A stretch of 64,000 nucleotides of DNA from Lepisosteus oculatus. Its lineage: Eukaryota; Chordata; Actinopteri; Semionotiformes; Lepisosteidae. The DNA is taken from assembly GCF_040954835.1 (NCBI RefSeq), contig NC_090709.1:40652975-40716974 (forward strand), in the 5' to 3' direction. The position numbers and the translations under genes are program-made. The notes under the pieces were generated by a model. It searched no databases and had not been told where the DNA came from. It worked only from the letters and a program-made list of their open reading frames with translations. Below, piece after piece: positions 1 through 64,000 of this stretch; position 1 is the first letter of the stretch; each line of letters begins with the position of its first letter.

Positions 1-101
1 CTCTCTGTGTAGAGTCCTCAATGGTGCTACAGTGTCACACTCACACCAGCCGCTGGAGCCCAGGTTCTGTTGCTACGGAAACGGACGCGACGAGCCGTTA
101 C

Positions 102-434
102 CCACGACGGTGAGCCGCACGTCGCCCAGAAACGTCCGGGAGCCGTCCTCTCCCTCCCTGAAGCACTCGTACGTGTCCTCGTCGGACAGCCGCGCGCGAT
201 GGAGGCTCAGGGAGAAGTCCCCCCGGGGGAGCCCGTCCCGGGACACCTCCGTGCGGTTCTCGAACCCGGGGCCGGGGGCGGCCCTGCCCTGGCGGAACGC
301 CCACACGCGTCTGGTGGGGGTCTGCCAGAGGAGGCTCAGGGAGCCCACAGGGGCCCCCCTGTAGGCAGATCCGTCACAGGGGAGAGAGACTGAGCCCCCA
401 AACCTCACCGACACAGAGACAGGAGCCGCCGAGA
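102..434 (-). CDS. V-set Ig exon (minus-strand copy)
   Basis: This is a 333-nt exon (111 codons), phase 1/1. On the minus strand it begins after a pyrimidine-rich cag at 435-437 and ends before GTAACG at 96-101. It mirrors 6609-6941 with coordinates summing to 7043. Confidence 0.75.
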
Positions 435-2179
435 CTGAGGGAGACAGCAACACAACACTCTAGTACACACAGCAACACAACACTCTAATACACACAACAC
501 AGCACCCCTGTAGGCAGATCCGTCACAGGGGAGAGAGACTGAGCCCCCAAACCTCACCGACACAGAGACAGGAGCCGCCGAGACTGAGGGAGACAGCAAC
601 ACAACACTCTAGTACACACAACAACACAACACAGCAACACGACACACTAATACACACAACACAGCAACACGACACTCTAGTACACACAGCAACACAACAC
701 TCTAATACACACAGCAACACAACACTCATACACACAGCAACACAACACAGCACCCCTGTAGGCAGATCCGTCACAGGGGAGAGAGACTGAGCCCCCAAAC
801 CTCACCGACACGGAGACAGGAGCCGCTGAGACTGAGGGAGACAGCAACACAACACTGTAGTACACACAACACAGCAACACAACACTCTAGTACACACAGC
901 AACACAACACAGCAACACGACACTCTAATACACACAGCAACACAACACTCTAGTACACACAGCAACACAACACTCTCATACACACAACACAGCAACACAA
1001 CACTCTAGTACACACAGCAACACAACACAGCAACACGACACTCTTATACACACAACACAGCAACACAACACTCTAGTACACACAGCAACACAACACAGCA
1101 ACACGACACTCTTATACACACAACACAGCAACACGACACTCTAATACACACAGCAACACAACACTCTTATACACACAACACAACACAACACTCTAATACA
1201 CACAACAACACAACACTCTTATACACACAGCAACACAACACTCTAATACACACAACACAGCAACACGACACTAATACTCACAACAATACAACACTCTCAT
1301 ACACACACAGCACAACACAGCACACTCTTATACACACACACAACACAACACTCCTATACACACAACAATACAACACTCTTATACACACACAACACAACAG
1401 ACAGTAACACAACACTCTAATACACACAACAACACAACTCTCTCATACACACAACACAGCAACACAACACTGACACACAACAGACAGTGGACACCCTTCT
1501 AGACACACCCCGGAGAGAGACTGTGACCCACCTGTGGGACAGAATTACATGTCTGTCCCCTGACTGAATCCCACACAGGTGAGTTAGAGGAGAGCTCACC
1601 TCCAGACAGGACGGACAACAGCAGCCCAGCCCAGAGCATCATGGGATTGGACGCCCTTTTTGACACCGAGACAGGAGCTGAAGGGGCCGTGGAGAGAGAC
1701 TGTGACCCACCTGTGGGACAGAATTACATGTCTGTCCCCTGACTGAATCCCACAGAGGTTAGTTAGAGGAGAGCTCACCTCCAGACAGGACGGACAACAG
1801 CAGCCCAGCCCAGAGCATCATGGGATTGGACGCCCTTTTTGACACCGAGACAGGAGCTGAAGGGGCCGTGGAGAGAGACTGTGACCCACCTGTGGGACAG
1901 AATTACATGTCTGTCCCCTGACTGAATCCCACAGAGGTTAGTTAGAGGAGAGCTCACCTCCAGACAGGACGGACAACAGCAGCCCAGCCCAGAGCATCAT
2001 GGGATTGGACGCCCTTTTTGACACCGAGACAGGAGCTGAAGGGGCCGTGGAGAGAGACTGTGACCCACCTGTGGGACAGAATAACATGTCTGTCCCGTGA
2101 CTGAATCCCACACAGGTGAGTTAGAGGAGAGCTCACCTCCAGACAGGACGGACAACAGCAGCCCAGCCCAGAGCATCAT
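102..2179 (-). CDS. IgSF V-domain receptor gene, 5' part, truncated by window edge
   Basis: Inverted paralogue of the gene at 4316-8915. The V-set exon is complement(102..434), 333 nt, phase 1 on both sides, with a cag acceptor and a GTAACG donor. It encodes a V fold: the first Cys in VSLPC, Trp in LLWQTP, and the D-x-Y-x-C motif in EDTYEC. Its predicted residues appear identical to those of the plus-strand copy. Upstream are four copies of a phase-1 leader exon, complement(1600..1642), (1779..1821), (1958..2000) and (2137..2179), each starting MMLWAGLLLSVLSG. The G|TC junction gives Val, joining leader to V domain. The intron between is a minisatellite. Later Ig and TM exons would lie left of position 1. 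The V domain resembles fish B7/butyrophilin-like domains (family knowledge). It may be a functional gene or a partial inverted copy; the window cannot decide. Confidence 0.6.
504..583 (-). pseudogene. 5' fragment of the V exon trapped in the minisatellite (copy A)
   Basis: About 80 nt that repeat the first part of the V exon, including its splice acceptor, but stop at the SLPCDGSAYRG segment and run into the repeat array. It has no downstream exon half or donor, so it is a decoy acceptor at best. Confidence 0.7.
753..831 (-). pseudogene. 5' fragment of the V exon trapped in the minisatellite (copy B)
   Basis: A second truncated copy (about 79 nt) of the V exon start with its acceptor, slightly diverged from copy A. 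The exon edge therefore takes part in the tandem amplification of the intron repeat. Confidence 0.7.
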
Positions 2180-2183
2180 GGGA
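1504..2183 (-). repeat. 179-bp tandem repeat carrying a leader exon (about 4 copies)
   Basis: Near-identical 179-bp units are spaced at 1600, 1779, 1958 and 2137. Each holds a leader exon with ATG, hydrophobic core and GGTGAG donor, plus its upstream flank. The plus-strand arm holds a single copy (about 4183-4370). If transcribed, each unit could act as an alternative first exon. Confidence 0.85.
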
Positions 2184-2993
2184 TTGGTCTCTCTGCAGGG
2201 AGGGGGCGCAGAAGGAAGAGGTTAAAAACTAAATTAAAAAAGGGAAGAGAGAGGTTCAGTACGGAGTAGAGACTCCGATTCCGGTCCGTACCCGAGACCT
2301 TGAGACCTTGAGACCCGACCCGACCCGGAAATCGGTCCCTTCTCCTCCCACTGTAGAACTGTACAAAAAAAAGTCAGGTTTTACTAAGGAACCAGTACAG
2401 GTTGCTGTACCTGTGCTGAAGAGAGACACAGCGTTTCGGCTGGGGAGCTTTATTCAATATTTGCAGCCCCTCTCCGCTTTTACAGGCTACAGTGTTTACT
2501 TTAACTTAATATGGCGTGGTTAACTTCCGTATGATCTGCACCGAAGCCAGTTACAGTCCCTGGAGAGAGCGACGCCCTGTCTTGCTGGACAGCTACCGAA
2601 GCAAATATTTCCTCGGGAGAGTCATGCAACTGGCTGGGGTTATATTTCTGGATTGATATTATATCTCTGGACTTTGTTGCACACACGCGAGGAGCAGGAC
2701 CAAAGCACAGTATCGCGGTACGTGCTTTCTCACTTTTTGGTCGATTCAGCAAGAGCCACACTGCAAAACAACATCAACAACAACAAAAAAAAAAAGTAAA
2801 AACAAGTCGTAGCCTGTGGTCGGTGTGAAATTTACTCTACCTCGTATTCGCTAAGCGTCCAGAAGACTCGACTTTCCGCTTCTTGCACTGTAACTTTGAG
2901 AAATCGTATCGCCCGGTACTGTGTAATCACAGCACATGTATAAATACAGCAGCTCTGCTGTACTGTACTACACTGTGTGTTTTGTTGCACCCA

Positions 2994-3012
2994 GGGCGCC
3001 ACCTAGCGGCCG
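2994..3012 (-). promoter_or_regulatory. Candidate CTCF site
   Basis: The sequence gcgccacctagcggccg fits the reverse form of the vertebrate CTCF consensus (GCCMYCTRSTGGC) with one tolerated change. It lies between two divergent genes, where an insulator is plausible. This is motif evidence only. Confidence 0.4.
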
Positions 3013-3689
3013 TTTGTGCTGCGAAAGAGGAGGACCGGCAGCTTCGCGGTTTCTCTCCCGGAGTTCGTCGCCCCCGCATTCGGCGTGAGACCGCCAGCCG
3101 AGGCCGTGGTTTCAAAGGAGGCCTGGCGGTCCGGGCGGTGGTGAGCCGGTGTGTGCCGCCGATTCTCGCTTTCGCTTTGTCACCCAGCTCTGAGTCATGA
3201 CACTATACAAGCTACCAGAGCGTTAAAGCGATGAAACCAACTACGTTTTGTTTTATTTACAGTTTTTTTTTGTTGTTGTTGTTGCTGCGTTACTATCACT
3301 AATGTTGACCAGTGTTACAGCTAGCTGGGTCACCGAAAAGGACTTTTAATTGTTTAAAAAAAATGAAAGTCTCAGAAACGTTAAGACATTCGGAGTGGAC
3401 TACATTTGATCACTCAGAAAGCGCAATTTCCTCAGTCTGTTACAGTACAAAACGTAACCAGAGCAGGAAAAAAAAACAACACAAAAACGCTTCTAGTGAG
3501 GTTAAAGTTTGCACCCCACAAATATGAACGATTAATAAGTAGTGTGGCTTGTTCAAGGAAAATGCAAATCTCACTTGTATGTAATTACAAAGCACTGTGT
3601 TTCAATTCACGTATTTTACACTGGGATTAACAAGCATCTAATTGGGATTAATAATAAAATAAGGGGTCAAATCCACCAGAATTATGTTA

Positions 3690-4015
3690 GATGTTGTTGG
3701 GCTTCAAAACAGCACACCATCCTCATGCTCTCCAATAAGGTTCTGCGTGGCTCGGCCCCTCAGTACCTGTCTGAACTATTATCGCCCTGCTCCCCACCTC
3801 GCAACCTTCTGACTCTGCTCTCCTGACTGTCCCCCCAAGCCCGTCTACACTCCTGCTGTATTCAGTACCAACTGTCTACACATTCTCATCCTGTTTCTCT
3901 CCTGTATTTTTGTTGCTGTGGTTTTTATTGTTGTTGTTGTTGTTGCCGTTGTCTTTCTGTAAAGCCCTTTGAGAAGCCACCTTTAAAGGCGCTATATGAA
4001 ATAAAGTTTCTTCTT
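3690..4015 (+). mobile_element. LINE 3'-end fragment (L2/CR1-like)
   Basis: A short frame reads APQYLSELLSPCSPPRNLL, typical of the degenerate C-terminus of L2/CR1-type ORF2 in fish genomes (from recall). It is followed by a tail with ctttgagaagcc, a ggcgctatatga block and aataaag. It is 5'-truncated and not coding. Confidence 0.55.
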
Positions 4016-4315
4016 CTTATCACACTTTAATTAGCATGACTTCAGTGTCAGCTTAAACTGAATGTGCTCTGCTTTTCCTGGATACACAAAAGGATTGTAA
4101 ATCGGAGAGTTTTCACAGGAGGTCACTTCTGTTTTGACTGGACATGAAGGGCCTGTCCCCTCTCTCTCTCTCCTAACTCCTTAACTCACCTGTGGGGCAT
4201 TCAGTCAGGGGACAGGCATACAGCCACGTTATTCTGTCCCACAGGTGGGTCTCAGTCTCTCTCCACAGCCCCTTCAGCTCCTGTCTCGGTGTCTAAAAGG
4301 GCGTCCAATCCCACG

Positions 4316-4355
4316 ATGCTCTGGGCTGGGCTGTTGTTGTCCGTCCTGTCTGGTG
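4316..4355 (+). CDS. Leader exon
   Basis: ATG to G|GTGAGC, 40 nt, phase 1. It encodes a short hydrophobic signal peptide and is mirrored four times at 1600-2179. Confidence 0.7.
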
Positions 4356-7300
4356 GTGAGCTCTCCTTTCTGGGTCTCTGTGCGTCTCAATTCAGTCGGG
4401 GCAGAGAAATAGTGTGCTGTGTTGTGTGTGTATAAGAGTGCGCTGTGGTGCTGTGTTGCTGTGTTATGTGTATAAAAATGTGCTGTGTTGCTGTGTTGTG
4501 TGTGTGCACAAGAGTGCTGTGTTGTCTGTATACAGTAAGAGTGTGCTGTGTGTGTATGAGAGTGTTGTGTTCTTGTTTGTATAAGGGTGTTGTGTTGCTG
4601 TGTGTATGAGTGTTGTGTTGCTGTGTTGTGTGTATAAGAGTGTGCTGTGTTGTGCTGTGTGTGTATGAGTGTTGTGTTGTTGTGTGTATTAGAGTGTTGT
4701 GTCGCTGTTTTGTGTTGTTGTGTGTATAAGTGTTGTGTTGCTGTCTTGAGAGTATTAGAGTGTTGTGTTGCTGTGTTGTGTGTATAAGAGTTTTGTGTTG
4801 CTGTGTTGTTGTGTGTATGAGTGTGCTGTGTTGTGCTGTGTGTATGAGAGTGTTGTGTTGCTGTGTTGTGTTGTTGTGAGTATAAGAGTGTTGTGAGTAT
4901 TAGAGTGTTGTGTTGTTGTGAGTATTAGTGTCGTGTTGCTGTGTTGTGTTGTTGTGTGTATGAGTGTTGTGTTGCTGTGTTGTGTGTATAAGAGTGTGCT
5001 GTGTTGTGCTGTGTATGAGTGTTGTGTTGTTGTGTGTATTAGAGTGTCGTGTTGCTGTGTTGTTGTGAGTATGAGTGTCGTGTTGCTGTGTGTATTAGAG
5101 TGTTGTGTTGCTGTGTTGTGTTGCTGTGTGTATTAGAGTGTTGTGTTGCTGTGTTGTGTTGCTGTGTGTATTAGAGTGTTTTGTTGCTGTGTGTACTAGA
5201 GTGTTGTGTTGCTGTGTTGTGTGTATTAGAGTGTTGTGTTGTTGTGTGTATTAGTGTTGTGCTGTGTGTGTATTAGAGTGTTGTGTTGTTGTATTAGTGT
5301 TGTGCTGTATGTGTATAAGGGTGTTGTGTTGTTGTGTGTATAAGAGTGTTGTGTTGCTGTGTTGTTGTGTGTATAAGAGTGTGCTGTGTTGTGCTGAGTG
5401 TGTATAAGGGTGTTGTGTTGCTTTGTGTATTAGAGTGTCGTGTTGTGTTGTTGTGAGTATTAGAGTGTCGTGTTGTGTTGTTGTGTGTATAAGAGTGTTG
5501 TGTTGTTGTGTGTATTAGAGTGTTGTGTTGTTGTGTTGCTGTGTGTACTAGAGTGTCGTGTTGCTGTGTTGTGTTGCTGTGTGTATAAGAGTGTTGTGTT
5601 GCTGTGTGTACTAGAGTGTCATGTTGCTGTGTTGTGTTGCTGTGTGTATTAGAGTGTTGTGTTGCTGTGTTGTGTGTATAAGAGTGTCGTGTTGCTGTGT
5701 TGTGTTGCTGTGTGTATTAGAGTGTTGTGTTGCTGTGTGTATGAGAGTGTTGTGTTGCTGTGTTGTGTGTATGAGAGTGTTATGTTGCTGTGTGTACTAG
5801 AGTGTTGTGTTGCTGTGTGTATTAGAGTGTCGTGTTGCTGTGTTGTGTGTATAAGAGTGTTGTGTCGCTGTGTTGTGTTGTTGTGTGTATAAGAGTGTTG
5901 TGTTGCTGTGTGTATGAGAGTGTTGTGTTGCTGTGTTGTGTGTACTAGAGTGTTGTGTTGCTGTGTGTACTAGAGTGTTGTGTTGCGTGTACTAGAGTGT
6001 CGTGTTGCTGTGTTGTGTTGCTGTGTGTATTAGAGTGTTGTGTTGCTGTGTTGTGTGTATTAGAGTGTTGTGTTGCTGTGTGTATGAGAGTGTTGTGTTG
6101 CTGTGTTGTGTGTATTAGTGTTGTGTTGCTGTGTGTATGAGAGTGTTGTGTTGCTGTGTTGTGTGTATGAGAGTGTTATGTTGCTGTGTGTACTAGAGTG
6201 TTGTGTTGCTGTGTGTACTAGAGTGTTGTGTTGCTGTGTTGTGTTGCTGTGTGTATTAGAGTGTCGTGTTGCTGTGTTGTGTGTATAAGAGTGTTGTGTC
6301 GCTGTGTTGTGTTGTTGTTTGTATAAGAGTGTTGTGTTGCTGTGTGTATTAGTGTTGTGTTGCTGTGTTGTGTGTACTAGTGTTGTGTTGCTGTGTGTAC
6401 TAGAGTGTTGTGTTGCGTGTACTAGAGTGTTGTGTTGCTGTGTTGTGTGTGTATTAGAGTGTTGTGTTGCTGTGTGTACTAGAGTGTTGTGTTGCTGTGT
6501 TGTGTTGCTGTGTGTACTAGAGTGTTGTGTTGCTGTGTGTATAAGAGTGTCGTGTTGCTGTGTTGTGTTGCTGTGTGTACTACAGTGTTGTGTTGCTGTC
6601 TCCCTCAGTCTCGGCGGCTCCTGTCTCCGTGTCGGTGAGGTTTGGGGGCTCAGTCTCTCTCCCCTGTGACGGATCTGCCTACAGGGGGGCCCCTGTGGGC
6701 TCCCTGAGCCTCCTCTGGCAGACCCCCACCAGACGCGTGTGGGCGTTCCGCCAGGGCAGGGCCGCCCCCGGCCCCGGGTTCGAGAACCGCACGGAGGTGT
6801 CCCGGGACGGGCTCCCCCGGGGGGACTTCTCCCTGAGCCTCCATCGCGCGCGGCTGTCCGACGAGGACACGTACGAGTGCTTCAGGGAGGGAGAGGACGG
6901 CTCCCGGACGTTTCTGGGCGACGTGCGGCTCACCGTCGTGGGTAACGGCTCGTCGCGTCCGTTTCCGTAGCAACAGAACCGGGGCTCCAGCGGCAGGTGT
7001 GAGTGTGACACTGTAGCACCATTGAGGACTCTACACAGAGGGGGGTGGGGGTGGGGAACAGGCTGCCCAGCCCTGTGGTTGAAGCCGATACCCCGGCTCC
7101 TCTCCAGACACAGCTGGGTGAGCTCCTCCAGTCAGGACAGGGGGCTCCTCTGTACACAAAGTCTACAGCAGGGGGACTAGAGGCGTCTCCACTCCTGACA
7201 GAGGGGGGTTCTTATATCGCTCTCTGTCCTGATTGTCTTCCAGCTCGCAGAGACACTGTCACCCTGCAGGCTGGAGCCTCTCTGTCTGTCCCCCTGCTCA

Positions 7301-8915
7301 CTGGAGAGCCGGTGGAGGTGCTGTTTGACCCTGCGGGCTCAGGAGGCAGAGAGACCATCACCATCCTCACCCTGGAGGGCGACTGGGTGTCGTTCGAACC
7401 CCGATACCACACCCGCGTGCTGGTGAAGCACAAGGTCATGACCCTCTACGGCCTGACCCCGGCTGACCAGGGCACCTACACCGTCCTGCAGCTGGACACC
7501 AGAAGGGCCCTCAGCACCGTCCAGCTCACGGTGCACGGTAGGCCAGCGCGAGACCAGCTCTGTGGGCAGGAGCCCGGACTGCAGAGCCGGGCAGCTGACC
7601 GGTCAGCGGGTGTGGATGTGCTATAGGATTCTAGAACAAGCCAGTCAGGACAGGAGGCTCTGCTTTACACAAAGGGTGGTGGGGGTGTGGAACAAGCCGG
7701 TGTGTTCATGATTGCTGTGTTTAGTTCTGTGCCCCTCAGTCTTTCTCTAGAGTCTCTCATCGTGTAGGTGTCTCTCTCGGTCTCTGCGGCTCCTGTTTTT
7801 ACACAAAGGGTGGTGGGGGTGTGGAACAAGCTGGTGTGAGTGAGGGAAGGTGGACAGCAGATAATAAATTAATAAAGAGATTCCCTGACCTGTCCTGACT
7901 TTCCTGCCCTCTCTTCTTCCTCAGCATGCTCTCGGCGCCTCACCCTGCAGGCTGGAGCCTCTCTGTCTGTCCCCCTGATCACTGGAGAGCCGGTGGAGGT
8001 GCTGTTTGACCCTGCAGGCTCAGGAGACTGGACCTCAGTGTGTTCTGTCCAGAGCAGCACAGCCAGCTGTGTCCCCCAGTACAGAGACAGAGTGTCAGTG
8101 GACAATCAGGAGCTCAGGCTGCAGGAGCTGAGGGCGTCTGATCAGGGGAGCTACACAGTGAGGGACCTTCAGGGAAACACCATCAGCACTGCGATCGTCA
8201 CTGTGGAGGGTGAGCAGGTCTACAGCAGGGGGACTAGAGGGGTCTCCACTCCTGACAGAGGGGGTTCTTATATCGCTCTCTGTCCTGATTGTCTTCCAGC
8301 TCGCAGAGACAATGTCACCCTGCAGGCTGGAGCCTCTCTGTCTGTCCCCCTGCTCACTGGAGAGCCGGTGGAGGTGCTGTTTGACCCTGCAGGCTCAGGA
8401 GGCAGAGAGACCATCACCATCCTCACCCTGGAGGGCGGCTGGGTGTCGTTCGAACATCGATACCACACCCGCGTGCTGGTGAAGCACGAGGTCATGACCC
8501 TCTACGGCCTGACCCCGGCTGACCAGGGCACCTACACCGTCCTGCAGCTGGACACCAGAAGGGCCCTCAGCACCGTCCAGCTCACTGTGCACGGCAGGAC
8601 AGCGCTCAGTCAGTCATTTCTTTGATCGCTGTAGGGCCTGACCTCTGTGGACACGGCAGCAGCCAGGTTTGCTATTGCTTTCCCTGCCTCTCCTCTGTGC
8701 TAAGAGGGAAACAGACCCCTCTCCCCGCCCGCTGCCCCGATGTAGTGATATCCCGCCTGCACCACTCAGCGATCCTCTCCTCAGACATAAATTTTTCTCT
8801 TTCGTTTGTTTTTTTTTTTGGTGCAGGTCCCGCCAATATCAGAAACAACCTTCTGTTCACCTTCCTGCTGCTCGCGATCCTGGTTTTGTTTTGGTTTTTT
8901 TTGCGCTTTTATTAG
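4316..8915 (+). CDS. Ig-superfamily type I membrane protein, six exons
   Basis: Exons: 4316-4355 (leader MLWAGLLLSVLSG), 6609-6941 (V-set), 7244-7537, 7925-8209 and 8300-8593 (three Ig-like domains), 8827-8915 (TM, stop TAG). All internal junctions are phase 1 and the sum is 1335 nt (444 aa). The V domain has SLPC, LLWQT and EDTYEC. The next three domains keep a V-like D-Q-G-x-Y core but replace both canonical cysteines (SLSVP, GTYTV). The TM exon is NNLLFTFLLLAILVLFWFF and leaves only LRFY outside, so the protein lacks a signalling motif and is probably a ligand, or works through a partner. The last internal donor is GC (8594) rather than GT. AATAAA lies at 8955-8960. The V domain resembles fish B7/butyrophilin-like proteins. 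The cysteine-free domains recall CD2/SLAM-type V domains, but I cannot assign a family. Confidence 0.72.
4410..6597. repeat. Minisatellite in intron 1 of the right IgSF gene
   Basis: About 2.2 kb of tandem gtgttgctgtgttgtgtgta and taagagt blocks of variable unit length, ending just before the V-exon acceptor. It is about twice the length of the mirrored array at 438-1480. Confidence 0.92.
6609..6941 (+). CDS. V-set Ig exon
   Basis: The exon is 333 nt, after ctgtctccctcag and before GTAACG. It has both canonical cysteines, the core Trp, an N-glycosylation sequon (ENRT) and RDGLPRGDFSLSL before the second Cys, a pattern familiar from fish B7/butyrophilin-like V domains. Confidence 0.8.
7040..7160 (+). 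repeat. Single copy of the dispersed 121-bp repeat
   Basis: One unit of the sequence that is tandemly amplified at 18590-19016, 19655-20218 and 50456-51000, here inside an intron. A degraded partial copy is at about 7640-7700. Confidence 0.7.
7244..7537 (+). CDS. Ig-like exon without canonical cysteines (domain 2)
   Basis: The exon is 294 nt, phase 1/1, with acceptor gattgtcttccag and donor GTAGGC. The strand-B Cys is replaced (ASLSVPLL) and the strand-F Cys is replaced (DQGTYTV). It is nearly identical to the exon at 8300-8593, with 5 visible residue differences. Confidence 0.75.
7925..8209 (+). CDS. Ig-like exon, chimeric (domain 3)
   Basis: The exon is 285 nt, phase 1/1, acceptor cttcctcag, donor GTGAGC. 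The first third matches domains 2 and 4 almost exactly up to FDPAGSG and then diverges completely (SVCSVQSSTASC, ending SDQGSYTVRD). It has an extra Cys pair in the middle but no canonical B/F cysteines. Confidence 0.72.
8300..8593 (+). CDS. Ig-like exon without canonical cysteines (domain 4)
   Basis: The exon is 294 nt and a recent copy of 7244-7537, including about 80 nt of upstream intron. Its donor is GCAGGA, where the sister exon has GTAGGC. If this site is not used, translation reads on 10 codons after G to a stop at 8623-8625, giving a protein without the TM helix. Confidence 0.72.
8827..8915 (+). CDS. Transmembrane exon with stop
   Basis: After a polypyrimidine tract and gtgcag, 29 residues form one hydrophobic helix ending FFLRFY and TAG. 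It has no charged residue in the membrane span and no tyrosine motif. Confidence 0.72.
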
Positions 8916-8954
8916 ATGTAGAGCTGTTTTATAATTTTGTAAGATATATTTTTC

Positions 8955-8960
8955 AATAAA
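8955..8960 (+). terminator. Polyadenylation signal of the IgSF gene
   Basis: AATAAA lies 40 nt after the stop codon of the TM exon and is followed by an A-rich run. Confidence 0.6.
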
Positions 8961-9590
8961 ATAAAAAAAAAACGAAATCAAATTTGGTGTCTGTGTTCGG
9001 TACTGCGGGGGCTGAGAAAATAACGTCCCTTTTAATTCCATTTCCCCAAACACGGACATGCCCGGGGAGGCATCTAGAAATAAAGAAATACATCTATATA
9101 TTTTTTTCTTTCTCTCTCTCGTGAACTGCTCGTCTTGGCACGCCACGCCTGAAACTGGAAGCCCAAGGTGTTTTCGGAGTAGCCCCAGAAAACGACACAA
9201 ACGCGACATTAAACGCTGGCCAGGAACATGGGCATTTCCTCTTTTTTCTGTCTTCCAAACGATGCTCTCAAAACGGCCCTTTCAGGACGGCGTGGGCCTT
9301 TTCCAACTAACCTTTTCCCTAACCCTGTAGGCGTGTGTGCAGGGCGCTTAAAAAAAACCCCAAAAACAAACACCTTCACGGCTACAGGGTTTCGCGGGCT
9401 CCTACAGAGAAGGAGGAGGATTCCCGATCCGCGCTGCAGTAAGACCGGAAAAAGCCGAAAGACCTTCGGCGATTCTGGTGCCGCAGCTGCATCGCCTCTG
9501 TCCGCCAGAGGGCGCCGTTCGGCCGTAACTTCGTGAAAGCACGGAGAACACAATCGCTGCACTTGCGTGGAAATATGTCCACCCCTTCCG
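8961..9590. other. Intergenic, no gene seen
   Basis: AT-rich at first, then GC-rich toward 9520. Open frames are short and show no family. It contains a candidate CTCF site at 9502-9516. Confidence 0.4.
9502..9516 (+). promoter_or_regulatory. Candidate CTCF site
   Basis: ccgccagagggcgcc matches the forward CTCF core (CCRSYAGRKGGCRS) without mismatch. Its orientation is opposite to the site at 2994. This is motif evidence only. Confidence 0.45.
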
Positions 9591-9594
9591 ACAG

Positions 9595-10181
9595 CTGTAT
9601 CCAGTCCAGGGTCACAGACTGGGGGAGCTGGAGTCTGTCCCAGCAGGCAACAGGCACAAGGCAGGGCTCACCCTGGACAGGACAGCAGTCCATCACAGGA
9701 CACACACACACACTCATACACCCTGGACAGGACAGCAGTCCATCACAGGACACACACACACTCACACACCCTGGACAGGACACCAGTCCATCACAGGACA
9801 CACACACACACTCACACACCCTGGACAGGACAGCAGTCCATCACAGGACACACACACACTCACACACCCTGGACAGGACACCAGTCCATCACAGGACACA
9901 CACACACACTCACACACCCTGGACAGGACACCAGTCCATCACAGGACACACACACACACTCACACACCCTGGACAGGACAGCAGTCCATCACAGGACACA
10001 CACACTCACACACCCTGGACAGGACACCAGTCCATCACAGGACACACACACTCACACCCTGGACAGGACAGCAGTCCATCACAGGACACACACACACACT
10101 CACACACCCTGGACAGGACAGCAGTCCATCACAGGACACACACACACTCACACACCCTGGACAGGACACCAGTCCATCACA

Positions 10182-10223
<42 letters not shown>

Positions 10224-10385
10224 GACAGGACACCAGTCCATCACAGGACACACACACACACCCTGGACAGGACAGCAATCGATCACAGGACACACACACA
10301 CACACATACACACACACCCTGGACAGGACAGCAGTCCATCACAGGACACACACACACACACACTCACACACCCTGGAGAGGACAC
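9595..10385 (+). repeat. Minisatellite of ctggacaggacaccagtcca type, with its parent dispersed element
   Basis: The stretch 9595-9670 (gggtcacagactgggg, gctggagtctgtcccag) is the left part of a dispersed element common in fish genomes (from recall). From 9670 the ctggacaggac / agtccatcacaggacacac block repeats about 15 times with variable (ac)n. The His/Thr-rich frames are artefacts. Confidence 0.88.
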
Positions 10386-11220
10386 CAGTCGAACCCAGAG
10401 CCCGGCTGTACCTGTCTCACAACACGGGGTCTATCTATCGCAGATCTCCCGACATCCATCTATGATCTGTTCAAATCCCTATTCCAACCTGTTGCAGGTC
10501 TATCGAACCAGCGCTACAGAGGCGTCGTTCCCAAGTCCGCTCCCTGCACAAGTCACGGTTATGCGCGTTTATTCTTTACCGTCGTATAACACGCGATGAG
10601 CCATCCGTCCAGACCCGGACGGATAACCACCCGGAGGTGGAAAACGAAGACATGTTTCTCTCGTCTCCGTTAACGCAGTTAACCGATCTGGGACGGTGTT
10701 TCAGATCTTTTTTTTTTTTAATGCTAGTTTCTGAAACATCTTTGAGAATCTTTTGTGTTTTTTTTTTTTAAAAAAAGAGCTTTTCTCAAGGGTTTCACAG
10801 CCTGCTCGGGTTGTTACAGGCCAGGCTGCTCAGAAGCGCCATTAATCCACAAGCCTTGATGTGGTTTTTGCTGTTGTTTCTTTTGAAAAAACAAACTGGT
10901 TTCTGTCTGCCTTTCCCCCTCCCTCTTCACACCCAGACCAGAGCGCTGTGGAAAATGACGCGTCCTCAGCGCTAGGTGTATATATAGCACACGTAGCCCC
11001 CCGGCCCCCTGAAGTTCCATACCCTGTGACCCTGTGACCTCCTGTCGGTTCAGAAAGCATGCGGTTTGGTCTCTTCTGTCTCTTTTGTTTATCCAGGCGC
11101 TGTTTCTCTCGTCTCGGCTACACGCCCCCGCACGAAAGCAAACCTGAGCGCGTGGGGTCGGTCCACAGAGAGCACCTTTCGGCAGCTCTTCACCCAGATG
11201 GGTCACGTTTCTGTAGAAGA
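10386..11220. other. Intergenic, no gene seen
   Basis: Mixed-composition sequence with T and A runs near 10710-10780. No exon with matching splice sites was found. Confidence 0.35.
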
Positions 11221-11224
11221 ATTT

Positions 11225-11575
11225 TAAAAACGGGCGCCGTCCTTCGGATGAGACGTCAAACCGAGGTCCTGACTCTCTGTGCTCATTAACAATCCCGGGG
11301 TGTCTCTGGAGAAGAGTAGGGGTGTTACCCCAGTGTCCTGGTCAAATACCCCCCTGGTCTTGACCCATCATGGCCTCCTAATCACCCCCCTCTCTGAACT
11401 GGCTCCATCCCTCTGCTCTCCTCCCCACTGAGAGCTGCTGTGTGCTGAGCGGACTGGAGCATCATCCAGGTGGGGGCTGCAGACTGGGGGGGCTGGAGGA
11501 GGGGATCCCCCTGACCTGGGAAGAGCTCCGAGGGGAGGGTCCGGCAAGGCGCTATATAACCGTAAGGAATTATGG
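11225..11575 (+). mobile_element. SINE-like dispersed element ending ggcgctatataa
   Basis: Contains the conserved stretches ggatgagacgtcaaaccg, gagaagagtaggggtgtta and tcatggcctcctaatcac and ends in aaggcgctatataaccgtaa. The same 3' end recurs at 49625 and 51625 with an (att)n tail, which shows retrotransposition. Confidence 0.6.
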
Positions 11576-12154
11576 CTTGTCGTTTTTTTTTTAAAAGCGC
11601 GCTGTGTATCTCTTTGTAATGAAGCCGCTTTGAAAACTGTTAAACGACGACAACAAAAAACAAGAACGCGTTCTGAATGGGAGAAACACTCGTATCTACT
11701 GCAGATAACGCACACAGCCCCGACAGAGGAAGCGGTATCTTTCCAGTGCAGGAAAAATACAAATAAACACACACACACACGACGTGTCGTCGCGTGTCCC
11801 CTCGCACCCGAAGCAGGCCCTCCCCCCGGCGCCGAAACACCGCGTTTTCTCGTTCTTCTCTTCTCTTCAGCCCAGTTACCTGCTCCCACGCTGTCCCTGT
11901 AAGCGCCCTGGCCGGGCCCACTGCCCACTCACCCCAGCGACTGGGAAACGCCCACCGGGCGGGCGAGGGCAGCAGCGGCCCGTCTCCGCGCGGGACACCT
12001 GTCTTTCTCTCTGGACCAGCTGTTCGGCGAGTCCACACCGCCTAGCCCACCGCGGGCGGGGCCAGCAATCGCGATGACCCTCGCGTAGAAAACACAGCCG
12101 GGACCTGTGATAACGTGCCAGACGCGTGGTCACGTCACGCCACGCCGGGCGTCT
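11576..12154. other. Downstream flank of the ITIM receptor gene
   Basis: GC-rich around 11880-12110. It may include minus-strand 3' UTR. I saw no clear AATAAA on the minus strand here; the nearest I noticed is near 10568. No other gene was recognised. Confidence 0.35.
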
Positions 12155-12313
12155 CTCTCCCCCTCTTCTTCCTCTTCTTCGCCTCTCCTCCTCGTCCTCG
12201 TCGTCGTCCTCCTCCTCCTCCTTCTCCTTCTCCTTCTCCTCTTCTTCTCCTTCTCCTTCTTCTTCTTCTTCTTCTTCTCCTCCTCCTCCTCCTCCTCCTC
12301 CTCCTCCTCCTCC
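12155..12313. repeat. Pyrimidine microsatellite (tcc/ttc)n
   Basis: About 160 nt of uninterrupted pyrimidine triplets, directly 3' of the stop codon of the ITIM receptor gene. It would read as purine (agg/gaa)n in its 3' UTR. Confidence 0.9.
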
Positions 12314-12427
12314 TCACGCGCGGCTCTGGTGGTACACGCGCGCGTAGGTGGTCCGCTCGGCGGTCCGGACGGCCCGCGGGGGCCGAGGCGGGAGGTCTAG
12401 GGAGGCGTACTGGAGCCCGGAGTCCTC
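12314..12427 (-). CDS. ITIM/ITSM tail exon
   Basis: The acceptor gtgtccgcag is followed by 37 codons and TGA. LQYASLDL is an ITIM ([ILV]xYxxL) and TTYARV is ITSM-like (TxYxx[VI]), with 23 residues between the tyrosines and a proline/arginine-rich spacer. The exon enters in phase 0, matching the linker exon. Confidence 0.75.
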   Translation of the reverse strand, partial: EDSGLQYASLDLPPRPPRAVRTAERTTYARVYHQSRA

Positions 12428-15400
12428 CTGCGGACACGAGGAGCAGATGGGGTTAAAATCCCGCGGGGAGAAAAGAAAGCACGCGCGCAGGGTTTGTCTC
12501 GGATCGGGGGCGGGAGAGGATTCTAAAAGCCTGTGGGTTCGGGGGAGGGGGGGTCCAGACGGATCTAGGCGCAGTTGGGGACGCACTCGGCTGTTCTCTA
12601 GGTTTTTTTTTAATGTGTTTGCGTTATGGTTATTAATTAATTCTTAATTTAAAAACACACACACACACAAGTGCATGCGGTGGCGTGTCTGATCTGTTCT
12701 TGTTGTTGTTGTTGTTGTTGTTGGTGGTGGTGGGTTTTTTTTTCCCACCGTGAAAGAAGCCCCACCGGTGTTTTCACGCGTGGAGCGAGTGGACGCAGGC
12801 CCTTCCTTCATTCAGGACGTCCACGCGTGCAGCGAAAAACAGCCCCTGGAAACTTCTCGATCAAAAACGGAAGTGGTCAAAGGCGGGTTCCGGCCACAGG
12901 AGGGCTTCAGTCGTCTGTTTTTTCTCTTGTCTCAGACTTGGAAAGAACGAATAGTTTCCAAATCCCCCCCCCGACACACACACACACACCAGCTGTGTCC
13001 TGTCAAGACACTGCTCGCTGGTGATCAGCAGTGCTAGATCACACCACCCGCCACATTTCAACCTGTGTGCCATTTTTAACACCGGACTTCTAGTACCACT
13101 GAAATAACTGATGCTACTACTGCTGAAAAAGACACAGCTGGAGATCTAGCTGACTGGGACTGAGAGGGCGGATCGCTGGGCTCCAGTGTGTCAGCTGGAG
13201 AACAAGCTGACTGGGACTGAGAGGGCAGATCGCTGGGCTCCAGTGTGTCAGCTGGAGAACAAGCTGACTGGGACTGAGAGGGCAGATCGCTGGGCTCCAG
13301 TGTGTCAGCTGGAGATCTAGCGGACTGGGACTGAGGGGGCAGATCGCTGGGCTGCAGTGTGTCAGCTGGAGATCTAGCGGACTGGGACTGAGGGGGCAGA
13401 TCGCTGGGCTCCAGTGTGTCAGCTGGAGATCTAGATGACTGGGACTGAGAGGGCAGATCGCTGGGCTCCAGTGTGTCAGCTGGAGATCTAGCGGACTGGG
13501 ACTGAGGGGGCAGATCGCTGGGCTCCAGTGTGTCAGCTGGAGATCTAGCTGACTGGGACTGAGAGGGCAGATCGCTGGGCTCCAGTGTGTCAGCTGGAGA
13601 TCTAGATGACTGGGACTGAGGGGGCAGATCGCTGGGCTCCAGTGTGTCAGCTGGAGATCTAGCGGACTGGGACTGAGGGGGCAGATCGCTGGGCTCCAGT
13701 GTGTCAGCTGGAGATCTAGCTGACTGGGACTGAGGGGGCAGATCGCTGGGCTCCAGTGTGTCAGCTGGAGATCTAGCGGACTGGGACTGAGGGGGCAGAT
13801 CGCTGGGCTCCAGTGTGTCAGCTGGAGATCTAGCGGACTGGGACTGAGGGGGCAGATCGCTGGGCTCCAGTGTGTCAGCTGGAGATCTAGCTGACTGGGA
13901 ATGAGAGGGCAGATCGCTGGGCTCCAGTGTGTCAGCTGGAGATCTGGCTGACTGGGACTGAGAGGGCAGATCGCTGGGCTCCAGTGTGTCAGCTGGAGAT
14001 CTCGCTGACTGGGACTGAGGGGGGCAGATCGCTGGGCTCCAGTGTGTCAGCTGGAGATCTAGATGACTGGGACTGAGGGGTGCAGATCGCTGGGCTCCAG
14101 TGTGTCAGCTGGAGATCTAGCTGACTGGGACTGAGGGGGGCAGATCGCTGGGCTCCAGTGTGTCAGCTGGAGATCTAGCGGACTGGGACTGAGAGGGCAG
14201 ATCGCTGGGCTCCAGTGTGTCAGCTGGAGATCTAGCTGACTGGGACTGAGAGGGCGGATCGCTGGGCTCCAGTGTGTCAGCTGGAGATCTAGCTGACTGG
14301 GACTGAGGGGGGCAGATCGCTGGGCTCCAGTGTGTCAGCTGGAGAACAAGCTGACTGGGACTGAGGGGGGCAGATCGCTGGGCTCCAGTGTGTCAGCTGG
14401 AGAACAAGCTGACTGGGACTGAGGGGGGCAGATCGCTGGGCTCCAGTGTGTCAGCTGGAGCTCTAGCGGACTGGGACTGAGGGGGGCAGATCGCTGGGCT
14501 CCAGTGTGTCAGCTGGAGATCTAGCTGACTGGGACTGAGGGGGGCAGATCGCTGGGCTCCAGTGTGTCAGCTGGAGATCTAGCTGACTGGGACTGAGAGG
14601 GCAGATCGCTGGGCTCCAGTGTGTCAGCTGGAGATCTAGCTGACTGGGACTGAGAGGGCAGATCGCTGGGCTCCAGTGTGTCAGCTGGAGATCTAGCTGA
14701 CTGGGACTGAGGGGGGCAGATCGCTGGGCTCCAGTGTGTCAGCTGGAGAACAAGCTGACTGGGACTGAGGGCGGCAAACAGCACAAGTTCTCTTTCGTAG
14801 TAATAATAATAATAATAAAAAAAAAGAAAGACAGCCGATACCTGCGTACTGTCCCCTTTCTCTTCTTCCCCGCCCTGCGGCGGACGCGGCGGAGCTCTGA
14901 CCCAGGTCCCTGAAACAGGAAGACGCGCATCAGTGCGAACCTCACCCCTGCTTGAGAGATCCCCGACAGAGCACCCTGCTGCAGGCACTGTACCCCCACC
15001 TCGTTCGCACTTGTGCAAATCCAGAAGATGAGATCAGATCACTTTATCGGCCCTATAACAATCTTCTCACAGACCCCAGCTGGCTCTCCATGAGACACAC
15101 AGACAGGGAGAGAAGCTGGGGGTCAGAGCGCAGGGTCAGACATTTATACAGCACCCCTAGAGCAGCTGGGGTGAAGGGCCTCGCTCGGGGTCCCCTAACG
15201 GGAGTAGGATTCCTCTGCCGGCCGCGGGATACGAACCGGCGGACCCTTCCAGCGGGTCCTGAGCCGCAACTTCTGTGCGCAAACAAGCAAGCAAGCAGAC
15301 GACCAAGCGAACACCCGCCAGCCCAGGCTCCTCGCTATCGCCTACCTCTCCGGCGCCAGAGGCCACAGACGCAGGCGGCGGAGACCAGCGAGCACAGGGG

Positions 15401-16509
15401 CGGCAGGCCGGCGGCCAGAGCCCAGCACACCGGGGGAGCCGGGGGAGGGCGGGCCTGCTCGTCGTCTTCTGAAACAACAACAACAACAACAAAAAAACGT
15501 TTCATAAAAAAACAACAAAAACGCCGACAGCTCTGAACCTTATTCAGACGCGTGAGCGCCAGAGGTCCCCTCTCCTCTCCCGTCCTCCGCGTCATACTTG
15601 TGTATTTTGGGGGGTGGGGGTATCAGGGACGCATTTTCGGGAGGGTGCCTACCCTGGGAGGTGTGGGTTTGGACTCGGAGGAGGGGTGGCGGGACGGTTC
15701 GGGACTCCGTCTCACCTTCCAGCCGCAGGGCGATGCCCTCCCCGCTGCGCAGGCTGCCGTTGGCCCGGTCGGCGCAGTGGTACCAGCCCACGTCCCGCCG
15801 GGACGCGTTGGACACCCGCAGGCCGACGGTGCCGGTGCCGGGGTCCCACAGGCCGGCCCAGCGGCCGGCGGGGGCGTTGCTAGGCGACAGCGCGACCGGG
15901 CCGGGCGGGCGGGGGCTGGGGGCGAAGGTCAGGGCGAGAGCCGGGCCGCCGGCGGCCGGCAGGACGAACCAGTGGGTCTCGTGCGCGTGGGGGACCTCGC
16001 AGGGCAGCGTGACGTCATCTCCCGGCGACACCCGCCGGGCGGCGCCCCGGGCCGGGCCCAGCGCGCCTGCGCGGGCCGACCATGAAAACAACAACAACAA
16101 ATTAAAATAAACCAACAACAAATACAAGGACGACAAAAAAACAACAACAAAAAAAAAAACAAACCAGCAACGACAACAGAAACAGAAGCCCGGGGCGCAG
16201 AAAGCGATGTTTACAACATTCAAGTTCAAGTTTATTGTCATTATACTCACATACAGGTAGATGGTATAACGAAATGCTATTTAGTGAGCTCTCGGACGAT
16301 AAGAAGTACAAAAAACTGGCAGTGTGCAAAAACAACAACAGGTAACAGGTAATGTGCAAAACAACATCAGATGGGCAAAATCACACATCAACAGAATGAG
16401 ATAAAGGATAGAACAGGATGTGAGTTTTGGTCAAATCAATCAACAACAACACCAACGACAGAAATCCGTTATAAACGCCCGTTCATGATGCCCCTACTTA
16501 AAAAACCCC

Positions 16510-16569
<60 letters not shown>

Positions 16570-17807
16570 CAATATTACAACATAAAAACGTATATGGACG
16601 GCCGTTCTTGATGTCCATACTTCTTTAAAAATAAAACAACAATCATAACAATATTAAACAACTAACAAAAGCAGAAGGCAGCTCTGAACGCCTACGGTTG
16701 ATTCCTGTGCTGTTTCAATAAATAAGAAACAGCAACAAAAGCAGAAACAACAATAATAATGATGAAGCAGAAGGTCGTTCTGAAGACCCATTGTTGATTT
16801 CTGTACTTTTTACATAAATAAGAAACAGCAACAAAAAAAAGAAACTTCTTATGATTGTTGTTGTTTCTTTTTTGTTGTTGCTGTTCCTTATTTATTTAAA
16901 AAAAAGTTATTTATTTATTGAAACAGAAGGTCGTTCTGAATACCCGCGACTGATTGCTGTACTTTTTTTTATAAAACACGACAAACACTCTCTCCGCGTC
17001 TGAGATAATTCTGAGATAATTAGGACTCCAAGGCTCTCGGAAATAGGGAAGATTCTGTTGTTTGTTTTCAAAAGTTTTATTTTGCGGTAAATATGACAAT
17101 GTACAGACCTGAACCAATAACAAAACCCGCAATTCGCCTCCAAGGATGATTACAAATCGTACCACCTCCGATTCAAATCCTTTATATGTTTATTGCGAAA
17201 TCTAATCGCTTGGTTCCTTTTCAAGCTTTCGGTGGAGTTTCAGTAGTGTTTTTTTTCTAAAATAAAATCTTTAAATCCTGTTACATTCATAAAACCTCTC
17301 CGTGTTGACAACCGGGCGCATCGGCGGCAACGAGAACAACAGACTTCCGGCTCGGAAATTAAAGTTGTTGGGTTTTTTTAAATATGTTTTATTCATGGTC
17401 AAAGGTGATGAAAAGCAGAGATCCCCCAAAAACAAAACGGCAGAATTAATACGCTACCTGAGCGAAATCTGCACACAGTCTCCTTATTTTGCTCGTCTCT
17501 GGACAGCATGTTGCTACGTTGTACTTTTTGGACACCCAATCTCTACATACCTATGCACATTTTGCACATATTTTGATTGTTTTTACAGTGACTATGAGCA
17601 TATTGTGCACACACCTATGTATTTATTTTTATTTATTTATTGTATATTTATTTGGTATAATTTTTCCGTCTGTTCTGATGTCTGTTTTTGCTGGTCTGGG
17701 GCTGTAACGCCTCAATTTCCCTTCGGAATCAATAAAGTCTTATCTATCTATTATTATTTTTTTGACATCCATCTAGTCTGTTTTTTATTTTGTCTGTTGT
17801 TTGTTTG

Positions 17808-17838
<31 letters not shown>

Positions 17839-19372
17839 TGGTGGAGTTTTAAGTCAAGAAAAATAAAAAAATAAACCAGATCATTCCGTGAAGGTTTTAA
17901 CACGAAAAACGCGGCGCTCCGGCGACAGACCTCGGGGAAAAGAAAAAAAACGGACTGAAAAAAGGGCGCTGATCTGGACTCCAGAAACAGGCCGGTACCG
18001 GACCCGGCTGTGGGACCGAACCGACGGACGGACCGACACCGACTGCGGATACGGACGCCGGGCGATGCGGCTGTTAAAATCTCAATTATCTCTTTCCGCT
18101 GCCAGATCCGAGGGCGATACGGGAGGACACGGGGTGTCTGAGGGGCTGCACATTAAACCCATTCCCAAAGGGTTCAACTCCAGCTTTAATGATCCTCTGG
18201 GATATTTATTATTTTTTTATTTTTGGTCTAAACGGCACTGTATAACTGTACAAACGGCAACAATATAACCAAGACAGCGGAGTATCGACAGCAGCGTTGC
18301 TGGAGATAAAGAGAGGTCGTTGTTTTTTTTTTTTAAATCTTGTCTGAGAGGGATACCGCGCCTGTTTGGGCTACAGAAGCGGGTGATTTGGTTCGGGGAG
18401 GGGAGCAGTTCGGAGCTCGTCCGAGTTGTGAACGTGGTCGCGGATGGCGCCTGCCCGATAAAACATAAACCGACCCAAGACGCGACGGACATCTTTTCTG
18501 ACGGATGTAGTTCAAGGGCGGGCGCCCCAGGACCAGCGCTGGACACCCCTGCACAAGGGCGCGGAGAAGAGGAGCCCATCCAGTCCGTTTGGCCGCTTGT
18601 TCCCCACCCCCACCCCCCTCTGTGTACAGGAGAGCCTCCTGTCCTGACTGGAGGAGCTCACCCAGCTGTGTCTGGAGAGGAGTCGGGGTATCGGCTTCAA
18701 CCACAGGACTGGGCAGATTGTTCCACACCCCCACCCCCCTCTGTGTACAGGAGAGCCTCCTGTCCTGACTGGAGGAGCTCACCCAGCTGTGTCTGGAAAG
18801 AAGCCAGGGTATCGGCTTCAACCACACGGACTGGGCAGCTTGTTCCCCACCCCCACCCCCCTCTGTGTACAGAAGAGCCTCCTGTCCTGACTGGAGGAGC
18901 TCACCCAGCTGTGTCTGGAGAGAAGCCAGGGTATCGGCTTCAACCACACGGACTGGGCAGCTTGTTCCCCACCCCCACCCCCCTCTGTGTACAGAAGAGC
19001 CTCCTGTCCTGACTGTTGTGAAAAAAACAGAAAAAGTTCTGATTTTTTTTTTACTTTTACTAACCTTACACCCCAGCAGCGAGAGAAGGCGTAATAAAAG
19101 CCCATAAAAATGAACACCGGTCCGCCGGCCTTAACCTGCGTTCTTGAGAGCTCATGTACAACCATAAAACACAGCTACTGTACATCACGAGCAGTAAAAA
19201 AAAAAACACACACAAAAAAACGAGCATTTAAAATTAAAGTATTTAGGGAGTCGGACAGGTCAAAACCGCCAGCAGTAGGACAATTTAATTTTTCTCTTTG
19301 TATTTTTATTTTCTGACGGGTTTAAAAGCGGAGAGGTTACTCACAGATAACGATGAACAGGATCATGGCCAT
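12314..19372 (-). CDS. Inhibitory Ig-superfamily receptor (V, TM, ITIM, ITSM-like), five exons
   Basis: Exons on the minus strand: 19345-19372 (leader MAMILFIVI), 15716-16066 (V domain), 15346-15468 (TM), 14842-14909 (linker), 12314-12427 (tail, stop TGA). Junctions are phase 1,1,1,0 and the total is 684 nt, 227 aa. The V domain has VTLPC, THWF and RDVGWYHC, then a J-like GEGIALRLE. The TM helix is VCWALAAGLPPLCSLVSAAC followed by a basic stop-transfer. The tail carries LQYASL, a canonical ITIM, and TTYARV, fitting the ITSM form TxYxxV. Such receptors recruit SH2 phosphatases and dampen leukocyte activation (family knowledge). The layout fits fish NITR-, CD300- or PD-1-like receptors, and the J-like end favours NITR-like. 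No I-set domain or connecting-peptide Cys is seen. Introns hold a 1.6-kb minisatellite and a SINE. Confidence 0.75.
12428..13130. other. Intron 4 of the ITIM receptor, non-repeat part
   Basis: Holds (ttg)n near 12700-12725, (ac)n runs and no recognised exon. Confidence 0.4.
13139..14772. repeat. 57-58 bp minisatellite, about 28 copies
   Basis: Units contain actgggactgaga/gggggc, agatcgctgggctccagtgt and cagctggagatctag. It lies in intron 4 of the minus-strand receptor gene. The open frame in part of it (QSARSPADTLEPSDLP) is a repeat artefact. Confidence 0.95.
14842..14909 (-). CDS. Cytoplasmic linker exon of the ITIM receptor
   Basis: The exon is 68 nt, acceptor cttcctgtttcag, donor GTATCG, phase 1 in and 0 out. 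It encodes a Pro/Arg then acidic segment ending GEEEKGDSTQ, which joins in frame to EDSGLQYASL. Confidence 0.65.
15018..15275 (-). mobile_element. tRNA-derived SINE (minus orientation)
   Basis: A box-B-like ggttcgtatcc on the minus strand (15227-15237) is followed by the same body as the SINE at 37270-37560 (cctactcc, ctgaccctgcgctctgacccc). It is inserted in intron 3 of the ITIM receptor. Confidence 0.75.
15346..15468 (-). CDS. Transmembrane exon of the ITIM receptor
   Basis: The exon is 123 nt, acceptor gttgttgtttcag, donor GTAGGC, phase 1/1. It encodes a Pro-rich stalk, then a 21-24 residue Cys/Ala/Leu helix and LWRRR on the cytosolic side. Confidence 0.7.
15716..16066 (-). CDS. V-domain exon of the ITIM receptor
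   Basis: The exon is 351 nt, phase 1/1, acceptor ccgcgcag, donor GTGAGA. It is very GC-rich. Cys pair VTLPC...GWYHC; NGS and NAS sequons; J-like SGEGIALRLEG at the end. Confidence 0.78.
16222..16440 (-). mobile_element. Retroelement 3' fragment (aagtttattgtcat type)
   Basis: The stretch caagttcaagtttattgtca is the inverted 3' end of a retroelement seen widely in fish genomes (from recall). It lies in intron 1 of the ITIM receptor. Confidence 0.45.
16510..16568. repeat. (aat)n microsatellite
   Basis: About 19 uninterrupted trinucleotide repeats in intron 1 of the ITIM receptor. Confidence 0.95.
16569..17469. other. Intron 1 of the ITIM receptor, AT-rich part
   Basis: AT-rich sequence with repeated agaaacagcaacaaaag motifs and a palindromic stretch near 16825-16885. 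No exon seen. Confidence 0.4.
17470..17755 (+). mobile_element. LINE 3' tail ending in (atct)n
   Basis: ORF-less 3' UTR with tttcccttcggaatcaataa and a short tcttatctatctatta tail, the form of a common fish LINE 3' end. Confidence 0.6.
17756..18589. other. Intron 1 of the ITIM receptor, no exon seen
   Basis: Contains a (ttttg)n stretch at 17800-17840 and mixed unique sequence. No supported coding exon. Confidence 0.35.
18590..19016 (-). repeat. 121-bp tandem repeat, about 3.5 copies
   Basis: On the minus strand each unit reads GVGVGNKLPSPVVEADT, close to the VWNKLPxxVVEADT end of non-LTR ORF2 proteins (from recall). This suggests a LINE 3' scrap that became a satellite. Confidence 0.8.
19345..19372 (-). 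CDS. Leader exon of the ITIM receptor
   Basis: ATG GCC ATG, then hydrophobic codons, then T|GTGAGTAA, phase 1. With the V exon it gives a leader near MAMILFIVICALGPARG. The short length is the weakest part of this model; a CTG-rich stretch upstream is in another frame and has no ATG. Confidence 0.55.
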
Positions 19373-19654
19373 TAAAGACCAGTAGCAGCAGCAGGAGCAG
19401 CAGCAGAAGGAGCGACACAGCGGTCACACCAGCCCCCCCGAGCCGAGACCGTGGGGCGCGTCGCACCCGGGGGGGGGTCAGCCAGCCAGACAGCCACGTG
19501 CGCGGCGGAAGTCACAGCTCCGCCCTGCCGGCGCGTTTCCGCCGGGAGCCGCTCTCTTCACAGGAAGAAGGTGAACCTGGACAGCTACTCGAGTGGGGGA
19601 GGGTGGGTCGAGGGGAGAGGAAGATGCAGGGTGTGTGTGTGTGGGGGGGGCTGT

Positions 19655-20218
19655 ATCTGGAGAGGAGCCGGGGTATCGGCTTCAACCACAGGGCTGGGCA
19701 GCTTGTTCCCCACCCCCGCCACCTTCTGTGTACAGAAGAGCCCCCTGCCCTGACTGGAGGAGCTCACCCAGCTGTGTCTGGAGAGAAGCCAGGGTATCGG
19801 CTTCAACCACAGGGCTGGGCAGCTTGTTCCCCACCCCCGCCGCCCTCTGTGTACAGAAGAGCCCCCTGCCCTGACTGGAGGAGCTCACCCAGCTGTGTCT
19901 GGAGAGGAGCCGGGGTATCGGCTTCAACCACAGGGCTGGGCGGCTTGTTCCCCACCCCCACCCCCCTCTGTGTACAGTAGAGCCTCCTGTCCTGACTGGA
20001 GGAGCTCACCCAGCTGTGTCTGGAGAGGAGCCAGGGTATCGGCTTCAACCACAGGGCTGGGCGGCTTGTTCCCCACCCCCACCCCCCTCTGTGTACAGTA
20101 GAGCCTCCTGTCCTGACTGGAGGAGCTCACCCAGCTGTGTCTGGAGAGGAGCCGGGGTATCGGCTTCAGCCACGGGGCTGGGCGGCTTGTTCCCCACCCC
20201 CACCCCCCTCTGTGTAAA
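19655..20218 (-). repeat. 121-bp tandem repeat, about 4.6 copies
   Basis: Same family as 18590-19016 and 50456-51000. Units are spaced exactly 121 bp. Confidence 0.9.
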
Positions 20219-21174
20219 GAAGTGTTCTCAGTTTTAAATGCCTTAAATGTTGTTTGGCCCTTACACCCTCTGCCTCCACTTTCATAGCTGTGACAATAGA
20301 CAATTACTTTCTTCACGTTTTCGGTAGCTTTCCTTGTCTTTCCCCCTTTTGTTTAGTAAGGTGGCCCGGAAACGTCCTGTGTGTGAAAGAGGCCCGACTC
20401 GCAACCCAAAATGACAACAAAACCACCGGTACCATGAGACGCAAAGTATTTTATTTATCTTTGCAAAGCTACAAAGAGAAACCAAAGTTCGATCACATAG
20501 TACGAGGAGAAGAGAAGGGAGGAAACACAGCGTTTTTCGGCTTCTTCAGGGGTGGACATCAGGTGTTTCCTCTCTTCTCTCTTCGGCAGGAAATACTCCT
20601 CTTACCTATTACACCTGAACCACAGGTACGAGCGCTCAACATGCGCTAAATGTGAGAAATACGTTTAAAACAGCCCCCTCTTCCCAGACCAACAACACAA
20701 AATATCTAAGGATGCTTGTTTCAAACCCCTCCCCCCCCCCGTGCCCAGACCCCCAAAATTTAAAATAAAACGTCAAAGCTCTCTTGGACCGAAAAGCGAA
20801 AAAGTGTCCCAGCTTTGGCTGGGAACAGGAAGTTGAAAATCTTGTCATGAAAAGGTCACCTCTGAGCAGTACGCGCAGCACACACAGCGAGCCAGAGGAG
20901 ATAACCGAGGGGCCCTCGGTGACACACAGTGAAAGGAGATTAAACACAAGTCCTAGCCCCTCCACCCAAAAAAAAAACAAGACCCATATTTTCCCATATC
21001 TTTCACATCTCAACTGAGCACTGGGAGGTAGAGGCAGCCCAGTGTGAACTGGCCTCCCGACAGAGAGCCTGTGTCCCTGCTGTGTGTGGGTGATGGGCTC
21101 AGAGTGCTCTCGGCCCCAGACACAGCTGAGAGCAGGGCCTGCAGAGCCACTCGGGCAGAGAGAGAGAGAGAATG
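20219..21174. other. Intergenic, no gene seen
   Basis: Mixed sequence. Several open frames near 70-190 codons have no matching splice sites or recognisable domains. Confidence 0.35.
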
Positions 21175-21261
21175 TAAATATCATTACTTTCATTTGCTTT
21201 GGCAACACTGATTGTACCCATCGGTCATGCTAATAAAGCACCTTGAATTGAATTGAATTGA

Positions 21262-21296
<35 letters not shown>

Positions 21297-21320
21297 GGAG
21301 AGGGAGAGAGAGAGAGAGTT
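21175..21320 (+). mobile_element. Retroelement tail with (gaatt)n followed by (ga)n
   Basis: gctaataaagcaccttgaat runs into gaattgaattga, the poly-repeat tail of a fish LINE (from recall), then a (ga)n microsatellite at 21261-21318. Confidence 0.55.
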
Positions 21321-21469
21321 CACTGAGCTATCACCAGCCTCGTTAACTACAGGGAAACTCCAGGGGCGACAGCGCCTGATCACGTCACGCACTAATTAAC
21401 GGCCTGTAGAATTCACACTCCTGTATCACAGCCAGAACACGTAGCCCTGCTGTAGGAGTGCCTGTAGGA

Positions 21470-22028
21470 TAGACTGTGTATGGAACTCTCCTACAGTTGA
21501 TTGGCCTGTGTAATTAAACCTCCTGTAGGTGACTGGCCTGTATACATACCCCTCCTATAGATGACTGGCCTGCATAATGAACTCTCCTATAGATGACTGG
21601 CCTGTATACATACCCCTCCTATAGATGACTGGCCTGCATAATTATCTCTCCTACAGATGACTGGCCTGTATAATTATCTCTCCTATAGGTGACTGGCCTG
21701 TATAATTATCTCTCCTATAGATGACTGGCCTGCATAATTATCTCTCCTATAGATGACTGGCCTGCATAATGAACTCTCCTATAGATGACTGGCCTGTATA
21801 CATACCCCTCCTATAGATGACTGGCCTGCATAATGAACTCTCCTATAGATGACTGGCCTGCATAATGAACTCTCCTATAGATGACTGGCCTGTATACATA
21901 CCCCTCCTATAGATGACTGGCCTGCATAATTATCTCTCCTACAGATGACTGGCCTGTATAATTATCTCTCCTATAGGTGACTGGCCTGTATAACTATCTC
22001 TCCTATAGGTGACTGGCCTGTATATGTA
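21470..22028. repeat. About 32-bp minisatellite (tagatgactggcctg)
   Basis: About 17 units of ctcctatagatgactggcct followed by alternating tails (tatacatacccct, cataattatct or cataatgaact). Confidence 0.93.
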
Positions 22029-22379
22029 GACCACCTGCAGTATTTCCAGTTCCTGCTGTGGTGCAGAGACTCTTCCTGACTCCCTCCCTTTGTGATGGGC
22101 AGGTAACAAGCCCACTGGACTGAGCACTGAGGGGACTCGACACAAGCAGCTATGCTCGAACCCTGGACGCAGGCTATAAGCAGGAAACAATATTAAGGCG
22201 ACTCTATAAGATATCAATCCTTTCATAAGGCATAAAAAAAATCTAAAACTAATTACCCACACCCAAAGAAAAACACTATGCTTATATGAACCTTCAAAAA
22301 AACCCTGTTTAACAGTAAATGTACATGAGACACAATTCTACATCCGGAGGTCTTGACTCAGGCAACACCAGTCTCTCAG

Positions 22380-24895
22380 ATTTCCTCTTGCGTGTCGCTG
22401 GTGTGTGACAGTCAGGACTCACACTGTTCACCCTACAAGAGACACACTGAGAGTCAGACAGGGGCGTGTCGCTGGTGTGTGACAGTCAGGACTCACGCTG
22501 AGAGTCAGACAGGGGCGTGTCGCTGGTGTGTGACAGTCAGGACTCACTCTGAGAGTCAGTGTCGCTGGTGTGTGACAGTCAGGACTCACTCTGAGAGTCA
22601 GACAGGGGCGTGTCGCTGGTGTGTGACAGTCAGGACTCACTCTGAGAGTCAGACAGGGGCGTGTCGCTGGTGTGTGACAGTCAGGACTCACTCTGAGAGT
22701 CAGACAGGGGCGTGTCGCTGGTGTGTGACAGTCAGGACTCACTCTGAGAGTCAGACAGGGGCGTGTCGCTGGTGTGTGACGGTCAGGACTCACTCTGAGA
22801 GTCAGACAGGGGCGTGTCGCTGGTGTGTGACGGTCAGGACTCACTCTGAGAGTCAGACAGGGGCGTGTCGCTGGTGTGTGACGGTCAGGACTCACTCTGA
22901 GAGTCAGACAGGCGTGTCGCTGGTGTGTGACGGTCAGGACTCACTCTGAGAGTCAGACAGGGGCGTGTCACTGGTGTGTGACAGTCAGGACTCACTCTGA
23001 GAGTCAGACAGGGGCGTGTCGCTGGTGTGTGACAGTCAGGACTCACACTGAGAGTCAGACAGGGGCGTGTCGCTGGTGTGTGACAGTCAGGACTCACACT
23101 GAGAGTCAGACAGGGGCGTGTCGCTGGTGTGTGACAGTCAGGACTCACTCTGAGAGTCAGACAGGGGCGTGTCGCTGGTGTGTGACAGTCAGGACTCACT
23201 CTGAGAGTCAGACAGGGGCGTGTCGCTGGTGTGTGACAGTCAGGACTCACGCTGAGAGTCAGACAGGGGCGTGTCGCTGGTGTGTGAGAGTCAGGACTCA
23301 CTCTGAGAGTCAGACAGGGGCGTGTCGCTGGTGTGCGACAGTCAGGACTCACTCTGAGAGTCAGACGGGGGCGTGTCGCTGGTGTGCGACAGTCAGGACT
23401 CACTCTGAGAGTCAGACGGGGGCGTGTCCCTGGTGTGCGACAGTCAGGACTCACTCTGAGAGTCAGACGGGGGCGTGTCGCTGGTGTGCGACAGTCAGGA
23501 CTCACTCTGAGAGTCAGACAGGGGCGTGTCGCTGGTGTGCGACAGTCAGGACTCACTCTGAGAGTCAGACAGGGGCGTGTCGCTGGTGTGCGACAGTCAG
23601 GACTCACTCTGAGAGTCAGACAGGGGCGTGTCGCTGGTGTGCGACAGTCAGGACTCACTCTGAGAGTCAGACAGGGGCGTGTCGCTGGTGTGTGACAGTC
23701 AGGACTCACTCTGAGAGTCAGACAGGGGCGTGTCGCTGGTGTGCGACAGTCAGGACTCACTCTGAGAGTCAGACAGGGGCGTGTCCCTGGTGTGCGACGG
23801 TCAGGACTCACTCTGAGAGTCAGACAGGGGTGTGTCGCTGGTGTGCGACGGTCAGGACTCACGCTGAGAGTCAGACAGGGGCGTGTCGCTGGTGTGTGAC
23901 AGTCACGACTCACTCTGAGAGTCAGACAGGGGCGTGTCGCTGGTGTGTGACAGTCACGACTCACTCTGAGAGTCAGACAGGGGCGTGTCGCTGGTGTGTG
24001 ACAGTCACGACTCACTCTGAGAGTCAGACAGGGGCGTGTCGCTGGTGTGTGACAGTCAGGACTCACGCTGAGAGTCAGACAGGGGCGTGTCGCTGGTGTG
24101 TGACAGTCACGACTCACTCTGAGAGTCAGACAGGGGCGTGTCGCTGGTGTGTGACAGTCAGGACTCACACTGAGAGTCAGACAGGGGCATGTCGCTGGTG
24201 TGTGACAGTCAGGACTCACGCTGAGAGTCAGACAGGGGCGTGTCGCTGGTGTGTGACAGTCAGGACTCACTCTGAGAGTCAGACAGGGGTGTGTCGCTGG
24301 TGTGTGAGAGTCAGGACTCACACTGAGAGTCAGACAGGGGCGTGTCGCTGGTGTGTGACAGTCAGGACTCACTCTGAGAGTCAGACAGGCGTGTCGCTGG
24401 TGTGTGACAGTCAGGACTCACTCTGAGAGTCAGACAGGGGCGTGTCGCTGGTGTGTGACAGTCAGGACTCACTCTGAGAGTCAGACAGGGGCGTGTCGCT
24501 GGTGTGTGACAGTCAGGACTCACTCTGAGAGTCAGACAGGCGTGTCGCTGGTGTGTGACAGTCAGGACTCACTCTGAGAGTCAGACAGGGGCATGTCGTT
24601 GGTGTGTGACAGTCAGGACTCACTCTGAGAGTCAGACAGGGGCGTGTCGCTGGTGTGTGACAGTCAGGACTCACTCTGAGAGTCAGACAGGCCTGTCGCT
24701 GGTGTGTGACAGTCAGGACTCACTCTGAGAGTCAGACAGGGGCGTGTCGCTGGTGTGTGACAGTCAGGACTCACTCTGAGAGTCAGACAGAGGTGTGTCG
24801 CTGGTGTGTGACAGTCAGGACTCACTCTGAGAGTCAGACAGGGGCGTGTCGCTGGTGTGTGACAGTCAGGACTCACACTGAGAGTCAGACAGGGA
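22380..24895. repeat. 51-bp minisatellite, about 49 copies, open on both strands
   Basis: The unit holds gagagtcagacaggggcgtg, tcgctggtgtgtgacagtca and ggactcactct. Because 51 is a multiple of three, roughly 500-codon frames persist on both strands (SPDCHTPATRPCLTLRV on minus). Several units carry a 2-base loss (gacaggcgtg) that breaks the frame, so I treat it as intronic or downstream repeat of the lectin gene rather than coding. Confidence 0.93.
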
Positions 24896-24915
24896 CAGTA
24901 AAGGAGTCTCAGTAC

Positions 24916-25263
24916 CTCTGTAGCAGATGAAGCTGAGCTTCTCCTCACAGTCACGGTTAGTCCAGTTCCCCCCTCTGTCCAGGGCTCCACAGTAGCTGTT
25001 AGTTGTGCACTGATGGTCTCCCCCTGTACCCCAGTTCTGATAATTAAGGGGTTGTCCATTCACCCAGAACCAGAACCCGAAGATCCGACTCTGCCGCAGG
25101 CCCAGCCAGACCAGAGTGGACTTAGCAGACTGGGCCTCTTCAGCAGCGTAGCTCTGCTCCTGGTGTGACTGGATATCCGCCAGGCCAGTGTGGTGAGTCT
25201 GACAGTGATCCAGGGCCTCAGCCCAGGACTTCTCCTCTCTCACCAGGACGAGCTTTCTGGTGT
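24916..25263 (-). CDS. CTLD3 exon
   Basis: The exon is 348 nt, acceptor tctctcttgcag, donor GTACTG. It is a short-form CTLD starting DTRKLVLVREEKSWAEALDH. It has no counterpart in the sister gene at 40-46 kb. Confidence 0.78.
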
Positions 25264-28200
25264 CTGCAAGAGAGAGACACAAAGAGTGGGAAACAAAAGA
25301 AATTTAGTGGCATTAAAAAGCTGTCTAAGACAAATAGGAAAACAGATCACCAAAAGGGCACCATCAGTTCTTCTCCAACCACTACAGTAAAAGATATGTG
25401 AGGAAGCTAGGTCAGGTGTGAGTGTCTGATGAGATCAGGTGAGAGTGTGTGATGAGGTCAGGTGAGGTGTGTGAGTGTGTGATGAGGGCAGGTGAGGTGT
25501 GTGAGTGTGTGATGAGCTCAGGTGAGGTGTGTGGGTGTGTGATGAGGGCAGGTGAGGTGTGTGAGTGTGTGATGAGCTCAGGTGAGGGGTGTGAGTGTGT
25601 GATGAGGGCAGGTGAGGTGTGTGGGTGTGTGATGAGGTCAGGTGAGGTGTGAGAGTGTGTGATGAGCTCAGGTGAGGTGTGTGATGAGGGCAGGTGAGGT
25701 GTGTGAGTGTGTGATGGGGTCAGGTGAGGTGTGTGAGTGTGTGATGAGCTCAGGTGAGGTGTGTGGGTGTGTGATGAGGGCAGGTGAGGTGTGTGGGTGT
25801 GTGATGAGGGCAGGTGAGGTGTGTGAGTGTGTGATGAGCTCAGGTGAGGGGTGTGAGTGTGTGATGAGGGCAGGTGAGGTGTGTGAGTGTGTGATGAGCT
25901 CAGGTGAGGTGTGTGGGTGTGTGATGAGGGCAGGTGAGGTGTGTGAGTGTGTGATGAGCTCAGGTGAGGGGTGTGAGTGTGTGATGAGGGCAGGTGAGGT
26001 GTGTGGGTGTGTGATGAGGTCAGGTGAGGTGTGAGAGTGTGTGATGAGCTCAGGTGAGGTGTGTGATGAGGGCAGGTGAGGTGTGTGAGTGTGTGATGGG
26101 GTCAGGTGAGGTGTGTGAGTGTGTGATGAGCTCAGGTGAGGTGTGTGGGTGTGTGATGAGGGCAGGTGAGGTGTGTGGGTGTGTGATGAGGTCAGGTGAG
26201 GTGTGAGAGTGTGTGATGAGCTCAGGTGAGGTGTGTGGGTGTGTGATGAGGGCAGGTGAGGTGTGTGAGTGTGTGATGAGCTCAGGTGAGGTGTGTGGGT
26301 GTGTGATGAGGTCAGGTGAGGTGTGTGATGAGGGCAGGTGAGGTGTGTGAGTGTGTGATGAGGGCAGGTGAGGTGTGTGGGTGTGTGATGAGGTCAGGTG
26401 AGGTGTGTGGGTGTGTGATGAGGGCAGGTGAGGTGTGTGGGTGTGTGATGAGGTCAGGTGAGGTGTGAGTGTGTGATGAGGTCAGGTGAGGTGTGTGGGT
26501 GTGTGATGAGGGCAGGTGAGGTGTGTGGGTGTGTGATGAGCTAAGGTGAGGTGTGTGGGTGTGTGATGAGGTCAGGTGAGGTGTGTGGGTGTGTGATGAG
26601 CTCAGGTGAGGTGTGTGGATGTGTGATGGGGTCAGGTGAGGTGTGTGAGTGTGTGATGAGGTCAGGTGAGGTGTGTGGGTGTGTGATGAGGTCAGGTGAG
26701 GTGTATGGATGTGTGATGAGGTCAGGTGAGGTGTGTGTGTGTGTGATGAGGTCAGGTGAGGTGTGTGATGAGCTCAGGTGAGGTGTATGATGAGGGCAGG
26801 TGAGGTGTGTGGGTGTGTGATGAGGTCAGGTGAGGTGTGTGAGTGTGTGATGAGGTCAGGTGAGGTGTGTGAGTGTGTGATGGGGTCAGGTGAGGTGTGT
26901 GAGTGTGTGATGAGGTCAGGTGAGGTGTGTGGGTGTGTGATGAGGTCAGGTGAGGTGTGTGGGTGTGTGATGAGGTCAGGTGAGGTGTGTGATGAGGTCA
27001 GGTGAGGTGTGTGGGTGTGTGATGAGGTCAGGTGAGGTGTGTGGGTGTGTGATGAGGTCAGGTGAGGTGTGTGATGAGGTCAGGTGAGGTGTGTGGGTGT
27101 GTGATGAGATCAGGTGAGGTGTGTGATGAGGTCAGGTGAGGTGTGTGATGAGATCAGGTGAGGTGTGGACAGGTGAGGGGCAGTGTGGTGGGTTCAGGTG
27201 AATCTCTCCCTGGGGAGGTCAGGGTATCTCACCATTATAGCAGATGAAGGGATATGCGGTGTTACAAGAAGCATCGTTCCAACCTCCTCTTTTATCCTGT
27301 AAGAAGAGAGATGTACAATTCTCCCTCCCATCATTGTCAGGCTGTTTTATACTCCAGCTGCGGAATGAGGAATTCCTCTGGTCCGACCACCTCCAGGCGT
27401 CCCTGAACAGACCGATCCACACGGACTCGTTCTTCATCACCTTCCTCACCTCCTCATTTTCACTCCTGCTCCTCACACTGACCAGGTCTGTGTGATTCAC
27501 TCTGCAGTACCTCTGGGCTGCTCTCCAGTCTAGTTTGTCCTCAACCAGGACGTATCTCTGTGTGGGACCACCGCTCTCTGTAAGAACACACAGTGAGGCT
27601 GTTACTGACAGCGCCGGGACCAGCAGAGCCTGGCTCTCCTCCTGTACCCCTCTGTGAACAGATCTCTCCTCACAAACCCCACGCACAGACAGAGGAGCTG
27701 AGGACACGGGAGCTGAAGGGACAGAGCCCAACAGTTCAACAGTCATCATATTGTATGTAAGATAATGAGTGTCATTTTTCTGAGATCGCTATGATATCAT
27801 CTTCTAAAAATGATGTATAAACAGCACAAAGTGAGGTTGAGTTTTTATCATCACTGATCTGATGCCCCCCTCCTGTGCGCTGCAGTGCTCACACAGGTGT
27901 GTCTGTGAAATCGGTCTTTAACCTGCTGTAGGGAAAGGCAGCCTTGCTAAACGAAAGGCTCACCTGCAGCGCCTGACAGAGAAACCTGCCCTGATGGCAC
28001 GACTCCTCAGCGCTGCACAGATCTCAAGACACCGGCAAGACACACAGCCCTGAGCAGACACTGGGCACCACTGGGGCCCACTGTCGATGACAGTGAGACG
28101 AGAGTGATGTCAGGGGCCCGCGAAGGGGTTCTGAGAGGTGCAGGGGGAATCGGGCCATGATAAAGACTTACGTTGGGGGCCCACGAAGGGGTTTTGAGAG

Positions 28201-29541
28201 GTGCAGGCTTTTATTTCTTATTCTCAGAGCTTCCCAGTCACCTACTTGGTATTTAGAAAACCCCATGAACAACTTCCCTGTTGCTCTCTGTGTATCTGTA
28301 AATCATCATGAAAATTATGCCTTATCTGTTTGTAGCAAACACTTAAAGTTAAGAAAAACAGATGAACAGATTTGCACACACCCGTTTTGCATGCATAGTT
28401 TTGATGTACAATATATTACTTGATATGTATTTTTATCAATACAATATATGTAGTACCGTTGTAACAGATGAAGGGCTTCTTTTCAGTCCAGTTGCTAGCT
28501 TCCCACTGTCCATCACTGTTCATTTCTGTACTGTTGCATGCAGTTGTTGGATCTGGGGAACCAGAGCTCCAGTTGCGGTATTCAGCCTCTCCATGCTTGT
28601 AGAAGCCCCACTTCGACAGGGACCAGTGCCACTGCTCTGGGTCTACTTTATACAGCCCGATCCAGGCCTGTTCAACAGAGTTGTCTGTTTCGCTGAGGAC
28701 TCTCCTCAGCTCTTCTGCATCGTCGATAGTGGCCAGGTCAGTGTGGTTCTCCCTGCAGTAGCGCTGTGCTGAGGTCCAGTTCAGCTTGTAACTGACAAAG
28801 TGATACTGACGCCTCTGACACTGAGAGAGGGAGCAGAGCCCTGGAGACACACAGAGACTGTCAGACAGAGCCCTGGGGACACACAGAGACTGTCAGACAG
28901 ACCCCTGGAGACACACAGGACACACAGAGACTGTCAGACAGAGCCCTGGAGACACACAGAGACTGTCAGACAGAGCCCTGGAGACACACAGGACACACAG
29001 AGACTGTGAGACAGAGCCCTAGAGACACACAGAGACTTTCAGACAGATATCTGGAGACACACAGGACACACAGAGACTGTCAGACATAGCTCTGGAGACA
29101 CACAGACTTTCAGACAGAGCTCTAGAGTCACAGAGACTGTCAGACAGAGTCCTGTAGACACAGAGACTGTCAGACAGAGCCCTGGAGACACACAGGACAC
29201 ACAGAGACTGTCAGACAGAGCCCTGGAGACACACAGGACACACAGAAACTGTCAGACAGAGCCCTGGAGACACAAAGGACACACAGAGACTGTCAGACAG
29301 ACACCTGGAGACACAAAAGAATCACAGAGACTGTCAGACAGACACCTAGAGACAGACAGAGACTGTCAGACAGACACCTGGAGACAGACAGAACACAGAG
29401 ACAGGAGACAGAAGTGATCTCTCCTGCGGCTGGACAGGGACAGGGGAGGACTGCGGCTGCTGTCCAGGGCACTGGGGTCAAGGTGCCGGCGATCAGACAC
29501 TGACCTGAGAGGATCAGGAGGACACAGGCTCTGCCCTGCAT
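24916..29541 (-). CDS. Tandem C-type-lectin gene (three CTLDs), 3' end not found
   Basis: Exons on the minus strand: 29505-29541 (leader MQGRACVLLILSG), 28457-28840 (CTLD1), 27233-27577 (CTLD2), 24916-25263 (CTLD3). All junctions are phase 1. CTLD1 is the long form (extra N-terminal CSLSQC). CTLD2 has WIGL, QPD and WND, the galactose-type Ca2+ site (family knowledge). CTLD3 has WLGL and a C-terminal NRDCEEKLSFICY but only QPL and WTN at the Ca2+ positions. This resembles fish macrophage-mannose-receptor-like lectins. After CTLD3 the intron enters the 51-bp minisatellite and I find no VNTR, TM or C-terminal exon. Reading through the donor gives a stop at 24866. It may be truncated, or use distant exons. 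Confidence 0.7.
25430..27170. repeat. About 30-bp minisatellite (caggtgaggtgtgtgggtgt)
   Basis: About 1.7 kb of units with gtgtgtgatgaggtcaggtg. The same family sits in introns of the sister gene at 40435-41365 and 43620-43835, so it predates the lectin duplication. Confidence 0.95.
27233..27577 (-). CDS. CTLD2 exon (QPD/WND)
   Basis: The exon is 345 nt, acceptor gtgttcttacag, donor GTGAGA. It has RYVLVEDKLDWRAAQRYC, WIGLF, QPDNDGRENC and GGWNDASC...PFICY. It keeps the acidic and amide residues expected for Ca2+ and sugar binding. Confidence 0.85.
27750..28456. other. Intron between CTLD1 and CTLD2
   Basis: Nearly identical to 44420-45063 in the sister gene, except for an extra tandem stretch of roughly 60 nt here (ggggcccacgaaggggtttt repeated once). 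Confidence 0.75.
28457..28840 (-). CDS. CTLD1 exon (long form, cysteine lost)
   Basis: The exon is 384 nt, acceptor gtgtctccag, donor GTACTA. It has SPD in place of QPD/EPN and WEA in place of WND. The Cys expected after that motif is Trp (SNWTEKKPFICY), so the second conserved disulfide cannot form normally. Probably not a Ca2+-dependent binder. Confidence 0.82.
28841..29405. repeat. About 32-bp minisatellite in the lectin leader intron
   Basis: gtcagacagagccctggaga units with cacacagagact. The sister gene has the same array, longer, at 45448-46300. Confidence 0.93.
29505..29541 (-). CDS. Leader exon of the three-CTLD lectin
   Basis: The exon is 37 nt, phase 1, G|GTCAGT donor. Hydrophobic core ACVLLILS. 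Confidence 0.7.
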
Positions 29542-29671
29542 GTCTGTGGGCCGTCAGGCTGCAGAAACACAGAGGGGTAGGTTAGTGCCACTGGGGCAGG
29601 AGACCTGAGGAGAAACTGACCCGTCCAGAGGGATCAGGACACGGCTGAGGAGAGAACAGCTGCATGATGGA

Positions 29672-30985
29672 CAGAGACCCTAATGAACTGACCACACAGT
29701 GTCCATGATGACCAGTGACCCTAATGAACTGACCACACAGTGTCCATGATGGACAGAGACCCTAATGAACTGACCACACTGTGTATCCATGATGGACAGA
29801 GACCCTAATGAACTGACCACACAGTGTCCATGATGACCAGTGACCCTAATTAACTGACCACACTGTGTATCCATGATGGACAGTGACCCTAATGAACTGA
29901 CCACACTGTGTGTCCATGATGGACAGAGACCCTAATGAACTGACCACACTGTGTGTCCATGATGGACAGAGACCCTAATGAACTGACCACACTGTGTGTC
30001 CATGATGGACAGTGACCCCAATGAACTGACCACACTGTGTGTCCATGATGACCAGTGACCCTAATGAACTGACCACACTGTGTGTCCATCATGGCCAGTG
30101 ACCCTAATGAACTGACCACACTGTGTATCCATGATGGACAGTGACCCTAATGAACTGACCACACTGTGTATCCATGATGGACAGTGACCCTAATGAACTG
30201 ACCACACAGTGTCCATGATGGACAGAGACCCTAATGAACTGACCACACTGTGTGTCCATGATGGACAGAGACCCTAATGAACTGACCACACTGTGTGTCC
30301 ATGATGGACAGAGACCCTAATGAACTGACCACACTGTGTGTCCATGATGACCAGTGACCCTAATGAACTGACCACACTGTGTGTCCATGATGGACAGAGA
30401 CCCTAATGAACTGACCACACTGTGTGTCCATGATGGCCAGAGACCCCAATGAACTGACCACACTGTGTGTCCATGATGGCCAGAGACCCCAATGAACTGA
30501 CCACACAGTGTCCATGATGGCCAGAGACCCCAATGAACTGACCACACTGTGTGTCCATGATGGCCAGAGACCCCAATGAACTGACCACACAGTGTCCATG
30601 ATGGCCAGAGACCCCAATGAACTGACCACACAGTGTCCATGATGGCCAGAGACCCTAATGAACTGACCACACTGTGTATCCATGATGGACAGTGACCCTA
30701 ATGAACTGACCACACTGTGTGTCCATGATGGACAGTGACCCTAATGAACTGACCACACTGTGTGTCCATGATGGACAGAGACCCTAATGAACTGACCACA
30801 CTGTGTCTCCATGATGGCCAGTGACCCTAATGAACTGACCACACTGTGTGTCCATCATGGCCAGTGACCCTAATGAACTGACCACACTGTGTGTCCATGA
30901 TGGACAGAGACCCTAATGAACTGACCACACTGTGTGTCCATGATGGCCAGAGACCCTAATGATCTGACCACTTGTGTGCACTTGA
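29672..30985. repeat. 43-bp minisatellite upstream of the lectin gene
   Basis: About 30 units of accctaatgaactgaccaca and ctgtgtgtccatgatggaca. 43 is not a multiple of three, so open frames rotate through it. Confidence 0.95.
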
Positions 30986-31289
30986 TGGTCAATGACACTA
31001 ATGAAACAAACATACTGTGCCCTCAATGGCCAGTGGTCCTAATACACTGGCCAGAGGGTGTGCTGCTGTGCTGCTCTCTCTCTCTCGGTGTTGTCCAGGC
31101 AGTAACTGTCGCAGTGCAGATGAGAGACAGAGCAGCATGTAAATGACATTCAAATCGCTGGCTGTTACTTCCCTGTTCAAACTTCCCCTCGGCAGCAGCA
31201 ACACAGGCACACCACACAGATCTCCCCTCCGCCAGCTTGTGAACGTCCAGGAAGTCATCCACCTGGAGACGCAGTTTCTGCTGCTGGTG
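30986..31289. other. Unique spacer between minisatellites
   Basis: About 300 nt, no recognised gene or motif. Confidence 0.35.
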
Positions 31290-32975
31290 CGGAACCGTCA
31301 CTGGGCGTCTCCCAGGTGGGGTTACTGGTGCAGAATGGTCGCTGTGCGTCTCCCAGGTGGGGTTACTGGTGCAGAATGATCGCTGGGCGTCTCCCAGGTG
31401 GGGTTACTGGTGCAGAATGATCGCTGGGCGTCTCCCAGGTGGGGTTACTGGTGCAGAATGATCACTGTGCGTCTCCCAGGTGGGGTTACTGGTGCAGAAT
31501 GATCGCTGTGCGTCTCCCAGGTGAGGTTACTGGTGCAGAACGGTCACTGTGCATCTCCCAGGTGGGGTTACTGGTGCAGAACGATCGCTGTGCGTCTCCC
31601 AGGTGGGGTTACTGGTGCAGAATGATCACTGGGCGTCTCCCAGGTGAGGATACTGGTGCAGAACGATCACTGTGCGTCTCCCAGGTGGGGTTACTGGTGC
31701 AGAACGATCGCTGTGCGTCTCCCAGGTGGGGTTACTGGTGCAGAACGGTCACTGTGCGTCTCCCAGGTGGGGTTACTGGTGCAGAACGGTCACTGTGCGT
31801 CTCCCAGGTGGGGTTACTGGTGCAGAACGATCGCTGTGCGTCTCCCAGGTGGGGTCACTGGTGCAGAATGATCACTGGGCGTCTCCCAGGTGGGGTCACT
31901 GGTGCAGAACGATCACTGTGCGTCTCCCAGGTGAGGATACTGGTGCAGAACGATCACTGTGCGTCTCCCAGGTGGGGTTACTGGTGCAGAACGATCACTG
32001 GGCGTCTCCCAGGTGGGGTTACTGGTGCAGAATGATCACTGTGCGTCTCCCAGGTGAGGATACTGGTGCAGAACGATCACTGTGCGTCTCCCAGGTGGGG
32101 TTACTGGTGCAGAACGATCACTGGGCGTCTCCCAGGTGGGGTTACTGGTGCAGAACGATCACTGTGCGTCTCCCAGGTGGGGTTACTGGTGCAGAACGAT
32201 CACTGTGCGTCTCCCATGTGGGGTTACTGGTGCAGAATGATCACTGGGCGTCTCCCAGGTGGGGTTACTGGAGCAGAACGATCACTATGCGTCTCCTGGT
32301 GGGGTTACTGGTAAGGAACGATCACTGTGCATCTCCCAGGTGGGGTTACTGGTGCAGAATGATCACTGTGCGTCTCCCAGGTGGGGTTACTGGTGCAGAA
32401 CGATCACTGTGTGTCTCCCAGGTGGGGTTACTGGGGCAGAACAATCACTGTGCGTCTCCCATGTGGGGTTACTGGTGCAGAATGATCACTGGGCATCTCC
32501 CAGGTGGGGTTACTGGTGCAGAACGATCACTATGCGTCTCCTGGTGGGGTTACTGGTAAAGAACGATCACTGTGCATCTCCCAGGTGGGGTTACTGGTGC
32601 AGAATGATCACTGGGCGTCTCCCAGGTGGGGTTACTGGTGCAGAACGATCACTATGCGTCTCCTGGTGGGGTTACTGGTAAAGAACGATCACTGTGCATC
32701 TCCCAGGTGGGGTTACTGGTGCAGAATGATCACTGTGCGTCTCCCAGGTGGGGTCACTGGTGCAGAACGATCACTATGCGTCTCCCAGGTGGGGTTACTG
32801 GTGCAGAATGATCACTGTGCGTCTCCCAGGTGGGGTTACTGGTGCAGAACGATCACTGTGCGTCTCCCAGGTGGGGTTACTGGTGCAGAACGATCACTGT
32901 GCGTCTCCCATGTGGGGTTACTGGTGCAGAATGATCACTGGGCGTCTCCCAGGTGGGGTTACTGGTGCAGAACGT
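31290..32975 (+). repeat. 41-bp minisatellite (gtctcccaggtggggttact)
   Basis: About 41 units. Three successive units make a 41-residue protein period in every frame, which explains the long spurious frames. The same unit appears on the opposite strand at 54115-60760. Confidence 0.95.
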
Positions 32976-33219
32976 CTGGTACGCGGTGGCCAGACGCCAA
33001 CTTCCTCAGCGCAGAGACAGGAGGGGGGGGGGTGGAGGAAGAGGAGGAGAGATCGGCCGTCGGGAACATCTCCTGCGCGTCTCCCACAGCTGCAACCACA
33101 GCCCTGGGCTCAACACAGAACCCCACAGCCCGGAGGAGAAAGTCCAGGGTCTCGTTCCTGCAGGCTGGACATCATACACACAACCACACACTGGACTGAC
33201 ACAGCTGGACACCACACAC

Positions 33220-34470
33220 ACTGGTCCTGTCTCAGGCAGCGGGTCCTGTCAGGAGCAGTGAGTCCTGTCTCAGGCAGCGGGTCCTGTCAGGAGCAGTGAG
33301 TCCTGTCTCAGGCAGTGGGTCCTGTCAGGAGCAGTGAGTCCTGTCTCAGGCAGCGGGTCCTGTCAGGAGCAGTGAGTCCTGTCTCAGGCAGAGGGTCCTG
33401 TCAGGAGCAGTGAGTCCTGTCTCAGGCAGCGGGTCCTGTCAGGAGCAGTGAGTCCTGTCTCAGGCAGCGGGTCCTGTCAGGAGCAGTGAGTCCTGTCTCA
33501 GGCAGCAGGTCCTGTCAGGAGCAGTGGGCCCTGTCTCAGGCAGCGAGTCCTGTCAGGAGCAGTGAGTCCTGTCTCAGGCAGTGGGTCCTGTCAGGAGCAG
33601 TGGGCCCTGTCTCAGGCAGCGGGTCCTGTCAGGAGCAGTGGGTGCTGTCTCAGGCAGCGGGTCCTGTCAGGAGCAGTGAGTCCTGTCTCAGGCAGTGGGT
33701 CCTGTCAGGAGCAGTGAGTCCTGTCTCAGGCAGCGGGTCCTGTCAGGAGCAGTGAGTCCTGTCTCAGGCAGAGGGTCCTGTCAGGAGCAGTGAGTCCTGT
33801 CTCAGGCAGCGAGTCCTGTCAGGAGCAGTGAGTCCTGTCTCAGGCAGCGGGTCCTGTCTCAGGCAGCAGGTCCTGTCAGGAGCAGTGAGTCCTGTCTCAG
33901 GCAGTGAGTCCTGTCAGGAGCAGTGAGTCCTGTCTCAGGCAGCAGGTCCTGTCAGGAGCAGTGAGTCCTGTCTCAGGCAGCGGGTCCTGTCAGGAGCAGT
34001 GAGTCCTGTCTCAGGCAACGGGTCCTGTCAGGAGCAGTGAGTCCTGTCTCAGGCAGCGGGTCCTGTCTCAGGCAGCAGGTCCTGTCAGGAGCAGTGAGTC
34101 CTGTCTCAGGCAGTGAGTCCTGTCAGGAGCAGCGAGTCCTGTCTCAGGCAGCGAGTCCTGTCAGGAACAGTGAGTCCTGTCTCAGGCAGCGGGTCCTGTC
34201 AGGTGCAGTGAGTCCTGTCTCAGGCAGCGGGTCCTGTCAGGAGCAGTGAGTCCTGTCTCAGGCAGTGGGTCCTGTCAGGAGCAGCGAGTCCTGTCTCAGG
34301 CAGCAAGTCCTGTCAGGAGCAGTGAGTCCTGTCTCAGGCAGTGGGTCCTGTCTCAGGCAGCAGGTCCTGTCAGGAGCATTGAGTCCTGTCAGGAGCAGTG
34401 GGTCCTGTCAGGAGCAGTGAGTCCTGTCAGGAGCAGTGAGTCCTGTCTCAGGCAGCAGGTCCTGTCACCC
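33220..34470 (+). repeat. About 38-bp minisatellite (cctgtctcaggcagcgggtc)
   Basis: Units alternate cctgtctcaggcag and gtcctgtcaggagcagtgag with local deletions. The same family in the same orientation lies at 38820-39852. Confidence 0.95.
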
Positions 34471-35120
34471 CACCCTGGAGAAGACTCAGCCCCTCTCTCC
34501 CTGCCCAGCGCCGAGGGGCTGCAGCAGCCCATCAGAGGGATTAAACACACCGCAGCCCGTTGCCGTGTAACTACTGAGAGGACGGGGAAATCAAAGCAGA
34601 GATTTCCTGGCCCCCCACAGCCCTCTGCTGACCTGATCGTCTCCACCCCCGCGGTCACGAGCGAAACCGATCAGTGGACAGTCACAGAATGTGTAATATT
34701 TCACCGCCCCTGGATTTTGAACCAGCAGCAGCAACAACGGGGAAGTACAGTGTTTTTGTACTTCCCCGTTTTTGTACTTCAGACTTTCTGCTACCGAAGG
34801 GCACTTGCCTATCCGTGGGGGAATTCTCCAACCCCTGAGACCTACAAAAGGGAGAAGAGCAGACTTACCTGCGGAGAGGCGGTGTGTTGCTGTGGACTGC
34901 AGTGTGAGTCTGTAGGGTTGGGGGGGCGATGTCATTCTGTACCTGCGAGGGGGGAGGGGGGGGGGCTGCTGGCACAGCCCAGCTGCGATGTCACTTCCTC
35001 TTCCTGCACCTCCCTCTCTCTGCCACACTGTATGCAAAACCTGACTCCTTCCTGGAACAAGGGGCCCTTGTGCAGCCTCAGCTCTGCTGCCGTTCTGGGT
35101 ATTTGCATATACACACACAC
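34471..35120. other. Intergenic, possible minus-strand 5' UTR exon
   Basis: A minus-strand gcag|gtaagt donor near 34868 could mark an untranslated first exon of the lectin gene at 29541. There is a strong hairpin at 34738-34768. No coding exon was recognised. Confidence 0.35.
34738..34768. other. Perfect 11-bp inverted repeat
   Basis: Arms cggggaagtac and gtacttccccg, loop of 9 nt. Function unknown. Confidence 0.7.
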
Positions 35121-36920
35121 TCTCACACACTCACACACCCTGGACAGGACACCAGTCCATCACAGGACACCCACACACACTCACACACCCTGGACAGGAC
35201 AGCAGTCCATCACAGGACACACACACTCACACACCCTGGACAGGACACCAGTCCATCACAGGACACACACACACACACACCCTGGACAGGACACCAGTCC
35301 ATCACAGGACACACACACACTCTCACACACCCTGGACAGGACACCAGTCCATCACAGGACACACACACATACACTCACACACCCTGGACAGGACACCAGT
35401 CCATCACAGGACACACACACACTCACACACCCTGGTCAGGACACCAGTCCATCACAGGACACACACACTCACACACCCTGGACAGGACACACACACACAC
35501 TCACACACCCTGGACAGGACACCAGTCCATCACAGGACACACACACACACACACCCTGGACAGGACACCAGTCCATCACAGGACACACACACACACTCAC
35601 ACACCCTGGACAGGACACCAGTCCATCACAGGACACACACACACACACCCTGGACAGGACACCAGTCCATCACAGGACACACACACACACTCACACACCC
35701 TGGACAGGACACCAGTCCATCACAGGACACACACACACACACCCTGGACAGGACACCAGTCCATCACAGGACACACACACACACACACCCTGGACAGGAC
35801 ACCAGTCCATCACAGGACACACACACACTCACACACCCTGGACAGGACACCAGTCCATCACAGGACACACACACACTCACACACCCTGGACAGGACACCA
35901 GACCATCACAGGACACACACACTCACACACCCTGGACAGGACACAAGTCCATCACAGGACACACACACACACACTCACACACCCTGGACAGGACACCAGT
36001 CCATCACAGGACACACACTCACACTCACACACCCTGGACAATACACTAGTCCATCACAGGACACACTCACACTCACACACCCTGGACAGGACACCAGTCC
36101 ATCACAGGACACACACACACACACTCACACACCCTGGACAGGACACCAGTCCATCACAGGACACACACACTCACACACCCTGGACAGGACACCAGTCCAT
36201 CACAGGACACACACACACACTCACACACCCTGGACAGGACACCAGTCCATCACAGGACACACAAACACTCACTCACACACCCTGGACAGGACACCAGTCC
36301 ATCACAGGACACACACACACACTCACACACACTGGACAGGACACCAGTCCATCACAGGACACACACACACTCACACACCCTGGACAGGACACAAGTCCAT
36401 CACAGGACACACACACACACTCACACACCCTGGACAGGACACCAGTCCATCACAGGACACACACACACACTCACACACCCTGGACAGGACACCAGTCCAT
36501 CACAGGACACACACACACACACTCACACACACCCTGGACAGGACACCAGTCCATCACAGGACACACACACACACACACCCTGGACAGGACACCAGTCCAT
36601 CACAGGACACACACACTCACACACCCTGGACAGGACACCAGTCCATCACAGGACACACACACACTCACACACACTGGACAGGACACCAGTCCATCACAGG
36701 ACACACACACACACTCACACACCCTGGACAGGACACCAGTCCATCACAGGACACACACACACACACTCACACACCCTGGACAGGACACCAGTCCATCACA
36801 TGACACACACACACACACTCACACACCCTGGACAGGACACCAGTCCATCACAGGACACACACACACACACTCACACACACCCTGGACAGGACACCAGTCC
36901 ATCACAGGACACACACAGTT
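35121..36920 (+). repeat. Minisatellite of ctggacaggacaccagtcca type
   Basis: About 37 units of about 48 bp with variable (ac)n and tcacac. Long His/Thr-rich frames here (up to 912 codons) are artefacts. Confidence 0.95.
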
Positions 36921-37045
36921 CTCCCAGAAGCCAGTTAACCCACCAGCCTGTCTCTGGACTGTGGGAGGAAAGCAGAGCAGCTGAACCCACGCAAACACAG
37001 GGGGAACGTGCAGACTCCACGCAGACAGCACCCCCGGTGTGCGAG
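36921..37045 (+). mobile_element. Right part of the dispersed fish element that parents the minisatellite
   Basis: ccagttaacccaccagcct, tggactgtgggaggaaagc, acccacgcaaacacaggg and tgcagactccacgcag form a block common in fish genomes and normally adjacent to the ctggacagg motif (from recall). Confidence 0.55.
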
Positions 37046-37269
37046 GCATCAAAGCTGACCACCGACACACCATGCCTCACACAATCATAGCGAGGTTCCG
37101 TGGTCCAAAATATTTCAAGAGCAATTCAAGAGATCCCAGCTCAACAGGAGCCCCACCCCCCCAAGAAAAAAACAACAGACACGTGATATGATTTATAAAG
37201 TTATTGTTTCAATAAACGCACATGAAGAAGCGCAGAACCCCCCCAAAAAATACACAATCCAGTCTCATA

Positions 37270-37560
37270 AAGAGGGGCGAAGCGGCGGCTCTGTGGCTCA
37301 GGATCTGCGCCTGTGACCGGGAGGTTGCCGGTTCGAACCCCGCGGCCGGCAGAGGAATCCTACTCCGTTGGGCCCCTGAGCGAGGCCCTTCACCCCCAAC
37401 TGCTCCAGGGGTGCTGTACAATGGCAGACCCTGCGCTCTGACCCCCAGCTTCTCTCTCCCTGTCTGTGTCTCCTTGGAGAAAAGCTGGGGTCTGCGAAAA
37501 GAAGAATTCCTAATGCAAGAAATTGTATAGGGCTAATAAAGAAACATTATTATTATTATT
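37270..37560 (+). mobile_element. tRNA-derived SINE
   Basis: A-box-like tggctcaggatctg near 37294 and a good B box ggttcgaaccc at 37330-37340, then a tRNA-unrelated body and an aataaagaaac(att)n tail. Same family as 15018-15275. Confidence 0.8.
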
Positions 37561-38029
37561 AAACAGACGTACTGGAAGGCAAACTCAGCACAATAAATAC
37601 TCAAGACTTGTACACACACACACACATCCCGCAAATTCCAGAGCACCGCGGAAGAGGGTTCCACAGGCTACATGTTCCTCCTCTTCGCCTCTCAGCATCG
37701 GGTGAGCTCTGTATGTCACAGGCGAGAGCATCTGACGGCACACACCGCCGCGCGAAACAAGGAGCCAGTGAAAGAGAGTGGTTTCAAGCTGAAAGAAATC
37801 CCCAAGGCACGGAGCACACACAACTCACCGCACAGAGATGAGGAGTACTCTCGCTGTGCAAGTGGAGGTGTGTTTGTTGGAAGAGATATACAGTGGTTCA
37901 GTGAAGAGATCTGTTTGTTGGTTTTGAATGTTTTCAGGCACGCCTTCCGAGAATCGTCTACGTCTATCGACTCACGCGGGGAGATTCTCACAGGTGTGAT
38001 ACCTGATATTCAAAGTCGGAGCTGCGGGT
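37561..38029. other. Intergenic, no gene seen
   Basis: Mixed unique sequence without recognisable exons. Confidence 0.35.
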
Positions 38030-38525
38030 GAGCACTGGACATCATACACACAGGGCATCAGGTACACTGGGCATCATACACACAGGGCATCAGGTACACT
38101 GGACATCATACACATAGGGCATCAAGTACACTGGGCATTAGGTACACTGGACATCAGGTACACTGGGCATCAAACACACTGGGCATCAAACACACTGGGC
38201 ATCAGGTACACTGGACATCAAACACACTGGGCATCAGGTACACTGGGCATCATACACACAGGGCATCAGGTACACTGGGCATCATACACACTGGGCATCA
38301 GGTACACTGGGCATTAGGTACACTGGGCATCAAGTACACTGGACATCAGGTACACTGGGCATCAAACACACTGGGCATCAAACACACTGGGCATCAGGTA
38401 CACTGGGCATCATACACACTGGGCATCAGGTACACTGGACATCAGGTACACTGGACATCATACACACTGGGCATCAGGTACACTGGGCATCATACACACT
38501 GGACATCAGGTATACTGGACACCGC
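38030..38525. repeat. 16-20 bp repeat (actgggcatcaggtac)
   Basis: Short tandem units alternating gggcatcaggtacact and gggcatcatacacact. Confidence 0.93.
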
Positions 38526-38819
38526 ACAAAGCAACTGCCCAGCTAGTCCACCTGATTTCTATTTGTCTTCAATCTCCCAAATATTCTCACTGGAAACTCT
38601 GGTAGCAGGATCTTCTGGAGCCACAACTAGTCTGTAGACACAACAAACAGCAGTAGAGTTAGATCCTCAAAATAGACAAAATAGACCACCCATCTGGATA
38701 CACACAGACACAACCACACACTGACAGAGCTGGACATCACACACACACACTGGACTGACAGAGCTGGACACCACACACACAACCACACACTAGACTGACA
38801 CAGCTGGACACCACACACA

Positions 38820-39852
38820 CTGGTCCTGTCTCAGGCAGAGGGTCCTGTCAGGAGCAGTGAGTCCTGTCTCAGGCAGAGGGTCCTGTCAGGAGCAGTGAGT
38901 CCTGTCTCAGGCAGCAGGTCCTGTCAGGAGCAGTGAGTCCTGTCTCAGGCAGAGAGTCCTGTCAGGAGCAGTGAGTCCTGTCTCAGGCAGAGGGTCCTGT
39001 CAGGAGCAGTGAGTCCTGTCTCAGGCAGCGGGTCCTGTCAGGAGCAGTGAGTCCTGTCTCAGGCAGAGGGTCCTGTCAGGAGCAGTGAGTCCTGTCTCAG
39101 GCAGAGGGTCCTGTCAGGAGCAGTGAGTCCTATCTCAGGCAGCAGGTCCTGTCAGGAGCAGTGGGCCCTGTCTCAGGCACCGAGTCCTGTCAGGAGCAGT
39201 GAGTCCTGTCTCAGGCAGAGGGTCCTGTCAGGAGCAGTGAGTCCTGTCTCAGGCAGCAGGTCCTGTCAGGAGCAGTGGGCCCTGTCTCAGGCAGCGGGTC
39301 CTGTCAGGAGCAGTGAGTCCTGTCTCAGGCAGCAGGTCCTGTCTCAGGCAGCAGGTCCTGTCAGGAGCAGTGAGTCCTGTCTCAGGCAGCAGGTCCTGTC
39401 AGGAGCAGTGAGTCCTGTCTCAGGCAGCAGGTCCTGTCAGGAGCAGTGAGTCCTATCTCAGGCAGCGGGTCCTGTCAGGAGCAGTGAGTCCTGTCTCAGG
39501 CAGTGGGTCCTGTCTCAGGCAGCAGGTGCTGTCAGGAGCAGTGAGTCCTGTCTCAGGCAGCAGGTCCTGTCAGGAGCAGTGAGTCCTGTCTCAGGCAGCG
39601 GGTCCTGTCAGGAGCAGTGAGTCCTGTCTCAGGCAGTGGGTCCTGTCTCAGGCAGCAGGTCCTGTCAGGAGCAGTGAGTCCTGTCTCAGGCAGCGGGTCC
39701 CGTCTCAGGCAGCGAGTCCTGTCAGGAGCAGTGAGTCCTGTCTCAGGCAGCGGGTCCCGTCTCAGGCAGCGGGTCCCGTCTCAGGCAGCGGGTCCTGTCA
39801 GGAGCAGTGAGTCCTGTCTCAGGCAGCGGGTCCTGTCTCAGGCAGCGGGTCT
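38820..39852 (+). repeat. About 38-bp minisatellite (second array)
   Basis: Same family as 33220-34470. It ends 16 nt before the stop-codon side of the last lectin exon (39869). Confidence 0.95.
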
Positions 39853-39868
39853 CAGACTCACCTCCTCC

Positions 39869-39964
39869 CTATTCCGCTGGGCAAAAAACCCGTCCGTCCG
39901 GCTGCTCTCTCCAGCGCAGGGTGTGGTTCCCCAGGAGACCCCGCTGGGCCAGCAGGACCTCCAT
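39869..39964 (-). CDS. C-terminal exon (LRWREQPDGRVF)
   Basis: The exon is 96 nt, phase 0, acceptor gtgtctgcag. It starts MEVLLAQRGLLGNHT and ends with TAG. A GTGAGT shortly after the stop could be a 3' UTR donor. Confidence 0.78.
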   Translation of the reverse strand: MEVLLAQRGLLGNHTLRWREQPDGRVFCPAE

Positions 39965-42900
39965 CTGCAGACACAGACGGACTTAGCACTGAGCGCCGGG
40001 CTGTGTGCTCACAGCTGTGCTCAGTGACTCAACACTCAGGCCTGCGGCACTGTACGACAGCTCACACGGCGCCAGCGTGCGCCTCAGACACAGCGCTACC
40101 AGCCCTGGATTCGAGCAACACGGGTTCGAGCTGTGAAGCATCGTGTCGCAGAGCAGATCTGCTCCGTCTCTCCTGCTGAGCCCCTGATCTGAATCCCTGA
40201 GGATCAGGGACAGGAAGGTTCCCTTTATAGCCCACCTGTCGACATCTGGAACAGTCCAGCTCGGGGTCTGAACCCCAGTCACACACCAGACACACTCAGC
40301 TCCCGCCTACCTGCTCCAGGAGTCTGTGCCTCGTCTCGGCGTCGTTCCCAATCGGCTCTTCGCTCCCGGCGATCTTCAGCCTCAGGATGGTCCTCTTCCT
40401 CGTCCGCGTCTGGGGATCTGGGGAGACAGGCGTCAGTGAGGTCAGGTGAGGTGTGTGATGAAGTCAGGTGAGGTGTGAGAGTGTGTGATGAGGTCAGGTG
40501 AGGTGTGTGATGAGGTCAGGTGAGGTGTGTGGGTGTGTGATGAGGTCAGGTGAGGTGTGTGGGTGTGTGATGAGGTCAGGTGAGGTGTGTGATGAGGGCA
40601 GGTGAGGTGTGTGGGTGTGTGATGAGGTCAGGTGAGGTGTGTGAGTGTGTGATGAGGTCAGGTGAGGTGTGTGGGTGTGTGATGAGGTCAGGTGAGGTGT
40701 GTGATGAGGTCAGGTGAGGTGTGTGATGAGGGCAGGTGAGGTGTGTGGGTGTGTGATGAGGTCAGGTGAGGTGTGTGAGTGTGTGATGAGGTCAGGTGAG
40801 GTGTGTGGGTGTGTGATGAGGTCAGGTGAGGTGTGTGGGTGTGATGAGGTCAGGTGAGGTGTGAGAGTGTGTGATGAGGTCAGGTGAGGTGTGTGGGTGT
40901 GTGATGAGGTCAGGTGAGGGTTAAGGGTGTGTGATGAGGTCAGGTGAGGAGTGTGAGTGTGTGATGAGGGCAGGTGAGGTGTGTGGGTGTGTGATGAGGT
41001 CAGGTGAGGGTTAAGGGTGTGTGATGAGGTCAGGTGAGGAGTGAGAGTGTGTGATGAGGGCAGGTGAGGTGTGTGAGTGTGTGATGAGGTCAGGTGAGGT
41101 GTGTGGGTGTGATGAGGTCAGGTGAGGTGTGAGAGTGTGTGATGAGGTCAGGTGAGGTGTGTGGGTGTGTGATGAGGTCAGGTGAGGGTTAAGGGTGTGT
41201 GATGAGGTCAGGTGAGGAGTGAGAGTGTGTGATGAGGTCAGGTGAGGTGTGTGGGTGTGTGATGAGGTCAGGTGAGGGTTAAGGGTGTGTGATGAGGTCA
41301 GGTGAGGAGTGAGAGTGTGTGATGAGGGCAGGTGAGGAGTGAGAGTGTGTGATGAGGGCAGGTGATCCTCCTGTCTGTAACAGACAAGTCTGTGTGAGAC
41401 TGTAGTGTACCTGAGCCCTGTGGACACCGTGACACTGCAGCTACAGCTATATAATCTCCAAGTCCTCTCATTGCTGGTGAAGTGATACTCACATGTAACA
41501 GCAGGGGGTGACACAGAGGCTGTGGGCGTGTCAGTAGATGGTGTTGTCTCAGGAGTTGTGGGGGTGTCAGTAGATGTTGTCTCAGGAGTTGTGGGGGTGT
41601 CAGTAGATGGTGGTGTCTCAGGGGTTGTGAGGGTGTCAGTAGATGGTGTTGTCTCAGGAGTTGTGGGGGTATCAGTAGATGGTGTTGTCTCAGGAGTTGT
41701 GGGGGTGTCAATAGATGGTGTTGTCTCAGGGGTTGTGGGGGTGTCAGTAGATGGTGTTGTCTCAGGGGTTGTGGGGGTGTCAGTAGATGTTGTCTCAGGA
41801 GTTGTGGGGGTGTCAGTAGATGGTGGTGTCTCAGGGGTTGTGAGGGTGTCAGTAGATGGTGTTGTCTCAGGAGTTGTGGGGGTATCAGTAGATGGTGTTG
41901 TCTCAGGAGTTGTGGGGGTGTCAGTAGATGGTGTTGTCTCAGGAGTTGTGGGGGTGTCAGTAGATGGTGTTGTCTCAGGGGTTGTGGGGGTGTCAGTAGA
42001 TGGTGTTGTCTCAGGGGTTGTGGGGGTGTCAGTAGATGGTGTTGTCTCAGGGGTTGTGGGGGTGTCAGTAGATGGTGGTATCTCAGGAGTTGTGGGGGTG
42101 TCAGTAGATGGTGTTGTCTCAGGGGTTGTGGGGGTGTCAGTAGATGGTGTTGTCTCAGGAGTTGTGGGGGTGTCAGTAGATGGTGTTGTCTCAGGGGTTG
42201 TGGGGGTGTCAGTAGATGGTGTTGTCTCAGGGGTTGTGGGGGTGTCAGTAGATGGTGTTGTCTCAGGCGTTGTGCGGGTGTCAGTAGATGGTGTTGTCTC
42301 AGGCGTTGTGCGGGTGTCAGTAGATGGTGTTGTCTCAGGGGTTGTGTGGGTGTCAGTAGATGTTGTCTCAGGAGTTGTGGGGGTGTCAGTAGATGTTGTC
42401 TCAGGGGTTGTGGGGGTGTCAGAAGATGGTGTTGTCTCAGGGGTTGTGGGGGTGTCAGTAGATGGTGTTGTCTCAGGAGTTGTGGGGGTGTCAGTAGATG
42501 GTGTTGTCTCAGGGGTTGTGGAGGTGTCAGTAGATGGTGTTGTCTCAGGGGTTGTGGGGGTGTCAGTAGATGGTGTTGTCTCAGGGGTTGTGGGGGTGTC
42601 AGTAGATGGTGTTGTCTCAGGGGTTGTGGGGGTGTCAGTAGATGTTGTCTCAGGAGTTGTGGGGGTGTCAGTAGATGTTGTCTCAGGGGTTGTGGGGGTG
42701 TCAGTAGATGTTGTCTCAGGAGTTGTGGGGGTGTCAGTAGATGTTGTCTCAGGGGTTGTGGGGGTGTCAGTAGATGGTGTTGTCTCAGGGGTTGTGGGGG
42801 TGTCAGTAGATGGTGTTGTCTCAGGGGTTGTGGGGGTGTCAGTAGATGGTGTTGTCTCAGGGGTTGTGGGGGTGTCAGTAGATGGTGTTGTCTCAGGGGT

Positions 42901-45900
42901 TGTGGGGGTGTCAGTAGATGGTGTTGTCTCAGGAGTTGTGGGGGTGTCAGTAGATGGTGTTGTCTCAGGGGTTGTGGGGGTGTCAGTAGATGGTGTTGTC
43001 TCAGGGGTTGTGGGGGTGTCAGTAGATGTTGTCTCAGGGGTTGTGGGGGTGTCAGTAGATGGTGTTGGCTCAGGGGTTGTGGGGGTGTCAGTAGATGGTG
43101 TTGGCTCAGGGGTTGTGGGGGTGTCAGTAGATGGTGTTGTCTCAGGGGTTGTGGGGGTGTCAGTAGATGGTGTTGTCTCAGGGGTTGTGGGGGTGTCAGT
43201 AGATGTTGTCTCAGGGGTTGTGGGGGTGTCAGTAGATGGTGTTGGCTCAGGGGTTGTGGGGGTGTCAGTAGATGGTGTTGGCTCAGGGGTTGTGGGGGTG
43301 TCAGTAGATGGTGTTGTCTCAGGGGTTGTGGGGGTGTCAGTAGATGGTGTTGTCTCAGGGGTTGTGGGGGTGTCAGTAGATGGTGTCTCAGGGGTTGTGG
43401 GGGTGTCAGTAGATGGTGTCTCAGGGGTTGTGGGGGTGTCAGTAGATGGTGTTGTCTCAGGGGTTGTGGGGGTGTCAGTAGATGGTGTTGTCTCAGGGGT
43501 TGTGGGGGTGTCAGTAGATGGTGTCTCAGTATTGTAGTTCCCTGTAAGAAGAAACGGTGAGAAAACTCATAATTTTCGTAGTAGATTCAGTCTTTGGGAT
43601 TCATTCTAATTTACTTAACTGTGATGAGGTCAGGTGAGGTGTGTGGGTGTGTGATGAGGTCATGTGAGGTGTGTGGGTGTGTGATGAGGTCAGGTGAGGT
43701 GTGTGGGTGAGTGATGAGGGCAGGTGAGGTGTGTGGGTGTGTGATGAGGTCAGGTGAGGTGTGTGAGTGTGTGATGAGATCAGGTGAGGTGTGTGATGAG
43801 GTCAGGTGAGGTGTGTGATGAGATCAGATGAGGTGTGGACAGGTGAGGGGCAGTGTGGTGGGTTCAGGTGAATCTCTCCCTGGGGAGGTCAGGGTATCTC
43901 ACCATTATAGCAGATGAAGGGATATGCGTCGTTACAAGAAGCATCGTTCCAACCTCCTCTTTTAGTATATAAGAACAGAGATCCACACTTCTCAATGCCA
44001 CCACTGTCAGGCTGTTCTATACTCCAGTTGCGGAATGCGGAATTCCTCTGGTCCGACCACCTCCAGGCGTCCCTGAACAGACCGATCCACACGGACTCGT
44101 TCTTCATCACCTTCCTGACCTCCTCATTTTCACTCCTGCTCCTCACACTGACCAGGTCTGTGTGATTCACTCTGCAGTACCTCTGGGCTGCTCTCCAGTC
44201 TAGTTTGTCCTCAACCAGGACGTATCTCTGTGTGGGACCACCGCTCTCTGTAAGAACACACAGTGAGGCTGTTACTGACAGCGCTGGGACCAGCAGAGCC
44301 TGGCTCTCCTCCTGTACCCCTCTGTGAACAGATCTGTCCTCACAAACCCCACGCACAGACAGAGGAGCTGAGGACACGGGAGCTGAAGGGACAGAGCCCA
44401 ACAGTTCAACAGTCATCATATTGTATGTAAGATAATGAGTGTCATTTTTCTGAGATCGCTATGATATCATCTTCTAAAAATGATGTATAAACAGCACAAA
44501 GTGAGGTTGAGTTTTTATCATCACTGATCTGATGCCCCCCTCCTGTGCGCTGCAGTGCTCACACAGGTGTGTCTGTGAAATCGGTCTTTAACCTGCTGTA
44601 GGGAAAGGCAGCCTTGCTAAACGAAAGGCTCACCTGCAGCGCCTGACAGAGAAACCTGCCCTGATGGCACGACTCCTCAGCGCTGCACAGATCTCAAGAT
44701 ACCAGCAAGACACACAGCCCTGAGCAGACACTGGGCACCACTGGGGCCCACTGTCGATTACAGTGAGACGAGAGTGATGTCAGGGGCCCGCGAAGGGGTT
44801 CTGAGAGGTGCAGGCTTTTATTTCTTATTCTCAGAGCTTCCCAGTCACCTACTTGGTATTTAGAAAACCCCATGAACAACTTCCCTGTTGCTCTCTGTGT
44901 ATCTGTAAATCATCATGAAAATTATGCCTTATCTGTTTGTAGCAAACACTTAAAGTTAAGAAAAACAGATGAACAGATTTGCACACACCCGTTTTGCATG
45001 CATAGTTTTGATGTACAATATATTACTTGATATGTATTTTTATCAATACAATATATGTAGTACCGTTGTAACAGATGAAGGGCTTCTTTTCAGTCCAGTT
45101 GCTAGCTTCCCACTGTCCATCACTGTTCATTTCTGTACTGTTGCATGCAGTTGTTGGATCTGGGGAACCAGAGCTCCAGTTGCGGTATTCAGCCTCTCCA
45201 TGCTTGTAGAAGCCCCACTTCGACAGGGACCAGTGCCACTGCTCTGGGTCTACTTTATACAGCCCGATCCAGGCCTGATCAACAGAGATGTCTGTTTCGC
45301 TGAGGAGTCTCCTCAGCTCTTCTGCATCGTCGAAGGTGGCCAGGTCAGTGTGTTTCTCCCTGCAGTAGCGCTGTGCTGAGGTCCAGTTCAGTGGTGAGCT
45401 GACAAAGTGATACTGACGCCTCTGACACTGAGAGAGGGAGCAGAGCCCTGGAGACACACAGAGACTGTCAGACAGAGCTCTGGAGACACACAGAGACTGT
45501 CAGACAGAGCCCTGGAGACACACAGGACACACAGAGACTGTCAGACAGAGCCCTGGAGACACACAGGACACACAGAGACTGTCAGACAGAGCCCTGGAGA
45601 CACACAGAGACTGTCAGACAGAGCCCTGGAGACACACAGAGACTGTCAGACAGAGCCCTGGGGACACACAGAGACTGTCAGACAGAGCCCTGGAGACACA
45701 CAGAGACTGTCAGACAGAGCTCTGGAGACACACAGAGACTGTCAGACAGAGCCCTGGGGACACACAGAGACTGTCAGACAGAGCCCTGGAGACACACAGA
45801 GACTGTCAGACAGAGCCCTGGAGACACACAGGACACACAGAGACTGTCAGACAGAGCCCTGGAGACACACAGAGACTGTCAGACAGAGCCCTGGGGACAC

Positions 45901-46448
45901 ACAGAGGCTGTCAGACAGAGCCCTGGAGACACACAAAGACTGTGAGACAGAGCCCTGGAGACACACAGAGACTGTGAGACAGAGCCCTGGAGACACACAG
46001 AGACTGTCAGACAGAGCCCTGGAGACACACAGAGACTGTCAGACAGAGCCCTGGAGACACACAGAGACTGTCAGACAGAGCTCTGGAGACACACAGGACA
46101 CACAGAGACTGTCAGACAGAGCCCTGGAGACACACAGAGACTGTGAGACAGAGCCCTGGAGACACACAGGACACAAAGACTGTCAGACAGAGCCCTGGAG
46201 ACACAGAGACTGTCAGACAGAGCTCTGGAGACACACAGGACACACAGAGACTGTCAGACAGAGCTCTGGAGACACACAGAACACACAGAGAATGTCAGAC
46301 AGAGCCCACATTTGATGCTGCTGCTCTCTGTCTCCTCTGTACAGTCTGGCCAGGCCTGGAGAACTACTGTCTGCATCTGAGGACACATTCAGTCACATGA
46401 GAAATACTGACCTGAAAGAAGCAGGGTGAGAATCACCCTCCCCTCCAT
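39869..46448 (-). CDS. Secreted two-CTLD lectin with mucin-like VNTR, six exons
   Basis: Exons on the minus strand: 46412-46448 (leader MEGRVILTLLLSG), 45064-45447 (CTLD1), 43903-44247 (CTLD2, QPD and WND), 41493-43541 (mucin VNTR), 40311-40417, 39869-39964 (stop TAG). Phases are 1,1,1,1,0 and the sum is 3018 nt, 1005 aa. The VNTR encodes about 57 repeats of PSTDTPTTPETT, expected to be densely O-glycosylated. The C-terminus reads LRWREQPDGRVFCPAE, matching, from recall, the LRWRxQPDGxVF end of fish macrophage-mannose-receptor-like lectins that also lack a TM helix. No hydrophobic span follows the VNTR, so secretion is likely. CTLD2 keeps the Ca2+ site; CTLD1 does not. Confidence 0.8.
39965..40310. 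other. Intron 5 of the mucin lectin
   Basis: About 350 nt unique sequence, no further exon seen. Confidence 0.5.
40311..40417 (-). CDS. Penultimate exon of the mucin lectin
   Basis: The exon is 107 nt, acceptor gtctccccag, donor GTAGGC, phase 1 in and 0 out. It encodes RTRKRTILRLKIAGSEEPIG and an ETRHRLLEQ helix. It is basic and charged, not a membrane span. Confidence 0.75.
40435..41365. repeat. About 30-bp minisatellite in intron 4 of the mucin lectin
   Basis: Same family as 25430-27170, with a local variant (gagggttaagggtgtgtgat). Confidence 0.95.
41493..43541 (-). CDS. Mucin-like VNTR exon, 2049 nt
   Basis: Starts after gtttcttcttacag with GNYNTETPSTD (the G of CTLD2 completes Gly), ends ...PTASVSPPAVT before T|GTGAGT. 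Units are 36 or 33 nt, every change being a multiple of three, and every variant unit I checked stays open (SSD, SID, TLTTP, EPT, TRTTP). It lacks Met codons, so ATG-based ORF calling misses it. Confidence 0.85.
43620..43835. repeat. Short minisatellite in intron 3 of the mucin lectin
   Basis: About 7 units of the gatgaggtcaggtgaggtgt family. Confidence 0.93.
43903..44247 (-). CDS. CTLD2 exon of the mucin lectin
   Basis: The exon is 345 nt, identical in boundaries to 27233-27577. QPDSGGIEKC replaces QPDNDGRENC. WNDASC and PFICY are conserved. Confidence 0.85.
45064..45447 (-). CDS. CTLD1 exon of the mucin lectin
   Basis: The exon is 384 nt and nearly identical to 28457-28840, including the Cys-to-Trp change. 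Differences cluster in the N-terminal half (SSPLNW, EKHTDLATFDD). Confidence 0.83.
45448..46300. repeat. About 32-bp minisatellite in the mucin lectin leader intron
   Basis: Expanded counterpart of 28841-29405. The 302-codon frame across it is an artefact. Confidence 0.93.
46412..46448 (-). CDS. Leader exon of the mucin lectin
   Basis: The exon is 37 nt, phase 1, G|GTCAGT donor. Core VILTLLLS. Confidence 0.72.
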
Positions 46449-46454
46449 GGCTGT

Positions 46455-46665
46455 GTGAGAGCAGGCACAGGTGAGAGCAGGCACAGGTGAGGTCAGGCAC
46501 AGGTGAGGTCAGGCACAGGTGAGCTGGTGTAGGTGAGGTCTGGCACAGGTGAGATCTGGTGTAGGTGAGAGCAGACACAGGTGAGGTCAGACACAGGTGA
46601 GGTCAGGCAGAGGTGAGAGCAGACGCAGGTGAGGTCTGGTGTAGGTGAGAGCAGAGGGTCAGAAC
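46455..46665. repeat. Short gcacaggtgaggtcag repeat at the 5' flank of the mucin lectin
   Basis: About 15 degenerate units directly upstream of the leader ATG, occupying the expected promoter position. Confidence 0.8.
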
Positions 46666-46814
46666 TCCAGTTCAGGATCAGCCCTGTGAGATGGGATCAC
46701 TTTTACTGCTTGAATTGTAGCGGCTAACAGTGTAGAACAGAGATCCCCAACCCTGGTCCTGCTGTGTCTACAGGTGCTCAGTGATGATGGGCTCCTGATG
46801 ACCTTAATCGGCTC

Positions 46815-48600
46815 ACACACTGACCCCTCCAGGACCAGGACTGGACAGCCTGGAGACTCTGCAGACACACACACTGACCCCTCCAGGACCAGGACTGGAC
46901 AGCCCTGCTTTAAAGACCCCTGGAGACTCTGCAGACACACACACACTGACCCCTCCAGGACCAGGACTGGACAGCCCTGCTTTAAAGACCCCTGGAGACT
47001 CTGCAGACACACACACACACACACTGACCCCTCCAGGACCAGGATTGGACAGCCCTGCTTTAAAGACCCCTGGAGACTCTGCAGACACACACACACTGAC
47101 CCCTCCAGGACCAAAATTGGACAGCCCAGCTTTAAAGACCCCTGGAGACTCTGCAGACACACACACACTGACCCCTCCAGGACCAGGACTGGACAGCCCT
47201 GCTTTAAAGAACCCTGGAGACTCTGCAGACACACACACACACTGACCCCTCCAGGACCACGACTGGACAGCCCTGCTTTAAAGACCCCTGGAGACTCTGT
47301 AGACACACACACACTGACCCCTCCAGGACCAGGACTGGACAGCCCTGCTTTAAAGACCCCTGGAGACTCTGCAGACACACACACTGACCCCTCCAGGACC
47401 AGGACTGGACAGCCCTGCTTTAAAGACCCCTGGAGACTCTGCAGACACACACACACTGACCCCTCCAGGACCACGACTGGACAGCCCTGCTTTAAAGACC
47501 CCTGGAGACTCTGCAGACACACACACACTGACCCCTCCAGGACCAGGAGTGGACAGCCCTGCTTTAAAGACCCCTGGAGACTCTGCAGACACACACACAC
47601 ACTGACCCCTCCAGGATCAGGAGTGGACAGCCCTGCTTTAAAGACCCCTGGAGACTCTGCAGACACACACACACACTGACCCCTCCAGGACCACGACTGG
47701 ACAGCCCTGCTTTAAAGACCCCTGGAGACTCTGCAGACACACACACACTGACCCCTCCAGGACCAGGAGTGGACAGCCCTGCTTTGAAGACCCCTGGAGA
47801 CTCTGCAGACACACACACACACTGACCCCTCCAGGACCAGGACTGGACAGCCCTGCTTTAAAGACCCCTGGAGACTCTGTAGACACACACACACTGACCC
47901 CTCCAGGACCAGGACTGGACAGCCCTGCTTTAAAGACCCCTGGAGACTCTGCAGACACACACACACTGACCCCTCCAGGACCAGGACTGGACAGCCCTGC
48001 TTTGAAGACCCCTGGAGACTCTGCAGACACACACACACTGACCCCTCCAGGACCAGGAGTGGACAGCCCTGCTTTAAAGACCCCTGGAGACTCTGCAGAC
48101 ACACACACACACTGACCCCTCCAGGACCACGACTGGACAGCCCTGCTTTAAAGACCCCTGGAGACTCTGCAGACACACACACACACTGACCCCTCCAGGA
48201 CCAGGAGTGGACAGCCCTGCTTTGAAGACCCCTGGAGACTCTGCAGACACACACACACTGACCCCTCCAGGACCAGGACTGGACAGCCCTGCTTTAAAGA
48301 CCCCTGGAGACTCTGCAGACACACACACACTGACCCCTCCAGGACCAGGACTGGACACCCTGCTTTAAAGACCCCTGGAGACTCTGCAGACACACACACA
48401 CACTGACCCCTCCAGGACCAGGAGTGGACAGCCCTGCTTTGAAGACCCCTGGAGACTCTGCAGACACACACACACTGACCCCTCCAGGACCAGGACTGGA
48501 CAGCCCTGCTTTAAAGACCCCTGGAGACTCTGCAGACACACACACACTGACCCCTCCAGGACCAGGACTGGACAGCCCTGCTGTAAAGACCCTTGGAGAA
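46815..48600. repeat. About 71-74 bp minisatellite
   Basis: Units contain ctgacccctccaggaccagg, actggacagccctgctttaa and agacccctggagactctgca with variable (ac)n. A shorter array lies at 49738-50100. Confidence 0.95.
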
Positions 48601-49735
48601 TCAAACAATAAAATACTGTAAAAACACAGTGTTTCATGTTTGAATATGAGGAAGTGAAGGTTGGAATTTGACTACAATACTAAGAAGGAAATACAAAAAT
48701 AAAACAATTGTGGAATATGCAAATTGTCATCTATCTGTTCTTTTGAAATATTCTTTTATTAAAATATATATATATATATTTTCTTTTTAACAGATTGCTT
48801 TCAGCTCTGACAAGGTAAAATAGCATCTGCACTCATGCCTAGGCATTTGAGAACTGCCCTCGTTAAAATACCTCTGGTGAAGTCTACAGCAGAGGTTGTC
48901 CATAAAATGGAGGATTTTGGCTGTTGTGTTCAGTAGCCAACTGATCCAGAGATCAGCAGCTTGTTCCCCACCCCCGCCCCCCTCTGTGTACAGAAGAGCC
49001 TCCTGTCCTGACATGAAATTCACAACTGACATGACAACAGAAACACTCACAGTGGCAATAACAACAACAAAAACAACTATAATAATAGAGTAGTTACCTG
49101 TGAGGCAGCAGGAGGAAAAGGCCCTTTTCCCTTTGTCTCTGTGGTACTAATGACATAATACTAATGACAATGATGATGATGATGTACCCCTGTCTCTCTG
49201 GTGCAGTGGGACTGCAGTATTTTCCAACCACAACGATACTAATAATAGAGCAGCTACTGTACCTGTGAGCTCCTGCTGGAGTTCCCCTCTGTCTCTGCGG
49301 GACAGTGGGACAGCACAGTTTCTCCCACTTCGACGATTAGGGTAGTAAAAACAACAATACTAATAATGCCCGACGACGATGATGATGGACCTTTGTCTCT
49401 CCGGTGCGGTATTATCCAACAGCAACAAAGAACAACAACAACACAATGGGGCTTCTATCCGGAGCCTGAGCCCTCATTTCCCTACCGGCCGAGCTCTGCC
49501 GATGCCCTGCCCCGCGGCGCCCTGCTCCTCTCGCTTCCCGCTGGGGGCGGGGCGCGGCGGGTCTCACTCTGCTGTCTGCGTGGAGTCTGCACGTTCGCGT
49601 GAGGTGTCCTCCCGTGGTCTGAACACTAAACATCAGTGGTGGTGTAGGGGTTGTGGTGGAGGGGAGTCCCCATTACCTGCACAGTGCTTTGAGTGGAGTG
49701 TCCAGAAAGGCGCTATATAAGCTGCTGTATTATAG
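48580..49735. repeat. Segmental duplication, copy 1
   Basis: From the end of the 72-bp array to ggcgctatataag. Matches 50085-51700 almost base for base, with one 121-bp repeat unit where copy 2 has about five. Confidence 0.9.
49625..49735 (+). mobile_element. SINE 3' end, tail interrupted
   Basis: gtgctttgagtggagtgtcc then aaaggcgctatataag, continuing into the 72-bp array instead of an (att)n tail. Confidence 0.55.
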
Positions 49736-49737
49736 CC

Positions 49738-50100
49738 CCCTGGAGACTCTGCAGACACACACACACTGACCCCTCCAGGACCAGGACTGGACAGCCCTGC
49801 TTTAAAGACCCCTGGAGACTCTGCAGACACACACACTGACCCCTCCAGGACCAGGACTGGACAGCCCTGCTTTAAAGACCCCTGGAGACTCTGCAGACAC
49901 ACACACTGACCCCTCCAGGACCAGGACTGGACAGCCCTGCTTTAAAGATCCCTGGAGACTCTGCAGACACACACACACACTGACCCCTCCAGGACCAGGA
50001 CTGGACAGACCTGCTTTAAAGACCCCTGGAGACTCTGCAGACACACACACACTGACCCCTCCAGGACCAGGACTGGACAGCCCTGCTGTAAAGACCCTTG
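49738..50100. repeat. 72-bp minisatellite, second array
   Basis: About 5 units, joining the two segmental-duplication copies. Confidence 0.93.
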
Positions 50101-51709
50101 GAGAATCAAACAATAAAATACTGTAAAAACACAGTGTTTCATGTTTGAATATGAGGAAGTGAAGGTTGGAATTTGACTACAATACTAAGAAGGAAATACA
50201 AAAATAAAACAATTGTGGAATATGCAAATTGTCATCTATCTGTTCTTTTGAAATATTCTTTTATTAATATATATATATATTTTCTTTTTAACAGATTGCT
50301 TTCAGCTCTGACAAGGTAAAATAGCATCTGCACTCATGCCCAGGCATTTGAGAACTGCCCTCGTTAAAATACCTCTGGTGAAGTCTACGGCAGAGGTTGT
50401 CCATAAAATGGAGGATTTTGGCTGTGGTGTTCAGTAGCCAACTGATCCAGAGATCAGCAGCTTGTTCCCCACCCCCACCCCCCAATGTGTACAGAAGAGC
50501 CCCCTGTCCTGACTGGAGGAGCTCACCCAGCTGTGTCTGGAGTGAAGCCGGGGTATCGGCTTCAACCACAGGGCTGGGCGGCTTGTTCCCCACCCCCACC
50601 CCCCTCTGTGTACAGCAGAGCCCCCTGTCCTGACTGGAGGAGCTCACCCAGCTGTGTCTGGAGTGAAGCCGGGGTATCGGCTTCAACCACAGGGCTGGGC
50701 GGCTTGTTCCCCACCCCCACCCCCCTCTGTGTACAGAAGAGCCCCCTGTCCTGACTGGAGGAGCTCACCCAGCTGTGTCTGGAGAGAAGCCCCAGGGTAT
50801 CGGCTTCAACCACAGAGCTGGGCGGCTTGTTCCCCACCCCCACCCCCCTCTGTGTACAGAAGAGCCCCCTGTCCTGACTGGAGGAGCTCACCCAGCTGTG
50901 TCTGGAGAGGAGCCAGGGTATCGGCTTCAACCACAGGGCTGGGCAGCTTGTTCCCCACCCCCGCCCCTCTCTGTGTACAGAAGAGCCTCCTGTCCTGACA
51001 TGAAATTCACAACTGACATGACAACAGAAACACTCACAGTGGCAATAACAACAACAAAAACAACTATAATAATAGAGTAGTTACCTGTGAGGCAGCAGGA
51101 GGAAAAGGCCCTTTTCCCTTTGTCTCTGTGGTACTAATGACATAATACTAATGACAATGATGATGATGATGTACCCCTGTCTCTCTGGTGCAATGGGACT
51201 CTGCAGTATTTTCCAACCACAACGATACTAATAACAGAGCAGCTACTGTACCTGTGAGCTCCTGCTGGAGTTCCCCTCTGTCTCTGCGGGACAGTGGGAC
51301 AGCACAGTTTCTCCCACTTCGACGACAAGGGTAGTAAAAACAACAATACTAATAATGCCCGACGACGATGATGATGGACCTTTGTCTCTCCGGTGCGGTA
51401 TTATCCAACAGCAACAAAGAACAACAACAACACAATGGGGCTTCTATCCGGAGCCTGAGCCCTCATTTCCCTAATGGCCGAGCTCTGCCGATGCCCTGCC
51501 CTACCCCGCGGCGCCCTGTTCCTCTAGCTTACCGCTGGGGGCGGGGCGCGGCGGCTCTCACTCTGCTGTCTGCGTGGAGTCTGCACGTTCGCGTGAGGTG
51601 TCTTCCCATGGTCTGAACACTAAACATTGGTGGTGGTGTAGGGGAGTCCCCATTACCTGCACAGTGCTTTGAGTGGAGTGTCCAGAAAGGCGCTATATAA
51701 GTGTAAGCA

Positions 51710-51720
<11 letters not shown>
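50085..51720. repeat. Segmental duplication, copy 2
   Basis: Same order of unique blocks as 48580-49735, lengthened by four extra 121-bp units. Confidence 0.9.
50456..51000 (-). repeat. 121-bp tandem repeat, about 4.5 copies
   Basis: Expansion of the single unit at 48955-49010 within the duplicated segment. Confidence 0.9.
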
Positions 51721-51744
<24 letters not shown>

Positions 51745-51745
51745 A
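51625..51745 (+). mobile_element. SINE 3' end with (att)n tail
   Basis: cacagtgctttgagtggagt, aaaggcgctatataagtgta and (tta)n, the intact form of the tail lost in copy 1. Confidence 0.6.
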
Positions 51746-51879
51746 CCGATTTTGCGCCTGCCGTACAAAGACAGGAATCAGGGGGCTGGGAGCTGCCGTC
51801 TGGTACGTGTAACTGTCCGTGTCAGCTGCCTGTGTTCCTCTGAGACGCGTTTGAATAAGGCCACTATTTTATTATTCTC

Positions 51880-52200
51880 GGAGAGAGACGGACCAGCCTC
51901 CGCTCCGCCATTTTGGAACCGCGCGATTCGCGGAGGGCGGGGCGGGGCGGGGCGGGGAGGCGGAAGTTCGTCACCGAGCAGCTGAGCGCGAAAAAACCGT
52001 CGTCGGGATGCCGGACCGGATGTGCGCTCGACGCCGCTTCGTGTCCAAACCGGGAGGGATCGGGAGCGGCGACGCCATCTTTGTCCTTCGACGTTACCCG
52101 CTCTGGTCAGTCCGTACGCGACAAAGGGGCTTTTCTCGAACAGACATTTTGTTCCGAATTCGCCGTCCCGGGTGTTCAGGGGAGTTGTTTATGCCTTTAA
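51880..52200 (+). promoter_or_regulatory. CpG-island, TATA-less promoter
   Basis: CpG-dense stretch with overlapping GC boxes (ggggcgggg) at 51934-51961, a YY1-type gccattttgg at 51908-51917 and another gccatcttt at 52074. The arrangement is typical of a housekeeping-type first exon. Direction is inferred from the downstream exon-like segment. Confidence 0.55.
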
Positions 52201-52239
52201 ACCGTTAGTTACGAAGGTTTGTTTCTTTCTTGAGTAACC

Positions 52240-53550
52240 GTTGTTATTTTATTTAATGTGCTTATAACGCAGACGGTATTGATTCAAAATAGTAATATAA
52301 GTAGAATTATGAGGTGCTCACAGTCATGTTTAGTCACTAAACCCGTCAGTGTTTTTTCCTGAATAATTGCTTCTTTTTTTTAATTCACCGTGCTGGATAT
52401 TCATTAGGCTCGTCAGTCACTGTGTCCGTGGTGTCTGGTCACTAAAAAAGTATATATTTTTCCCCCCAAATAATTATTGTCTTGGATATTTTCTCTGCTG
52501 GGTTTTGCTTTAATTGCTGTTTTTTACATTAGTCGGTGTATGTTTGTCTTGAATATTCACAGTAAGGGTTAATTACTAGAGCAGCCTTTCTCTGGGGAGG
52601 TGAGTCTGCAGTAACTAGTGTCCTTGCTTTTTTAATTATTTTATTGAATATTCACTGTCCACGTCTGTGTCCTGAGGAATTTCTGTATGAATATCCTCCT
52701 TATGAGATATTCTCTGGAAAGATAAGTCACTACAGTAGTTATTTTATGGAATATGCACCATACTGGGTGTTGTAATGGGTAACACTGCCACAGTCCAGTC
52801 TACTTTCTGATTCATTATTATACTGGATATTTACTGTTTTCTTGTTCACGCCAAACCCAGGTTTTTCCCAAATAACACCTGATTAAACCAGTCAGTGTCT
52901 TTTACTGAATTATTACTGAACTGGATATTCACTTCAGTTGTTCAAAACTACATCTGTCAGTCTCTTAACTGGATATACACTGTAAGGAATAATCACTATT
53001 GGAGATTCACAGTAACATTTAGGCACTAAACCAGCCAGTGTCTGTACTGCATTATTACTGAACTGGATACCCGTTGTGCTGGATATTTGCTACAGTTGTT
53101 CTTTGCTAAAGTTGTGAATCTCTGTACAGGATGTACACTGTCATTGTTCTTCAGTGAACTTGTGAATCTCTGTCCTGGCTGTTGGCTGTAATGAATAATG
53201 ACTATATTGGACATTCACAGTATAACACCTAGTCACTAAACCAGTCAGTGTCGTTTACTGAATAATTACAGAATTGGATATTCACTACAGTTGTTTGTCA
53301 CCAAACCTGTAATGAATAATCACTATTGGAGATTCACAGTAACATTTAGTCACTAAACCAGCCAGTTTTTTCTACTGAATAATTACAGAATTGGATATTC
53401 GTTGTGTTGCACGTTCACTTCGCTTGTTCTTCGCTGAACTTGTGAATTTCTGTACTGCTTCTACACTGTAGTTGTTGGTCACTAAAAAAGTGTTTTTTTC
53501 CCCGAATAGCTATTGTATTGGATGTTCACCGTATGGGAATTCACAGTAAT
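52240..53550. other. AT-rich stretch of degenerate repeats
   Basis: Loose repetition of ggatattcac(ag)taa and ctaaaccagtcagtgt phrases at irregular spacing, an ancient decayed tandem or intronic repeat. No exon recognised. Confidence 0.55.
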
Positions 53551-53923
53551 GGTTTGTAGTGGTTGGACACTAAAGCAGTTGGTATCTTCTAGAAATAGTT
53601 ATCTGAGTGAGTCAGATAAGGAGTGGAGTAAAGATCTCCTGTCCTCTTTCTCTTGCTGTGGTGGAGGTTGGGGCTCGAAGGCCTGGATGCTTCTGTGAGC
53701 TGCCGATGTACCTGCCAGCTCAGGAGCTCCGGCTGCAGGTGATGCCTTTCTCCACTGCCTCCTCACCTGGACCTGATCCGGGTTTCTCCCTTCTCTGTCG
53801 CCCCCCTCCGGGGACCAGTGGAGTTCCACCTCCAGTGTTGCGATTTGTTTTGGTCTCCGCTGTGTCACGGGTACTTCGGCTTTGAAGCCACGCCGGACGT
53901 GTCCGCCTCCGTCGCTTCTCCAG

Positions 53924-54039
53924 ACGCTCAGGAGCTCTTCAGGAGGGGAGCCGGCAGAGGTCTGAAGTGGATCTCCTGGACTCCCCCCTGACCGGTCTGC
54001 TCCCAGTCCTAACCTGGACTCCGGGATTCGCTGTGGGAG
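53924..54039 (+). CDS. Exon-like segment, copy 1
   Basis: 116 nt between cgcttctccag and G|GTGAGTC. One frame is open (RSGALQEGSRQRSEVDLLD ... WTPGFAVG). A near-identical copy lies at 62026-62141. I do not recognise the product. It could be a coding or 5' UTR exon of a gene starting at the CpG island. Confidence 0.4.
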
Positions 54040-54114
54040 GTGAGTCTTGGATCAGGAGTCGAACCCTGGGCCCTGTTGCTGGTTGATTGGGGGGGGGGGG
54101 ACTTGGGGGTCCTT

Positions 54115-57100
54115 TCTCAGTGGCCCCACCTGGGAGACGCACAGTGAGTGTTCTGCACCAGCGACCCCACCCGGGAGACGCACAGGGATTGTTCTGCACC
54201 AGAGGCCCCACCCGGGAGACGCGCAGCGGCCGTTCTGCAGCAGTAACCCCACCTGGGAGACGCACAGCGGCCGTTCTGCAGGAATAACCCACCTGGGAGA
54301 TGCACAGGGACCGTTCTGCAGGAGTAACCCACCTGGGAGACGCACAGGGACCGTTCTGCAGCAGTAACTCCACCTGGGAGACGCGCGGCGGCCGTTCTGC
54401 AGTAGTAACCTCACTAGGGAGACGCGCAGCGGCCGTTCTGCACCAGAGGCCCCACCCGGGAGACGCGCAGTGAGTGATCTGCACCGGCAGCCTCACCCGG
54501 GAGACGCACAGGGATCGTTCTGCACGAGTAACGCACCTGGGAGACGCACAGCGACCGTTCTGCAGCAGTAACCCCACCTGGGAGACGCACAGCGACCGTT
54601 CTGCAGCAGTATCCCCACCTGGGAGACGCACAGTGATCATTGTGCACCAGTATCCCCACCTGGGAGACACACAGCGACCGTTCTGCAGCAGTAACCCCAC
54701 CTGGGAGACGCACAGTGAGTGTTCTGCACCAGCGGTCCCACCTGGGAAACGCACAGTGAGTGTTCTGCACCAGCGGCCCCACCTGGGAGACGCACAGTGA
54801 GTGTTCTGCACCAGCGGCCCCACCTGGGAGACGCACAGTGAGTGTTCTGCACCAGCGGCCCCACCCGGGAGACGATCAGGGATCGTTCTGCACGATTAAC
54901 CCACCTGGGAGACACACGGGGACCGTTCTGCACAACTAACCCACCTTGGAGACGCACAGGGATCGTTCTGTACCAGCAGCCCCATCCGGGAGACGCACAG
55001 TGAGTGTTCTGCACCAGAGGCCCCACCTGGGAGACGCGCAGCGACCGTTCTGCAGCAGTAACCCCACCTGGGAGACGCGTAGCGACCGTTCTGCAGCAGT
55101 AACCCCACCCGGGAGACGCGCAGCGACCGTTCTGCAGCAGTAACCCCACCTGGGAGACGCATAATGAGTGTTCTGCACCGGCAGCCTCACCCGGGAGACG
55201 CACAGGGATCGTTCTGCACGAGTAACGCACCTGGGAGACGCACAGGGACCGTTCTGCAGCAGTAACCCCACCTGGGAGACGCACAGGGACCGTTCTGCAG
55301 CAGTAACCCCACCTGGGAGACGCACAGGGACCGTTCTGCAGCAGTAACCCCACCTGGGAGACGCACAGCGACCGTTCTGCAGCAGTAACCCCACCTGGGA
55401 GACGCACAGTGATCATTGTGCACCAGTATCCCCACCTGGGAGACACACAGCGACCGTTCTGCAGCAGTAACCCCACCTGGGAGACGCACAGCGGCCGTTC
55501 TGCAGCAGTAACCCCACCAGGGAGACGCGCAGTGAGTGATCTGCACCAGCGGCCCCAACAGGGAGACGCACAGTGAGTGTTCTGCACCAACGGCCCCAAC
55601 AGGGAGACGATCAGGGATCGTTCTGCACGATTAACCCACCTGGGAGACACACGGGGACCGTTCTGCACAACTAACCCACCTTGGAGACGCACAGGGATCG
55701 TTCTGTACCAGCAGCCCCATCCGGGAGACGCACAGTGAGTGTTCTGCACCAGAGGCCCCACCTGGGAGACGCGCAGCGACCGTTCTGCAGCAGTAACCCC
55801 ACCTGGGAGACGCGCAGCGACCGTTCTGCAGCAGTAACCCCACCCGGGAGACGCGCAGCGACCGTTCTGCAGCAGTAACCCCACCCGGGAGACGCGCAGC
55901 GACCGTTCTGCAGCAGTAACCCCACCTGGGAGACGCGCAGCGACTGTTCTGCAGCAGTAACCCCACCTGGGAGACGCGCAGCGACCGTTCTGCAGCAGTA
56001 ACCCCACCTGGGAGACGCACAGCGACCGTTCTGCAGCAGTAACCCCACCTGGGAGACGCACAGCGACCGTTCTGCAGCAGTAACCCCACCTGGGAGACGC
56101 ACAGCGGCCGTTCTGCAGCAGTAACCCCACCTGGGAGACGCGCAGTGAGTGATCTGCACCAGCGGCCCAACCCGGGAGACGCGCGGGGATTGTTCTGCAC
56201 CGGCAGCCTCACCTGGGAGATGCACAGCGACCGTTCTGCAGGAGTAACCCACCTGGGAGACGCACAGGGACCGTTCTGCAGCAGTAACCCCACCTGGGAG
56301 ACGCGCAGCGGCCGTTCTGCAGTAGTAACCTCACTAGGGAGACGCGCAGCGGCCGTTCTGCACCAGAGGCCCCACCCGGGAGACGCGCAGTGAGTGATCT
56401 GCACCGGCAGCCTCACCCGGGAGACGCACAGGGATCGTTCTGCACGAGTAACGCACCTGGGAGACGCACAGAGACCGTTCTGCAGCAGTAACCCCACCTG
56501 GGAGACGCACAGCGACCGTTCTGCAGCAGTAACCCCACCTGGGAGACGCGCAGTGATCATTGTGCACCAGTATCCCCACCTGGGAGACACACAGAGACCG
56601 TTCTGCAGCAGTAACTCCACCTGGGAGACGCACAGCGACCGTTCTGCAGCAGTAACCCCACCTGGGAGACGCACAGTGATCATTGTGCACCAGTATCCCC
56701 ACCTGGGAGACACACAGCGACCGTTCTGCAGCAGTAACCCCACCTGGGAGACGCACAGTGAGTGTTCTGCACCAGCGGTCCCACCTGGGAAACGCACAGT
56801 GAGTGTTCTGCACCAGCGGCCCCACCTGGGAGACGCACAGTGAGTGTTCTGCACCAGCGGCCCCACCTGGGAGACGCACAGTGAGTGTTCTGTACCGGTG
56901 GCCCCACCCGGGAGACGCACAGGGATCGTTCTGCACGATTAACCCACCTGGGAGACACACGGGGACCGTTCTGCACAACTAACCCACCTTGGAGACGCAC
57001 AGGGATCGTTCTGTACCAGCAGCCCCATCCGGGAGACGCACAGTGAGTGTTCTGCACCAGAGGCCCCACCTGGGAGACGCGCAGCGACCGTTCTGCAGCA

Positions 57101-57870
57101 GTAACCCCACCTGGGAGACGCGCAGCGACCGTTCTGCAGCAGTAACCCCACCCGGGAGACGCATAATGAGTGTTCTGCACCGGCAGCCTCACCCGGGAGA
57201 CGCACAGGGATCGTTCTGCACGAGTAACGCACCTGGGAGACGCACAGAGACCGTTCTGCAGCAGTAACCCCACCTGGGAGACGCACAGGGACCGTTCTGC
57301 AGCAGTAACCCCACCTGGGAGACGCACAGCGACCGTTCTGCAGCAGTAACCCCACCTGGGAGACGCACAGTGATCATTGTGCACCAGTAACCCCACCTGG
57401 GAGACGCACAGCGACCGTTCTGCAGCAGTAACCCCACCTGGGAGACGCACAGCGACCGTTCTGCAGCAGTATCCCCACCTGGGAGACGCACAGTGATCAT
57501 TGTGCACCAGTATCCCCACCTGGGAGACACACAGCGACCGTTCTGCAGCAGTAACCCCACCTGGGAGACGCACAGTGAGTGTTCTGCACCAGCGGCCCCA
57601 CCTGGGAGACGCACAGTGAGTGTTCTGCACCAACGGCCCCAACAGGGAGACGATCAGGGATCGTTCTGCACGATTAACCCACCTGGGAGACACACGGGGA
57701 CCGTTCTGCACAACTAACCCACCTTGGAGACGCACAGGGATCGTTCCCATCCGGGAGACGCACAGTGAGTGTTCTGCACCAGAGGCCCCACCTGGGAGAC
57801 GCACAGCGACCGTTCTGCATGAGTAAGGCACCAGGGAGACGCACAGTGACCCTTCTGCACAGGGTCACCT
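54115..57870 (-). repeat. 41-bp minisatellite, inverted relative to 31290-32975
   Basis: About 90 units of cacctgggagacgcacag, then gaccgttctgcagcagtaac or variants, with higher-order blocks (the stretch near 54880-55200 recurs near 55610 and 56930). Confidence 0.95.
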
Positions 57871-57879
57871 GGGAAAAAA

Positions 57880-58160
<281 letters not shown>

Positions 58161-58690
58161 GTGATGGGAGACGCACAGGGATCGTTCTGCACGAGAAACC
58201 CACCTGGGAGACGCACAGGGATCGTTCTGCACGAGAAACCCACCTGGGAGACGCACAGGGATCGTTCTGCACGAGAAACCCACCTGGGAGACGCACAGGG
58301 ATCGTTCTGCACGAGAAACCCACCTGGGAGACGCACAGGGATCGTTCTGCACGAGAAACCCACCTGGGAGACGCACAGGGATCGTTCTGCACGAGAAACC
58401 CACCTGGGAGACGCACAGGGATCGTTCTGCACGAGAGACCCACCTGGGAGACGCACAGGGATCGTTATACACGAGAAACCCACCTTAGAGACGCACAGGG
58501 ACCGTTCTGCACGAGATACCCACCTGGGAGATGCACAGTGACTGTTCTGCACTAGTAACCCCACCTTGGAGACGCACAGGGATCGTTCTGCACCAGCAGC
58601 CCCATCCGGGAGACGCACAGGGATCGTTCTGCACCAGAGGCCCCACCCGGGAGACGCACAGCGACCGTTCTGCACAGGGTCACCTGGGAA
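58161..58690 (-). repeat. 41-bp minisatellite, second block
   Basis: Homogeneous subtype with gatcgttctgcacgagaaac. Units nearly identical. Confidence 0.93.
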
Positions 58691-59285
58691 AAAAGTCCAG
58701 GTGTGTGTCCTATGATGGACTGGTGTCCTGTCCGGGGTGTGTGAGAGTCCTGTGATGGACTGGTGTCCTGTCCGGGGTGTGTGTCTCCTTTGATGGACTG
58801 GTGTCCTGTCCAGGGTGTGTGTGTCCTTTGACGGACTGGTGTCCTGTCCAGGGTGTGTGTGTCCTGTGATGGACTGGTGTCCTGTCCAGTGTGTGTGTGT
58901 GTGTGAGTGTCTCCTGTGACGGACTGCTGTCCTGTCCAGGGTGTGTGTGTCCTGTGACGGACTGCTGTCCTGTCCAGGGTGTGTGTGTCCTGTGACGGAC
59001 TGCTGTCCTGTCCAGGGTGTGTGTGTCCTGTGACAGACTGCTGTCCTGTCCAGGGTGTGTGTGTCCTGTGACGGACTGCTGTCCTGTCCAGGGTGTGTGT
59101 GTCCTGTGACGGACTGCTGTCCTGTCCAGGGTGTGTGTGTCCTATGATGGACTGGTGTCCTGTCCGGGGTGTGTGAGAGTCCTGTGATGGATTGGTGTCC
59201 TGTCCGGGGTGTGTTTCCTTTGACGGACTGGTGTCCTGTCCGGGGTGTGTGTGTGTGTGTCCTGTGATGGACTGGTGTCCTGTCA
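58691..59285 (-). repeat. ctgtccagg minisatellite, second block
   Basis: About 14 units of gactggtgtcctgtccaggg, with a gactgctgtcctgtccaggg subtype. Confidence 0.93.
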
Positions 59286-60140
59286 AGTAACCCCACCTGG
59301 GAGACGCACAGCGACTGTTCTGCAGCAGTTACCTCACCCGGGAGACGCACAGTGAGTGATCTGCACCGACGGCCCCACCCGGGAGACGCACAGGGATCGT
59401 TCTGCAACGGCGACCCCACCCGGGAGACGCACAGGGATCGTTCTGCACGAGAAACCCACCTGGGAGACGCACAGGGATCGTTCTGCACGAGAAACCCACC
59501 TGGGAGACGCACAGGGATCGTTCTGCACGAGAAACCCACCTGGGAGACGCACAGGGATCGTTCTGCACGAGAAACCCACCTGGGAGACGCACAGGGATCG
59601 TTCTGCACGAGAAACCCACCTGGGAGACGCACAGGGATCGTTCTGTACGAGAAACCCACCTGGGAGACGCACAGGGATCGTTCTGTACGAGAAACCCACC
59701 TGGGAGACACACGGGGACCGTTCTGCACAACTAACCCACCTGGGAGACGCACAGGGATCGTTCTGTACGAGAAACCCACCTGGGAGACGCACAGGGATCG
59801 TTCTGTACGAGAAACCCACCTGGGAGACGCACAGGGATAGTTCTGCAGGAGAAACCCACCTGGGAGACGCACAGGGATCGTTCTGTACGAGAAACCCACC
59901 TGGGAGACACACGGGGACCGTTCTGCACAACTAACCCACCTGGGAGATGCACAGTGACCGTTCTGCAGAAGTAACCCCACCTTGGAGACGCACAGGGATC
60001 GTTCTGTACCAGCAGCCCCATCCGGGAGACGCACAGTGAGTGTTCTGCACCAACGGCCCCATCCGGGAGACGCACAGGGATCGTTCTGCACCAGAGGCCC
60101 CACCCGGGAGACGCACAGCGACCGTTCTGCACAGGGTCAC
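59286..60140 (-). repeat. 41-bp minisatellite, third block
   Basis: Returns to cacctgggagacgcacaggg units, many with gttctgtacgagaaac. Confidence 0.93.
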
Positions 60141-60189
60141 CTGGGAAAAAAGTCCAGGTGTGTGTCCTATGATGGACTGGTGTCCTGTC

Positions 60190-60223
<34 letters not shown>

Positions 60224-60340
60224 TGTGATGGACTGGTGTCCTGTCCAGGGTGTGTGTGTGTGTGCCCTGTGATGGACTGGTGTCCTGTCCAGGGTGTGTG
60301 TGTGTGTCCGTGTGTCCTGTGATGGACTGGTGTCCTGTCC

Positions 60341-60384
<44 letters not shown>

Positions 60385-60510
60385 CTATGATGGACTGGTG
60401 TCCTGTCCAGGGTGTGTGAGTGTGTCCTGTGATGGACTGGTGTCCTGTCCAGGGTGTGTGAGTGTGTCCTGTGATGGACTGGTGTCCTGTCCAGGGTGTG
60501 TGTGTTCTGC
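60141..60510 (-). repeat. ctgtccagg minisatellite, third block
   Basis: Entered through the same junction (ggtcacctgggaaaaaagtc) as the blocks at 57865 and 58676. Confidence 0.93.
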
Positions 60511-60760
60511 AGCAGTAGCCCCACCTGGGAGACGCACAGTGAGTGTTCTGCACCAGCGGCCCCACCTGGGAGACGCACAGCGACCGTTCTGCACCAGCGG
60601 CCCCACCTGGGAGACGCACAGCGACCGTTCTGCAGCAGTAACCCCACCTGGGAGACGCACAGCGACCGTTCTGCAGCAGTAACCCGATCCGGGAGACGCA
60701 CAGTGAGTGTTCTACACCAGCGGCCCCACCTGGGAAACGCACAGTGACCGTTCTGCACAG
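60511..60760 (-). repeat. 41-bp minisatellite, fourth block
   Basis: About 6 units, then the aaaaaagtccagg junction again. Confidence 0.93.
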
Positions 60761-61620
60761 GGTCACCTATGAAAAAAGTCCAGGTGTATGTCCTATGATG
60801 GACTGGTGTCCTGTCCAGGGTGTGTGTGTGTTCTATGATGGACTGGTGTCCTGTCCAGGGTGTTTGTGTGTGTGTGTCCTATGATGGACTGGTGTCCTGT
60901 CCAGGGTGTGTGAGTGTGTGTGTGTCCTGTGAGGGACTGGTGTCCTGTCCAGGGTGTGTGATTGTGTCTCCTGTGATGGACTGGTGTCCTGTCCAGGGTG
61001 TGTGATTGTGTCTCCTGTGATGGACTGGTGTCCTGTCCAGGCGGTGTGAGTGTGTGTGTGTCTCCTGTGATGGACTGGTGTCCTGTCCAGGCGGTGTGAG
61101 TGTGTGTGTGTGTGTCCTGTAATGGACTGGTGTCCTGTCCAGGGTGTGTGAGTGTGTGTGTGTCCTGTGAGGGACTGGTGTCCTATCCAGGGTTTGTGTC
61201 TCCTGAGACGGACTGGTGTCCTGTCCAGGGTGTGTGAGTGTGTCCTGTGATGGATTGGTGTCCTGTCCAGGGTGTGTGAGTGTGTGCTGTGATGGATTGG
61301 TGTCCTGTCCAGGGTGTGTGAGTGTGTGCTGTGATGGACTGGTGTCCTGTCCAGGGTGTGTGAGTGTGTGCTGTGATGGACTGGTGTCCTGTCCAGGGTG
61401 TGTGAGTGTGTCCTGTGATTGACTGGTGTCCTGTCCAGGGTGTGTGAGTGTGTCCTGTGATTGACTGGTGTCCTGTCCAGGGTGTGTGAGTGTGTCCTGT
61501 GATTGACTGGTGTCCTGTCCAGGGGGTGTGTGTGTGTGTCCTGTGATGGACTGGTGTCCTGTCCAGAGTGTGTGAGTGTGTGTGAGTGTATCCTGTGATG
61601 GACTGGTGTCCTGTCCAGGT
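60761..61620 (-). repeat. ctgtccagg minisatellite, fourth block
   Basis: About 17 units ending in gtccaggttgaaccccct and tatccc, the inverted edge of the parent dispersed element. Confidence 0.93.
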
Positions 61621-62025
61621 TGAACCCCCTTTGATTGCTGGGATAGCCTCCAGCTCCCCCTCCTCACTGTACTTGGACAGAATGTCCTGCTCTGTGTCCA
61701 GCTGGCTCTTTCCTCACAGGGGTGTTTTGCTGGTGGACCGGCCAGTCCCAGCTGCGGTCAGACTGGTGGACAAGCTCCGTAGATGCCCAGGTTTGTGTTG
61801 TGCTTGATCCTCCTGTCTTTCAGCAGCGGCTGTAAGTCCACCAGTGGGCAGTGGATCGGTGAGGATTGTGTGTGGGTCTGTGTGCCTGGGCTCACGTGTT
61901 CATCTGTGGACGGGTGTTTCAGAATGTCCCGCCGGTGTGAACGAGTGGGTGTTTTTCTCTGGGTGCCCCTGCGAGACATCGACCTGAAGCCACGCCGGAT
62001 GTGTGCGCCTCCGTCGCTTCTCCAG
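61621..62025. other. Unique spacer before second exon-like copy
   Basis: The first part is the inverted edge of the dispersed element. From about 61980 it matches the upstream flank of copy 1 (aagccacgccgga). Confidence 0.45.
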
Positions 62026-62141
62026 ACGCTCAGGAGCTCTTCAGGAAGAGAGCCGGCAGAGGTCTGAAGTGGATCTCCTGGACTCCCCCCTGACCGGTCT
62101 GCTCCCAGTCCTGACCTGGACTCCGGGATTCGCTGTGGGAG
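62026..62141 (+). CDS. Exon-like segment, copy 2
   Basis: 116 nt with the same splice signals and open frame as 53924-54039 (LQEESRQRSEVDLLD). The identity extends about 40 nt upstream and 25 nt downstream. Confidence 0.4.
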
Positions 62142-62169
62142 GTGAGTCTTGGATCAGGAGTCGAACCAG

Positions 62170-63140
62170 CCATGATCATTCAGAATGCACGATGGGTACT
62201 GCAGTATTCTAAATGCGTAATATGTAAAATAATATAATAATACTGTATAATATGTACATGGCGCGCTCCAGTGTGTTTTTTTAATATTCCGTTGCAGGAC
62301 TGCACTAACGTAGAAAACCACCGGGTGGCGCAGTGAAGCATCTGGGCTGCACCCGGAAACACCTGGTTTCTCATCCCGGTCAGTGCTCGGCTCCGCAGGG
62401 ACAGTGTCCTTCCGATTATAGAATTTGTTTACTCTTTTGACGTTCGTTACCTTCCTCTCGGGCATGAGGGTATGTTGCGTATTTAAAAATACGTGTTTGG
62501 TTCGCAAAACAAAATAACTTCGCCGTATATATATATAAAAAAAAATAGTTTTATAGCTGGCGATGTATGCGATATGAGGAAGTTTGGAAGAGGGTAGAGA
62601 GGAGGAGAGGGGGTAGCTGATGGGTTTCGAGATGTGGTTTTCTGTGATGCCGGCACCTGGTGTTCACAATAGGAGCTGCATTTTTTACTTGCTATCGGGC
62701 CGAATCTGATTATAGTTCTGAATGAACTCGCGGGCCGTTTCAGTAACAGTGGCGGGCTGCTGCAGTTTGGATACCCCTGATCTAGAGAGAGTCAGAGTTT
62801 GATTGATATTTTTTTTTATCATGATGAATGTATTTCACTCATACTGCACTGATGTGGCTTGAAAACCCCACGCTGTTGTTTCGCTGAGACTGACTCGACC
62901 AGGAGCGCACATGTGTGCGACTCACAATATTGGGCGATACACAGCAGAACCCCAGTTCTGTTCGCCGTTGTATGAAGTTACAAAAGATACAAAATTTAAA
63001 AGAAATCTGGAATCTCGTTTTAAAATAACGAGGACTCATAAACCCTACTGTGCTTCACACCTGCGTATCGGATCATGTTTTTATGATACGGAGGGTGTAA
63101 TGTAGATGGGACATTTGTGCACAATTTGATGTACAATTAC
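62170..63140. other. Intergenic, no gene seen
   Basis: AT-rich. cgggtggcgcagtgaag near 62323 recalls a tRNA-derived SINE head, but no B box follows. Confidence 0.35.
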
Positions 63141-63149
63141 TATTGGCTG

Positions 63150-64000
63150 AATTCAATGGATTGGGAAAAAATAACGCGAATGTGGCATGTTCAAGAGTTT
63201 GGGCACCCTTCGAGTTGATGAATATTTATATTTTTAAGTCTTCGAAAACCTGATTGAATTCTTATGCCTCAAATGAAGCCAGGTGAAGACAATTCAAGAG
63301 TTGAATAAATACTCTCTAGATGTTGTGCTCTCAACATGACTCTCAACAACCACGGGCTCCTCGAAGCAGCTGACAGAGGACTGGAAAATGAAGATCATGG
63401 ACTCTTACAGAGCAGAAGGTGGATGTGAAGAGGTATCTAAATACTTCCGGTTTGGGATGTCCACTGTCGGGAACATCGTTCAGAACTGGGAGTTAAGGGG
63501 AACTGTTGGCAGTCAAGGCAGGATCCGGAAGACCCAGGAGCATCTCTGATAGAGCTGCTGGTAAACTGGTCAGATCCCACCGATCCCTGCAGAGCACCTG
63601 CAGAGGGGTTCAGCTGAGACTGGAGTAGTGGTCCACAAGTCCCCAGTTCAGCGCTGCTCACCGCATGGGAGAGCTGTCAGCAGGAAACCTTCCCTTCGAC
63701 CTCCTCACAGTGCAGAGCCATACTTAGACGAGCCAGAAATCCTTTGGAACAGAGTGCTGTGGGCTGATGAAACAAAAATTGAACTTTTCGGCCACAACCA
63801 GAAAAGATTCACTTGGAGGAAAACAGGTGAGGCATCTGAAGAAGAGAGCAGCTTGCCAAGCGTTCAGCATGGTGGTGGATCTGTTATGCTCTGGGGTGGT
63901 GTGGCAGCCAGCAGCGCAGGGAATACAGTTAGGGAGGAGGGAAGAAAGGATTCAACTCCATCCCAGCAAATCCTGGAAGCTGATGTCCCAGAGTCAGAGA
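63150..64000 (+). pseudogene. Degenerate Tc1/mariner transposase, cut by window edge
   Basis: agagtttgggcaccctt near 63193 resembles a Tc1-type terminal region. Transposase pieces follow in broken frames: an N-terminal HTH-like part (SYRAEGGCEEVSKYFRFGMS) near 63400, then the DDE region with WADETKIELFGHNQKRFTW and GGGSVMLWGGVA near 63755-63910. A stop after QEHL and frame shifts between the pieces show it is dead. Confidence 0.8.

Follow-up and report, generated by a model that had tools for sequence, protein, structure and literature searches.

A candidate mucin-like minisatellite exon in a predicted soluble dual-CTLD lectin gene of Lepisosteus oculatus

Introduction

MUC1-type mucins carry polymorphic PTS repeats, gel-forming mucins possess VWD/cysteine-rich assembly domains, and the C-type lectin CLEC4M (DC-SIGNR) is a membrane-bound protein with a helical neck that tetramerises. 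The neck VNTR of CLEC4M lies in exon 4 and has a 69-bp unit, a multiple of 3 (PMC3261175). The CS1 region of aggrecan is encoded by tandem repeats in one large exon, with 13 to 33 repeats in human, each repeat is 19 residues long and offers Ser-Gly for attachment of chondroitin sulphate, and the protein also has EGF-like and CRP-like domains (PMC4648834). Group F1 of Fugu comprises soluble dual- or triple-CTLD proteins, in which at least one CTLD has the Ca/carbohydrate residues, and the word "mucin" is absent from the main text of that paper (PMC514892).

Here, we analyzed a 64,000-nt stretch of L. oculatus DNA, referred to as the window, in which two neighboring lectin genes, gene A and gene B, were modeled. 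They resemble F1 proteins in having three and two CTLDs, respectively (PF00059 matches). Gene B is further like F1 in that it is predicted to be soluble, with a signal peptide by hydropathy, and in that its CTLD2 keeps the presumed Ca/carbohydrate residues; it differs by an additional 682-residue PTS domain, the F1 group being compared here by its published description. Like CLEC4M, gene B would be a C-type lectin gene in which an exon holds a tandem repeat whose copy number sets the spacer length, but gene B is predicted to be secreted, and its 57-unit spacer is rich in PTS and known here from one haplotype. The likeness to MUC1-type mucins lies in a PTS repeat made by an in-frame minisatellite. 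Unlike those mucins, and unlike gel-forming ones, gene B exons 2 to 6 yielded no Pfam match other than Lectin_C, including none to a VWD/cysteine-rich or SEA domain; the modeled protein lacks a transmembrane segment and has two CTLDs instead. Within the portions of the open-access literature searched, no mucin- or repeat-bearing C-type lectin like gene B was found, and the string PTTPETT occurred in none of the papers.

Results

Gene B was modeled with six exons, whose introns are all GT-AG and whose phases agree, yielding a single open frame of 1,005 codons that is arranged in the order of signal peptide, CTLD1, CTLD2, mucin domain, and two-exon tail (Table 1). CTLD1 has lost the Ca/sugar motif, and one of its CTLD cysteines is replaced by Trp, whereas CTLD2 carries QPD...EKC...WND, which is absent from CTLD1. 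The predicted structure of CTLD2, based on five sequences, was poor (mean pLDDT of 63.8) and was set aside. In a hydropathy scan of the model with windows of 11 and of 19 residues, the six top-ranking ones begin within residues 1 to 8 in every case, and the best hydrophobic windows are confined to residues 1 to 24; thus, the scan revealed no transmembrane segment, the only hydrophobic stretch being at the signal peptide.

Table 1. Positions in the window of the features of gene B and its paralogue gene A
Feature	Position	Strand	Basis
Gene B exon 1, signal peptide start (MEGRVILTLLLSG), donor phase 1	46412..46448	-	Splice model, most hydrophobic windows
Gene B exon 2, CTLD1 (PF00059)	45064..45447	-	Pfam E 6.5e-14
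Gene B exon 3, CTLD2 (PF00059), QPD...E...WND, donor phase 1	43903..44247	-	Pfam E 5.5e-19
Gene B exon 4, putative mucin-like exon with 57 PSTDTPTTPETT-type units, phase 1 at both borders (symmetric)	41493..43541	-	TRF, unit count, splice borders
Gene B exon 5, first of the two tail exons, PQTRTRKRTILRLKIAGS...LLEQ	40311..40417	-	Splice model, tail homology to L025 and L026
Gene B exon 6, second of the two tail exons, with stop codon (MEVLLAQRGLLGNHTLRWREQPDGRVFCPAE*)	39869..39964	-	Splice model, tail comparison
Gene B intron 1, 32-bp minisatellite; gene A homology stops here	45441..46280	.	TRF, pairwise comparison
Gene B intron 3, 30-bp (and 22-bp) minisatellite preceding mucin exon	43620..43837	.	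TRF
Gene B intron 4, 30-bp minisatellite as in intron 3, after mucin exon	40446..41365	.	TRF
Paralogue gene A, four exons	24916..29541	-	Pfam and splice model
Gene A intron 3, 30-bp minisatellite without interruption, like in kind to those flanking gene B mucin exon	25439..27126	.	TRF

Exon 4 is an exon-like block of 2,049 nt, most of which is a tandem array (41514 to 43524; period 36, 56.9 copies, 95% matches by TRF). It holds 682 complete codons plus 2 and 1 split bases, with zero stop and, as originally predicted, zero Met. The original estimate of about 57 in-frame units also agrees with our count: 44 units are 36 nt, 12 are 33 nt, and 1 is 39 nt, the last unit of the array being degenerate, so that every length, read without any alignment, is a multiple of 3. 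At the protein level, this corresponds to 57 repeats of 11 to 12 residues, with the last one degenerate. The acceptor border reads TTCTTCTTACAG|GG (phase 1 in) and the donor border ACAT|GTGAGTAT (GTGAGT donor, phase 1 out), matching the phase 1 donor of exon 3 (CTLD2) and the phase 1 acceptor of exon 5; hence, the claim of matching phase-1 splice sites holds on both sides. Ser and Thr make up 57% of the encoded domain (391 of 682 residues) and Pro 24%. The domain represents 68% of the gene B protein, of which 43% is Ser plus Thr; this content, the repeats, and the length share were set against the mucin composition criteria of PMC2515642.

The order of units in the array shows internal block duplication, the longest repeated run being 7 units, a length reached in 18 of 2,000 shuffles. 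Among the units, 12 distinct substitution types were found (3 synonymous, 9 nonsynonymous, and 0 stop), to be read against the 32 synonymous and 75 nonsynonymous changes possible overall; there is no signal of purifying selection among the units, and the pattern is as expected without selection. Searching the assembly with the CTLD1-CTLD2 stretch revealed no second haplotype or copy of the locus.

Judged from these sequence features, gene B is very probably a fish soluble dual-CTLD lectin with a symmetric phase 1-1, PTS-rich repeat exon between CTLD2 and the C-terminal tail. A coding exon specifying a mucin stalk in a soluble lectin, as the original prediction put it, is supported as the reading that best fits the data, including the two Pfam CTLDs and the lone hydrophobic stretch. 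The gene B protein would be secreted, and many of the Ser/Thr residues in the repeat domain are predicted to be O-glycosylated, giving an extended rod that would keep the CTLD2 head apart from the C-terminal tail. CTLD2 may bind a galactose-type sugar in a calcium-dependent manner, as QPD...E...WND is presumably the galactose-type Ca/carbohydrate-binding motif. Repeat number would shift when whole units of 36 or 33 nt are exchanged or slip, and length alleles are therefore predicted to stay in frame while altering stalk length.

Homologous tails are present in L025 and L026, and the L025 tail exon comes after the fifth CTLD, with the phase seen in gene B. For both gene B tail exons together, dN is 0.100 to 0.123 and dS about 0.16, while for exon 5 alone dN (0.152 to 0.183) exceeds dS (0.132), and the tail exons show a weak sign of selective constraint. 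The tail exon query gave zero matches in a phage collection, as expected of an animal gene. Seven family members have both the last CTLD and the tail located, and scans of these comparable paralogues detected no PTS-rich stretch between the two, at the position of exon 4. This finding fits a model in which exon 4 is a cassette, mostly skipped, the main product being an ordinary dual-CTLD lectin of ~320 residues and the mucin form a minor one. The 1-1 symmetry points the same way, since skipping exon 4 preserves the reading frame. Skipping would then make the exon a cassette; contrary to what had been proposed earlier, it would not disprove the coding nature of the exon. Given the consensus-like acceptor and donor of exon 4 and unit lengths that are multiples of 3 throughout its array, we consider the cassette model unlikely, albeit by no means negligible.

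The proximity of the QPD...E...WND motif of CTLD2 to a Ser/Thr-dense domain raises another idea, namely, that CTLD2 recognizes O-glycans on the stalks of other molecules and forms a cross-linked mesh, to which the lone C-terminal Cys at residue 1002 (Tyr in L025 and L026) could add dimers. Such self-binding appears improbable to us, the ligand specificity being read from a sequence motif.

Could the array be an intronic minisatellite like its neighbors, with accidental splice borders? Tandem arrays occupy 54% of the window, and for comparison we used 29 arrays in it, the exon 4 array and 28 others, on 2 strands each (58 array-strands). Four of six frames are stop-free through the exon 4 array, and thus openness cannot single out the coding frame. 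An open frame alone is likewise weak evidence, because 9 of the 28 other arrays are open throughout in one or more frames (115 to 597 codons versus 669 to 670 for the exon 4 array). ORF length was accordingly rejected as coding evidence; the longest stop-free frame in the window (936 codons, 34174 to 36984, plus strand) spans another array. The 671-codon frame reported earlier on the opposite strand does exist (plus, 41522 to 43537), but only from a GTG start.

Set against the abundance of arrays, their open frames, and the neutral substitution pattern of exon 4, just 1 of the 58 array-strands, namely, exon 4, combines sites resembling an acceptor and a donor with an open frame, by criteria that were fixed after exon 4 had been seen. 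Its phase also suits both adjoining exons, and the coding reading yields 668 of 682 residues that are T, P, S, D, or E. With affine gaps, 12 of 12 indels in exon 4 are multiples of 3 (2 of 2 distinct types), compared with 7 of 107 in 18 other arrays (7 of 46 distinct types), and with that background the chance of 2 of 2 distinct indels being in frame is ~0.02. Linear-gap alignment gave 10 of 16 in exon 4 versus 9 of 164 in the other arrays, the former being an alignment effect in which two deletions of 3 nt each were broken up into gaps of one base. The features of a coding VNTR, a unit that is a multiple of 3 within an exon-like block and in-frame variants, were thus found in exon 4. Gene context, splice borders, and in-frame indels are the discriminating evidence; they bear out the originally proposed coding minisatellite exon as a block within an intact six-exon frame, and we regard an intronic origin as very improbable. 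A glycosaminoglycan-carrying, aggrecan-like region instead of a mucin is extremely improbable, for, although aggrecan likewise pairs a repeat exon with a lectin-like domain (PMC4648834), the 682-residue domain has zero Gly and hence no Ser-Gly attachment site. Gene B exons 2 to 6 further differ from aggrecan in having no Pfam match beside the lectin domains.

Discussion

Gene B appears, from its sequence, to be an unusual variant within a known lectin family. If the coding-exon reading is true, a secreted lectin would carry its own long mucin rod, the length of which is set by a minisatellite, and a gene with such a mucin exon could escape or be truncated in ordinary annotation and short-read assembly.

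The neighboring gene A shares the CTLD1-CTLD2 module with gene B. Its exons lie at 29505 to 29541, 28457 to 28840 (CTLD1), 27233 to 27577 (CTLD2), and 24916 to 25263 (CTLD3); the third CTLD occupies the place of the gene B mucin exon, and a gene A tail was not found within the window. Intron 2 of the two genes is identical at 811 of 816 aligned bases, whereas the predicted sugar-binding end of CTLD2 shows 17 differences in 132 bp versus the 5 in 816 bp of the intron. One tentative explanation, which we rate as rather unlikely, is that the cluster swaps exon modules across intronic minisatellites, with homology breaking inside arrays, so that a common CTLD1-CTLD2 head is joined to CTLD3 in gene A or to the mucin stalk and tail in gene B, and CTLD2 is diversified at its sugar-binding end. 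If so, stalk length and head specificity would vary independently. The gene A and gene B pair offers a testable case in which intronic repeats of a lectin gene cluster may have been sites of domain replacement.

The zebrafish NLR-B30.2 family shows gene conversion that differs among gene parts, with diversity concentrated in the recognition module (PMC4852459). It is similar as a fish immune family with part-specific gene conversion and recognition-module diversity, but the proteins are unrelated to those of genes A and B, and the pattern here comes from one gene pair. The location of module boundaries at minisatellites is suggestive only, because 1,980 of the 3,562 bases of the gene B introns are array anyway.

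An in-frame minisatellite exon in a dual-CTLD lectin gene

The window (C14:40652975-40716974) comes from a genome whose lectin family and type of minisatellite suggest a fish. Tandem arrays occupy ~54% of the window (TRF output, list merged by hand), and one of them fills most of exon 4 of gene B, a minus-strand model of a soluble lectin with two C-type lectin-like domains (CTLDs). This mucin exon, which matched no Pfam family, reads through 682 whole codons with 0 Met and 0 stops and encodes 330 T, 163 P, 61 S, 57 D, 57 E and 14 other residues. Among its unit types are DTPTTPETTPST (31/57) and DTPTTPETTST (10/57); block duplications are present among the units, whose lengths are multiples of 3 in all 57 cases. 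The exon is bordered by a pyrimidine-rich acceptor and a GTGAGT donor, with phase 1 on both sides. The original prediction of a frame kept through ~57 units, of matching phase-1 splice sites and of a Met-free exon agrees with these data.

Exons of gene B and the array in its mucin exon
Feature	Position	Strand	Detail	Source
Exon 1	46412-46448	-		gene model
Exon 2	45064-45447	-		Pfam Lectin_C
Exon 3	43903-44247	-		Pfam Lectin_C
Exon 4, mucin exon	41493-43541	-		no Pfam family
Array of mucin exon	41514-43524		period 36, 56.9 copies	TRF
Exon 5, tail	40311-40417	-		no Pfam family
Exon 6, tail	39869-39964	-		no Pfam family

All introns of gene B are GT-AG, and the product of 1,005 residues is predicted to be secreted, since its most hydrophobic windows all begin at residues 1-8. 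QPD, E and WND, which we take to be a galactose-type calcium site, are kept in CTLD2 and absent from CTLD1. Among solved structures, CTLD2 is best matched by the phospholipase A2 receptor, LY75 and mannose receptor 2. The C terminus reads RVFCPAE (Cys at residue 1002, exon 6) versus RVFYPAE in the lectin loci L025 and L026, and this lone cysteine could link dimers.

Coding signal versus chance

Frame openness does not lift the mucin array above chance, since four of its six frames lack stops and a fully open, though shorter, frame (115-597 codons) also runs through 9 of the 28 other arrays. Nor does the substitution pattern: the 44 units of 36 nt, to which the count was limited, yielded 12 distinct types, of which 3 are synonymous, 9 are non-synonymous and none creates a stop; the full set of possible changes has a similar ratio, 32:75:1. 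The indel pattern favours the mucin array over chance. Under affine gaps, 12/12 indels (2/2 distinct types) are in frame, versus 7/107 (7/46 distinct types) in 18 other arrays; under linear gaps the counts are 10/16 and 9/164 elsewhere, the former because two 3-nt deletions are broken into single bases. The strongest argument against chance is the splice context: with criteria set after the exon was known, one of 29 arrays, each taken on two strands, combined an acceptor-like site and a donor-like site within 60 bp with an open frame between the two. Two incoming phases, 0 and 1, are open through the exon, and phase 1 is dictated by the adjoining exons.

Relatives of gene B in the same genome

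A genome-wide Lectin_C search (1.2 Gb, 813 contigs) was scored at 150 of 413 candidate places, and 24 stretches were fetched, 22 around Lectin_C places and two adjoining the window. Scans revealed no PTS-rich stretch between the last CTLD and the tail in the seven genes for which both were found (L025, L026, L027, L029, L039, L040 and L042). In a 40-residue scan covering the window plus the first 20 fetched stretches, only gene B reaches at least 65% P/T/S; in a looser scan that took in all 42 loci, signals also came from repeats, out-of-frame CTLD sequence and one stretch in L035. The latter (position 3080, C4) reads as 73% P/T/S and directly precedes a CTLD of another lectin gene. Since the tail exon of L025 joins the fifth CTLD at the same phase 1 junction, the mucin exon is an additional symmetric exon in gene B.

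Gene A, the paralogue at 24916-29541, is identical to gene B at 372/384 positions in CTLD1, 326/345 in CTLD2 and 811/816 aligned bases of intron 2 (99.4%, 63 gap columns), and carries a third CTLD where gene B has the mucin exon. The differences cluster at the sugar-binding end of CTLD2 (43929-44038 versus 27233-27577): the last 44 codons (132 bp) hold 17, of which 15 are non-synonymous. This excess over intron 2 is strong (Fisher p 1.5e-11, for a segment picked after inspection), and both positive selection and a conversion tract would be capable of producing it. No A-B homology was detected farther upstream than the intron 1 array (best match 20 bp, E 0.091). A tblastn search with the gene B tail found no gene A tail exon in window positions 1-24915; such an exon may have been lost, have diverged too far or lie beyond the window.

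In aligned pieces, the tail region of gene B, including most of intron 5, agrees at 87-97% with L025 and L026, whereas CTLD-exon pieces of gene B (at least 60 bp) match fetched paralogues other than gene A at 74-82%, the genome-wide range being 67-88%. The boundaries of this mosaic sit in minisatellites, a coincidence that is weak evidence because more than half of the gene B intron sequence is minisatellite. An intron 4 piece at 41400-41442 (37-43 bp, 91-95% identical) matches sequence in L019 and L020 that precedes their first CTLD by ~240 bases.

A putative stalk, possibly of variable length

We propose that gene B encodes a secreted protein whose head would bind sugar in a calcium-dependent manner and whose mucin domain, presumably O-glycosylated, would extend as a rod, perhaps 150 nm in length as estimated from the rise per mucin residue; unit number would fix stalk length. 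The leading rival is that the mucin exon is skipped, a reading compatible with the gene B sequence, since removal of a symmetric exon leaves an ordinary dual-CTLD lectin.

Searches of one open-access literature collection turned up no soluble dual-CTLD lectin with a mucin minisatellite exon, and within that collection the combination appears to be new. The lectin family itself is known: a study cited in a review (PMC9316650) reports, by its title, a putative dual-CTLD lectin gene upregulated in milkfish liver after Aeromonas exposure. Repeat-length polymorphism has been described in the lectin-type proteins CLEC4M (PMC3261175) and aggrecan (PMC4648834).

Other observations

A 936-codon stop-free frame over a minisatellite of CCTGGACAGGACACCAGTCCATCACAGG units at 34174-36984 (+) is a trap for ORF-based annotation. 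Among the matches listed, C14, the contig of the window, has Lectin_C matches of near-identical score at megabase spacing (e.g., 4.48, 6.54, 9.54, 13.17, 22.12, 24.60 and 32.41 Mb), which suggests recent dispersal of a dual-CTLD gene along one chromosome. At L031:2921-4993 and L032:4693-5229, CTLD exons are followed by SRCR (PF00530) domains on the same strand, a possible CTLD-SRCR gene.
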